A stretch of DNA of 45,156 nucleotides from NCBI RefSeq assembly GCF_002727125.1, contig NZ_NHOA01000109.1, forward strand, positions 1 through 45,156, read 5' to 3'. Both the position numbers and the translations under genes were made by a program. Shown here piece by piece: positions 1-45,156 of this stretch. Position 1 is the first letter of the stretch. The number at the start of each line of letters is the position of its first letter. The DNA comes from Halorubrum persicum (GTDB taxonomy: Archaea; Halobacteriota; Halobacteria; Halobacteriales; Haloferacaceae). Under the pieces are notes generated by a model that saw only the letters and a list, made by a program, of their open reading frames with translations, did not search any database and had not been told where the DNA came from.

Positions 1-111
1 GGCTGGGGCTTTGGAGGTGGTCACCCTCGATCCGCCGTCAGTAATCAGTTATAGGCGACCGACAGAACCACCAGAGACGCTCTCCGCCCGATCACTGTTC
101 ACGACAACGTA

Positions 112-1506
112 CTACTCCGCGTCGTTCGGGGGCGCTTCGGGCTCGGCACCCGGCTCCGCCGCCTCTTCCTCGGCGATCGACTCGGCCGTCTCGGCGGCGT
201 CGAGCACGGTCACCCGCGCGGACATGATCCGGGTGTTGTCCACGCGCTCGATCCGGATCCGGATCCCGTCGAACTCGATCTCCTCGCCCTCCTCGACGAG
301 ACGCCCGGCGCGGTTGAAGACGAAGCCGGCGAGCGTCTCGAACTCCTCGCCTTCGGGGAGGTCGATCCCGAGTATCTCGTTGACCTCGTCGATGTTCACC
401 TCGCCCTGCACGACGGCGACGTTGTCCTCGATGAACTCCACGGGGGCCTCCTCGTCGCCCTCCAGGATCTCGCCGACGATCTCCTCGACCATGTCCTCCA
501 ACGTGATGATCCCCTCGGTGGTGCCGAACTCGTCGATGACGGTGACCATCTGGAGGCGGTTGTCCTGCATCTCCGCGAGCAGCTCGTCGGCGTTCTTCGA
601 CTCGGGGACGTGCAGCGTCGGCTTAACGACCCGCGCCAGCGACGGCTCGCCCTCGGAGTAGCGCAGCTCGCGGACCAGGTCGCGCACGGTCACGACGCCG
701 ATGATGTTGTCGAGGTTCCCCTCGTAGACGGGGACGCGCTCGTGGTCGGCCTGGATACACTTCTCGATCGCCTCCTCGACCGAGGACTCCTTGGCGACCG
801 CGGTGACGTCGAGGCGGGGCGTCATCACCTCCTTGGCGATGGTGTTGTTGAACCGGAAGATGCGGTCGAGCATCTCCCGCTCCTCCTCCTCGATGACCCC
901 CTCGCGCTCCCCCGTCTCGATGATGTCCTGAATCTCGTCGCGGGTGACGTACGTCGACTCGATGGCGGACGACCCGCCGATCACCTTGTTGACTCCCTTC
1001 ACGATGTAGTCGAACAGGACCACGAGCGGGTACAGCGCGTATTCCGAGAGCTTGAGCGGGCGGGCGATCCGGAGCGCCCACGACTCGGTGTTCTCGACGG
1101 CGTACGACTTCGGCGCGCTCTCGCCGAAGATCAACACGAGCGTCGTGATGCCGAACGTCGTCGCCAGCACCGACTCGCCCCGCGAGAGGTAGATCCCGAA
1201 CAGCGCGGTCGCGATGGAGGTCATCGCCACGTTGACGATGTTGTTCCCGACGAGGATCGTCACCAGCAGGCGGTGGGGGTTCTGTTTCATACCCCGGATC
1301 GTCTCCGCCCCTGTTACCCCCTCGTCGACGAGGCTGTCGACGCGGTGTTGCGGCAGCGAGAACATCGCGATCTCCGACGAGGAGAAGAACGCCGACAGTC
1401 CGACCAGGACGAGAATCGCGGCGACGCCGAGGACGGTCACGACGCCGTCGCCGGGCATCGGTAGCTGGAGGACATCGGCCGCCGACACGCTGGACGACAA
1501 ACCCAT
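112..1506 (-). CDS. CNNM/CorC-family (hemolysin C-like) CBS-domain membrane protein
   Basis: The 464-residue protein has an N-terminal DUF21/CNNM membrane domain with hydrophobic segments near residues 21-50, 80-107, 113-134 and 155-171, including the family signature FFSSSEIAMFSL. A CBS-domain pair follows at about 210-340, with a typical CorC_HlyC transporter-associated domain at about 355-430 (GEVNIDEVNEILG). The family is linked to Mg2+/Co2+ or Na+-coupled divalent-cation transport; the substrate here is not shown. The acidic, Ala/Glu-rich tail (EEEAAEPGAEPEAPP) is a haloarchaeal trait. A TATA-like box at 1531-1540 lies about 27 bases before the chosen ATG, supporting this start and a leaderless transcript. 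The gene is single and is divergent from the glutaredoxin pair. Confidence 0.9.
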   Translation of the reverse strand: MGLSSSVSAADVLQLPMPGDGVVTVLGVAAILVLVGLSAFFSSSEIAMFSLPQHRVDSLVDEGVTGAETIRGMKQNPHRLLVTILVGNNIVNVAMTSIATALFGIYLSRGESVLATTFGITTLVLIFGESAPKSYAVENTESWALRIARPLKLSEYALYPLVVLFDYIVKGVNKVIGGSSAIESTYVTRDEIQDIIETGEREGVIEEEEREMLDRIFRFNNTIAKEVMTPRLDVTAVAKESSVEEAIEKCIQADHERVPVYEGNLDNIIGVVTVRDLVRELRYSEGEPSLARVVKPTLHVPESKNADELLAEMQDNRLQMVTVIDEFGTTEGIITLEDMVEEIVGEILEGDEEAPVEFIEDNVAVVQGEVNIDEVNEILGIDLPEGEEFETLAGFVFNRAGRLVEEGEEIEFDGIRIRIERVDNTRIMSARVTVLDAAETAESIAEEEAAEPGAEPEAPPNDAE

Positions 1507-1530
1507 ATTCGTTTGCTTTCTGGCTCCCCG

Positions 1531-1540
1531 CGATTAAAGC
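1531..1540 (-). promoter_or_regulatory. TATA-like box of the CNNM/CorC gene
   Basis: On the minus strand this reads GCTTTAATCG and lies 25-34 bases before the ATG at 1506. That is the spacing expected for a leaderless haloarchaeal transcript. This is inference from motif and spacing only. Confidence 0.5.
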
Positions 1541-1692
1541 GTTCCCTTCGCACACTCACTGTGCCGGTCGAGTAGCGATTACGGCGGGCGCGCTCGGTCG
1601 ATCGACGATCACCGAACCGGCGATCCGGAGGGCTCCGCCCGCGAAGTACCGCCGCCGACATGATTACCCGTCTCGCCGGCAAACGGCGAGGT

Positions 1693-1953
1693 ATGAGCGA
1701 CCCACCGATCACCCTGTACCGACTGCAGGCGTGTCCCTACTGCGAGCGCGTCGCCCGCACCCTGAACGAACTCGACGTGGCGTACCGGTCGCGGTACGTC
1801 GAGCCGATGCACTCCGAGCGCAACGTCGTCAAGCGCGTCTCCGGGGCGCGCAGCGTCCCCGCCATCGTCGACCGCGAGACGGGCGTGACGATGTCCGAGA
1901 GCGCGAACATCGTGGAGTACTTGAAGGGAACCTACGGCGAGGGGGGTGCCTGA
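1693..1953 (+). CDS. Glutaredoxin-like / GST N-terminal-domain protein
   Basis: An 86-residue thioredoxin-fold protein with a CPYC active site at residues 14-17 (LQACPYCERV), and the cis-Pro segment SVPAIVD followed by ESANIVEYL, as in glutaredoxins and GST N-terminal domains. It probably performs thiol-disulfide exchange in the cytoplasm. Haloarchaea use gamma-glutamylcysteine instead of glutathione, so that may be the partner thiol (inference). The frame is open further upstream, but the ATG at 1693 gives the standard N-terminus (MSDPPITLY). Its stop codon nearly touches the start of the redoxin-like gene, which indicates an operon. Confidence 0.88.
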   Translation: MSDPPITLYRLQACPYCERVARTLNELDVAYRSRYVEPMHSERNVVKRVSGARSVPAIVDRETGVTMSESANIVEYLKGTYGEGGA

Positions 1954-1954
1954 G

Positions 1955-2464
1955 ATGCCCGACTTCGACGTCGTCTCGCTGCCCGAGACGGACCACGTCG
2001 CCGAGGGCGACACGGCGCCCGACTTCACCCGACCGCTCGTCGACGAAGAGTACTGGGAGGACTGCGCGCTCGACGAGGCCGTCGACGGGCCGACCCTCCT
2101 GCTGTTCCACCCGATGGACGGCGCCTTCCAGGCGACGTACCTCCACAACACGGTCGACGACCACGGGTGGGCGGCCGATCTGGACGTGCTCGGCGTGTCG
2201 ATCTCCTCGCCGTACGCCCACAAGCGCCTCCTCGACGAGCGCGCCGACGGCGTCCGGCTCTTCTCCGATCCCGGCGCGGGCGTGATCGAGGCGTACGGTC
2301 TCGCACACGACATCGACGGGATGAGCGGGATCACCGAGACGCGACCCGCCGTGTTCCTCTTGGACGCCGACCGGACCGTCGAGTTCGCGTGGGTCGCGAG
2401 CGAACACCCCGAGTTCCCGGACGCGGAGGCGATCGGCGACGCGATCGACCGGCTCGTCGACTGA
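1955..2464 (+). CDS. Redoxin (AhpC/TSA-fold) domain protein lacking the peroxidatic cysteine
   Basis: A 169-residue protein with the peroxiredoxin/redoxin layout: VAEGDTAPDFTRPLVDE at the N-terminus, the TLLLFHP strand near residues 47-53, LGVSISSPYAHKR, and RPAVFLLDADRTVEFAWV near the C-terminus. The only cysteine is Cys37, outside the active-site loop. Where peroxiredoxins have PxxxTxxC this protein reads HPMDGAFQATYL, with Ala near the expected Cys position. It is therefore probably not a classical peroxidase and may have a structural, regulatory or chaperone-like role. It directly follows a CPYC glutaredoxin, overlapping it if the upstream GTG at 1946 is used. I chose the ATG at 1955. Confidence 0.82.
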   Translation: MPDFDVVSLPETDHVAEGDTAPDFTRPLVDEEYWEDCALDEAVDGPTLLLFHPMDGAFQATYLHNTVDDHGWAADLDVLGVSISSPYAHKRLLDERADGVRLFSDPGAGVIEAYGLAHDIDGMSGITETRPAVFLLDADRTVEFAWVASEHPEFPDAEAIGDAIDRLVD

Positions 2465-2572
2465 CTGCGAAACCGACCGCGCAAACGATCGTCACCCCCG
2501 GCACCCGGTTGCCGGTGCCGATCGTCACCCCCACTCGTTACCCTTTTTCGCGACCGCCACGAACGCGATGGT

Positions 2573-3172
2573 GTGACAACGGACAGCGACACCCTCCGAC
2601 GAGCGGCCGAGGCGGTCGCCGACGGCGATCTCGTGGTCTACCCGACCGAGACGGTGTACGGGCTCGGCGGCGACGCGCTCGACCCAGACGCGGTCGAACG
2701 GGTGTTCGATCTGAAGGGACGAGAGCGCTCGAATCCGCTCTCGCTCGGCGTCCCGAGCGTCGACGCCGCGCTCCGACACACCAAGCCCACCGAGTTCGCG
2801 ATCTCGTTCGCCCGGGCGTTCCTCCCCGGCCCCGTGACCGTGGTCGTCGAGCGCGGCGACGCGGTCCCCGACGCGCTCACCGCCGGACGCGACCGCGTCG
2901 GGATCCGCGTTCCCGACCAGCCGGTCGCCCGCGACCTGCTCCGAGAGACCGGACCGCTCACCGCGACGAGCGCGAACGTGTCCGGACGGGGGAGCGTGAC
3001 GAGCCTCGACGACCTCGGCGACCGGATCCGCGAGGGTGTCGCTGTGCTGATCGACGACGGCGAGACGCCCGGCACGGAGAGCACCGTGGTCGATCCCGAG
3101 GCGAGGACGATCCACCGCCGCGGCGCGATGGCCGGCGCCATCGAGGCGTGGCTGGACGATCCGCCGGTGTGA
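2573..3172 (+). CDS. Sua5/YrdC-family L-threonylcarbamoyladenylate synthase
   Basis: A 199-residue single-domain YrdC protein. It makes threonylcarbamoyl-AMP from Thr, bicarbonate and ATP for the t6A37 modification of ANN-decoding tRNAs. Visible hallmarks are YPTETVYGLGGDAL near residues 23-36, the KGRERSNPLSLGV phosphate/carbonate-binding strand, FLPGPVTVVVE, VGIRVPDQPVA and TATSANVSG. It lacks the extra C-terminal Sua5 domain of longer homologues, so it is the short YrdC form. The start is GTG at 2573. The preceding ATG at 2568 reads M-V-stop, overlapping this GTG by one base. A T-rich element (CCTTTTTC, near 2541-2548) sits at promoter distance. Confidence 0.9.
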   Translation: MTTDSDTLRRAAEAVADGDLVVYPTETVYGLGGDALDPDAVERVFDLKGRERSNPLSLGVPSVDAALRHTKPTEFAISFARAFLPGPVTVVVERGDAVPDALTAGRDRVGIRVPDQPVARDLLRETGPLTATSANVSGRGSVTSLDDLGDRIREGVAVLIDDGETPGTESTVVDPEARTIHRRGAMAGAIEAWLDDPPV

Positions 3173-3205
3173 GAACAGAGTCGAAACCGCAGACGGACGG
3201 CGGCG

Positions 3206-3472
3206 TCAGACCGACAGTTCGCCCTTCGCTTTGATCACGTCGAGCTCCTCGGCGTCGATCGTGTCGACGTCGAGCCAGTGAGGGACGTACTCGCGTTTGT
3301 CGTAGGCCTCGCGCTCGTCTTCGGTGCCGACGGTACACCAGAGCTGGGGCTCGTCCGGGCCGTGCCAGCCACCCTGGACGTTGATACCGAAACACACCAG
3401 CTCCTCGCCCTCGTACTCGATCACCGCGTCCCGCCGGATCCCGGGGTCGCCGCGAATGATGAGGTGTTGCAT
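3206..3472 (-). CDS. HAH_0734-family small conserved haloarchaeal protein
   Basis: An 88-residue protein I recognise as the haloarchaeal HAH_0734 type, of unknown function. It begins MQHLIIRGDPGIRRDAVIEY and has a Trp/His-rich centre (GGWHGPDEPQLWC) and an acidic C-terminal half. No membrane segment or known catalytic motif is visible. The minus-strand TATA-like CGATTAAGCG at about 3498-3507 lies about 27 bases before the ATG, so it is probably transcribed alone. It lies downstream of, and on the same strand as, the ABCE1 gene. Confidence 0.8.
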   Translation of the reverse strand: MQHLIIRGDPGIRRDAVIEYEGEELVCFGINVQGGWHGPDEPQLWCTVGTEDEREAYDKREYVPHWLDVDTIDAEELDVIKAKGELSV

Positions 3473-3589
3473 ATCCCGTCGTTCGCGGCATCCCCGCTTA
3501 ATCGCTTCGATACCGCGGATTCGGGTGGGCAGGTGAGAAGTGGAGCGGAACGGAGCGAGGACGGGAACGGAGCGAGGGAGGAAGCGGCG

Positions 3590-5410
3590 TCAGGTGGAGT
3601 AGTAGTACTCGCCCTCGCGCTTCTGCGAGCTGTCGAGCTGCGAGCCCGGCTTGTTGATCCGGGGGCGGCCCGTCCGCTCGTCGCGGCGGAAGGTGATGTC
3701 CAGGTCCGCGAGGAACTCGTTCATCCCGTCGCGCATCTCCTGGGGCGGAGTCGCGTGCCCGCGCTCGGCCGGCTCGCCGTCGAACACCATCAGGCGGTCC
3801 GCGAGGAGATCGATCATGTAGATGTCGTGGTCGATCACCATCACGGTCGCGTCGTGATTCTCGGCGTACCGGCGGATCGCGGTCGTCGCGCGCACCCGCT
3901 GTTCCACGTCGAGGTGGGCGGATGGCTCGTCGAGGAGGTACAGGTCGGCGTCCTCGGAGAGACACGCCGCGATGGCGACGCGCTGGCGCTCCCCGCCCGA
4001 CAGGTCCGAGAGGTTCTGCTCCATCACGCGGTCGAGCTGGAGCGGCTGAGCGATCTCGGCGTTCCAGTAGGAGCTGCCGAACTCGTCGGTGATCGAAGAG
4101 AGGAAGGCGTCGACGCGCATCGGCTGGTCGATGTCGATGTACTGCGGCTTGTACGAGATGTCGAGCGCGAAGTCGAGCTCGCCTTCGTCGGGCTCAAGCG
4201 AGCCCGCGAACAGCTTCGCGAGCGTCGACTTCCCGATCCCGTTCGGGCCGACCACGCCGAGCACCTCGGAGCGGTTGATTTCGCCGCCGTCGACGTGGAG
4301 CTCGAACTCGCCGTCGCCGTACGACTTCGAGAGCTCGGGGTACTCGATCAGCGTCTCGCTGCGCGAGGAGACCCGCGGCGCGTGCTCCTCGAAGGTGATC
4401 GCGGACGGTCGGATCCGCATGTTCTCGTTGTCCAGATACCCTTTCAGGTACTCGTTGATCCCGTTGCGGACCGACTTGGGATCGGTGATGACCCCGTACG
4501 CCCCCGGCTCCCCGTACGCGACGTGGAGGGTGTCGGCCAGGAGATCGAGGATGGCGAGGTCGTGCTCGACGACGAGCATCGAGCGCTCGGCGGTGTCGTC
4601 GTCCGCGAGCTCGCGGATGAGCCGCGCGACGACCATCCGCTGGCCGATGTCGAGGTACGGCGTGATCTCGTCGAGGAAGTAGAAGTCGGCGTCGCGGGCG
4701 AGACACGCCGCGATGGCGACGCGCTGCAGCTCGCCGCCGGAGATGGAGTCGATCGGCTGGTCCATCACCGGCGCGATGTTGAGCCGGTCGATGAGGGAGT
4801 CGAGCGCGCCGCGCTCGTCGGTGCGCTCCAGCAGCTCGCGCGTGTTGCCGTCGAACTGGTTCGGGATCTGGTCGACGTACTGCGGCTTGCGCGCGACCGT
4901 CACCTCACCCTCCTTCAGCGATTCGAGGTAGTTCTGCAGCCCGGTGCCGCGGAACCGGTCGAGCACGCGCTCCCAGTCGCCCTCCGACTCGTGGTCGCCG
5001 AGGTTCGGGACCATCTCGCCGGCGAGCGCGTGGACCGCGGTCGACTTCCCGATCCCGTTCGGGCCGAGGATGCCGGTGACGTTGCCCGGTTTCGGCGTCG
5101 GGAGCCCGTACAGCGAGAAGGCGTTGTCGCCGTAGCGGTGAACCGGGTCCTCGTCGAGCTCGGAGGGGAGGTTGATGATCTCGATCGCGTCGAACGGACA
5201 CTTCTCGACGCAGATCCCGCAGGTCTCACCGAGGCAGATCTCCTCGGAGATGTGAATCTGGTCCGGGTCGCCCTCGACCGCGTCTTCGCCGCGTTCGGTA
5301 ATGCACTCCTTCCCCGTCCGGTTGGGCGGGCAGTAGTTCGCGCACTCGTAGTTACACCGGTCAGGCTGGCACCGATCGAGGTCGACGACGGCGATGCTGT
5401 CGTCCGCCAT
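3590..5410 (-). CDS. ABCE1/RLI-type ribosome biogenesis and recycling ATPase
   Basis: This 606-residue soluble ABC ATPase splits terminated ribosomes into subunits and is nearly universal in archaea and eukaryotes. It starts with the double 4Fe-4S domain: cysteines at 14, 19, 23, 27 and 36, then 59, 64, 67 and 71 (CLGETCGICVEKCPF). Two nucleotide-binding domains follow, each with Walker A GPNGIGKST. Signature motifs are SISGGELQRVAIA and LSDLSGGERQRVAIA, and Walker B sequences are YFLDEITPYLD and YLLDEPSAHLD. The frame is open 11 codons further upstream, but the ATG at 5410 gives the family N-terminus. The gene is one base downstream of the EMC6-like gene on the same strand, so the two are almost certainly co-transcribed. 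Confidence 0.97.
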   Translation of the reverse strand: MADDSIAVVDLDRCQPDRCNYECANYCPPNRTGKECITERGEDAVEGDPDQIHISEEICLGETCGICVEKCPFDAIEIINLPSELDEDPVHRYGDNAFSLYGLPTPKPGNVTGILGPNGIGKSTAVHALAGEMVPNLGDHESEGDWERVLDRFRGTGLQNYLESLKEGEVTVARKPQYVDQIPNQFDGNTRELLERTDERGALDSLIDRLNIAPVMDQPIDSISGGELQRVAIAACLARDADFYFLDEITPYLDIGQRMVVARLIRELADDDTAERSMLVVEHDLAILDLLADTLHVAYGEPGAYGVITDPKSVRNGINEYLKGYLDNENMRIRPSAITFEEHAPRVSSRSETLIEYPELSKSYGDGEFELHVDGGEINRSEVLGVVGPNGIGKSTLAKLFAGSLEPDEGELDFALDISYKPQYIDIDQPMRVDAFLSSITDEFGSSYWNAEIAQPLQLDRVMEQNLSDLSGGERQRVAIAACLSEDADLYLLDEPSAHLDVEQRVRATTAIRRYAENHDATVMVIDHDIYMIDLLADRLMVFDGEPAERGHATPPQEMRDGMNEFLADLDITFRRDERTGRPRINKPGSQLDSSQKREGEYYYST

Positions 5411-5411
5411 C

Positions 5412-5720
5412 TTACGCCACCAGTTGCACGCCGGAGGTCGCAAGCACGGTGTAGCTGATGAACCACAGCGTGAACGTCAGAAACGCCACGTAGAGGTTGT
5501 CCTTGACCCCGAAGTCGCCGACGCCGATCACCTTGTACAGCGGGAACTGGGCAACCACGAACGCGCCCATCACCAGCACGCCGGTGGTGCTGGCGGCGTC
5601 AACCGGATCCGTCCCGACGTACGCGGCCGAGACGACGCCGGCGGCGATCCCCGCGAGGCAGCAGATCGTCGTGACGACCACGCTTCGGGTATGGCCAGAT
5701 ATCCCCGAGTCGTCGCTCAT
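5412..5720 (-). CDS. EMC6-like small membrane protein
   Basis: A 102-residue protein with three predicted membrane segments: about 15-35 (VVTTICCLAGIAAGVVSAAY), 45-65 (GVLVMGAFVVAQFPLYKVIG) and 78-98 (VAFLTFTLWFISYTVLA). The shape and the FGVKDNLYVAFLTF segment match archaeal proteins related to EMC6, a core subunit of the eukaryotic ER membrane protein insertase. By analogy it may assist membrane-protein insertion (inference). It is the first gene of an operon with ABCE1/RLI, separated by a single base, so membrane insertion and ribosome recycling would be co-expressed. Confidence 0.82.
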   Translation of the reverse strand: MSDDSGISGHTRSVVVTTICCLAGIAAGVVSAAYVGTDPVDAASTTGVLVMGAFVVAQFPLYKVIGVGDFGVKDNLYVAFLTFTLWFISYTVLATSGVQLVA

Positions 5721-5929
5721 ACGAGTCGATCCGCGAGCACAGGTGAAAAGCCGTTCGTTCCGCCGAGCGCTCGGGCCCGAACGCCGCCGACGGGGACCGC
5801 CCGACCCGTGACGAGCCGCTGTAACGACCGCGGCGGTGACTCGGCAGCTCCGGAGTCGACCCGGCAGGCGCTGGCGGCGAAGCGCGCGCGAGCGACATCG
5901 CTGACTGACTGGTCAGTTTGCCGGGAGTA

Positions 5930-5982
5930 TACCGGATTATATTGCCTCATCTCTCGCCAATAACCAGCAGAAATATCCGGTA
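5930..5982. repeat. Inverted repeat TACCGGAT...ATCCGGTA upstream of the wHTH gene
   Basis: A perfect 8-base inverted repeat (5930-5937 and 5975-5982) is separated by 37 bases of locally AT-rich sequence. It sits 75-127 bases before the winged-helix gene at 6057, in an intergenic region of about 336 bases (5721-6056) that otherwise holds no gene I can support. It could be a paired operator, possibly autoregulatory. The half-sites are about four helical turns apart (45 bases). Confidence 0.4.
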
Positions 5983-6021
5983 ACGGCGACGGATCGCCGG
6001 GTTGAACGCGGTGACGCATCA

Positions 6022-6030
6022 ACATTTATG
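6022..6030 (+). promoter_or_regulatory. TATA-like box of the winged-helix regulator gene
   Basis: The element ACATTTATG lies about 27-35 bases before the ATG at 6057. This supports that start over the in-frame GTG at 6036 and suggests a leaderless transcript. Confidence 0.5.
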
Positions 6031-6056
6031 ACGATGTGCGGTTTCCGTTCGTAACG

Positions 6057-6338
6057 ATGGAAGGAACCCAAACGGAGGGACTCGACGACCTCCCGCCGAG
6101 CGCCAAGCTCGTCTTCAAGGTGCTCGAGTACAACGGGCCGTTGACCCAGAAGGGGATCGTCCAAGAGTCGATGCTGTCGGCTCGAACCGTCCGCTACGCG
6201 CTCGAGCGGCTGGAAGGGATCGACGTCGTTGACGAGGACGTGTACTTCGCGGACGCCCGGCAGAACCTCTACAAGCTCACCGAGCCCGCGCAGGAGTTCA
6301 CCGGCGACGAGAGCGACGCGTCCTGTACCGCCGACTGA
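6057..6338 (+). CDS. Small winged-helix (MarR/TrmB-like) DNA-binding protein
   Basis: A 93-residue protein that is essentially one winged-helix domain. LPPSAKLVFKVLEYNGPLTQ forms the first helix, IVQESMLSARTVRYALERLE the helix-turn-helix, and VVDEDVYFADARQNLYKLT the wing. The acidic tail is short and no ligand-binding domain is present. It is likely a transcriptional regulator with unknown targets. An inverted repeat about 100 bases upstream is a candidate operator. The ATG at 6057 is preferred over the GTG at 6036 because of the TATA spacing and because the extension MRFPFVT is not part of the fold. Confidence 0.82.
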   Translation: MEGTQTEGLDDLPPSAKLVFKVLEYNGPLTQKGIVQESMLSARTVRYALERLEGIDVVDEDVYFADARQNLYKLTEPAQEFTGDESDASCTAD

Positions 6339-6358
6339 TCGACGCGGTCTCCAATCTT

Positions 6359-6688
6359 CTACTCGCCGCCCTCTTCGGACTCGCCAGACATGTCTCGCGC
6401 CCCGCGCACGGCTTCGGCGACGGTGAGTGCGATGGCGACGAGCAGTGCGAACGTCGCCGCCAGCACGAACGCCAACAGCAGGAACCACGCGTCCGGCCCG
6501 AACAGCGGATACTCTCGGGTGTCGATCACCGGCCCGAGCAGTTCCAGCGTTCGGACCGCGTACAGCAGGACCGCGAGGGCCGCACCGGCGACGAGCCCGA
6601 CGCGGACGTTCCGGTAGAACGCCAGCGACTCCAACAGCACGAGCATCGGCGGCTTGGTCGACGGGTCGGTCGGACTGTCGTCGCTCAC
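6359..6688 (-). CDS. Small haloarchaeal membrane protein, function unknown
   Basis: A 109-residue protein with two predicted membrane helices: about 28-50 (VRVGLVAGAALAVLLYAVRTLE) and 68-95 (AWFLLLAFVLAATFALLVAIAL). Both termini are acidic and hydrophilic. I recognise no motif. It is convergent with the winged-helix gene, with a 20-base gap between the stop codons. Length, membrane topology and acidity support a real gene; conservation cannot be judged from sequence alone. Confidence 0.72.
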   Translation of the reverse strand: MSDDSPTDPSTKPPMLVLLESLAFYRNVRVGLVAGAALAVLLYAVRTLELLGPVIDTREYPLFGPDAWFLLLAFVLAATFALLVAIALTVAEAVRGARDMSGESEEGGE

Positions 6689-6728
6689 GGACGCCCTTGC
6701 GAGCGCGCGCGCAAAGAGGCATCGGAAC

Positions 6729-6762
6729 GATCGGGACCTCGATCGGCATGATCGGGACCTCG
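6729..6762. repeat. 13-base direct repeat GATCGGGACCTCG, period 21
   Basis: Two identical copies lie at 6729-6741 and 6750-6762, 21 bases apart (two helical turns). They are in the 208-base gap between divergent genes, nearer the small membrane protein start (6688) than the dehydrogenase start (6897). Such spacing suits a dimeric regulator binding one face of the DNA, but this is inference. Confidence 0.45.
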
Positions 6763-6896
6763 TAAGGGGGAATCGACTCGCGGGGGAACCGGGGCGAAGC
6801 GATCCCGACTCGAGAGACGATCACGATCGAAAATTGGTGTTTCAGGAGCTGAAAACGCGAGAAAGGCGTCAAGTAGGGCGGGACAAATGTTGGCGT

Positions 6897-7871
6897 ATGG
6901 CCAGAGTTGTGCTGTCGGCGTTCCCGATGATCGACCCGGAGACGTACCGCGAGACCCTCGACGACGCGGTGGACGAGCCCGTCGATATCGAGGTCGCCGA
7001 ACTGGGGTCGACCGAGCGCCTGATCGAGGCGGCAGCGGGCGCCGACGCGGTGGTGACCGACATCAACACGCCGGTCACCGCCGAGGCGCTCGACGCGCTG
7101 GACCTCCGGGTGGTCGTCCGGTCGGCGGTGGGCGTGGACAACGTGGACGTGGGCGCCGCCGCCGACAACGGCGTCACCGTCACTCGCGCCCCCGACTACT
7201 GTACCGACGAGGTGGCGACCCACTCCGTCTCGCTGCTCCTCGCCGGTCTCCGGTCGCTGAAGCGGTACGACGACCACGTCGCCGCCGGCGGATGGGGTTG
7301 GGAGCCCGGGCGGCCGATCCACCGCGTGAGCGCGTCGACTATCGGGTTCGTCTCGTTCGGCCCGATCGCGCAGCGCGCGGCCGAACAGCTCGCCGGGTTC
7401 GGCGCCGACCTCGTCGCCTACGACCCGTTCGTGGAGGCCGAAGACATGGCGGAGTACGGCGTCGAGAAGGCGGCGTTCGACGAGCTGTTCGACCGCGCCG
7501 ACCACGTCGGCGTCTACGCGCCCCTGACGGACGCGACGCGGGGGATGGTCGACGCCGACGCGCTCGGTCGGCTCGACGAGAGCGCGGTCGTCGTCAACGT
7601 GAGCCGCGGACCGGTCGTCGACGACGCGGCGCTGCTCGACGCGCTGGAGTCGGGATCGATCAAGGGCGCCGCCCTCGACGTGCTCGACGACGAACCGCCC
7701 GAGGACGACCCGCTCGTCGGGCGTGACGACACGGTCGTCACGCCGCACGCGGCGTGGTACAGCGAAGAGGCGCGCGACGACCTCAACCGAAGCGGCGCCG
7801 CCGACGTGGCGGCCGTCCTCAACGGCGAGCCCCCGGCGGGGCGGGTCGACCCGGACGCCGACTGGCTGTAG
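6897..7871 (+). CDS. D-isomer-specific 2-hydroxyacid dehydrogenase (CtBP/SerA-like)
   Basis: A 324-residue NAD-dependent oxidoreductase. The N-terminal catalytic half includes VVVRSAVGVDNVDV, which holds the substrate-binding region. The NAD-binding core follows, with TIGFVSFGPIAQRAAEQLAG, then DHVGVYAPLTDATRGM, VVNVSRGPVVDDAALLDAL (Arg loop), ALDVLDDEPP (Glu) and the catalytic His in TPHAAWYS. The nucleotide motif reads GFVSFGPI rather than the usual G-x-G-x-x-G, so cofactor binding may differ. It lacks a C-terminal ACT domain, so it is not a canonical SerA. The substrate is unknown. The ATG at 6897 gives the expected MARVVLSAF start; the upstream open frame does not resemble the family. Confidence 0.9.
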   Translation: MARVVLSAFPMIDPETYRETLDDAVDEPVDIEVAELGSTERLIEAAAGADAVVTDINTPVTAEALDALDLRVVVRSAVGVDNVDVGAAADNGVTVTRAPDYCTDEVATHSVSLLLAGLRSLKRYDDHVAAGGWGWEPGRPIHRVSASTIGFVSFGPIAQRAAEQLAGFGADLVAYDPFVEAEDMAEYGVEKAAFDELFDRADHVGVYAPLTDATRGMVDADALGRLDESAVVVNVSRGPVVDDAALLDALESGSIKGAALDVLDDEPPEDDPLVGRDDTVVTPHAAWYSEEARDDLNRSGAADVAAVLNGEPPAGRVDPDADWL

Positions 7872-7896
7872 CGGGGGAACGCGCTACCGCGGATCG

Positions 7897-8688
7897 TTAC
7901 AGTCGGTCGAGGGCGTCGAAGCCGTCTTCGTCGCCGTCGCTGAGGTCGTCTTCGTCACCGCCGTCCGATCCCGCCTTGGCCGCGTCGAGCGCGCCGTCGT
8001 CGAGCCCCGCAGCGAGGCCGGGGCCGAGATCGTAGGTGTCGCGCACCGTCTGGGCCAGCACGCCCTCGCGGTCGAAGACGACGTAGACGGCGACGAAATC
8101 GTGGGCGGCGGGACGGAGAACGAACACCTCGCGGGGGTCGTCGTCCTCTCGCGACTCGTTGACGCGCGCGACGAGGGGCTCGACCGGGATCCGTCCCGCC
8201 CGGAGATCGGCGAACGCGTCGCTTCCCGGGGCGTCCGCGAACAGGTACAACGCGCCGTTCGGGTCGCCGTCGTTCGACCGGGTGGTGATCGAGCCGACCG
8301 CCTCCCCCGCGGAGCGGATCTGGTCCCACGCGTCGACGGCGGCTTCGAACATCCCCTCCACGCCGTCCGCGTAGCGAAAGCGACTCTCCCGGACGGTTTC
8401 GACATCCGCGAAGCGGGCCGAACCGTCGGTCCACGCGAGCGTCGCGTCGACGACGACCCCCGGCTCCAGCGACGCCACCCGGTCGGCGAGGTCCCCTTCG
8501 TACCCCTCGGCGGCGGCGTACAGCGGGTCGAACCGATCCTCGGCGTCGGGGTCGGTCGGGTCGATCGGCTCCTCCGGATGCTCGACGAGAACGAACTCCT
8601 CCGGTGGATCAGACGGTCCGGTCCCGTCGATGTCGGGACGGGGGCGGCGGTCGTGGACGCGGAAGCGGCCGCTCGTCGTCGGTTCCAT
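7897..8688 (-). CDS. Acidic haloarchaeal protein of unknown function
   Basis: A 263-residue soluble, very acidic protein with no signal peptide or membrane segment. It starts METPTTSG-like (MEPTTSGRFRVHD) at 8688; the longer open frame upstream is Pro/Arg-rich and non-coding in character. Segments such as PGVVVDATLAWTDGSARFAD and VFVLRPAAHDFVAVYVVFD look like beta strands of an alpha/beta fold, and the tail is a run of Asp/Glu/Gly. It may be one of the haloarchaea-only DUF families (DUF6663 came to mind, unverified). It is convergent with the dehydrogenase and divergent from the methyltransferase. Confidence 0.75.
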   Translation of the reverse strand: MEPTTSGRFRVHDRRPRPDIDGTGPSDPPEEFVLVEHPEEPIDPTDPDAEDRFDPLYAAAEGYEGDLADRVASLEPGVVVDATLAWTDGSARFADVETVRESRFRYADGVEGMFEAAVDAWDQIRSAGEAVGSITTRSNDGDPNGALYLFADAPGSDAFADLRAGRIPVEPLVARVNESREDDDPREVFVLRPAAHDFVAVYVVFDREGVLAQTVRDTYDLGPGLAAGLDDGALDAAKAGSDGGDEDDLSDGDEDGFDALDRL

Positions 8689-8810
8689 ACCCGACGGTCG
8701 GGCGGCGAGCGGAAAAGCGGGTCGGAACGGGAGCGCGCGTCGGGGACGCGGCGGCGACGGCCGCGGGGGATCCGTGTCGTTATGGGGCGGGCGACCCAAG
8801 CAACCGGTAA

Positions 8811-9434
8811 ATGGGGATCCTCGAGGACAAGTCGAACGCCCGGGTGTTCTACAAGTACCTCTCGAAGGTGTACGACAAGATCAACTGGTTCAACTGGAAC
8901 GAGGAGATGCGCGCGGAGGCGCTCTCGTGGCTGGAGTTCGGCGACGATCCGAAGGTGATCGACGTGGGGTGTGGCACCGGGTTCGGCACCGAGGGGCTCC
9001 TCGAACACGCCGACGACGTGCACGGGCTCGACCAGAGCGTCCACCAGATGGAGAAGGCGTTCGAGAAGTTCGGAAGACACGACCGCGTGAGCTTCTACCG
9101 CGGCGACGCCGAGCGGCTCCCGTTCCGCGACGACACGTTCGACGTGGTGTGGTCCTCCGGCTCGATCGAGTACTGGCCGAATCCGATCGAGGGGTTACGA
9201 GAGCTCCGCCGCGTCGCGAAGCCGGGCGGGCAGGTGCTCGTGGTCGGCCCCGACTATCCGCACAACCGCGTCCTCCAGCGGGTCGCCGACGCGATCATGC
9301 TCTTCTACGACGAGGAGGAGGCCGACCGGATGTTCGAGGCCGCCGGCTACGAGACGTACGAACACCACATCCAGCAGTCGACGCCGCGGAGCCCGCGTGC
9401 GATCACGACGGTCGCACGGGTCCCCGAACGGTAG
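8811..9434 (+). CDS. SAM-dependent methyltransferase, VTE3/MenG-like (probable quinone methyltransferase)
   Basis: A 207-residue class I methyltransferase. Motif I is VIDVGCGTGFG at 49-59, the acidic loop is LDQSVHQ at 74-80, and motif II is GDAERLPFRDDTFDVV. The sequence SSGSIEYWPNP at 116-126 and the LDQS-HQ segment closely match what I remember of the plant plastid MPBQ/MSBQ methyltransferase VTE3 (plastoquinone and tocopherol synthesis), whose archaeal affinity has been reported. Haloarchaea make menaquinones, so methylation of a naphthoquinone ring is the likely role (inference). The start region ARVFYKYLSKVYDKINW also fits this subfamily. It is a single gene, divergent from the unknown acidic protein. 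Confidence 0.88.
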   Translation: MGILEDKSNARVFYKYLSKVYDKINWFNWNEEMRAEALSWLEFGDDPKVIDVGCGTGFGTEGLLEHADDVHGLDQSVHQMEKAFEKFGRHDRVSFYRGDAERLPFRDDTFDVVWSSGSIEYWPNPIEGLRELRRVAKPGGQVLVVGPDYPHNRVLQRVADAIMLFYDEEEADRMFEAAGYETYEHHIQQSTPRSPRAITTVARVPER

Positions 9435-9472
9435 CGGGTGACGCTCGAACCCCCGTTCCCCACCCTCGCTCC

Positions 9473-10018
9473 TTATCCCGAGTCGACGACCGCCTCCAGC
9501 GTCGCAACGGGTCGTCCGTCGACCGAGATATCGACGGCCACGGTCCGACCGGGTTCGAGGGTCGGATCGTTCGTCTCCGCGACTCGGAACGACGCCGTCC
9601 CGCCGACGCGCCAAGCGCCGTCTGTCGCGGCGTTGAACGCGCCGGTCGGTCCCGGGTGGAACCCCGCCGCCGAGAAGAACGGGACCGGCGGCTGCCGGGC
9701 GAGCGGCTCGCCGTCGATTCGCACACGGACCGTTAGTTCGGTCGCGTTGAGCGCGTCGCCGCCGCGGTGCGTGACCGTAATCCGGTCGTCGGTCGCCGAC
9801 AGCGACAGGGCGGTCGTCGGCGCCGGTTCGGGCGGAGCGCCGATCGTCGCGGTCACGACCCCGCCCGCGAGCACGACCGTGATAGCGAGCAGCAGGACGC
9901 CGGCGACGGGCGCGAGCGCACGGGAAGACCGAACGGCGGTCGAGCCCGTAGCAACGGCTTCCGGTCCCGTTTCGGTCGGTGGGCTCCCCCCGGACGATTG
10001 GTCGATGTCGGTTGGCAC
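9473..10018 (-). CDS. Archaeal type IV pilin N-terminal domain protein
   Basis: A 181-residue protein with a hydrophilic leader of about 33 residues and then RALAPVAGVLLLAITVVLAG, the hydrophobic core of archaeal type IV pilins (PilA-type, DUF1628). The rest is a beta-rich exported domain (DALNATELTVRVRIDGEPL, TLEPGRTVAVDISVDG). It is presumably processed by a prepilin peptidase just before the hydrophobic stretch and assembled or anchored at the cell surface. The start is GTG at 10018. It follows the secreted protein gene (10069-11406) on the same strand with a 50-base gap, so the two may form one unit. Confidence 0.85.
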   Translation of the reverse strand: MPTDIDQSSGGSPPTETGPEAVATGSTAVRSSRALAPVAGVLLLAITVVLAGGVVTATIGAPPEPAPTTALSLSATDDRITVTHRGGDALNATELTVRVRIDGEPLARQPPVPFFSAAGFHPGPTGAFNAATDGAWRVGGTASFRVAETNDPTLEPGRTVAVDISVDGRPVATLEAVVDSG

Positions 10019-10068
10019 GGGGGGAGTGCCGCGGGATCCGTGAAAAGCGTCGGGGGCAGCCGCGATCC

Positions 10069-11406
10069 CTACGCGTCGTCTCCCGCAACCGGACGCGGCG
10101 TCGCGATGGGTTCGAGGTCGTCGACGAACACCGCGCGGGGCTCGTCGACGACGGTGACCCGGTAGGACTCCGGGGGCGAAAGCGTCCGAACCACACCGTC
10201 CGCGTTGGTGGTTCCGATCGTCTGACTGTCCCCGCCGCCGACGCTTTTGGTGACCGTAACGTCGGAGACGGGCTCGCCGGTCTCCTCGTCGCGGACCGTG
10301 ACTGTCACCGGACCGCCGGCGTAGCTGCGGTCGACGGTGACGTTGAAGCCGTCCCCGGTCTCGGAGACGAGTTCGGTGTCGGGGAACGCGTCGAGCGCGA
10401 GGCGTTGGTGCTCCACGAACACCTGACTCGTGCCCCCGCTGACGAAGGTGCGCAGGACACCGAAATCGTGGGGAATGGTGATCCGCTGGACCGAACCGGC
10501 GCCGAAGGCGTCGGGTTCGCGGAGCGACGCCGTCTCGGGGTAGGCGGTCGACGTGACTTCGATCGCCTCGTCGTTCCCGATCGCTCCGCCACCGCGGTCC
10601 CAGCGGTCGAGCCGGAAGACCTCACGGACGTACTCGCCGTCGATGATCGCCGCCAGCACGACCGACTGGTTGCTCGACTCAATGTACAACTCAGTGGCCG
10701 CCACCTCGCCGCGCGCGGCCGAGAGCGCGTAGTCGCGGACGGGGCCCTCGTACACCTGCAGCGCGACTTGGAGCTCGTCGAGCCGAGTCGGAGAGCTGAA
10801 CCCGTCGGTCTCCTCGGCTAGCGCGTCGAGCGCTTCCAGTCGCGCGTCGTACTCGCGGGCGGTCGCGGCGATCCGGACGAGCTCGTCGAGGAGCTCCCGG
10901 TCGGAGAGTTCGCCGGCGGCGTGTGCGCTGAACGCCTCGGCCTGTCGGCTGTTGAGCGTCACCTCGTCGCGCTCGACGCGGTTGATCGCGGCGAGGATAC
11001 GGCGCTGCCGCTCCGGCGTCGTCTCGGCGGCCTCGACCCGCTGAACGACCGCCGCGGTTTCCATGGCCGCGTCGGTCTCGTCGACGGCGAACCCGACCGA
11101 CGAGCCGAGGTTGGCACCGCGGCTCCCGGATCCGAAGCGCGTCTCGCTGTCGCTCGGCGTGGACAGCGTCCGGAAGGTGAGGTTCTCCGAGGCCACCTGC
11201 GGACGGCCGCGGTCGCCGTCGCCGCCGGCGAGCACGCCGGTCGCCGCGGATCCGACGCGCGTGACGGTTGCATCGGTGCCCTCGACGACCGAATCGGGGG
11301 CGGTCGCGGGGTCGGCGACCGACCCCGCGACGGCCGCCGGGGACGCCGCGCCGACGATCGACGCGAACAGAAGCAGCAGCGCGAGGGAGACCGGGAGGGC
11401 TCTCAT
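10069..11406 (-). CDS. Secreted haloarchaeal protein with helical middle and C-terminal Ig-like domain
   Basis: A 445-residue protein with a Sec-type signal peptide (MRALPVSLALLLLFASIVGA, start ATG at 11406). The middle is long and helix-rich (RQRRILAAINRVERDEVTLN, LEALDALAEETDGF). The C-terminus carries a carboxypeptidase-regulatory/transthyretin-like module (VTVTVRDEETGEPVSDVTV, TTNADGVVRTLSPPESYRVT). I see no catalytic motif. It is a surface or secreted protein of unknown role, perhaps adhesive or structural. It is upstream of a type IV pilin gene and divergent, across 153 bases, from a membrane-anchored winged-helix protein that also has an exported domain. Those two may form a functional pair. 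Confidence 0.8.
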   Translation of the reverse strand: MRALPVSLALLLLFASIVGAASPAAVAGSVADPATAPDSVVEGTDATVTRVGSAATGVLAGGDGDRGRPQVASENLTFRTLSTPSDSETRFGSGSRGANLGSSVGFAVDETDAAMETAAVVQRVEAAETTPERQRRILAAINRVERDEVTLNSRQAEAFSAHAAGELSDRELLDELVRIAATAREYDARLEALDALAEETDGFSSPTRLDELQVALQVYEGPVRDYALSAARGEVAATELYIESSNQSVVLAAIIDGEYVREVFRLDRWDRGGGAIGNDEAIEVTSTAYPETASLREPDAFGAGSVQRITIPHDFGVLRTFVSGGTSQVFVEHQRLALDAFPDTELVSETGDGFNVTVDRSYAGGPVTVTVRDEETGEPVSDVTVTKSVGGGDSQTIGTTNADGVVRTLSPPESYRVTVVDEPRAVFVDDLEPIATPRPVAGDDA

Positions 11407-11559
11407 ACAGCGTTGGTTCGCGTCAGGATATAAAAAATCCACCTCAACGAACCGACGGGCCGGCCGGGATTCGGAGCCGGTTCGGTGGCCGCGAGCCCGT
11501 CGGCGAGCAAAACGAACGATGGAAAGCGTTTTGCCCGGCGCCTGAGTGCCCTGATCCGT

Positions 11560-12861
11560 ATGCGGAACGCCCCGTCTCGCGCCCTCCTCGTCGGGCTAGT
11601 GGCCGTCGCACTCGTTGCGAGCGGCGTCGCGCCCGTCGCGGGAGCCGCCCCCTCGCCCGCACCCTCCCTCGACGCCGACGCGTCGGCCGGCGACGCGTCT
11701 GCCGTCGATCCGTTGGCCGTCGACCCGTCGGCCGCCGAACAGATCGAAGAGCCGTTCGACCCGGCCACGTCGACGCGGATTCTGATCGAGCCGACGCCGG
11801 ACCGGGACGCCCGGTGGACCGTGTCCGTCAGGTACGCCCTCACCGATGGGGCGGACCGCGCGGCGTTCGACGCGGTCGGGGACAGGTTCGTCGAGGGCGA
11901 GATCGGGCCCAAATCGGCGCTGTTCGAGGGGTTCGCTCGTGAGGCCAGTCGGAACGTCGACCGAACGATGCGGATCGAAGACGCCGCGCGCGAGGTCGTC
12001 GTCCACGACGACCCCTCGTCGTTCGGCGTGGCGAGCGGCGAGACGGCGGCGGTCGGCGAGCTCCGCCTGACGTTCGTCTGGACCCAGTTCCTCGACGAAG
12101 ACGGCGAGAACCTGGTGCTGGGCGACGCGTTGACGACACCCAACGGCGGGACGTGGCTGCTCTCGCTGGAGGAGGGGCAGACGCTCGAAGTGGCGACGCC
12201 GGAGGGGTACACCATCACCGGGACCTCGGACGCCACGGACCGGCTGCGGGACAACGCCGTGATCGTCGAGGGGCCGCGCGTCTTCGGCGAGGAGGAGCGG
12301 GTCGCGGTCGTGTACGCGCCGGCCGCCTCACCCCCGTGGACGATGATCACCGCCGCGATCGTCGTCGCCGCCGTGCTCATCGCCGGGAGCATCGTCGGAT
12401 ACCGACGCATCGACGGCGGTCCGGCCCCCGCGTCGGGCGGGAGCACGAACGGGGCGACCGTCGACAGCGACGGCGGAGAACGCGCCGGCCCCGAAGGGCG
12501 CGACGACGCAGAGGGCGCCGCGGGCGATCCCGACCCGACGGTCGACGGACCGGAAGCGGGCGACGACGCGACACCCGAGGGGGACGACGAGGACCTCTCG
12601 CTGCTGTCCGACGAGGAGCGCGTCGAGCGCCTCCTCGAGGAGAACGGCGGGCGGATGCGACAGGCCGACATCGTCGCCGAGACCGGGTGGTCGGACGCGA
12701 AGGTGTCACAGCTGCTCTCCGCGATGGCCGATGCGGGGCGCGTGGAGAAGCTTCGGCTGGGGCGCGAGAACCTGATCTCGGTTCCAGACAGCGATGGATC
12801 CGACGGCGACGACGGTCGCTCCGACAGCGAGCCCGGCGGCAACGGCGAATCCGAGAACTGA
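11560..12861 (+). CDS. Membrane-anchored winged-helix protein with exported N-terminal domain
   Basis: A 433-residue protein with a signal peptide (MRNAPSRALLVGLVAVALVA) and an exported beta-rich domain of about 200 residues. One membrane helix (MITAAIVVAAVLIAGSIVGY, about 262-281) is followed by a disordered acidic linker, then a cytoplasmic MarR-like winged helix (GGRMRQADIVAETGWSDAKV, SQLLSAMADAGRVEKL). This is the one-component membrane-sensor architecture common in haloarchaea, in which an external signal could reach DNA directly. Targets are unknown; the divergent secreted-protein gene is the natural candidate. The start at 11560 gives the signal peptide; the longer open frame (from 11485) would bury it. 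Confidence 0.88.
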   Translation: MRNAPSRALLVGLVAVALVASGVAPVAGAAPSPAPSLDADASAGDASAVDPLAVDPSAAEQIEEPFDPATSTRILIEPTPDRDARWTVSVRYALTDGADRAAFDAVGDRFVEGEIGPKSALFEGFAREASRNVDRTMRIEDAAREVVVHDDPSSFGVASGETAAVGELRLTFVWTQFLDEDGENLVLGDALTTPNGGTWLLSLEEGQTLEVATPEGYTITGTSDATDRLRDNAVIVEGPRVFGEEERVAVVYAPAASPPWTMITAAIVVAAVLIAGSIVGYRRIDGGPAPASGGSTNGATVDSDGGERAGPEGRDDAEGAAGDPDPTVDGPEAGDDATPEGDDEDLSLLSDEERVERLLEENGGRMRQADIVAETGWSDAKVSQLLSAMADAGRVEKLRLGRENLISVPDSDGSDGDDGRSDSEPGGNGESEN

Positions 12862-12971
12862 GGCCGATTCCGGGGACGGGAGCGGAGCGATCGGGAGTGG
12901 ATCGCGGAAACTGCGCCCCCACGGTGCGGCGTTCCGAAAGCTCTTACAGGTCGAACGACGGAATGTTGATC

Positions 12972-13760
12972 ATGAAAGTTCTGGTGACAGTCAAGGAAGT
13001 CGCGGAGCCGGACGACGACTTCGCGATCGAGGGCACCGACATCGCAGCGTCCGACCTTGAGTACGACCTCAACGAGTGGGACGACTACGCGGTCGAGGCG
13101 GCGGTGCAGCTGGCCGAAGCGGGAATTGCCGACGAGGTCGTCGCCGTCACCATCGGGCCGGAGCGCGCGGAGGAGACGATCCGGATGGCGCTCGCGAAGG
13201 GTGCCGACCGCGCCGTGCGGGTCTGGGACGACGCCTTCGAGGCGGGCTTCGCCGACGTGCCCGCGAAGGTCGCGACGTTCGAGGCGGTCGTCGAAGCGGA
13301 AGAGCCCGACCTCGTACTCGGCGGCGTACAGGCCGCTGACACCGGGTTCGGCGCGACGGGCGTCGCGCTCGCCGAGCGGATCGGCTTCGAGCACGCCGCC
13401 GTCGTCAACGACCTCGAGGTCGACGCCGACGCGAGCGTCGCGCACGTTCACCGCGAGCTGGAGGGCGGCGTCGAGGAGCTGACCGAGGTTGACCTCCCCG
13501 CCGTGCTGACGGTTCAGACGGGACTCAACGAGCCGCGCTACGCGAGCCTCCGCGGCATCCGGCAGGCCCAGCGCAAGGAGATCGACGCGACGGATCTGGC
13601 CGACCTCGGGCTGTCGGCCGACGACGTCGAGAGCTCGCTGACGATCACCTCGATGTACGAGCCGGAGAGCGAGTCGGACGCCGAGATCATCGAGGGCGAC
13701 GCCGGCGAGAGCGCGTCGTGCCTTGCTGAGGTCCTCCGCGAGAAGGGGGTGAGCGCGTGA
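12972..13760 (+). CDS. etfB: Electron transfer flavoprotein beta subunit
   Basis: A 262-residue EtfB/FixA protein with an N-terminal MKVLVTVKEVAEPDDDFAIE and the AMP-binding-type region VTIGPERAEETIRMALAKGA. DLVLGGVQAADTGFGATGVA and the signature TVQTGLNEPRYASLRGI are also present. Together with EtfA it carries electrons from flavin dehydrogenases, such as acyl-CoA dehydrogenases, toward the quinone pool. The ATG at 12972 is chosen because it gives the conserved start; ATG 12963 would add three residues. Its stop TGA overlaps the etfA ATG by one base, which is tight translational coupling. Confidence 0.95.
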   Translation: MKVLVTVKEVAEPDDDFAIEGTDIAASDLEYDLNEWDDYAVEAAVQLAEAGIADEVVAVTIGPERAEETIRMALAKGADRAVRVWDDAFEAGFADVPAKVATFEAVVEAEEPDLVLGGVQAADTGFGATGVALAERIGFEHAAVVNDLEVDADASVAHVHRELEGGVEELTEVDLPAVLTVQTGLNEPRYASLRGIRQAQRKEIDATDLADLGLSADDVESSLTITSMYEPESESDAEIIEGDAGESASCLAEVLREKGVSA

Positions 13761-14707
13761 TGTCCGACGTGCTCGTCGTCTCGGAACACCGTCGCGGGGA
13801 GCTTCGCGACGTCTCCTACGAGGCAATCGAGGCCGGCCGCGAACTCGCCGACGCGCAGGGCGGCGACCTCCACGTCGCGGCGGTCGGCGGCGATGTCGAC
13901 CGGTTCGCCGAGGACCTGAACCGCGAGGGCGTGGACGCGGTCCACGCGGTCGCGAACGGCGAGGAGTTCGACCACAACGTCTACCAGTCGGCGGTCGGTG
14001 CGCTCCTCGAGAAGACCGACGCGGAGACGGTCGTGGTCCCCAACTCGGTCAACGGGCTGGACTACGCGCCCGCCGTCGCCGAGGCGTACGACCTCCAGCT
14101 GGTGACCGACGCGATCGGCTTCGAGTACGACGACGGGCTGACCGTCACCCGCGAGATGTACGGCTCGAAGGTGGAGACGACCGTCGACGTCGACGGCGAC
14201 CGCTTCCTCCTCACCGTCCGCGGCGGCGAGTGGGCGCCCGCGGAGGGCGTCGGCGACGCGTCGGTGGAGTCCGTCGACGTCGACCACCCTGACTCCGGCG
14301 CGCGCGTCACGGGCTTCGAGGAGGTCGGCGGCGGCGACGTCGACATCGCCGACGCGGACGTGCTCGTCTCGGTCGGGCGCGGCATCGAGGAGGAGGAGAA
14401 CTTGGAGCTCGTCGAGGAGCTCGCCGACGCGCTCGGCGCGACGCTCTCCGCATCGCGGCCGATCGTCGACAACGGGTGGCTCCCGAAGAACCGGCAGGTC
14501 GGGCAGAGCGGGAAGGTCGTCACCCCGGACGTGTACATCGCGGTCGGGATCTCCGGCGCGGTCCAGCACGTCGCCGGGATGAAGGGGTCGGACACGATCG
14601 TCGCGATCAACACGGACCCGAACGCGCCCATCTTCGACATCGCCGACTACGGCATCGTCGGCGACCTGTTCGACGTGGTTCCCGAGCTCGTCGACGAGTT
14701 CGCGTAG
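13760..14707 (+). CDS. etfA: Electron transfer flavoprotein alpha subunit
   Basis: A 315-residue EtfA/FixB protein. The C-terminal FAD domain is intact: LSASRPIVDNGWLPKNRQVG, the TPDVYIAVGISGAVQHVAGM segment and IVAINTDPNAPIFDIADYG. These contain the conserved Arg, Gln and Asn/Asp residues that hold FAD. It forms the heterodimer with the upstream EtfB; the genes overlap in the sequence TGATG. No etf-quinone oxidoreductase (FixC/FixX) is adjacent in this window. Confidence 0.95.
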   Translation: MSDVLVVSEHRRGELRDVSYEAIEAGRELADAQGGDLHVAAVGGDVDRFAEDLNREGVDAVHAVANGEEFDHNVYQSAVGALLEKTDAETVVVPNSVNGLDYAPAVAEAYDLQLVTDAIGFEYDDGLTVTREMYGSKVETTVDVDGDRFLLTVRGGEWAPAEGVGDASVESVDVDHPDSGARVTGFEEVGGGDVDIADADVLVSVGRGIEEEENLELVEELADALGATLSASRPIVDNGWLPKNRQVGQSGKVVTPDVYIAVGISGAVQHVAGMKGSDTIVAINTDPNAPIFDIADYGIVGDLFDVVPELVDEFA

Positions 14708-14792
14708 TCGACGCCGGCCTCGGTCCGGCAGCAACGTTCTTTTGGTTCGGCTGAGTACCGGCCGATGTCGACGGCGTCCGCCGTCGCTCACG

Positions 14793-15722
14793 ATGACCCC
14801 GATCCGCACCGCCGTCCCGACCGCCGAGGAGGCGAGAGCGCTGCTGACCGGGATCCGGCGGACGGCCGATGTCGACATCGACGTCGACGCGATCGCCGCG
14901 GAGCTGGCGGACGACGAGCCGGACGCGGCGCTGCTCGATCTCGTCGCGACGCCCTTCGCGTCCGTCGCGGACGTGGACGAGCGGCTGGCCCGAGCCGAGT
15001 CGTACCTCCGTGAGCGCGGCGACCGGCGCGCGGTGTTTCTCACGGTGTACAGTCGGATGACGGCGACCGTCAGAACGGCGATCGACGACGGCGCGTTCAT
15101 CGACGCGGAGTGGGCCGCGTCGTATCTCGTCGCCTTCGCGGAGCGCTACCGCCGGGCGCTGGTCGCGTTCGAGCAGCGGGACTTCGAGTCGCTCCCGCGT
15201 CCGTGGCTGATCGCCTTCGCCGCCGGCGCTCGCGGCGAAACGCTCGTCGCGCAGGACGCCCTGCTCGGCATCAACGCGCACATCACCTACGACCTCACGT
15301 ACACGCTCGGCGACATCGGCATCGACCCCGACCGCGACGCCAAGCGCGCCGACCACGACCGGATAAACGCGATCCTCGCGCGGCTCGTCCAGACCGCACA
15401 GGACGCGCTGGTCGAGACGTACGCCGCGGTCGGGATTGCCGGCATCGACCGGCTGCTCGACCCCCTCGACGACCGGTTGGCCCTCCTCGGGCTGAAAGGG
15501 ACTCGGGAGTTCGCCTGGCGGAACGCCGTGTTGCGCGCCGACCTCCCGGCGTGGGCCGGCGAGCGGTACGTCGACTGGCGCACCGAAACGCTCTCCACCG
15601 GCGCCGCGGCGGTCGTACTCGCACCGGACGTCGACGGCGACACGGCCGCGCGGCTGCGCGACGCGGAGGCCGAGGTCGACGCGGCGAGCGCGTTCTGTGA
15701 AACGGTCCGGCGGCGGCTGTGA
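14793..15722 (+). CDS. DUF5995-type haloarchaeal protein
   Basis: A 309-residue, mainly alpha-helical soluble protein that I believe matches the DUF5995 family, of unknown function. Conserved-looking stretches are VFLTVYSRMTATVRTAIDDG, LLGINAHITYDLTYTLGDIG and KRADHDRINAILARLVQTAQ. The GINAHITYDL segment, with its Asn-His, and the later ADHDRIN could be an active or metal site (inference). The ATG at 14793 gives the natural start (MTPIRTAVPT). The gene is 85 bases downstream of etfA on the same strand. Confidence 0.78.
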   Translation: MTPIRTAVPTAEEARALLTGIRRTADVDIDVDAIAAELADDEPDAALLDLVATPFASVADVDERLARAESYLRERGDRRAVFLTVYSRMTATVRTAIDDGAFIDAEWAASYLVAFAERYRRALVAFEQRDFESLPRPWLIAFAAGARGETLVAQDALLGINAHITYDLTYTLGDIGIDPDRDAKRADHDRINAILARLVQTAQDALVETYAAVGIAGIDRLLDPLDDRLALLGLKGTREFAWRNAVLRADLPAWAGERYVDWRTETLSTGAAAVVLAPDVDGDTAARLRDAEAEVDAASAFCETVRRRL

Positions 15723-15774
15723 GCGGATGGGTGCGGGAGAAACACCTATCAGGGTCGTCGCAGATGTGACGGTT

Positions 15775-16029
15775 ATGCCACATATCCGGGGGACGATCCA
15801 CGGCGTCGCCGCGATGGTGATGCTCGTGGTCGGCTCCATGCTGACGAACACGATCCGCGCGGAGTACGAACTGTTCGCGCAGCTCGCCGCGACGACGACG
15901 CATCTGCTCGTCGACGTGGCGAACCTGCCGATCTCGCGGGAGATCGCCGAGGTGGTCGTCCCCGTCGGGGTGCTGATGGGGATCTGGGTGTTCGCCTACG
16001 AGCTCCAGCGGCTCTCGCGGAGCGGCTGA
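15775..16029 (+). CDS. Small two-helix membrane protein, function unknown
   Basis: An 84-residue protein beginning MPHIRGTIHG. It has predicted membrane helices at about 10-26 (GVAAMVMLVVGSMLTNT) and 58-76 (VVVPVGVLMGIWVFAYE). The linker between them is amphipathic and contains AATTTHLLVDVANLP. I do not recognise the family. It lies 52 bases after the DUF5995-type gene on the same strand, and 93 bases before rfcS, which has its own TATA-like box. Confidence 0.65.
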   Translation: MPHIRGTIHGVAAMVMLVVGSMLTNTIRAEYELFAQLAATTTHLLVDVANLPISREIAEVVVPVGVLMGIWVFAYELQRLSRSG

Positions 16030-16090
16030 CGGCCGAGCGCCGCGGCGCGAACCGGCTGGCGCCGCGCTCCGTCGCGACCCGTTCTCGGGG

Positions 16091-16100
16091 CGTTTATCAC
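16091..16100 (+). promoter_or_regulatory. TATA-like box of rfcS
   Basis: CGTTTATCAC lies 23-32 bases before the rfcS ATG at 16123, the expected distance for a leaderless transcript. Confidence 0.5.
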
Positions 16101-16122
16101 CCCGCCGACCCTCCGATCCGGC

Positions 16123-18411
16123 ATGAGCGAGGCCGACGAGCAGACGGCTGCGACCGCGACCGGCCGGGAGATCTGGATCGAAAAGTACCGGCCGCAGTCG
16201 CTCGACGACATCCACGGCCAAGAGGAGATCGTCGAACGGCTCCAGAGCTACATCGAACAGGACGACATCCCGCACCTTCTTTTCAGCGGTCCTGCCGGAG
16301 TCGGAAAGACGACCGCAGCCACCGCCATCGCCCGACAGGTGTACGGCGAGGACAACTGGCGCGGCAATTTCCTCGAGCTGAACGCCTCCGATCAGCGGGG
16401 GATCGACGTGGTGCGCGACCGGATCAAGGGGTTCGCGCGGTCGTCGTTCGGCGGCGACTTCCGGATCGTGTTCCTCGATGAGGCAGACTCGTTGTGCGTA
16501 CCGCCGGGAACCGAAGTTGTGACGGGATATCCGTCGAAGCCCGAAATAAAACCGATCGAGGAGGTGAGTACCGAGGGCGAACCGATCCCGTCTGTCGATT
16601 TCGAGACCAACGAGATACAGTCCGACAAAGGGAAACTCGTCGACTCCGGTACCGCGGATTTCCTCCAAGTGGAACTGGAGGACGGCCGAACCACGATTGC
16701 GAGTCCGACTCACCCGTTCTTCGTGGTCGGCGAAGATGGGAGACTCGTAGAGAAGGAGCTCAGAGAACTATCATCGGGGGACGAAATCGCGGACTTCAAA
16801 GACGAGATCGGGGTGTCCCAGTGCGAGATCTGTGAGTCGTGGACGGCGGGGCGGTTCTGTTCCGTCGAGTGCAAAAATGAGGGCCACAGCCGGAAAATGC
16901 GCGGAGACGGGAACCCGATGCACGGGACCGAGTGGTCCGACGAGCGGCGAGAGAAGATCGTCGAAAAGCTCTCTGACGGTCGCTTTGCGGGGAGTAACAA
17001 TCCGAATTACGGCGGGGATTTCCATGGCGTCAACGTGTGGGAAATGGACGAGGAGACAGTGGAACGAGTCCGCGAGACGATCAGCGAGATGCGGTCGGGA
17101 ACGTCGTGGGAAGAGTGGGTTGTCGACGCAGATCCCGACGAGGTGAAAGCAGACATCGGCGCGGCCACGGTCGAGTGGTGGGAAAGCTTGGACGACGACG
17201 AGAGACAAGCGGTAATCGAAAAGAGCGTCGAAAACTGTGACTATCCGGTTTGTGACATCAGCGGCGACAATAACCCGATGCGTGATCCGGAAGTCGCACA
17301 GAAGGTGTCCGAAGCGCTGAAAGGTCACGAGCCGACCGGCGGCAACATCAGGCACAGCGACGAACTCGGACATCTGGTTCGATCCGACTGGGAGTACGAT
17401 GTCGCGAAGGCGCTGCAGGAAGAAGGCATCGAGTACGAGTACGAACCGGCATTCGAGCTGTCTGACTACGTATACCACCCCGATTTCCTGCTCGGAGACA
17501 CGGTAATCGAGGTCAAAGGAGTCGCCGAGCTTTGGGGGCAGACGGAGAAAGTCGAGGAGTTCCTCGAGACGTACGGCGACGAGTACACCTACGTCGTGGT
17601 CGGCGACGGCGCCATGCCTCACCACGAGCACTACGAGAAAGAGGAGTTCGAACCGGCGGTCGTCACGGACGGCGGACTACAGGGCGTCCAGACGGTCGCG
17701 ATCGACAGCATCGAATACAGCCATCGCGGCAAGGCGTACAACATTAGCATGGAGGACACTCCCAACTTCATGCTCGCAAACGGGGTATTGACGCACAACA
17801 CCGATGACGCTCAGTCAGCGCTTCGCCGGACGATGGAGCAGTTCTCCGACAACACGCGCTTTATCCTCTCGTGTAACTACTCGTCGAAGATCATCGACCC
17901 GATCCAGTCGCGCTGTGCCGTCTTCCGCTTCTCGCCGCTCTCCGACGAGGCCGTCGCCGCGCAGACCCGCGAGATCGCGGCGGCGGAGGGGATCGAGGTG
18001 ACGGACGCGGGGGTCGACGCGCTGGTGTACGCGGCCGACGGCGATATGCGCCGCGCGATCAACTCGCTGCAGGCGGCGGCGACGACCGGCGACGTCGTCG
18101 ACGAGGAGGCGGTGTACGCGATCACGGCGACCGCGCGGCCCGAGGAGATCGAGTCGATGGTGACGAACGCGTTGGAGGGGGACTTCTCGCGGGCGCGGGC
18201 GACCCTCGACACGCTCCTCACGGAGACGGGGATGGCCGGCGGCGACGTGATCGACCAGCTCCACCGCTCCGTCTGGGAGTTCGACCTGACCGAGCGCGAG
18301 GCGGTCGCGCTGATGGAGCGGATCGGCGAGGCCGACTACCGGATCGCCGAGGGGGCGAACGAACAGGTGCAGTTGGAGTCGCTGCTCGCCTCGCTGTCGC
18401 TGGAGGAATAG
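16123..18411 (+). CDS. rfcS: Replication factor C small subunit (clamp loader) precursor, intein-containing
   Basis: A 762-residue precursor. The exteins are residues 1-124 and 560-762; joined they give a 327-residue RfcS, the normal family length. RfcS is the AAA+ motor that loads PCNA at primer-template junctions. Visible motifs are [16 protein letters not shown], Walker [10 protein letters not shown] at 56-64, Walker B FLDEADS at 117-123, sensor 1 [10 protein letters not shown], the SRC arginine-finger motif [11 protein letters not shown], and sensor 2 in [12 protein letters not shown]. The intein interrupts immediately after DEADSL. Without splicing the ATPase core would be split, so splicing must be efficient if this is the only RfcS copy. 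Confidence 0.96.
16495..17799 (+). mobile_element. RfcS intein with PD-(D/E)XK-type homing endonuclease domain
   Basis: A 435-residue intein (precursor residues 125-559). Splicing blocks: Cys125 starts block A ([14 protein letters not shown]), block B has SPTH at 194-197, block F reads [16 protein letters not shown], and block G ends LTHN with His558-Asn559. The +1 extein residue is Thr560. No LAGLIDADG motif is present. The insert holds a Cys4 cluster (C234, C237, C246, C250), then three NUMOD3-like repeats starting GDGNPM (261), GSNNPN (290) and GDNNPM (381). A nuclease-like domain follows, with Glu424 in [14 protein letters not shown] (452-455) and IEVKG (462-466): the E...PD...ExK pattern. 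GC by hand count is 60% at 16861-16920 and 50% at 17221-17280, against 75% at 18001-18060, consistent with transfer. Confidence 0.95.
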
Positions 18412-18464
18412 GTCGTCTCCCGCTCGGCGGCTCGTTCGGATCGCGGGCGGCGCCGCCGGACGTG

Positions 18465-18473
18465 TTTTTTAAG
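18465..18473 (+). promoter_or_regulatory. TATA-like box of the YfcE-type phosphoesterase gene
   Basis: TTTTTTAAG lies 24-32 bases before the ATG at 18497, supporting independent transcription from rfcS. Confidence 0.5.
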
Positions 18474-18496
18474 CCGGACGCGCGCCGACGGAGCGT

Positions 18497-19015
18497 ATGC
18501 TCGTCGTCGTCTCGGACACCCATTCACGCGAGGAGTCGAAGCTTCAGGGGCGGACCGCGGAGGCGGTCCGCGAGGCCGACCTCGTCATTCACGTCGGCGA
18601 CTTCTACCGCGAGCCGGTGCTCGACGCGTTCGAGTCGGCCGCCCGAACGCTCCGGGGCGTGTACGGAAACAACGACGACGCCGCGATCCGCGACCGGCTC
18701 CCCGAGGTGCTGACCGTGGAGTACGAGGGCGTCCGGTTCACCGTCACGCACCGGCACCGCAGCGGCGACACCGGGCTCGTGATGCTCGCCCGGGAGCGCG
18801 ACGCCGACGCCGTGATCTGCGGCCACAGCCACCGGCCCCGGTTCGACGACTCGGGCGCGCTCCCGATACTGAATCCCGGGAGCCACGCACAGCCGCGCGG
18901 GAACCGTCCGGCGCACGCGGAGCTCGAACCGGCCTCCGAGGGGGCAAGCGCGCTAACCGGGAGCCTCGTCACGCCGGGCGGTGAGGTCTTCGAGGAGTTC
19001 CGGATCGATCCCTGA
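18497..19015 (+). CDS. YfcE/MJ0936-type metallophosphoesterase
   Basis: A 172-residue calcineurin-like phosphoesterase with the full set of metal-binding motifs: VVVSDTHSRE (D-x-H) at the N-terminus, VIHVGDFY (GD), GVYGNNDD (GNND), TVTHRHRSGD and ICGHSHRPRF (GHSH). Small archaeal members such as MJ0936 and bacterial YfcE hydrolyse phosphodiesters in vitro with Mn2+ or Ni2+; the physiological substrate is not known. Its length is typical of the family. The start at 18497 is supported by the TATA box and by the N-terminal beta strand MLVVVSDTH. Confidence 0.9.
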   Translation: MLVVVSDTHSREESKLQGRTAEAVREADLVIHVGDFYREPVLDAFESAARTLRGVYGNNDDAAIRDRLPEVLTVEYEGVRFTVTHRHRSGDTGLVMLARERDADAVICGHSHRPRFDDSGALPILNPGSHAQPRGNRPAHAELEPASEGASALTGSLVTPGGEVFEEFRIDP

Positions 19016-19266
19016 GTCGGGCGTGGGTGGGCGACAGCGGCCGGGATCGGTCGCTGGCCGGATGAAAACGCCCGCCAAACGGGGTGGCAGGGGGACTGAA
19101 GGGCATCGGCGGACGGACACGACACCCCGCCCGGTCGGTCACGCCGGGACGCAGGGGGGGAGGGAGCATGGAGTGACCCGAACAGGCAAGCGTTATCGGT
19201 CGTCGCGGCTCGCCAGTGGGTGACCGAATGTGGGGAGAGGGCCGAAGCGGGGGTCGCATCGATATC

Positions 19267-19321
19267 TTGTGTCGGTGAGATCATATAGGTGACTGAGACA
19301 CAAAGGCGCGTTTTAGTCACC
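19267..19321. repeat. Nested inverted repeats upstream of the phosphate-transport operon
   Basis: TTGTGTC (19267-19273) pairs with GACACAA (19297-19303), and GGTGACT (19288-19294) pairs with AGTCACC (19315-19321). The arms interleave, so only one pairing could form at a time in RNA; as DNA they look like two overlapping operator-type palindromes. They lie in the 406-base gene-free stretch 19016-19421, about 100-155 bases before the membrane-peptide/transporter operon. The rest of that stretch shows no ORF I can support. Confidence 0.4.
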
Positions 19322-19390
19322 GACTGACGGTGAGCGCACTCGCCCGGCGAGAGAGCCGATCGGAATCGGCGGGCGACCGGGGTGCCGAAA

Positions 19391-19399
19391 CGCATAACA
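19391..19399 (+). promoter_or_regulatory. TATA-like box of the small membrane peptide/PiT operon
   Basis: CGCATAACA lies 23-31 bases before the ATG at 19422, placing the transcription start at or near that ATG. Confidence 0.4.
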
Positions 19400-19421
19400 C
19401 CGTGCCGACGGATCCGACTGT

Positions 19422-19550
19422 ATGCTCCCGGTCGAACCGTTGTTCGTCGTAATTCTCGTTGTCCTACTCGGCTTCTTCTTCTTCGCCTTTCTGCTGGTCC
19501 GGCGCACCCTGACGGGGCTCCGCGAAGGGTTCGAAGACGGGCAGCAGTAA
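19422..19550 (+). CDS. 42-residue single-helix membrane peptide upstream of the phosphate transporter
   Basis: A short gene encoding MLPVEPLFVVILVVLLGFFF and onwards to a basic-then-acidic tail (RRTLTGLREGFEDGQQ). One membrane helix spans residues 8-27. The stop TAA at 19548-19550 is one base before the transporter ATG, so translation is coupled, and a TATA-like box sits at leaderless distance before it. It probably belongs to one of the small haloarchaeal DUF families (DUF7859 came to mind, unverified). It may be a transporter accessory subunit, like other small single-pass peptides that regulate carriers (inference). Confidence 0.72.
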   Translation: MLPVEPLFVVILVVLLGFFFFAFLLVRRTLTGLREGFEDGQQ

Positions 19551-19551
19551 C

Positions 19552-20727
19552 ATGGTCGTCGCAACCGTCGCCACCCTCGGCGTCGCCGCCGCCGCCAGCC
19601 TCTTCATGGCGTGGTCGATCGGCGCCGGCTCCTCCGGATCGACGCCGTTCGCTCCGGCCGTCGGCGCCAACGCCATCTCCGTGATGCGCGCGGGGCTTGT
19701 CGTCGGGGTGTTGGGGCTGCTGGGCGCGATCCTCCAGGGCGCGAACGTGACGGAGGCGGTGGGAACCGAACTGATCGGCGGCGTCACCCTCACCGCCGGC
19801 GCGGCCATCGTCGCGCTGCTCACCGCGGCCGCGCTCGTCGCGATCGGCGTGTTCGCCGGCTACCCGATCGCGACCGCCTTCACCGTCACCGGCGCGGTCG
19901 TCGGCGTCGGCCTCGCGATGGGCGGGGATCCGGCGTGGCCGAAGTACACCGAGATCCTCACGCTGTGGGTGCTCACTCCGTTCGCCGGCGGCGGCGTCGC
20001 CTACGTCGTCGCGCGGGGGCTCATCGGCGACGCGCTCCCCGAGCGGCCGCTCACCGCCGCGCTCGCCGGACTCGTCGGCGCGCTTGTCGCGAACGTCGGG
20101 TTCGCGCTGCTCGGTCCGCCGGGCGAGCAGGCGTCGTTATCGGCGGCGATCGGCACCGAAATCGGCGTCGGCGCGTTCGGGGACGCGCTCGTCACGGCCG
20201 CGGTCGCGGCGGTCGTCGCGGCCGCGGTGTACGCCGATCTCGGTCGGGACCGCGAGGGCGCCCAGCGCCGGTTCCTCCTCGCGATGGGCGGCCTCGTCGC
20301 GTTCTCGGCCGGGGGGTCGCAGGTCGGCCTCGCCATCGGGCCGCTCGTGCCGATCTTCAGCGAGGTCGGGGTCCCGTTGTGGGCCCTGCTCGTCGGCGGC
20401 GGCGCGGGGCTGCTGGTCGGGTCGTGGACCGGCGCGCCGCGGATGATCAAAGCGATCTCGCAGGATTACGCCTCGATGGGACCGCGGCGGTCGATCTCGG
20501 CGCTCATCCCGTCGTTCGCGATCGCGCAGACCGCCGTCGCGTTCGGGATCCCCGTCTCGTTCAACGAGATCATCGTCTCCGCCATCGTCGGCGCCGGCTA
20601 CGCCGCGGGCGACGCCGGCGTGAGTCGGTCGAAGATGGGGTACACCGTGTTCGCGTGGATCGCGTCGCTCGTCGGCTCGCTGACGCTCGGGTTTAGCGTC
20701 TACACCGCGGTGCAGTTCGTGATCTGA
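19552..20727 (+). CDS. PiT/PHO4-family inorganic phosphate transporter
   Basis: A 391-residue polytopic membrane protein with about ten to eleven helices. It carries the two family signature repeats: GANAISVMRAG and GANVTEAVGTE in the N-terminal half, and the related SFNEIIVSAIVGAGYAAG in the C-terminal half. PiT carriers take up phosphate, or metal-phosphate, by cation symport; Na+ coupling is plausible in a haloarchaeon (inference). It is the second gene of an operon with the 42-residue membrane peptide. A pair of overlapping inverted repeats upstream may be a phosphate-responsive control region. Confidence 0.9.
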   Translation: MVVATVATLGVAAAASLFMAWSIGAGSSGSTPFAPAVGANAISVMRAGLVVGVLGLLGAILQGANVTEAVGTELIGGVTLTAGAAIVALLTAAALVAIGVFAGYPIATAFTVTGAVVGVGLAMGGDPAWPKYTEILTLWVLTPFAGGGVAYVVARGLIGDALPERPLTAALAGLVGALVANVGFALLGPPGEQASLSAAIGTEIGVGAFGDALVTAAVAAVVAAAVYADLGRDREGAQRRFLLAMGGLVAFSAGGSQVGLAIGPLVPIFSEVGVPLWALLVGGGAGLLVGSWTGAPRMIKAISQDYASMGPRRSISALIPSFAIAQTAVAFGIPVSFNEIIVSAIVGAGYAAGDAGVSRSKMGYTVFAWIASLVGSLTLGFSVYTAVQFVI

Positions 20728-20843
20728 CGGCGATCCGATCGGCGAACCGCGGTGGTCCGGCTATCATCCGGCTATCGTCCGGCGTTACCGGCGGCTCGGC
20801 GGCGGATGACTTCGAAACCCGGAGGGCACCGAGCCGGCGTCGG

Positions 20844-22004
20844 CTACTCGTCGTCCGGGTACGTCGGCAGCCGCGCGGAGCGGGCGCTCCCGTCGACGGA
20901 CGCGAACGGGAGGTCGGTCCGCGTCGCCGACACCTCCGCGCCGTCGACGCGCACGGTGGGGGCGGCGAGATCGGCGTCGAACCGGACGAGCGCCAGCGCG
21001 ATCGGATCGCCGGCGGCGGGGCCGACCGCCGCGCGGGTCACCTCGCCGACCGCCTCGTCGCCCGCGAAGACGGCGGCGCCGGGGGAGGGCAGGAGCGCGT
21101 CGTACTCCTCCGGGTCGGTGTCGCCGTCGATCTCGGCGGTCGCGTCGGCGAGGCCGTCGAGGGCGAGCCCGACGAGTCGGCGGCTCGGGCGCCCCTGGTT
21201 CTCGACGCGGGAGACGACCTCCTGTCCGACGTAACACCCCTTCTCGAAGTCCAGCGCGTTGCGGAGCCCGAGGACGTTCGGGACCGTCCCGTCCAGTTCG
21301 TACTCGAAGAGCGGCGTGCCGGCTTCGAGCGAGAGCGCGTCCCACGTCCGGTACCCGAACGGCGCCGCGTTGAGCCCGCGGTTGATCAGGGTGTCGAGCA
21401 CCTCTTCGGCGTCCGCGGCGGCGCAGACGACCTCGTACCCCTCCTCGCCCAGGGGGGCGTCGCTCGCGATGACGGTGACGCCCGCGTCGACCATCGATCC
21501 GCGGACGAACGAGAGCGGCTTCTCGGGGGCGCCCGGCCCGCCGAGCACCGAGGCGATCTTCTCCGTCGACTTGGGCCCGTGAACCCCGAAGACGGCGAGC
21601 TCGTCGGAGATGTCGTCGATCGCCACGTCCTGGATGAACACCTTGTCGGCCCAATCTTCGGCGACCGCCTCGGTCCGCTCCGGCGGGAGGAAGACGAGCA
21701 GGCGCTCGTCGGCGTTGTACACGTACATGTCCGTCTCGATCCCCCCCTGCGGATCGAGCAGGAGCGCGTACACGCCCTGCCCGTCCTCGCCCGGGACCCG
21801 GTTGGAGACGGCGTTGTCGACGAACTCGACGCGGTCGTCGCCCGTGACGGCGAGGACGCCGTACCCCATCTCGATCGCGCCGACGACGTTGCGGACCGCC
21901 TTGCCGACGCGCTCTGGTTTCCCGTAGTGATCGACCACTTGCCGGCCGCCGCGGTCGCGGTACACCGCGCCGTGGGCACCGTGGGTGTCGGAGACGAGAG
22001 TCAT
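20844..22004 (-). CDS. YgfZ/CAF17-type folate-binding protein (GcvT superfamily)
   Basis: A 386-residue member of the GcvT fold. The YgfZ/IBA57 signature K-G-C-Y-x-G-Q-E is present at 255-262 (KGCYVGQE), containing the conserved Cys of that family. Bacterial YgfZ and mitochondrial IBA57 use folate to help assemble or repair 4Fe-4S clusters, so a role in Fe-S maintenance is likelier than glycine cleavage. The ATG at 22004 gives the start MTLVSDTHGAHGAV. A C-terminal beta-barrel (VFAGDEAVGEVTRAAVGPAA) is present. It is convergent with the phosphate transporter. Confidence 0.87.
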   Translation of the reverse strand: MTLVSDTHGAHGAVYRDRGGRQVVDHYGKPERVGKAVRNVVGAIEMGYGVLAVTGDDRVEFVDNAVSNRVPGEDGQGVYALLLDPQGGIETDMYVYNADERLLVFLPPERTEAVAEDWADKVFIQDVAIDDISDELAVFGVHGPKSTEKIASVLGGPGAPEKPLSFVRGSMVDAGVTVIASDAPLGEEGYEVVCAAADAEEVLDTLINRGLNAAPFGYRTWDALSLEAGTPLFEYELDGTVPNVLGLRNALDFEKGCYVGQEVVSRVENQGRPSRRLVGLALDGLADATAEIDGDTDPEEYDALLPSPGAAVFAGDEAVGEVTRAAVGPAAGDPIALALVRFDADLAAPTVRVDGAEVSATRTDLPFASVDGSARSARLPTYPDDE

Positions 22005-22094
22005 ACCGGTAGAGAGTCGGGGGAGCGGCAAAAGGTCGCTGGCTTCGGCAGGCCCGAGCGAGGCCGCGTCCCCGCTCGCGCACGCGCCGTGTCG

Positions 22095-22394
22095 CTACAG
22101 TCCGAGCCGGTCGCGGACGGCGTCGATGAGGGTGTCCGAGCTATCCTCGATCTGATCGTCGGGATCGGGGATGACGCGGTCGTGCGCGTAGACACGCACC
22201 CGCTGCTCGCTCTCGACGGTGATGAGCGAGTCCGCTTTCAGCGTCGACAGCGCCTCCTCGACGGCGTCGATGTCAGCGTCGACGGCCGCGCGAAGCTCCA
22301 GCACCGTCATCCCCTCGTCGCCGCGGTCGACAAGCGCGTCCAACAGCGCGACCTCGACGTCCGGCCGGTCGCGGTACTCCGGCTTTGCGGCCAT
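22095..22394 (-). CDS. Small winged-helix-like haloarchaeal protein (DUF6432-type)
   Basis: A 99-residue protein that looks like a single winged helix: VEVALLDALVDRGDEGMTVL, ELRAAVDADIDAVEEALSTL (recognition helix region), then DSLITVESEQRVRVYAHDRV (wing). The C-terminal acidic segment has DPDDQIEDSS and a final helix. I recall it as DUF6432-type, without proof. It may regulate transcription; no target is evident. It lies between ygfZ and the archaemetzincin gene on the same strand, with gaps of 90 and 71 bases. Confidence 0.78.
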   Translation of the reverse strand: MAAKPEYRDRPDVEVALLDALVDRGDEGMTVLELRAAVDADIDAVEEALSTLKADSLITVESEQRVRVYAHDRVIPDPDDQIEDSSDTLIDAVRDRLGL

Positions 22395-22465
22395 ACGCGG
22401 TAGTTGGACAGGATGCGGTTTACGTCTACCGGCGGGAACCGAGTCGCTCCCGAGCGACGGCGCCC

Positions 22466-22987
22466 TTATCGAACGAGCCGCGAACAGGAGCCGCAGAGGT
22501 TCTCCTCTTTCACGTCGACCTCGCGGACGGTCGGGGAAAAGGACATGACGCACTTGCTGTTGTCGCAGTGCTCCAAACCGAGGGTGTGACCGATTTCGTG
22601 GACGACTTCCTTGCGGACGCGGTCGGCAAACACGTCGACTGCGGGCTTGGTGGAGACGCCCCCGTCGGAGGACGTTCGGAGCCGGTGAGTGGAGATCACG
22701 GAGCCGTTTCCGTTGAGATACGCGAGTCCGAACACGTAGTTCCGACGGCGGTAGTAGAGGTCGCGCGGAGTGATTCCGATGTTCTTCTCGCCGCCGCCGA
22801 CGCGACCGACGGTCTCGATCAGGTCCTCGGCGCGGTACTGATCGCGGCCCTCGTCGTAAGCCGCCCCGGGAATCGGCTGGTCGTCGTGGACCGTCACGTC
22901 GCAGTCGTACACGGAGCGGAGCGCGGCGGAGGCCTCGCGTTTCACGCGGGGCGTGACCTCCCCGACTGGGACGATGTCCACGAGCAT
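22466..22987 (-). CDS. amzA: Archaemetzincin-type zinc metalloprotease
   Basis: A 173-residue protein with the metzincin motif [12 protein letters not shown] at 130-141 (HExxHxxGxxH plus Cys). Cys146 and Met148 follow in CVMSFS (Met-turn), then Cys165 and Cys168 in LCGSC, completing the archaemetzincin structural zinc site. This is the minimal AMZ family found in archaea and vertebrates; its substrates are unknown. I chose the ATG at 22987 ([10 protein letters not shown]). A minus-strand TATA-like CTTTATGA lies about 27 bases upstream, overlapping the alternative ATG at 23014, which argues against that longer form. It is divergent from the UPF0146 gene with only 39 bases between starts. Confidence 0.92.
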
Positions 22988-22994
22988 GGAATCG

Positions 22995-23019
22995 CTTATG
23001 ACCGCCGCAATCATAAAGC
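22995..23019. promoter_or_regulatory. Back-to-back promoters of amzA (-) and the UPF0146 gene (+)
   Basis: Plus-strand GCTTATGAC (22994-23002) lies about 27 bases before the GTG at 23027. Minus-strand GGCTTTATGA (23011-23020) lies about 27 bases before the amzA ATG at 22987. The two TATA-like boxes are about 16 bases apart, so initiation complexes would collide. The genes may be alternately expressed (inference). Confidence 0.45.
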
Positions 23020-23026
23020 CCGCGCC

Positions 23027-23575
23027 GTGGTCTCACTCTCTCGCCGGGCGCTGGTCGACGAACTCGCCGAACACGACACCCTCGTCGAGGTCGGCGTCGG
23101 CGACCGACCCGAAGTCGCGAGAGCGCTCGCAGAGCGGGGCTGTCGCGTCGTTGCCGTCGACATCGAACCGGGGGATCGAACCCGGTCGGCCGCGAGAGAA
23201 ACCGACAGCGGATCGGTCGCGGGGTCGCTTCGGATCCGCCGGGGGAACGTGCTCGCGCTCGCGGACGGGGAGCCGGAACGCGACGCCGAGCCGCTGGTTG
23301 ACGAGAGCGGCCGCATCACGGGTGAGGCGGCCGATCGTGTCGCGACCGATGCGGACGGCCGCGCGGCGGTCGACGCGGTGTACGCGTGTAACCTGCCGGC
23401 CGAGATCCAACGGCCGACCGTCGCGCTCGCCGACCGTCTCGACGCCGTCTGCGTGTTCACCACCCTCGGGTTCGAGGAGCCGGTCGTGCCGGTCCGACGG
23501 CGCACGATCGAGGGGATCGTGCTGTACGTCGCACGCGACGGCGACCGCGAGGGGCGATCGGCCGACCCCGTGTGA
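23027..23575 (+). CDS. UPF0146 family protein
   Basis: A 182-residue protein with a Rossmann-like core resembling a degraded SAM-methyltransferase fold: [20 protein letters not shown] at about 16-35, [10 protein letters not shown], then [20 protein letters not shown] and [16 protein letters not shown]. This is the UPF0146 pattern, of unknown function. The central insert (about 57-105) is acidic and variable. The GTG at 23027 is the best start; it fits the TATA-like box and the archaemetzincin promoter leaves no room for a longer N-terminus. Confidence 0.82.
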
Positions 23576-23648
23576 GGCGGGAGTCCGAGGGGCGCCCGAT
23601 TCGACGAGAACCCGGAACGTTCTTTCCCGCTCCTGCCAGCCTACGGGT

Positions 23649-24512
23649 ATGCAGGTCGACGCAGTCGTCCTCGACATCGACGGGGTGTTGGTCGACGTGG
23701 CGGACTCCTACCGGCGGGCGATCATCGAGACCGTCGAGCGGGTGTGTGAGAAGACGATCGATCGCGACGGCGTCCAGGCGTTCAAGGATGCCGGCGGGTT
23801 CAACAACGACTGGGAGCTGACGAACGCGGCCGCCCTCTACGTGTTGGCCCGCCGCGAGGGGCTCGGGATGGACGTCGAGACGTTCACCGACCGGGTGGCC
23901 GAGGGGGGCGGCGGGCTCGGCGCCGCGAAGGCGGTCGTCGGCGACCTCCCCCGGGTCGCACAGGCGCGGGTCCGCGACCAGTGGGACACCGACCTCCTCC
24001 GCGAGACCTTTCAGGCGCTGTATCTGGGCGAAGATCTGTACCGCGAACTGGAAGGCGGCGAGCCGCCGCTGTCGGCGCCGGGGTATATCCACGACGAGCC
24101 GACGCTGATCGACGCGGAGACGATCGCCGCCCTCACCGACCGGTTCGACGTGGGCGTGCTGACGGGACGGCCCGCAGCCGAGGCGGAGATCGCCTTAGAA
24201 CGCGTCGGCCTCGACGTGCCCGACGACCACCGGTTCACGATGGACGACTGGGAAGAGGGGAAGCCGCACCCGCGGGCGCTCGTGGAGCTCGCGGAACGGT
24301 TCGACGCCGACCGCGTCGCCTTCGCCGGCGACACCCTCGACGACGTGCGGACCGCGCGCAACGCCGACGACGAGGACCCGAGCCGCGTCTACTACGGGAT
24401 CGGCGTCCTCACCGGCGGCCTGACCGGCGACGAGGGACGCCGGAAGTACACCGAGGTCGGCGCCGACGCCGTCATCGAAGACGTGAACGGGCTCGTCGAG
24501 CTGTTGGAGTAA
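23649..24512 (+). CDS. HAD-superfamily (subfamily IA) hydrolase
   Basis: A 287-residue phosphatase-type HAD protein. Motif I is [15 protein letters not shown] (nucleophile Asp9 or thereabouts), motif II LTGRP, motif III EEGKPHP (Lys) and motif [11 protein letters not shown]. The sequence suits the archaeal/cyanobacterial HAD-IA group known as TIGR01548, whose substrate is unsettled. The cap region between motifs I and II is helical and unusually long (about 160 residues), with [20 protein letters not shown]. The stop codon lies five bases from the 3' end of a convergent tRNA gene. Confidence 0.87.
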
Positions 24513-24517
24513 AAAGA
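24511..24517 (-). terminator. T-rich terminator after the CAU tRNA
   Basis: On the minus strand the tRNA 3' end is followed directly by TCTTTTT, a T-rich archaeal-type terminator. It overlaps the stop codon of the HAD gene, which runs the other way. CCA is not encoded after the discriminator base. Confidence 0.45.
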
Positions 24518-24593
24518 TGGGCCTTGCCGGATTTGAACCGGCGATCACTCCGTTATGAGCGGAGGGCTTTGAGCCAGACTAAGCTAAAGGCCC
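24518..24593 (-). tRNA. tRNA with CAU anticodon (probably tRNA-Ile2, else elongator tRNA-Met)
   Basis: A 76-base cloverleaf. The acceptor is GGGCCTT/AAGGCCC, with D-stem GCTT/AAGC and anticodon stem CTCCG/CGGAG around loop CTCATAA (anticodon CAT). The T-arm is GCCGG-TTCAAAT-CCGGC and the discriminator is A. All stems pair perfectly and there is no intron. GGGCC at the acceptor, TAGCTTAGTCTGG in the D-arm and discriminator A fit haloarchaeal tRNA-Ile2, whose C34 becomes agmatidine to read AUA. Initiator tRNA-Met is excluded by the acceptor and anticodon stems. CCA is not encoded. Confidence 0.93.
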
Positions 24594-24727
24594 GTGGTGC
24601 GGGCTAAACGGGACGAGCCCTTTAGCGTACCGAATCGGTGTGATCGCCGGACGGGACCGGGAGTGAACTTGTCGATAGAAAGCCGGAGTCGTCACCAAAC
24701 GGTATGCGGAGTAGGAACGGAAAGAGG

Positions 24728-24800
24728 CGCCGAAGCCAGGACTCGAACCTGGGACCGCCTCGTTAACAGCGAGGCGCTCTACCAACTGAGCTACTTCGGC
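24728..24800 (-). tRNA. tRNA-Asn (GTT)
   Basis: A 73-base cloverleaf. The acceptor is GCCGAAG/CTTCGGC, with D-arm GCTCAGTTGGTAGAGC and anticodon stem CCTCG/CGAGG around loop CTGTTAA (anticodon GTT). The T-arm is CCAGG-TTCGAGT-CCTGG and the discriminator is G. CCA is not encoded. It lies 134 bases upstream of the CAU tRNA on the same strand and divergent from the CCA-adding enzyme, which would finish its 3' end. Confidence 0.96.
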
Positions 24801-24973
24801 TCGATTCAGCGTACTCGATTCGTTTTGATAGGGCTTTCGTTTCCGCCCGACCCGAGTGCGATCGGTTGGCGCACCCAGATCGCTCCCAGCCGCCGTCTCC
24901 CGATCGACTCGCAGAGCACGCCACTCGCCCGGTGACCGACACGTTTTCGGCCGGACCGCGAGAAGCGAGTTTC

Positions 24974-26362
24974 ATGGACGATCTCGAGGCGGTGCTGTCG
25001 CGGGTGCGCGACCGAGTGGTGCCCGAGCCCGCTGAGCGCGACCACCTGCGGACGGTCGCCGCCGAACTCGCCGAGCGGACGCGAGCAGCGATCGCGGACC
25101 TCCCGGTCGACGCCGACGTGGTGCAGGTGGGGTCGACCGCCCGCGGCACGTGGGTCTCCGGCGACCGCGACATCGACCTCTTCGTGCGGTTCGACGCCGA
25201 CCTCGACCGCGAACAGCTGGAGGAGTACGGGCTCGCCGTCGGCCACGCCGTCCTCCCGGACGGCCACGAGGAGTACGCCGAACACCCCTACGTGAAGGGG
25301 ACCCACGAGGGGTTCGACGTGGACTTGGTCCCCTGTCACGACGTCGAGACCGCCGGGGACCTCGTCTCCGCCGTCGACCGCACCCCGTTCCACGACGCGT
25401 ACCTCTCCGCGCGGCTGGACGACGATCTCGCGGACGATGTCGTGCTCGCGAAGGCGTTCCTGAAAGGGATCGGAGCGTACGGGAGCGACCTCCGCACCGA
25501 GGGGTTCTCGGGGTACCTGACCGAGCTGCTCGTCCTGGAACTCGGGGGGTTCGTCCCCCTCGTGGAGTCCGCCCGGAGCTGGCACCCGCCGGTGGAGTTC
25601 GACCCCGAGGGGCACGCCGAGCGGACCTTCGACGACCCGCTCGTCGTGGTCGATCCGACCGATCCGACGCGGAACGTCGCGGCCGTCCTCTCGGCGGCGA
25701 ACCTCGCGCGGTTCCAACACTACGCCCGCGAGCTGCTCGCGGCGCCGAGCGAGGACCCGTTCGAGCCGGCTGACCCCGCCCCGCTCGACGCCGGTGACGT
25801 CCGGAGCCATCTCGATCGACGGAACACGACGCCGGCCGCCGTCGTGTTCGACGCTCCCGACGTGGTCGACGACCAGCTGTGGCCGCAGCTCCGGCGGTCG
25901 CTCGACGGGATCGTCCGGGGGCTGAACAAGCGCGGGTTCGACGTGCTCCGCGCGCGTGCGATGACCGACGCGGAGGGCCCCGATCGCGAGGGGGGCGGCG
26001 CCAAGCGCGCGGCGCTGTACGCCGAACTGGAGGTCGCAGAGCGGCCGGCGGTGGCGCGCCACGAGGGACCGCCGGTCGCGGTGCGGAAACACGCCGCGAG
26101 CTTCTACGAGTCGTACGCCGACGACGTGGATCCGGAGACGTACGGCCCGTTCATCGACGGCGATCGCTACGTCGTCGAACGAGAGCGGGAGTTCACGACG
26201 GTCCGCGAGTACCTCGAGAGCGACGCGGCCGGCGACGTGGCGCTCGGCGCGCAGGTGGAGCGGGAGTTCGCCGAGCGCGACGTGCTGGTCGGCGACGCGG
26301 TCGCGACCCTCGCGCCGGCGTTCGGGGTGCCGCTCAGGGAGTTCTACGAGCCGCACCCGTGA
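24974..26362 (+). CDS. cca: CCA tRNA nucleotidyltransferase, archaeal class I
   Basis: A 462-residue enzyme that adds CCA to tRNA 3' ends without a nucleic-acid template. The nucleotidyltransferase head carries VQVGSTARGTWVSGDRDIDL near residues 52-71 (GS plus D-x-D metal ligands) and the third acidic residue in GFDVDLVPCHDV. The central region FLKGIGAYGSDLRTEGFSGY, the body and the C-terminal tail follow, matching the class I archaeal length of about 440-460. The ATG at 24974 starts MDDLEAVLSRVRDRVVPEP, typical for the family; the longer frame from 24866 is Pro/Arg-rich and unlikely. It sits next to two tRNA genes that lack CCA. Confidence 0.95.
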   Translation: MDDLEAVLSRVRDRVVPEPAERDHLRTVAAELAERTRAAIADLPVDADVVQVGSTARGTWVSGDRDIDLFVRFDADLDREQLEEYGLAVGHAVLPDGHEEYAEHPYVKGTHEGFDVDLVPCHDVETAGDLVSAVDRTPFHDAYLSARLDDDLADDVVLAKAFLKGIGAYGSDLRTEGFSGYLTELLVLELGGFVPLVESARSWHPPVEFDPEGHAERTFDDPLVVVDPTDPTRNVAAVLSAANLARFQHYARELLAAPSEDPFEPADPAPLDAGDVRSHLDRRNTTPAAVVFDAPDVVDDQLWPQLRRSLDGIVRGLNKRGFDVLRARAMTDAEGPDREGGGAKRAALYAELEVAERPAVARHEGPPVAVRKHAASFYESYADDVDPETYGPFIDGDRYVVEREREFTTVREYLESDAAGDVALGAQVEREFAERDVLVGDAVATLAPAFGVPLREFYEPHP

Positions 26363-26419
26363 GCGCGTGGCGGGAGCCCGAGAGCCGAGAGTGAGGAACG
26401 ACTTGACGAGAGAGGGGGG

Positions 26420-26788
26420 CTACCGAGAGAGTCGGTCCGAGACGAGGTAGACGAGCGCGACGAGCGCGACCAAGACGGCGCCGATCGCCGACATGAACGC
26501 CGCGACCTGCGGAAAGACCAGCCAGAAGGCGACGTAAAACGAGAACGCGAACGCGAGCAGGCCGGCGATCATGACCCCGCGGGTCGGGTTTTGGACGGCC
26601 GCAACGAACGCGCGCTGGGGGAGCGAGAGGGTCCCGAAGTCGATCGGCGCGTCCGCCGAGTCGGGAGAATCCGCCGCGTCGGCGGTAGCTGCGGCGTCGG
26701 CGGTGCCGGGGGCATGGGGCTGGGCGTCCGCGGGCGAAGCGTCTGCCGTGGACCCGTCTGGGGCGCTTCCGTCCTCGTCGTCGGTCAC
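26420..26788 (-). CDS. Haloarchaeal two-helix membrane protein with acidic Ala-rich N-terminus
   Basis: A 122-residue protein. The first 48 residues are disordered and rich in Ala, Asp and Pro. An amphipathic piece (LSLPQRAFVAAVQNPTRG) follows, then two membrane helices at about 72-90 (VMIAGLLAFAFSFYVAFWL) and 95-116 (AAFMSAIGAVLVALVALVYL). I do not recognise a function. It is convergent with cca. Its codon bias and topology resemble other small haloarchaeal membrane proteins, so I consider it real. Confidence 0.7.
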   Translation of the reverse strand: MTDDEDGSAPDGSTADASPADAQPHAPGTADAAATADAADSPDSADAPIDFGTLSLPQRAFVAAVQNPTRGVMIAGLLAFAFSFYVAFWLVFPQVAAFMSAIGAVLVALVALVYLVSDRLSR

Positions 26789-26890
26789 GAGACCCAGTAG
26801 GGCACGGAGGCGCCTGTACCTGTCGTTCCCCGAGGTCCGATCAGGCGGACTCCTGACGGCGTCCGTTCCGCGTCGGCGCGCCTCCGGCGG

Positions 26891-28091
26891 TTATCTCGGA
26901 CCCCCCGAATCCGCAGCGCATTCCGGAGATCCGTCTCCGGGGGGCTCCCCCGCGACCGCGGCGGTCCGGCTCGCGCGGGGGCTCCCGCCGCCGTGCGGGG
27001 TCCGGCGCTCACGGACGCGAACGGTGTGTGCCGTTTCCGTCGCGTCGTCGACGACGAGCGCTTCGCCGGTGTCGGTCGGAAGCCGCGAGGCGAGGTCGCC
27101 GGCGAGGTAGGTCGCCTCGGCCTCGGCGAGCCGATCGAGGTCGCGTTCGGCGGTGAGACGATGGGCGACGATCAGGTCCGACTGGGAGACTGCGACGCTC
27201 GGCACCGCGCCGGGACGCTGCGTCGCACAGACCAGCGAGACGCCGGGCGCGCGACCGCGGGTCAACAGCGTCCGGAGTGCTGGGTCGGCGACGCCGCCGA
27301 AGAAGGCGTGCGCCTCGTCGATCAGGAGCCACGGGAGGCGGTCGAGGTCGCCGTCGATCCGGGCGTCGTAGAGTCCCCGAGCGACCGCCCGGACGACCGC
27401 GGCCGCGGCCGCCTCGGGGACGCCGGCGAGGTCGATCACGGTCGGGTCCCCGCCGGCGAGACGGGTGACCGGCGGCGCGGTCGCGTCGAACACGCCCCAC
27501 GACTCCGCGAGTCGGAGGTGGTTCGTCGCCGCGCGCCGGTCCGCCGCGGGCGCGTCCGCGTCGTCGACACGGTCGCGGAGCGTCGCAAGCGAGAGGGGGG
27601 GGGTCCGCCTCCTCCCGGTCGTCTCCGGCGTCGGTGGCGGCGTCGAAGGCATCGGCGACGACTCGCCACGCCAGGCTTCCCGGGCCGCTCGCCGGGTCGA
27701 GCCCGAGCAGGTCCGGCCACGCCTCCGGCGGGATCGCCGTCGGTCGGATCCGCGGTTCGACGACCCGTCCGCCTGCGGCCCGGAGCCCACCGAAGACGCC
27801 CATCGGATCAACCACGATCGGCGCGACGCCGCGCGAGGCCGCGAGCCCCTCCGCGAGGACGCCGAGCGTGTACGACTTGCCGGTGCCCCGCTTGCCGAAG
27901 ACGACGCCGGCGTGTGGCGTATCCGCGTCCACGCCGACACCGGCTCCCGCGCTCCCGTCGCGCGCGAGGAACGATCCGAGCCGAATGGTCGGGAGACGGC
28001 CGCCGGCGGTTTCGCCGTCCGCTCCGGCGGGAGAACTCTCGTCGGGGCCGGCTCCACCGTCCGAACCGGCTTCGCGTCCGAGCACGTGCAT
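26891..28091 (-). pseudogene. HerA/DUF87-like ATPase, frameshifted at a run of nine C
   Basis: The gene starts at ATG 28091 (MHVLGREAG) with Walker A GKRGTGKS at 66-73 and VAPIVVDPMGVFGGL. At 27595-27603 the coding strand has nine C, and the frame breaks near residue 163. One base fewer restores DPPLSLATLRDRVDDAD and the rest of the ATPase: Walker B LPWLLIDEAHAFFGG, LLTRGRAPGVSLVCATQRPG (Arg finger and sensor region) and AHRLTAERDLDRLAEAE. As given it makes a truncated product; with eight C it would be about 400 residues. The family includes DNA pumps involved in end resection, though this small form has no nurA neighbour. A sequencing error in the homopolymer is the simplest explanation. Confidence 0.85.
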
Positions 28092-28213
28092 AGCCGCGGT
28101 GCGCCCGGTATCGCACAAAAGGCCCGGGGAGAACGCGGTCGGTAACAGCCCGCCGGAGTGACGGTCGCGGGCGAGAGACGGTTCCCCCGACCCGCTCGGT
28201 CGACCCCGTCCAA

Positions 28214-28222
28214 CTATTTATC
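28214..28222 (+). promoter_or_regulatory. TATA-like box of the 28247 gene
   Basis: CTATTTATC lies 25-33 bases before the ATG at 28247 and is one of the clearest TATA elements in the window. It indicates a leaderless transcript. Confidence 0.55.
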
Positions 28223-28246
28223 AGTGATACCGCGGCCACCGGCGGT

Positions 28247-28723
28247 ATGCCGCACTCGAAACGGGACGGACGCACCGCGAACAACCGATCGTTCCGCGCA
28301 GACCGACGGGCGATCGAGGGGTTGCCGGTCAGGCTGGTCATCGCGCTCGTCGTCGGCGTCGCGAGCCTCAGCGTGATGATGGGGATGATCGGCGATATCG
28401 AAGGGCTGTCGGCGACGGAGCTCGACGCGCAGCCGCAGCCGGAGGTGACGACGCCGGGCGACCAGTCGCTCGACGTCGCCGTCCTCGATCCGGACGGCTC
28501 CCGCGTCGCGGACGCGACGGTAATCGTCCGAAGCGGATCGGCACAGATAGACGGCGTCGCCACCGGAACGACGAACGAGGACGGGATGGCGACGGTCGAT
28601 GTCGACCCGGAACTGGGGCCGAATCAGCCGGACGGCACCCTCACCGTCGAAGTGAAACCACCCGCGGAAGGCGACTACGTCGACGAGCGCGGGAACACGG
28701 AGGTGCTGGTGGTCGCGGAATGA
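28247..28723 (+). CDS. Membrane-anchored Ig-like (carboxypeptidase-regulatory) domain protein
   Basis: A 158-residue protein with a basic N-terminus and one membrane anchor (VRLVIALVVGVASLSVMMGM, about 28-47). A single exported beta-sandwich of about 95 residues follows (DQSLDVAVLDPDGSRVADAT, TNEDGMATVDVDPEL). It resembles CarboxypepD_reg/Big-type modules found in archaeal surface proteins. The orientation (N-in, domain outside) and spacing suggest a type II anchor. Function is unknown. It is divergent from the HerA-like gene and convergent with the PIMT-like gene, with no gap. Confidence 0.78.
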   Translation: MPHSKRDGRTANNRSFRADRRAIEGLPVRLVIALVVGVASLSVMMGMIGDIEGLSATELDAQPQPEVTTPGDQSLDVAVLDPDGSRVADATVIVRSGSAQIDGVATGTTNEDGMATVDVDPELGPNQPDGTLTVEVKPPAEGDYVDERGNTEVLVVAE

Positions 28724-29518
28724 TCAGAGGCGGTCGTCCCAGTCGATCCAGTCCTGCTCCCAGCCGTGCCGCGCGAAGTGACCCTGCTCGGCGCGCTCGG
28801 CGTCCTCGCGGCGGGTGCGGTTCCGCTCGACGCCGCGCTGCTCGCCGTCGACGAGCATCGGCTGGAGGCGGGCCGGACCGGCCGTTTCGACCGTCCGGAA
28901 CCCCGTCGGGGCGGTATCGTCGTCGATCGCGTCGTCGGTCGCGTCTCCCGCCGAGTCCGGCTCGATCGCGGCGATCGTTTGCACCGCCGTCCCGCGGGGG
29001 TAGACGATCCGGCCATCGTCGGCGAGCTGCTCGCGGAGCGCGCGCGGCGGCTCGACGACTCCGGCCTCGAGGAGGATCCGGTCGTACGGGGCGTATTCGG
29101 GGAGCCCGTTCGCCCCGTCCCGCCGGTCGACGAGGACGGCGTCGTATCCGGCCGTCGAGAGGTTCGACCGGGCGAGCGCGACCGCCCCGCGGTCGATGTC
29201 GACGGCGTGGACGTGCCTCGCGCCAGCGATTTCAGCGAGCAGCGCGACGGAGTAGCCGACGCCCGCGCCCACGACGAGCACCTCGTCGCCCTCGTCGGCG
29301 TCGAGCGCGGCTAACAGCCGCACGACCGTCGCGGGCGCGAGCGACCGGTCCCCGTTGCCGCCGCCCCGGCCGGTCTCGCCCCCGGCCGTCGAAGCGTCGT
29401 CGACGAACGGGTCACGTGAGACGCGTTGGAGCGCCGCTAACACGGGCTCGTCCAGCGTCTCGCCGATCTGGTGTTCGAGCCCCTCGATCATGTCGGCTCG
29501 AAGCGACGCCTCGTCCAT
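28724..29518 (-). CDS. PIMT-family methyltransferase paralogue 1 (protein-L-isoaspartate O-methyltransferase-like)
   Basis: A 264-residue SAM methyltransferase of the PCMT family. The N-terminal helix LRADMIEGLEHQIGETLDEP precedes motif I VLVVGAGVGYSVALLAEIAG, then VHAVDIDRGAVALARSNL and DRILLEAGVVEPPRALREQL. It differs from standard PIMT in several ways. It lacks the PHM-type substrate-recognition segment of the adjacent paralogue, has a Gly/Asn-rich insert and has a longer C-terminal extension ending HGWEQDWIDWDDRL. It may act on another substrate. The ATG at 29518 gives MDEASLRADM. It is 70 bases downstream of the canonical paralogue. Confidence 0.85.
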   Translation of the reverse strand: MDEASLRADMIEGLEHQIGETLDEPVLAALQRVSRDPFVDDASTAGGETGRGGGNGDRSLAPATVVRLLAALDADEGDEVLVVGAGVGYSVALLAEIAGARHVHAVDIDRGAVALARSNLSTAGYDAVLVDRRDGANGLPEYAPYDRILLEAGVVEPPRALREQLADDGRIVYPRGTAVQTIAAIEPDSAGDATDDAIDDDTAPTGFRTVETAGPARLQPMLVDGEQRGVERNRTRREDAERAEQGHFARHGWEQDWIDWDDRL

Positions 29519-29588
29519 AGCGTGGCTCGGTGCTCGGCCCTCTAAAAGCGCTCGCTCGGTGTCGTGCCGCGTGTCACCGAGTCGCCCG

Positions 29589-30221
29589 TCACCGCATCGG
29601 AACGAACCGGACACCGCCGTGGTCCTCGCGGTCGACGCCCTCCGCTCCGATCGTCAGTCTGACGAGCCGCTGCGCGCCGGCGCGACCGACCGGCGCGACG
29701 ACCCGGCCGCCCGACCGCACGCGCTCGACGATCTGGTCGGGGACTGCATCGGTCGGCGCGCAGGTCAGATACGCGGCGTCGAAAGGCGCTTCGTCGCGGA
29801 ACGCCGTTCGCCCGTCGCCGGCCTGGACGGTCACGTCGTAGCCGAGCCGCCGGAGCCGTTCGCGGGCCGATTCGGCCAGCTCCGGGACGTACTCGACGCT
29901 GTACACGTTCCCCGGGCCGACGATCTCGGCGACGACGGCGGCGTGGTAGCCGCAGCCCGTACCGACCTCCAACACTCGGTCGCCCGGTCCGACATCGAGC
30001 AGGTCGGTCATGAGCGCCACCATATGCGGCGCGCTGATCGTCTGATCGTGGCCGATCGGGAGCGGCCGGTCGGCGTAGGCGCGCGATCGGTGGCCCTCCG
30101 GGACGAACGCGTGTCGCGGTACCGATCCGATCGCCGCGAGCGTCCGCTCGTCGACATCGAGCCGGCGACGGAGGCTGGCGACGAGGTCGCGACGGGCAGC
30201 TTCGTGGTCGGCGTCGTCCAT
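29589..30221 (-). CDS. pcm: Protein-L-isoaspartate O-methyltransferase
   Basis: A 210-residue PIMT that repairs isoaspartyl residues in aged proteins with SAM. It shows the canonical layout: VPRHAFVPEGHRSRAYADRP, IGHDQTISAPHMVALMTDLL (substrate loop with the conserved QTISAPHM), motif I VLEVGTGCGYHAAVVAEIVG, then VYSVEYVPELAESARERLRR and GDGRTAFRDEAPFDAAYLTC. The ATG at 30221 is the expected start; five residues upstream are unlike the family. It is followed on the same strand by a divergent paralogue, and preceded at 30324 by Hsp20 genes, forming a protein-quality cluster. Confidence 0.94.
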   Translation of the reverse strand: MDDADHEAARRDLVASLRRRLDVDERTLAAIGSVPRHAFVPEGHRSRAYADRPLPIGHDQTISAPHMVALMTDLLDVGPGDRVLEVGTGCGYHAAVVAEIVGPGNVYSVEYVPELAESARERLRRLGYDVTVQAGDGRTAFRDEAPFDAAYLTCAPTDAVPDQIVERVRSGGRVVAPVGRAGAQRLVRLTIGAEGVDREDHGGVRFVPMR

Positions 30222-30323
30222 GGGTCGTCGTAGCACGCGAGGCGTGGAGAAAGTGTTGGCGTGAGAAGGGGGGCGGGGACGAGAACGGAGATGAGAACGA
30301 AGATGAGAACGAACGCGGGGAGC

Positions 30324-30749
30324 CTACGCCACGTCGATCCGGTGGCCCTCGTCTGCCACGTCGGCTGTCTTCGGGAGCGTGACGGTGAGCACGCCGTGGC
30401 GGTACGTCGCGCTCGCGTCCTCGTCGACGACGGGTCCGGGGAGGTCGACGGATCGGGTGGTGGACTCGTGGCGCCGCTCGCGTCGGAGGTAGCGACGGTC
30501 CGCCTCGTGGTCTCCGTCCTCGCGCTCCGTGTCGCGCTCGGCGGTGATCGTGAGCCGTCCCTCCGTCGCCCGCACGTCGATGTCCTCGCGGTCGTACCCC
30601 GGGAGGTCGGCCATGACGACGAACTCGTCGTCGTACTCGGCCACGTCGATGTCCGTCGTTCGGAGGTCACGCCCCCACGCGCGGTCGCCGCCGAAGGAGG
30701 CGCGGCCGAGGAACTGCTCGATCTCGTCGAAGGGGTTTGTTCTGTTCAT
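30324..30749 (-). CDS. Hsp20/alpha-crystallin family chaperone 1
   Basis: A 141-residue small heat-shock protein. The alpha-crystallin domain runs from about 33 to 130: DIDVAEYDDEFVVMADLPGY, DREDIDVRATEGRLTITAER, an RREDxx-type loop, and GVLTVTLPK, with the C-terminal HRIDVA tail. It should bind unfolding proteins as an ATP-independent oligomeric chaperone. The canonical C-terminal I-x-I anchor is reduced to IDV. The start ATG at 30749 has a TATA-like CTTTAATACC at 30775-30784, with a likely short leader. It is the neighbour of a second Hsp20 gene and the PIMT genes. Confidence 0.92.
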   Translation of the reverse strand: MNRTNPFDEIEQFLGRASFGGDRAWGRDLRTTDIDVAEYDDEFVVMADLPGYDREDIDVRATEGRLTITAERDTEREDGDHEADRRYLRRERRHESTTRSVDLPGPVVDEDASATYRHGVLTVTLPKTADVADEGHRIDVA

Positions 30750-30774
30750 GGTCACCTATAGAGACGCGTTCAGT

Positions 30775-30784
30775 GGTATTAAAG
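30775..30784 (-). promoter_or_regulatory. TATA-like box of Hsp20 gene 1
   Basis: Minus-strand CTTTAATACC lies 26-35 bases before the ATG at 30749. The sequence TCTATAGGTGACC just before the ATG leaves room for a leader of only a few bases. This looks like an independent promoter, not read-through from the second Hsp20 gene. Confidence 0.5.
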
Positions 30785-30866
30785 ACGACAGGATAGCTGA
30801 TAGCTCGTGTCAGCCGGCTCGGAAGACGCGAAGCGACGGCGACGAGAGAGCCCGAACCCTGACCGG

Positions 30867-31400
30867 TCAGTTCACGTCGATGCTGTGGCCGGCGGAGTCC
30901 GACGACGCCCGTTTGGGAAGGGTGACGGTGAGCACGCCGTCGTCGTACGAGGCGGTCGTGCCGTCGCGTTCGACCGGTTCGGGGATCGGAACCCGGCGCG
31001 ACACCGAGCGGCGGCGGCGTTCGTGGCGGTGGTAGCGAACCGCCGCGTCGCCTCCGGCCTCAGAGCCGACGCCCGCGTCGTCAACGCTGTCTTCGTCTCC
31101 GGCCGCGTCGGCTTCGCCGACCGTCGCCTCCGCGTCCCGGGTCTCCTCGCGGGTGGCCGCGATCGAGAGCGCGTCGTCGTGAAGCTCCACCTCGATCTCG
31201 TCGGCGTCGTAGCCGGGGAGATCGGCGAGCACGGTGATCGACTCGTCGTCCTCGATCACGTCGACGGCGACGTCGCGGGCCCCGGGGAATCCGGGCACCT
31301 CGGGCCCCGGCGCGTCGAGCGTGCCGCCCAGCTCCTCGAACTCCTGTCCCATCCGTTCGAGCAGGTCCTCTATCTCGGTGAAGGGATCGCGTCGCGTCAT
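30867..31400 (-). CDS. Hsp20/alpha-crystallin family chaperone 2
   Basis: A 177-residue paralogue of the adjacent Hsp20. It has the conserved pieces DVAVDVIEDDESITVLADLP, YDADEIEVELHDDALSIAAT and GVLTVTLPK, ending HSIDVN. It contains an acidic insert of about 35 residues (DAEATVGEADAAGDEDSVDD and following) between core strands, absent from the first copy, and a longer N-terminal arm. The ATG at 31400 begins MTRRDPFTEIEDLLERMGQ. The arm length and insert suggest a different oligomer or client range (inference). Confidence 0.9.
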   Translation of the reverse strand: MTRRDPFTEIEDLLERMGQEFEELGGTLDAPGPEVPGFPGARDVAVDVIEDDESITVLADLPGYDADEIEVELHDDALSIAATREETRDAEATVGEADAAGDEDSVDDAGVGSEAGGDAAVRYHRHERRRRSVSRRVPIPEPVERDGTTASYDDGVLTVTLPKRASSDSAGHSIDVN

Positions 31401-31489
31401 ACAGGACAGGATTCGGCGCGGAGCGACTTGAACGTACGGGCGGGTCGCCGAGCAGAGGGGAGCGACGGCGACGCGGCGAGGAGGCGACC

Positions 31490-32998
31490 TCAGAGGAACG
31501 GCCGCCAGTAGTACGGGCTCACGAACCCCTCGATGAACGCGGCGACCGCGATCAGCGCGCCGACTCCCACCAGCACCCAGAACGCGCGTTCGAGCACGTC
31601 GGCGAACGCCTCGTGAGACAGGCGACCGCGGAACGTCCGCCACGAGACGATTCCGAGGTGGATGCCGAGGGCTCCGGAGATGAAGAGCGCGGGGATTTCG
31701 AGAACCCCGTGCGGGACGACGAACGCCACCAGCGCGGCGAGGTTCTCCTCCAACGCCGCGACCGCGCCGAGCGCCAGCCCGTTGAACGCGATCGACGAGA
31801 TCGCCGGGATCACGAGGGCGACACCCCCGAGGGAGGTCGCGATCGCCACCGACCAGTTGTTCCCGAAGAAGTTGAGCGCGGCCGCCGGCGGGAGATGGCC
31901 GACCAGCCGCGAGTCGATGGACGTGGTGACCGCGCCGACGAAGGGGTCGGCCGCGAGCCACCCGACCGCACCAAATCCGACGCCGACGAGGACCGCGACC
32001 GCGTGTAACCCCGGCGTTCGCCGGACGAACCCGGTCATCTCACGCCAGCCGCGGCGGACGCCGTCGAGGAATTGGTCGCGGAGGCGAGCGTCGACCGGGT
32101 CGACGGGCGCGACCGCACCGCGGTGGTCGCCGTACAGGACGGTCTTGAGCAGGTCGAGCGCGGGGGCGGCGACGACCGCGCTGGCGAGCGCGACGACGGC
32201 CCCGCCGCCGAAGAACGCGAGCGCGGACGCGGCCGAGGAGATCGCGACGAGCACGCCGACGGCGACGACGAGGTACGCGAGGGCGTCGACGGGGTTCGAT
32301 CGGATGAACCCGGCGGCCCCCTCGACGGCGCCGATCACCCCCGTCTCGTCGACGACGACCGCGGCCGGCGCGAACGCGAACACCGCGCGGACGAGGAGCA
32401 GGACGACCAGTCCGACGAGCAGCGCGACGAGCGCGACGAGCGCGCCGAGGAAGGGGTTGACGAGGGACGCCCCGCCGACGGCGACCCCGGCGAGCAGCAA
32501 CACGCCGGCCCACAGCAGGACCTCGGCGACGTAGAGGCCGAGGAACGTGAGCCAGCGTCCTCGCACGCCGGCGATTCCGGCGGTGAGCCCGCGACCGCCG
32601 CGGACGCGGCCCGCGACCGCCGACATCTGTCCGGCCGAGACGGCGGCGTACGTCAGGATCGCCAACAGAAGCGTTGCGGCCGTGCCGAGGGTGAGAAGGA
32701 GGATCGCGGTCGGCGACGCGAGGGGTTCGAGCGCCGGGGCGACGCCCTCGGCCCACGCCTGGACCGCCTCGGGGTCCTGCGTGTCGGGCGGCGTCAGGTC
32801 CAGGTCGGCGAGCGCTCGGCGCGCGTCGGCGAGCCGACCGGTCAGCTCGTAGTGGAGGTACGTTCCGGCGACCGCAACGAAGAGGCCAACGCGAGCGACG
32901 ACGGGGATCGCCGTGCCGAGGAGGTAAAACGGGAGCAGGTCGGCGGGACGCCGTCGGAGGGTCGACGCGGTAGCGGAGACCGCGGAGGACAGGTCCAT
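31490..32998 (-). CDS. Polytopic membrane protein with C-terminal SpoIIM (stage II sporulation M) domain
   Basis: A 502-residue membrane protein with about ten to twelve helices. The N-terminal half is an uncharacterised haloarchaeal membrane domain (for example FLGALVALVALLVGLVVLLL). The C-terminal about 200 residues match the SpoIIM/DUF95 fold, with FFGNNWSVAIATSLGGVALV, ISSIAFNGLALGAVAALEEN and FVVPHGVLEIPALFISGALG. The N-N and HG-E-IPA segments are typical of this domain. Bacterial SpoIIM works with SpoIID/P in peptidoglycan remodelling, which archaea lack, so the role must differ. The ATG at 32998 has a clear TATA-like box. Confidence 0.88.
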   Translation of the reverse strand: MDLSSAVSATASTLRRRPADLLPFYLLGTAIPVVARVGLFVAVAGTYLHYELTGRLADARRALADLDLTPPDTQDPEAVQAWAEGVAPALEPLASPTAILLLTLGTAATLLLAILTYAAVSAGQMSAVAGRVRGGRGLTAGIAGVRGRWLTFLGLYVAEVLLWAGVLLLAGVAVGGASLVNPFLGALVALVALLVGLVVLLLVRAVFAFAPAAVVVDETGVIGAVEGAAGFIRSNPVDALAYLVVAVGVLVAISSAASALAFFGGGAVVALASAVVAAPALDLLKTVLYGDHRGAVAPVDPVDARLRDQFLDGVRRGWREMTGFVRRTPGLHAVAVLVGVGFGAVGWLAADPFVGAVTTSIDSRLVGHLPPAAALNFFGNNWSVAIATSLGGVALVIPAISSIAFNGLALGAVAALEENLAALVAFVVPHGVLEIPALFISGALGIHLGIVSWRTFRGRLSHEAFADVLERAFWVLVGVGALIAVAAFIEGFVSPYYWRPFL

Positions 32999-33020
32999 GC
33001 GAACCGGTTCGGCCGTCTGA

Positions 33021-33030
33021 TACTTAAAAA
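33021..33030 (-). promoter_or_regulatory. TATA-like box of the SpoIIM-domain gene
   Basis: Minus-strand TTTTTAAGTA lies 23-32 bases before the ATG at 32998. It sits between that gene and the upstream MATE gene, so the pair need not be one operon. Confidence 0.55.
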
Positions 33031-33045
33031 CCCGAGCGGTGGGGG

Positions 33046-34491
33046 TCACTCGGAGGTGCGATCGGCCGGTTCGGTCCGCTCCGAACCGTCCGCCGGCGAC
33101 GCGTCGCCGGCCTCGTCGCTCCCGCGCTCCGCCATCATCTCCGCGGCGCGGCCGGCCCACCCCGAGTAGCGGAAGCCGACGATGACGACGAGCGCCATCC
33201 ACGCGTACGCGAGGAACACGCCGACGTACGCCCCCCGGGGGCCGAGTCCGGCCGTCCGCCCGAGCAGCCACGACGCGCCGAGAAAGAGGCCGAACATCCC
33301 GGAGACGCGAGCGACGAGCGGGACCCTGGTCTCGCTCGCACCCTGCAGCGCGCCGGAGAGCGCGGAGAAGCAGACCAAGGCGGCCCCGGCGACGCCGTAG
33401 ACGCGAGCGAAGTCGACCGCATACGCGATCGTCGGACCGTCGTCGGTAAAGAGCGGAACGAGCCGGGGCGCGAGCGCGACCAGACCGAGGCCGATCGAGC
33501 CGACCGTGAGGACGCCCAGTCCGGCGACCGCCCACCCGTTAAGCCGGGCTTCGTCGGGGTCGCCGGCGCCGAGCGACTGCCCGACGAGCACCGAGGCGGC
33601 GACGTTGTACCCCCGCGAGAGCGGGCCGGTCACCTGTTGGTACACCCGCCACCCGATCTGGAACCCGGCGTTGACCGGCTCGCCGAAGCCCAAGAGGAGC
33701 GCGTTGAACGGGAACTCGGCGAGCTCCGAGCCGAACCCCTCGAGCACGCGAGGGGCGCTCACTCGGAGGAGCTGGCTCGCGATCGTGAGGTCGCGGGGGC
33801 GCGCGAACGACGCTTCGGTCCACGGGCCCCAGATGGCGAAGCAGAGGAGCCCGGCCGTGAGCACGTTGGCGCCGGCGGTCGCGAGGCCGACGCCGACGAC
33901 CTCCAGCCGCGGGAGACCGAACAGGCCGAGCCCGAGGACGACCGACCCCGCGATGTTGACGGAGTTGGCGGCGACGTTGACGTACATCGGCGTGCGGGTG
34001 TCGCCGGTCCCCTGGAGCGCGCGGGCGGCGACCAGGGCGACGTGGCGTGCGGGGGCGGTCGCGAAGACGATCGCGAGGTACGTCGACCCGAGCGCGACGA
34101 CGGCCGGGGAGGTTCGATCGCCGACGAGCCGCCCGAACACGTCGATCGCGTACTCGCCGAAGAAGAGGCCGAAGAACACGAAGGGGATCCCAGCGAGCGC
34201 GCCGACGAGGATCGCTTGCGTCACCGCCTCGTCGCGCGTGTCGGTCGCGCCCGCGCCGGTGTCCTGCGAGGAGAGCGCGATCGCCCCGCCGCCGAGGCCG
34301 AGCCCGATCCGGAGGGGAAACCGAGCGTAGAGGTCGGCGAGCCCGATCGCGACCACGGCCGCCGGCGAGAACAGCGCGGTGACGAGGATGTCGGTCGTCC
34401 GCATCGCGGTGCGGAACGTCTGCTCGGCCATGACCGGCCACGCGAGCGCGAACACGCGCGTCCAGACGCGCCGCAGCCGCGAGAGGTCCAT
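33046..34491 (-). CDS. MATE-family multidrug/organic cation efflux transporter
   Basis: A 481-residue, twelve-helix transporter of the MATE (MOP superfamily) type. Both pseudo-symmetric halves are visible: ALAWPVMAEQTFRTAMRTTD at the N-terminus and PLSRGYNVAASVLVGQSLGA in the second half. MATE proteins export drugs and organic cations with Na+ or H+; Na+ coupling is plausible here. The acidic C-terminal tail (DEAGDASPADGSERTEPADR) is haloarchaeal. No adjacent regulator is evident. Its ATG at 34491 gives MDLSRLRRVWTRVFALAW. Confidence 0.92.
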   Translation of the reverse strand: MDLSRLRRVWTRVFALAWPVMAEQTFRTAMRTTDILVTALFSPAAVVAIGLADLYARFPLRIGLGLGGGAIALSSQDTGAGATDTRDEAVTQAILVGALAGIPFVFFGLFFGEYAIDVFGRLVGDRTSPAVVALGSTYLAIVFATAPARHVALVAARALQGTGDTRTPMYVNVAANSVNIAGSVVLGLGLFGLPRLEVVGVGLATAGANVLTAGLLCFAIWGPWTEASFARPRDLTIASQLLRVSAPRVLEGFGSELAEFPFNALLLGFGEPVNAGFQIGWRVYQQVTGPLSRGYNVAASVLVGQSLGAGDPDEARLNGWAVAGLGVLTVGSIGLGLVALAPRLVPLFTDDGPTIAYAVDFARVYGVAGAALVCFSALSGALQGASETRVPLVARVSGMFGLFLGASWLLGRTAGLGPRGAYVGVFLAYAWMALVVIVGFRYSGWAGRAAEMMAERGSDEAGDASPADGSERTEPADRTSE

Positions 34492-34614
34492 GTGTCACCG
34501 CGGAGGGCCGGACAGGCTTTCACCGTATCGGAGGCGGAGAGCGCCGCCGGACGCGACCCGTCAAGCGCCGGACACCGTCCCCCTCCGGCTTCGTTCACCC
34601 CTTCGTCGCGGCCC

Positions 34615-35730
34615 CTACCGCGAGCCCGCACGTGGGAGCGTCACCGTGATCCGCGCACCGCCGTCGTCGGACTCGCCGATCGAGAGGTCCCCGTCGTAGC
34701 TGTCGATCAGGGTCGAGACGATCCGGAGGCCGCCCAACGCATCGTCCTCGGCCGCTCCCTCGCCGAGCAGCGAGTCGCGGTGTTCCGGGGGGATCCCCGG
34801 ACCGTCGTCGGCGACCGTCAGCGAGACGTTGTCATCGCCGACGCGGACGACGACCCGGACGGTGACATCGGGGCGGCCGTGTTCGATCGCGTTCTCGACG
34901 AGGTTGTCGACCACCGAACGCAACCCCTCGTTCGCCCGGACCGGCGCCGTGTCGGCGATGTCCGCGTCGATCGTCACTCCGCGACGGTCGGCGACCCCGG
35001 CCAGCACGTCTCGCGTCGTCTCGGCGAGGTCGACGTGTCGGAGCGGTGCCCGTCCGAGGAGGGCGTCAGCGACGGCGCCCGTCGCCTCGATCCGGTCGAG
35101 GCCCTCGTCCGCCTTCCGCGCGATGACGGCCGACGTGGACGAGGGGGCGTCGAGAGCTGAGTCTGGCGGGGAGTCGGAGCCGAGCCCGCCCGGCGGCTCG
35201 TCGGCGCTGGGGGCCGCTCCCCCGTCCATCAGGTCGGCGTACCCGCGGATCGCGGAGAGGTCGTTCCGGAGGTCGTGACGGAGGAGACGGTTCACGAAGG
35301 AGACGGCCCGCGTCGCGTCCCGCGCGCGCTGGGCCTCGGCCGCGCTCCGGACCGCGTAGTAACCCGCAACCGTGCCGGCTAACGCCCCGGCGCCCGCGGC
35401 GACCAGAAGCGGGAATGCGGGCTCGACGAGCCGGCGCCCCTCGAACGCGCGAACGAGGAGTGTCGCGCCGATCGCGCCGACCGCCGTGAGCCCTCCGGCC
35501 ACCGTCCACCGGGCGATACGGCGCTCCTCGTCCGGAGAAAACCCCATCGCAGCGATCCGGTAGCCGGCGTAAACGACGGCGGCCGCGATCCCGCCGTCGA
35601 GCGCAAGCGCGAGCAGCGGCCCGGTAGCGCCCGTGACGGATCCGATCTCGAAGCCGTGATGGGCCGTCGAGGCCAGCAGCAAGAGCGCCCCAATTCCCGC
35701 GACAACGCGGTGACCGCGGGGTCGATACAT
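34615..35730 (-). CDS. Membrane sensor histidine kinase
   Basis: A 371-residue kinase. Four hydrophobic segments span about 8-30, 37-60, 75-94 and 104-128, with little external sequence. A HisKA-type H-box is at NRLLRHDLRNDLSAIRGYAD (phospho-acceptor His152). The HATPase domain has N-box NLVENAIEHG, G1 DDGPGIP and G2 GLRIVSTLIDSYDGDL. There is no receiver domain and no response-regulator gene nearby, so the partner is encoded elsewhere. A helical sensor within the membrane may detect membrane state (inference). The ATG at 35730 is chosen; the upstream frame to 35820 has no family match. Confidence 0.9.
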   Translation of the reverse strand: MYRPRGHRVVAGIGALLLLASTAHHGFEIGSVTGATGPLLALALDGGIAAAVVYAGYRIAAMGFSPDEERRIARWTVAGGLTAVGAIGATLLVRAFEGRRLVEPAFPLLVAAGAGALAGTVAGYYAVRSAAEAQRARDATRAVSFVNRLLRHDLRNDLSAIRGYADLMDGGAAPSADEPPGGLGSDSPPDSALDAPSSTSAVIARKADEGLDRIEATGAVADALLGRAPLRHVDLAETTRDVLAGVADRRGVTIDADIADTAPVRANEGLRSVVDNLVENAIEHGRPDVTVRVVVRVGDDNVSLTVADDGPGIPPEHRDSLLGEGAAEDDALGGLRIVSTLIDSYDGDLSIGESDDGGARITVTLPRAGSR

Positions 35731-35825
35731 GCCGTCACTCACCGATGGGATGGGGAAAAATCGTTTGGATTGGAGGCGGAGAGCGCCGCCCGAACGTTGA
35801 AGCGTGCGAACGACGCACACAGCCT

Positions 35826-36272
35826 ATGGACGTCTTCGTGTACGGGACCCTGACCGAACCGGAGCGCGTCGCCGGGGTGCTCGACTCGTACGTGTACGTC
35901 GGCCCCGCGACGCTGTTCGGACTCCACCTCGTCGAGGGGCAGTACCCGACGCTCGCGCCGAGGGGAGAGACCGCGGGACGGCTCCTCCGCACCGAGGAGC
36001 TGGACGCGCTCGACGCGTACGAGCGCGTCGGAGAGGGGTTGTACCGCCGGGTGGCGATCCCGCTCGAAGCGCCCGACGGACATCCGGACGAGGCTGCGGT
36101 GTACGTCGGCGACCCCGACAGGCTCGACGCGGACGCGACGTGGCCGGACGCCGGAGACGGCGGCGACCGCGACGATGCCGGAGGAGACCGCGGCAGCGAC
36201 GAGTACGGGTTCGCCGATCGGGTCGACAGCTACCTCGAACGGGAAGCCGTCCGGGTGCGCCTGACCCCCTGA
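35826..36272 (+). CDS. Gamma-glutamylcyclotransferase-fold (AIG2/GGCT-like) protein
   Basis: A 148-residue protein with the GGCT N-terminal signature VFVYGTLTEPERVAGVL and the sequence ELDALDAYERVGEGLYRRV. The Glu before Arg-Val is in the place of the family catalytic acid (inference). An acidic insert (DGGDRDDAGGDRGSD) precedes the C-terminal helix. Family members act on gamma-glutamyl amines or peptides. Haloarchaea contain gamma-glutamylcysteine, so that is a possible substrate, without proof. The ATG at 35826 gives MDVFVYGTL. It is divergent from the histidine kinase. Confidence 0.86.
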   Translation: MDVFVYGTLTEPERVAGVLDSYVYVGPATLFGLHLVEGQYPTLAPRGETAGRLLRTEELDALDAYERVGEGLYRRVAIPLEAPDGHPDEAAVYVGDPDRLDADATWPDAGDGGDRDDAGGDRGSDEYGFADRVDSYLEREAVRVRLTP

Positions 36273-36370
36273 GATCGCGTCTGACGGAGGGATGACGGCG
36301 CCGCAGTCGTGCGTTTTCACTTTCACTCCGCTAGCCCTACCTTTTTGTATTCGGCACGTCTCGTTTCACT

Positions 36371-36389
36371 TGCACGTCACACGCGTGCA
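36371..36389. repeat. Inverted repeat TGCACG...CGTGCA
   Basis: A 6-base inverted repeat with a 7-base spacer (19 bases in all) in the 247-base gap before ilvA. It is suitable in size for a dimeric regulator operator. The same gap holds two tandem hairpins and T-rich pieces, but no gene I can support. Confidence 0.3.
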
Positions 36390-36403
36390 TTCCCCCTTTC
36401 ACA

Positions 36404-36449
36404 GACGGCGAGCCTGTGGCTCGGTTACGGACGGCGAGCCCGTGGCTCG
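36404..36449. repeat. Tandem 20-base repeats, each a hairpin, upstream of ilvA
   Basis: Copies at 36404-36423 and 36430-36449 differ at one base (GACGGCGAGCCYGTGGCTCG), with a 26-base period. Each contains CGAGCC-YGT-GGCTCG, a 6-base stem with a 3-base loop. A degenerate start of a third copy (GACGGCGAACC) follows at 36458. This could be a terminator for the preceding gene, an attenuator, or a dispersed repeat. Confidence 0.5.
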
Positions 36450-36519
36450 CCTCGTTCGACGGCGAACCGCGACGGAACGGACCGGAACCAATTAGCGGCC
36501 GGCGCGGCGACACCGGGGT

Positions 36520-37731
36520 ATGATCAGCCTCTCCGACGTTCGCGACGCGCGCGAGCGCGTCGACGAGGTGGCCCGGCACACGCCCTTGGAGCGGTCGCGG
36601 AGCTTCTCCGAGATGAGCGGCGCTGACCTCCACCTCAAGCTGGAGAACTTCCAGCGCACCGGCGCGTTCAAGATCCGCGGGGCGATGAACCGGATCGCCA
36701 CCCTCTCCGACGCCGAGCGCGAGGCCGGCGTGGTCACCGCGAGCGCGGGGAACCACGCGCAGGGCGTCGCGCTCGCGGCCGACCGCGCGGGCGTCGACGC
36801 CACCGTCGTGATGCCGAAGTTCGCGCCCGTCTCCAAGGTGAAGGCCACCCGCGGGTACGGGGCGAGCGTCAGGCTGGAGGGCGTCGACTACGACGAGGCG
36901 CAGGCGTACGCCCACGAGCTCGAACGCGAGGAGAGCCGGACGTACGTCCACGCGTTCGACGACCCCGTAGTGATGGCGGGACAGGGGACGCTCGGCCTGG
37001 AGATCGTCGACGACTGCCCCGAGCTCGACACGGTCGTCGTCCCGATCGGCGGCGGCGGGCTCATCTCGGGCGTCGCGGTCGCGATCAAAGAGCAGCTCCC
37101 GGACGTGCGGGTCGTCGGCGTGCAGGCCGAGGGCGCGGCCTCCGCCGGCGAGTCGCTGAAAACGGGCGAGGTCCACGAGATCGACAGCGTCGACACGATC
37201 GCCGACGGGATCGCCACCCGATCGATCGGCGAGCAGACGCTCGACGTGATGACTGAGTACGTCGACGAGGTCGTCACGGTCGACGACCGCGAGATCGCCT
37301 TAGCGCTCACGCTCCTGTTAGAGCGCGCGAAGACGCTCGTCGAGGGGGCCGGCGCGGTCGCGCTCGCGGCCGTCCTCTCGGAGGCGTTCGAGTACGAGGA
37401 GGACGAGACGATCGTCGCCGCGCTCTGCGGCGGTAACATCGACCTCAACCGCCTCGGCACCGTGATCCGGCGCGGGCTGGTCCAGATGGGCCGGTACCTC
37501 AAGATCACCATCGACCTGAAGGACCGGCCCGGCGAGTTAGAGCGCGTCTCCAGCATCGTCGCCCGCACCGGCGCGAACGTGTACGCCGTTCACCACGACC
37601 GCACGTCGCGAGACGTCGCCGTCAACGCCGCGGAGCTCGAGCTGGAGCTGGAGACCGACGACGCGGAACACGCCGCCGACATCATCGACGCGCTCGAAGC
37701 CGACGGCTACGTGGTCGAAGTGCTCTCGTGA
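36520..37731 (+). CDS. ilvA: Threonine ammonia-lyase with C-terminal ACT domain
   Basis: A 403-residue PLP enzyme that deaminates threonine to 2-oxobutanoate, the first step of isoleucine synthesis by that route. The PLP lysine is Lys51 in GAFKIRGA, the substrate loop is SAGNHAQG, and the phosphate-binding loop is IGGGGLISG. The C-terminal ACT regulatory domain begins near 328 (YLKITIDLKDRPGELERVSS) and is presumably for amino-acid feedback or activation. It has a single ACT domain, so it is the shorter (biodegradative-like or archaeal) form. It is preceded by tandem hairpins that may control it, and a CAATTAG-type element lies about 30 bases upstream. Confidence 0.94.
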   Translation: MISLSDVRDARERVDEVARHTPLERSRSFSEMSGADLHLKLENFQRTGAFKIRGAMNRIATLSDAEREAGVVTASAGNHAQGVALAADRAGVDATVVMPKFAPVSKVKATRGYGASVRLEGVDYDEAQAYAHELEREESRTYVHAFDDPVVMAGQGTLGLEIVDDCPELDTVVVPIGGGGLISGVAVAIKEQLPDVRVVGVQAEGAASAGESLKTGEVHEIDSVDTIADGIATRSIGEQTLDVMTEYVDEVVTVDDREIALALTLLLERAKTLVEGAGAVALAAVLSEAFEYEEDETIVAALCGGNIDLNRLGTVIRRGLVQMGRYLKITIDLKDRPGELERVSSIVARTGANVYAVHHDRTSRDVAVNAAELELELETDDAEHAADIIDALEADGYVVEVLS

Positions 37732-37794
37732 TCGCAGACGACTCCGGGGAACCGACCGACCGAGAACGCCACCGACAACGACGCGTCGGCCCCG

Positions 37795-37932
37795 CTACTC
37801 GTCGCCGAAATCGTCTTCGCTCGCCGCGGTCGTACAGACCGGACAGCCGGTGTCGAGGATCGTCTCCCGCATCTCGTCGTTGACCTCGATGGTCTGCGTG
37901 CAGTCCGAGCAGGTGAATTGAACGGTGGGCAC
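37795..37932 (-). CDS. 45-residue zinc-ribbon protein
   Basis: A very small protein starting at GTG 37932: VPTVQFTCSDCTQTIEVNDE, then MRETILDTGCPVCTTAASED and a short acidic end. Two CxxC pairs (CSDC and CPVC) about 20 residues apart form a classic zinc ribbon. It probably belongs to one of the tiny haloarchaeal zinc-ribbon DUFs (DUF7560 came to mind, unverified). It may bind nucleic acid or a protein partner. A TATA-like CATTTATATC at 37965-37974 allows a short leader. It lies convergent with ilvA. Confidence 0.75.
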   Translation of the reverse strand: MPTVQFTCSDCTQTIEVNDEMRETILDTGCPVCTTAASEDDFGDE

Positions 37933-37964
37933 GCTTGCTCTCGTTGTCGGAGACGGCGTCGGGC

Positions 37965-37974
37965 GATATAAATG
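37965..37974 (-). promoter_or_regulatory. TATA-like box of the zinc-ribbon gene
   Basis: Minus-strand CATTTATATC, 33-42 bases before the GTG at 37932, is a strong TATA element and implies a leader of roughly 8-12 bases. Confidence 0.5.
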
Positions 37975-38009
37975 ACCGGCTTCCGGGTCGTTGCCGCGCG
38001 ATCCCGCTC

Positions 38010-38765
38010 TTACTCGGTCCGGGGGACCGCGTACGCCCCGAGCGCGAGGAACGCGACAGCGAGCGCCGAGAGGACCGCCAGATCGCCGAGCCACGGCCCG
38101 GGCTCGTGGATGATCGCTCGCGTCCCCCGCGCGAAGTACGTCAGCGGCGAGGCCGCGACCGCCGGCAGGAACCACTCCGGCAGCAGTTCGGGCGAGACGA
38201 ACGTCTCCGAGAGGAACAGAAGCGGGAGCGCGACCGTGTTGCTCGCGGCGATCACGCCGTCCTGCGAGTCCGCGAGCGCGCCGAGCAGCGCGCCGAGCCC
38301 GCAGAAGAGCGCCACCGCGACGGCGACGAAGACGGGGAGGGCCGCCAGCGCGGGCGAGACCACCGGTTCCGCGTCGGTCACGGCCAACACGAGGCCGAGG
38401 ATGAGCAGGCTCGCCGCGCCGATGATCGCGACGTTGACCAGCGTGTGCGCGAGCAGCCACTCGGCGCGCGAGAGCGGCGTCGTCGCCAGCTTCTCGAACC
38501 GGCCGCCGTCGCGGTGGCGAGCGATCTCGGAGCCGACCCGCGACAACGGCGTGAACAGCACGACGACCGCGAGGTAGCCGGGGATGTAGTAGCCCGCTGG
38601 CTCCGCGAACAGCCCGCCTCCGGTCGGCTGCGTCTGGACCAGCGCGCCGAAGATCATCACGAGGATCACGGGGAAGAAGAAGGTGAAGAACACCGCCGTC
38701 CGCCGCCGGAGGAACGACCGCGCCGCCGCGCTCGCCTCGGTCGCGATCCGACCGACGCGGCTCAT
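38010..38765 (-). CDS. ABC-2 type exporter permease
   Basis: A 251-residue permease with six predicted helices, matching the ABC-2/DrrB-type family: FFTFFFPVILVMIFGALVQT, GYYIPGYLAVVVLFTPLSRV, LLAHTLVNVAIIGAASLLIL and a C-terminal VLSALAVAFLALGAYAV. The motif SNTVALPLLFLSETFVSPEL, seen in drug or lipid exporters, lies between helices 4 and 5. The ATG overlaps the end of the upstream ATPase gene by four bases (ATGA), so the two are translationally coupled and form one exporter. The substrate is not evident. Confidence 0.9.
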   Translation of the reverse strand: MSRVGRIATEASAAARSFLRRRTAVFFTFFFPVILVMIFGALVQTQPTGGGLFAEPAGYYIPGYLAVVVLFTPLSRVGSEIARHRDGGRFEKLATTPLSRAEWLLAHTLVNVAIIGAASLLILGLVLAVTDAEPVVSPALAALPVFVAVAVALFCGLGALLGALADSQDGVIAASNTVALPLLFLSETFVSPELLPEWFLPAVAASPLTYFARGTRAIIHEPGPWLGDLAVLSALAVAFLALGAYAVPRTE

Positions 38766-39847
38766 CGGTCACCCCCCTCCGACGCGAGCTCGCCGAGATC
38801 CCCCGTCCGCGGCGAGTACTCCTCTCCCGTGAGCCGGAGGTACACGTCCTCCAGCGAGGGTTCGGACCACGCGAGCGACTCGAAGGCGACGCCGGCGGCC
38901 TCCAGCGCGTCGACCGCGTCGCCGATCTCCTCGGGCCGAACGCCGCGGATCCGGAGACCCTCACTGGTGGATTCGACCGCCGGCACGTCCTCACCCGCGG
39001 CCGCGGGCTCCCCAGTCGATCCGCCCGAGCGTTCCGCTCGGAGCGTCTCTCGGATCGCCTCGACGTCGGCCTCGGCGGCGGGATCGTCGAGCGTGACCGC
39101 CAGCCCGGGGTCGCCCCCGTGAGCGGCGATGAGTTCGTCGGGGGCGCCGACCGCGACGACCGCGCCGTCTCGGAGGAGCGCGACGCGGTCGGCGAGCCGC
39201 TCGACCTCGTCCATCGCGTGGCTCGTGAGGAAGACGGTCGTGCCGTCGCCGGCGAGCCGCTCGATCAGCCGGTGGATCGAACGCCGGCCGGCCGGGTCGA
39301 TCCCGGTGGTCGGCTCGTCCAGAAAGAGGAGGTCGGGGTCGTTGACGATGGCGGTGGCGACGCAGGTCCGGCGCTGCTGGCCGCCCGAGAGCGACTCGTA
39401 CCACGCGTCGGCGTCGTCGGCCATCCCGACGTCGCGCAGGACGGACGCGGTGTCGCGCGACGCGTCGTACAGCCCGCCGTAGTAGTCGACCAGCTCGGAC
39501 GCCGTGAGCCGCTCCGGCGGGTCGAACGACTGCGGGAGCAGGCCGATCCGCTGCGGGTCGACCTCGCGCGGCGGAACGCCGAACACCCGCAGGTCGCCGT
39601 CGGCCTCGGTCGTCCCCGTCAGCGCGCGGACGAGCGTCGTCTTCCCCGCGCCGTTGGGACCGATGAGCCCGAACACCTCGCCGGGCTCGACGCGGATGTC
39701 GACGCCGTCGAGCGCGTCGACCTCGCCGTACGACTTGCGGACGCCCTCGCCGACGACGACCGGGGCGGTGCCGGCGGCGTCGGGGGCGTCGCGGTCCGGC
39801 TCCCCGTCCTCGGCCGCGGACGCCGTCGCGGCCGCAGTCTCGTTCAT
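38762..39847 (-). CDS. ABC-2 type exporter ATP-binding protein
   Basis: A 361-residue ATPase with Walker A GLIGPNGAGKTTLV, signature ESLSGGQQRRTCVA, Walker B LLFLDEPTTGIDPAG and switch His in LTSHAMDEVERLAD. A long C-terminal domain of about 110 residues (GLRIRGVRPEEIGDAVDALE) follows the NBD, typical of DrrA/NatA-type ABC-2 ATPases. The N-terminus is an acidic stretch of about 30 residues. I chose the ATG at 39847 (MNETAAATASA); the longer frame upstream is Pro/Arg-rich. It is divergent from the folate gene. Confidence 0.92.
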   Translation of the reverse strand: MNETAAATASAAEDGEPDRDAPDAAGTAPVVVGEGVRKSYGEVDALDGVDIRVEPGEVFGLIGPNGAGKTTLVRALTGTTEADGDLRVFGVPPREVDPQRIGLLPQSFDPPERLTASELVDYYGGLYDASRDTASVLRDVGMADDADAWYESLSGGQQRRTCVATAIVNDPDLLFLDEPTTGIDPAGRRSIHRLIERLAGDGTTVFLTSHAMDEVERLADRVALLRDGAVVAVGAPDELIAAHGGDPGLAVTLDDPAAEADVEAIRETLRAERSGGSTGEPAAAGEDVPAVESTSEGLRIRGVRPEEIGDAVDALEAAGVAFESLAWSEPSLEDVYLRLTGEEYSPRTGDLGELASEGGDR

Positions 39848-39994
39848 GCGAACGAGTCGGGGTGCCGCGCGCGTAAGGGTTGCTCTTCCGGTCGGGCGGG
39901 GGGAAGGCGGACGAGAGTGGAAGGGAACGGGAAACAGCCGGGACGGCGCTCCCGGTCCGTTACGCCTAAGCGACGGCGAGCCGACCCACGGCGT

Positions 39995-42598
39995 ATGCAC
40001 TACCACGAGGCGGCGGCGTTCCTCTTCGACCTCCGCCGCTTCTCGGTGAAGCCGGGGACCGAGCGCGTGGCGGCCTTACTCGACCGGCTCGGGAACCCGG
40101 AGGAGGACGTGTCGTTCGTGCAGGTCGCGGGATCGAACGGGAAGGGGAGCACGGCGCGCATGACCGAGTCGGTCCTCCGAGAGGCCGGGCTCTCCGTCGG
40201 CCTCTACACCTCCCCGCACCTCTCCGCGCTCGCCGAGCGGGTCCGAGTCGACGGGCTGGCGATGACCGAGGACGCGATCGCCGACTTCGTCGAGGAGGTG
40301 AAGCCGTGGCTCGTCGAGCGCGCCGCCGCCGGCGAACCGCTCACCTTCTTCGAGGTCGTCACGGCGATGGCGATCCGCGACTTCGCGCGCCGCGAGGTCG
40401 ACGTGGCCGTCTTGGAGGTCGGGCTCGGCGGCGAGTACGACGCCACGAGCGTGGTCGACCCCGTCGCGACCGCGGTCACCAACGTCTCGCTCGAACACAC
40501 CGCGGTCCTCGGCGACACGATCGCGGAGATCGCCCGCACCAAAGCGCGGATCGCCGACGCGGGCGCCCCCCTCGTCACCGCCTGCGAGGGCAAGGCCCTG
40601 TCGGTCGTTCGCGAGGTCGCCGCCGACGCGGGCGCCGCGGTCGCGACGGTCTCGGGAGCGGGCGAGGACAGCGAAGCCGCCGACGAAGACCCCGCCATCT
40701 CCGTCGCCTACGAGGGCCGCGTGAGCCCGACCGACGCCGAGGTGACGCTGTCCGGCGAGGCGGCCGGAACCTACCGGATCCCGCTCGTTGGCGACCATCA
40801 GGCGACGAACGCCGGGATCGCGGTCGCGCTCGCCCGGCGCACCGCAACCGCCCTCGGTGACGGGAGCGACGCCGACCTCACCGACGCCGCGCTCCGCGAC
40901 GGGCTCGCGCGGGCGACGTGGCCCGGCCGGTTCGAGGTGGTCGACACGGAACCGCTGACGGTGCTCGACGGCGCGCACAACCCGGCGGCCTGCCGGACGC
41001 TCGCGGGGACCCTCGCCGAGTACGACTACGATGACCTCCACCTCGTGTACGGCGCCATGCACGACAAGGACCACGCGAGCGCCGCGAACGCGCTCCCCGA
41101 CGCCGCCTCCGCGATCACCTGTCGCCCCGACCTCGACCGCGCGGAGGACCCCGAGGTGTTGGCCGCCGCGCTCCGGACGGCGGGCGTCGGCAACGTGACC
41201 CCCGGGGGCGACGTGGCCGCCGCGCTCGACGCCGCTGTCGAACGCGCCGCCCCCGGCGACTGCGTGCTGCTCGTCGGCTCGCTGTTCGCGGTCGCGGAGG
41301 CCCGCGCGGCGCGCATGCGGACCGTGACGCCGCGGCGGATGGGGGGCGGAACGAGTCCCGCCGCGAACGCGGCGCAGGCGCTCGACGCCGGGGGGGTTCC
41401 CGCCGGGGACGACTCTGGCGTTGGCCGACGCGAGGCGATCGACCACCGCGTCCTCTCACTCCGGCTCCGCGGCGACCGCGCCGAGCGGATCGCCGCCGCC
41501 CTCCGCGAGGCGGGCGGCGACGCCGCGATCGGCGGGCTCGGCGCCGGCGGGGGACGGGTCCCCGGCGGCGAGCGCGTGCCCGTCACGCTGGCGGGGACGG
41601 TCGCGGAGTACCGCGACCTGCTCGACCGGCTCCGCGAGCGCGAGGGCGACGGGTTCGCGGGCGTCGCGGACGACATCGCCGACCGGCTCGGGATCGGCGA
41701 CGGCGACGAACCGGCCGCCGCCGGACCGACCGCCGCCGACTACCCGTGGACCGACGGCACCGCGGTCATGGGCGTGCTCAACGTCACGCCCGACTCCTTC
41801 CACGACGGCGGGCGACACGCGGGCCTCGACGACGCGGTCGCGGGCGTCGAGCGAATGGCCGAGGCGGGCGTCGACATCGTCGACGTGGGGGGCGAGTCGA
41901 CGCGACCCGGCGCCGAACCTGTGCCGGTCGACGAAGAGATCGACCGAGTCGTCCCGACCCTCGAAGCGATCGAGTCCGTGCCGGCGGTCGCCGACGGCGA
42001 CGTGCTGGTCTCGGTCGACACGCGGAAGCCGGCTGTCGCGGCGGCCGCCCTCGACGCCGGCGCCGACATCATCAACGACGTGACCGGGCTGGCCGACCCG
42101 GAGATGCGCGAGGTCGTCGCCGACGCCGGCTGCCCGGTCGTGGTGATGCACAGCCTCGACGCGCCCGTCGACCCGACGAACGACCCCGAGTACGACGACG
42201 CGGTCGACGACGTGATCGCGGCGCTCCGCGAGCGCCTCGCGCTGGCCGAGACCGCCGGGATCGACCGGGAGAACGTGATCGTCGACCCGGGGATCGGCTT
42301 CGGCAAGTCGGCCGCCGAGGCGTTCGAGCTGATCGACCGCGTCGGGGAGTTCGACGCGCTCGACTGCCCGGTGTTGATCGGCCACTCGCACAAGTCGATG
42401 TACGGGGCGGTCGGCAGAGCGCCGGACGACCGCGAGCACGCCACAGTCGCCGCGACCGCGCTCGCGGCCGACCGGGGGGCCGACATCGTCCGGGTCCACG
42501 ACGTTGCCGAGAACCGCGCCGCGGTCGACGTCGCCGCCGCGGTGAACGGCTCGCGCTCCGAGAGCGGAGCGTCGGCGGGGAGCGACCCCGACGAATGA
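39995..42598 (+). CDS. Bifunctional FolC-FolP: dihydrofolate/folylpolyglutamate synthase fused to dihydropteroate synthase
   Basis: An 867-residue fusion. Residues about 1-440 are a Mur-ligase-type FolC: P-loop GSNGKGSTARM at about 46-56, YTSPHLSALAERV and TVLDGAHNPAACRTLAGTL. Residues about 585-850 are dihydropteroate synthase: VMGVLNVTPDSFHDGG at about 591-606, VDVGGESTRPGAEPVPVDEE, IINDVTGLADP, VVVMHS and LIGHSHKSM. Between them is a linker of about 150 residues with its own folded look (AIDHRVLSLRLRGDRAERIA). The order FolC then FolP covers consecutive steps of folate synthesis. Such fusions are known in haloarchaea. It is single-gene, divergent from the ABC exporter. Confidence 0.93.
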   Translation: MHYHEAAAFLFDLRRFSVKPGTERVAALLDRLGNPEEDVSFVQVAGSNGKGSTARMTESVLREAGLSVGLYTSPHLSALAERVRVDGLAMTEDAIADFVEEVKPWLVERAAAGEPLTFFEVVTAMAIRDFARREVDVAVLEVGLGGEYDATSVVDPVATAVTNVSLEHTAVLGDTIAEIARTKARIADAGAPLVTACEGKALSVVREVAADAGAAVATVSGAGEDSEAADEDPAISVAYEGRVSPTDAEVTLSGEAAGTYRIPLVGDHQATNAGIAVALARRTATALGDGSDADLTDAALRDGLARATWPGRFEVVDTEPLTVLDGAHNPAACRTLAGTLAEYDYDDLHLVYGAMHDKDHASAANALPDAASAITCRPDLDRAEDPEVLAAALRTAGVGNVTPGGDVAAALDAAVERAAPGDCVLLVGSLFAVAEARAARMRTVTPRRMGGGTSPAANAAQALDAGGVPAGDDSGVGRREAIDHRVLSLRLRGDRAERIAAALREAGGDAAIGGLGAGGGRVPGGERVPVTLAGTVAEYRDLLDRLREREGDGFAGVADDIADRLGIGDGDEPAAAGPTAADYPWTDGTAVMGVLNVTPDSFHDGGRHAGLDDAVAGVERMAEAGVDIVDVGGESTRPGAEPVPVDEEIDRVVPTLEAIESVPAVADGDVLVSVDTRKPAVAAAALDAGADIINDVTGLADPEMREVVADAGCPVVVMHSLDAPVDPTNDPEYDDAVDDVIAALRERLALAETAGIDRENVIVDPGIGFGKSAAEAFELIDRVGEFDALDCPVLIGHSHKSMYGAVGRAPDDREHATVAATALAADRGADIVRVHDVAENRAAVDVAAAVNGSRSESGASAGSDPDE

Positions 42599-42634
42599 CG
42601 GCAGCGTTTTGCGTCGCGACCCCCTCGCGCCGAT

Positions 42635-44071
42635 ATGGCCCGGCGTCTGCTGCTCGGCTGTAGCGCGGTCGGGAACACGCTCGTCGAGCGCACCCGCGAC
42701 TCGCGCGGCGAGCTCATCGCGATCACCGACGACACCGGGTGGGCCTCGACCCTGCGCGACCGCAACGTCGCCACCGTGGAGGACGACCCGACCGATCCCG
42801 CGACGTATCCCGACAGCGCCGCGGTCGTGCTGGTCGCCAGCGACGACCCGGAGCGAAACGTCGCCGCCGCGGAGGCCGCCCGACGCTGCTACCCGGACGC
42901 GATGATCGTCGCACACGTCGGCACGGATCCGACCGCGGCCCAACAGGACGCGCTGGAGGCGGTCGCCGACCGCGTCGTCGACCCGGTCGAGGCCGTCGTC
43001 TCTCGCGTTCGCGAGGCGACCGGCGCCGACGCCGACGAGGAGCCGGTCCGGCTGTTTCGCGTCCTCCGTGACCTCTCCGGCCCCCTGCTCGTCGTCGCCC
43101 ACGACAACCCCGACCCCGACGCCATCGCGAGCGCGCTCGGGCTGACGCGGATCGCCGAGTCGGTCGGCGTCCCCGCGGACGCCTGCTACGGCGGCGAGAT
43201 CGCTCACCAGGAGAACCGCGCGATGGTGAACCTGCTGGACCTCTCGCTGCAGACCTTCGACGGAATCGACCTCGACGACTACGGCGGGGTCGCCCTCGTC
43301 GACCACTCGCGCGCCGGGATCAACGACAGCCTCCCGGAGGGGTATCCGGTCTCCATCGTCGTCGACCACCACCCGCCGAGAGGCCCCGTCGCGGGCGAGT
43401 TCGTCGACATCCGACCGGACGCGGGCGCGACGAGCACGCTGATCGAGGAGTACCTCTCGCGGCTCGGCATCGAGCCGGACCAGCCGCTCGCGACCGCCCT
43501 CCTGTACGGGATCCGGATCGACACGAAGGACTTCACGCGGTCGACCTCGATCCCCGACTTCGAGGCGGCCGCGTCGCTGTCGGCGTCCGCCGACGAGTCG
43601 ACGCTCGAACGCGTCGAGAGCCCGAGCGTGAGCCCGGAGACGCTCCGCGTGCTCGCCCGCGCGATCGAGGGGCGAGACGTGCGCGGCTCGACCGTCGCCT
43701 CCTGCGTCGGCGAGATCGGCGACCGCGACGCCCTCGCGCAGGCGGCAGACCGCCTCCTCGATCTGGACGGGATCACGGTGACGTTCGTGTTCGGCTACAT
43801 CGACGGTGTCATCTACGGCTCTGCACGGGCCCGCGGCGCGGACCTCGACGTGGGCGAACTGCTCCGCGACGCGCTCGATCCGGTCGGCTCCGCCGGGGGG
43901 CACGCGACCATGGCCGGCGCGCAGGTCTCGCTCGGCATCTTACAGGAGGTGTCCGACGAGGAGTCGCTCGAAGACGTCGTCGAGGCGTTCGTCGCCGGCC
44001 GGTTCTTCGAGGCGCTCGATGACGCCCCCTCGCCGCCGACGGGGGCACTGCGGGAGTTCCCGACCGACTGA
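42635..44071 (+). CDS. DHH-family phosphoesterase with N-terminal TrkA-N-like domain
   Basis: A 478-residue protein. Residues 1-130 form a Rossmann-like nucleotide-binding region (LLLGCSAVGNTLVERTRDSR; VVLVASDDPERNVAAAEAAR), resembling TrkA-N. DHH phosphoesterase motifs follow: VVAHDNPDPDAIASALGL, GGVALVDHSRAGIN and VVDHHPPRGP, with DHHA1 near the end (GSAGGHATMAGAQV). Homologues such as NrnA/RecJ-like enzymes hydrolyse nano-RNA or cyclic dinucleotides; which applies here cannot be decided. The nucleotide-binding head suggests ligand control. It lies 36 bases after FolC-FolP. Confidence 0.9.
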   Translation: MARRLLLGCSAVGNTLVERTRDSRGELIAITDDTGWASTLRDRNVATVEDDPTDPATYPDSAAVVLVASDDPERNVAAAEAARRCYPDAMIVAHVGTDPTAAQQDALEAVADRVVDPVEAVVSRVREATGADADEEPVRLFRVLRDLSGPLLVVAHDNPDPDAIASALGLTRIAESVGVPADACYGGEIAHQENRAMVNLLDLSLQTFDGIDLDDYGGVALVDHSRAGINDSLPEGYPVSIVVDHHPPRGPVAGEFVDIRPDAGATSTLIEEYLSRLGIEPDQPLATALLYGIRIDTKDFTRSTSIPDFEAAASLSASADESTLERVESPSVSPETLRVLARAIEGRDVRGSTVASCVGEIGDRDALAQAADRLLDLDGITVTFVFGYIDGVIYGSARARGADLDVGELLRDALDPVGSAGGHATMAGAQVSLGILQEVSDEESLEDVVEAFVAGRFFEALDDAPSPPTGALREFPTD

Positions 44072-44180
44072 GGTCGGTTATCCCCGGATTCCGGCGCGTT
44101 CCGCCGCTTCGACGCCCGACTCCCCGCTGTCGCGGCGGGCGCCTCGCTCGGTTTCCCGTCACTCGCGCCCGAGGGCGCAA

Positions 44181-44190
44181 CCTACATACT
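44181..44190 (+). promoter_or_regulatory. TATA-like box of trxB
   Basis: CCTACATACT lies 23-32 bases before the trxB ATG at 44213, consistent with a leaderless transcript. Confidence 0.4.
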
Positions 44191-44212
44191 TCGCGACGGC
44201 GAATCGGTACGT

Positions 44213-45156
44213 ATGACCGACGACGTCGTCGAACACCGCCGACTGATCATCGCCGGCACCGGTATCGCGGGACTCTCCGCGGGAATTTACGCCGCGCGGT
44301 CGAACAACGACCCCCTCCTCATCGAGGGCGACGAGCCGGGCGGGCAGCTCACGCTCACCACCGACGTGGAGAACTACCCCGGCTTTCCCGAGGGAATCTC
44401 CGGGCCGGAGCTCATCAACAACATGAAAGAGCAGGCGACGAAGTTCGGCGCCGAGACCCGAAACGGGGTCATCGTGGACGTGACCAAAGAGCCCGCGGGC
44501 CACTTCCGCGTCGAGCTCTCCGACGGCGACGTCTACACCGCCGACGCCTTCGTCACCGCCTCGGGGGCCAGCGCCCGCACGCTCGGCGTCCCCGGCGAAG
44601 ACGAGCTGATGGGATACGGGCTCTCGACGTGTGCGACCTGTGACGGCGCGTTCTTCCGCGGCGAGGACATGCTCGTCGTCGGCGGCGGCGACGCCGCGAT
44701 GGAGGAGGCGAACTTCCTGACGAAGTTCGCGGACACCGTCTACGTCGCCCACCGCCGCGAGGAGTTCCGCGCCGAGGACGTGTGGATCGAGCGCACGATG
44801 GAGAAGGTCGAGGACGGCGAGATCGAACTCCTCCTCAACACCAAAAAAAAAAAACGCGGCCACCGCCGACGAGGTCGACGAGTACGACTTCGACGTGGGC
44901 GCCGTCTTCTTCGCCATCGGCCACACCCCGAACACGGACTTCCTGGAGGGGACGGGGATCGAGACCGACGACGACGGCTACCTGATCACCAAGGGCGGCC
45001 GCGGCGGGAACCAGACCGCGACGGGCGTCGAGGGGCTGTTCGGCGCGGGCGACGTGGTCGACTTCCACTATCAGCAGGCGGCCACGGCCAGCGGGATGGG
45101 CGTGAAGGCCGCGCTCGACGTCGACGAGTACCTCACCGAGCGCGAGCGCGCCGGCG
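44213..45156 (+). pseudogene. trxB: Thioredoxin reductase, frameshifted at a run of twelve A and truncated by the window end
   Basis: A FAD/NAD(P)-dependent disulfide reductase with FAD motif IIAGTGIAGLSAGIYAARSN, the redox pair C140-A-T-C143 (LSTCATCDGAFF) and the second nucleotide motif VVGGGDAAMEEANF. At 44843-44854 twelve A interrupt the gene. One base less there, or two more, is needed to resume VDEYDFDVGAVFFAIGHTPN, followed by GVEGLFGAGDVVDFHYQQAA (FAD end motif). Homologues have roughly 30 further residues at this point (my estimate), so a deletion and a frameshift coincide with the A-run. As read, the downstream product is Arg-rich nonsense without a stop. Error, gap-fill or a true lesion are all possible. 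Confidence 0.88.

Follow-up and report, generated by a model that had tools for sequence, protein, structure and literature searches.

A VTE3-type methyltransferase of Halorubrum persicum as the probable last enzyme of menaquinone biosynthesis

The window analyzed here, a stretch of 45,156 nucleotides from Halorubrum persicum, contains an open reading frame whose product, designated P0001, is probably the archaeal VTE3-type demethylmenaquinone C-methyltransferase, the enzyme of the MenG step. By sequence, P0001 and plant VTE3 are truly related, whereas UbiE/MenG are remote from P0001. P0001 would bind SAM in its Rossmann fold and place a methyl group on the ring of a prenylated naphthoquinol, which is the last step of menaquinone synthesis, with the VTE3-type enzyme standing in for canonical UbiE/MenG. 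Haloarchaea, with their classical Men route to the ring, and Archaeoglobi-like archaea, with the futalosine route, would have this late enzyme in common. A VTE3-type enzyme would fill the last menaquinone step in archaea that lack a canonical MenG, and an archaeal family is named from which the plastid enzyme for vitamin E and plastoquinone can be traced. The H. persicum protein, a relative of that plant enzyme, most likely methylates the organism's own vitamin K-type respiratory quinone. The family, the predicted fold class, the distribution in one phylum and the lack of a canonical MenG over its cut-off are results of the analysis, and the substrate and the methylated position of P0001 are what we infer.

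The reading frame runs from ATG to stop, and its GC contents at codon positions 1/2/3 are 0.65/0.39/0.94, like those of other likely genes of the window; the frame is a real gene and encodes a class I SAM methyltransferase. Its features are as follows:

8811..9434, + strand: coding sequence of a VTE3-type class I SAM methyltransferase, 207 aa, putative ortholog of Haloferax HVO_0309 (menG)
8955..8984, + strand: SAM motif I, VIDVGCGTGF, residues 49-58
9027..9047, + strand: LDQSVHQ, residues 73-79
9153..9185, + strand: SSGSIEYWPNP, residues 115-125, family signature, with GSIEYWP invariant in alignment A2

D74, which lies within LDQSVHQ and is invariant in alignment A2, is presumably, as is usual for this fold, the acidic residue that closes strand 2 and binds the ribose of SAM. 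Pfam assigns a SAM methyltransferase domain to P0001, and PF01209 is above its cut-off. The predicted structure is an ordinary class I methyltransferase fold (pLDDT 86); a fold search, headed by Haloferax Hvo_0019 and with yeast Coq5 at rank 38 (TMq 0.71), showed no preference for quinone methyltransferases and was not discriminating. Elsewhere in the window, positions 3590-5410 encode an ATPase resembling RLI/ABCE1, in which Fer4_RLI and ABC transporter domains are present.

The sequence-only reading had matched SSGSIEYWPNP and LDQSVHQ to VTE3, and both peptides were confirmed as signatures common to P0001 and VTE3. Arabidopsis VTE3/APG1, the MPBQ/MSBQ methyltransferase (At3g63410, Q9LY74), shares GSIEYWP, DQSxHQ and 43% identity over the catalytic domain (182 residues) with P0001, as measured on a provisional VTE3 sequence; this single sequence stands in every VTE3 alignment and tree described here. 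Its letters are supported by the Haloferax orthologs, which show 44.3-44.9% identity to them, in agreement with the printed value of 44% for HVO_0309 versus At3g63410. The score between VTE3 and P0001 ranges from 107 to 125 bits depending on the choice of query. Shuffling P0001 1000 times gave at best 24.6 bits in a script that scored the real pair at 107 bits, so the likeness is not due to chance. GSIEYWP was found in 81/81 haloarchaeal proteins (the window and 80 kept loci of a genome scan), and in the tree set it occurs in VTE3, 26/26 haloarchaeal, 20/20 Archaeoglobi-like and 2/2 plasmid rows, versus 0/11 other methyltransferases of the same archaea and 0/3 outgroups. P0001 thus carries the signature and aligns over the whole domain with the provisional VTE3 sequence. 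That sequence is longer at both ends, by a transit region at the N terminus and an extension at the C terminus, whereas P0001 stops after the methyltransferase domain. The substrates would differ as well: those of VTE3 are benzoquinols on the way to tocopherol and plastoquinone, according to PMC5159609, and P0001 is proposed to act on menaquinone.

Canonical UbiE/MenG membership was considered for P0001 and rejected. UbiE/MenG/COQ5 (TIGR01934, PF01209) shares with P0001 the superfamily and probably the reaction, but P0001 scores 69.4 bits against the TIGR01934 cut-off of 158.35, VTE3 itself scores 62 bits, and the UbiE/MenG group stands apart in a tree that includes VTE3 (100/98), as expected from the earlier claim of kinship with VTE3 instead of UbiE/MenG. 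VTE3 and E. coli UbiE are 28% identical over 103 aa. Among the 25 NCBIfam models listed, of 39 matching P0001, none was passed at its cut-off. The description of the archaeal type as unrelated to the cyanobacterial enzyme was too strong. The cyanobacterial MPBQ/MSBQ methyltransferase sll0418, which catalyzes the reaction of VTE3 (PMC5159609), is likewise a class I SAM methyltransferase; in a provisional Synechocystis sequence only the SAM-binding core aligns with P0001, with 38% identity over 98 residues.

Both the VTE3 match with the menG label of HVO_0309 and the archaeal origin of VTE3 are already in print. Table 7 of PMC8305020 (2021) gives HVO_0309 of Haloferax volcanii as menG with At3g63410 as homolog (44%) and marks their isofunction as "yes/no", and a passage of the 2016 review PMC5159609, which rests on Cheng et al. 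2003, derives VTE3 from archaea rather than cyanobacteria. HVO_0309 appears to be the ortholog of P0001 through the orthologs of other Haloferax species, which are 70-72% identical to P0001. This orthology is supported by the neighborhood, since two Haloferax loci share the downstream stretch from pilin to etfBA. A single late enzyme below two ring-making routes was not found stated in the accessible parts of the open-licence literature, where no biochemistry or mutant experiment on the enzyme was found either.

When genome contigs were scanned with P0001 as a single-sequence query, 100 relatives were confirmed and 80 kept, whose record titles indicate haloarchaea or halophilic archaea, one reading just "uncultured archaeon A07HR67". 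A scan of viral contigs gave 27 pattern matches and 0 relatives of P0001. At 1e-40, a match is present in 115/116 relatives (own genome included) and in 92/92 of those with good quality, mostly as a single copy. Across the phylum, sampled evenly, 108/295 genomes matched at 1e-25, comprising 60 haloarchaea (the own genome and relatives as distant as its order), 45 members of family f14, 2 of f33 and 1 of f18, with best scores of at least 199 bits save for G272 (f14, 105) and G024 (f18, 93). Families f14 and f33 are the two Archaeoglobi-like ones with orthologs. The 20 non-matching genomes listed all lie outside the order; the list leaves out a further 167. This distribution covers one phylum, and the relatives are not independent. 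Family f14 is probably Archaeoglobaceae, judging by MqnC and dsrA, which pass their cut-offs in 14/14 and 8/14 of the f14 genomes tested, respectively. One genome (G177) carries a divergent second VTE3-like methyltransferase (L172 8980-9723, also L147), which is 40% identical to P0001 and lacks GSIEYWP.

The link with menaquinone was assessed in 47 genomes chosen from the phylum sample. Of these, 26 have the gene (10 haloarchaea and 16 members of f14/f33) and 21 were counted as lacking it, made up of the weakly matching G024 and the 20 non-matching genomes listed; absence of the gene was thus a matter of choice, and the pathway markers were the test. MenB was over its cut-off in 10/10 haloarchaea, 0/16 f14/f33 genomes and 0/21 genomes without the gene, and MqnC in 0/10, 16/16 and 3/21, respectively. 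Four f14/f33 genomes have MenB-like matches that, at 297-319 bits, fall short of the MenB cut-off (342.7). Because MenB marks the haloarchaea and MqnC the f14/f33 genomes, the gene seems to serve below two ring-making routes. A menaquinone marker (MenB or MqnC) is therefore found in 26/26 genomes with the gene versus 3/21 without it, counts that come from related genomes and are not independent. Canonical MenG/UbiE was over its cut-off in 0/47 chosen genomes and also not in the own genome; the best UbiE-like match among the 47 (140.8 bits, under 158.35) belongs to G025, which has no menaquinone marker. In the genomes tested that have the gene, a menaquinone pathway marker thus goes with the lack of any other MenG over the cut-off, which bears out menaquinone methylation as the likely role, as the sequence-only reading had proposed. 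Against it, G010, G020 and G030 pass the cut-off for MqnC but have neither a VTE3-type gene (at 1e-25) nor a canonical MenG (at its cut-off). Also against it, MenB of the own genome lies on another contig and does not adjoin the VTE3-type gene. As for the products, PMC13386864 assigns ordinary MK to Halobacteriales and saturated-chain MK to Archaeoglobus fulgidus.

Two other functions were weighed. That P0001 acts on some other prenylated compound, or adds surplus methyl groups to menaquinone, while another methyltransferase performs the MenG step is unlikely. Methylated menaquinones occur in some Natrialbaceae, which counts in favor of such a role, as do the benzoquinol substrates of VTE3 and a Halomontanus plasmid copy of the gene that adjoins a UbiA-family prenyltransferase. 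That prenyltransferase, however, fits NF009516, a model with no stated substrate; moreover, the near-universal presence of the gene in relatives, mostly in one copy, and the lack of a canonical MenG over the cut-off, both noted above, argue for the MenG step. Even less probable is a role as an RlmA-like 23S rRNA m1A methyltransferase, predicted in 2008 for HVO_0309, which Table 2 of PMC2584109 lists for m1A628 on weak homology with E. coli RlmA. NF008300 does match P0001, but its 37.6 bits are far below the cut-off of 303, and the kinship with VTE3 is far stronger. An rRNA enzyme would not need menaquinone markers, yet the gene follows them. The 23S rRNA role is thus less likely than the MenG step, and demethylmenaquinone methylation remains the preferred reading.

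Regarding the origin of the plant enzyme, the trees hold one provisional plant VTE3 sequence on a long branch and one archaeal phylum, which is too narrow to decide the donor. In a tree with outgroups, several of which have very long branches, VTE3 joins the Archaeoglobi-like rows (100/99), and VTE3, all archaeal VTE3-type rows and the paralog L147_para form a group (90/90); the haloarchaea are not a single group there, and branches are weak. In a tree without outgroups, all 26 haloarchaeal rows lie on one side of a 100/98 branch, the Archaeoglobi-like group has 98/90, and VTE3 attaches between both groups on a branch of 2.34, the bootstrap not being settled. The addition of two plasmid copies enlarged the haloarchaeal side to 28 rows, still at 100/98, and left the outcome unchanged.

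The earlier proposal that plants drew on the family of the haloarchaeal protein holds for the archaeal VTE3-type family and is not supported for haloarchaea as the donor, because VTE3 lies outside all 26 haloarchaeal rows in the tree without outgroups. As a demonstrated donor, haloarchaea were rejected, since VTE3 falls outside both the haloarchaeal and the Archaeoglobi-like groups, with a haloarchaeal origin not formally rejected by the AU test. That plants took VTE3 from haloarchaea themselves appears very unlikely. The VTE3 form DQSxHQ is shared with 25/26 haloarchaeal and 0/20 Archaeoglobi-like rows, and the AU test retains VTE3 with 17 crown haloarchaeal rows (p 0.087), but it also retains VTE3 with f33 (p 0.30), VTE3 being one provisional long-branch row in both tests. 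The sequence closest to VTE3 is Archaeoglobi-like (L128, f33; 49% identity over 191), and the VTE3 form SAGSIEYWP occurs in 20/20 Archaeoglobi-like rows and 1/26 haloarchaea. We infer the direction of any transfer to plants. Tentatively, and with slightly more doubt than confidence, Halobacteria and Archaeoglobi may be viewed as natively methylating menaquinone with the VTE3-type enzyme, which was kept below differing upstream ring routes (classical versus futalosine), with plastid VTE3 coming from an archaeal lineage near the split of the two groups and not from haloarchaea.

The gene neighborhood was considered as a hint of function and set aside, as pilin and ETF genes in haloarchaea and translation genes in Archaeoglobi-like archaea say little on function. 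Downstream in haloarchaea, among 89 loci, some of which are incomplete, there recur genes for a pilin (71 loci), an unknown protein (73) and an HTH-like protein (70), followed by two ETF genes (54 each); pilin and ETF are named by Pfam, the HTH-like protein by eye. In Archaeoglobi-like loci, the commonest neighbors are S6e, an IF2-type factor, NDK and an L7Ae-family protein, mostly translation genes; in 16/20 of these loci (L127-L146) the gene adjoins a conserved gene of ~130 aa, of which the one scanned was ribosomal protein S6e.

Plasmid-borne copies of the VTE3-type gene occur in two Halomontanus rarus strains (L171 13992-14621, L170 8992-9621), and a further copy lies on pNVE414 of Natrinema versiforme (L169 3998-4657). 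The Halomontanus copy adjoins, in opposite orientation, a gene annotated as a prenyltransferase, which is UbiA by Pfam and passes NF009516; in the Natrinema plasmid stretch (8.5 kb), no prenyltransferase was seen among the frames listed. The copy of H. rarus TS33 shows 75% identity to P0001; in the tree it clusters at 100/99 with two rows of Halorubrum type and the copy on the Natrinema plasmid. These plasmid copies suggest transfer between haloarchaeal families.
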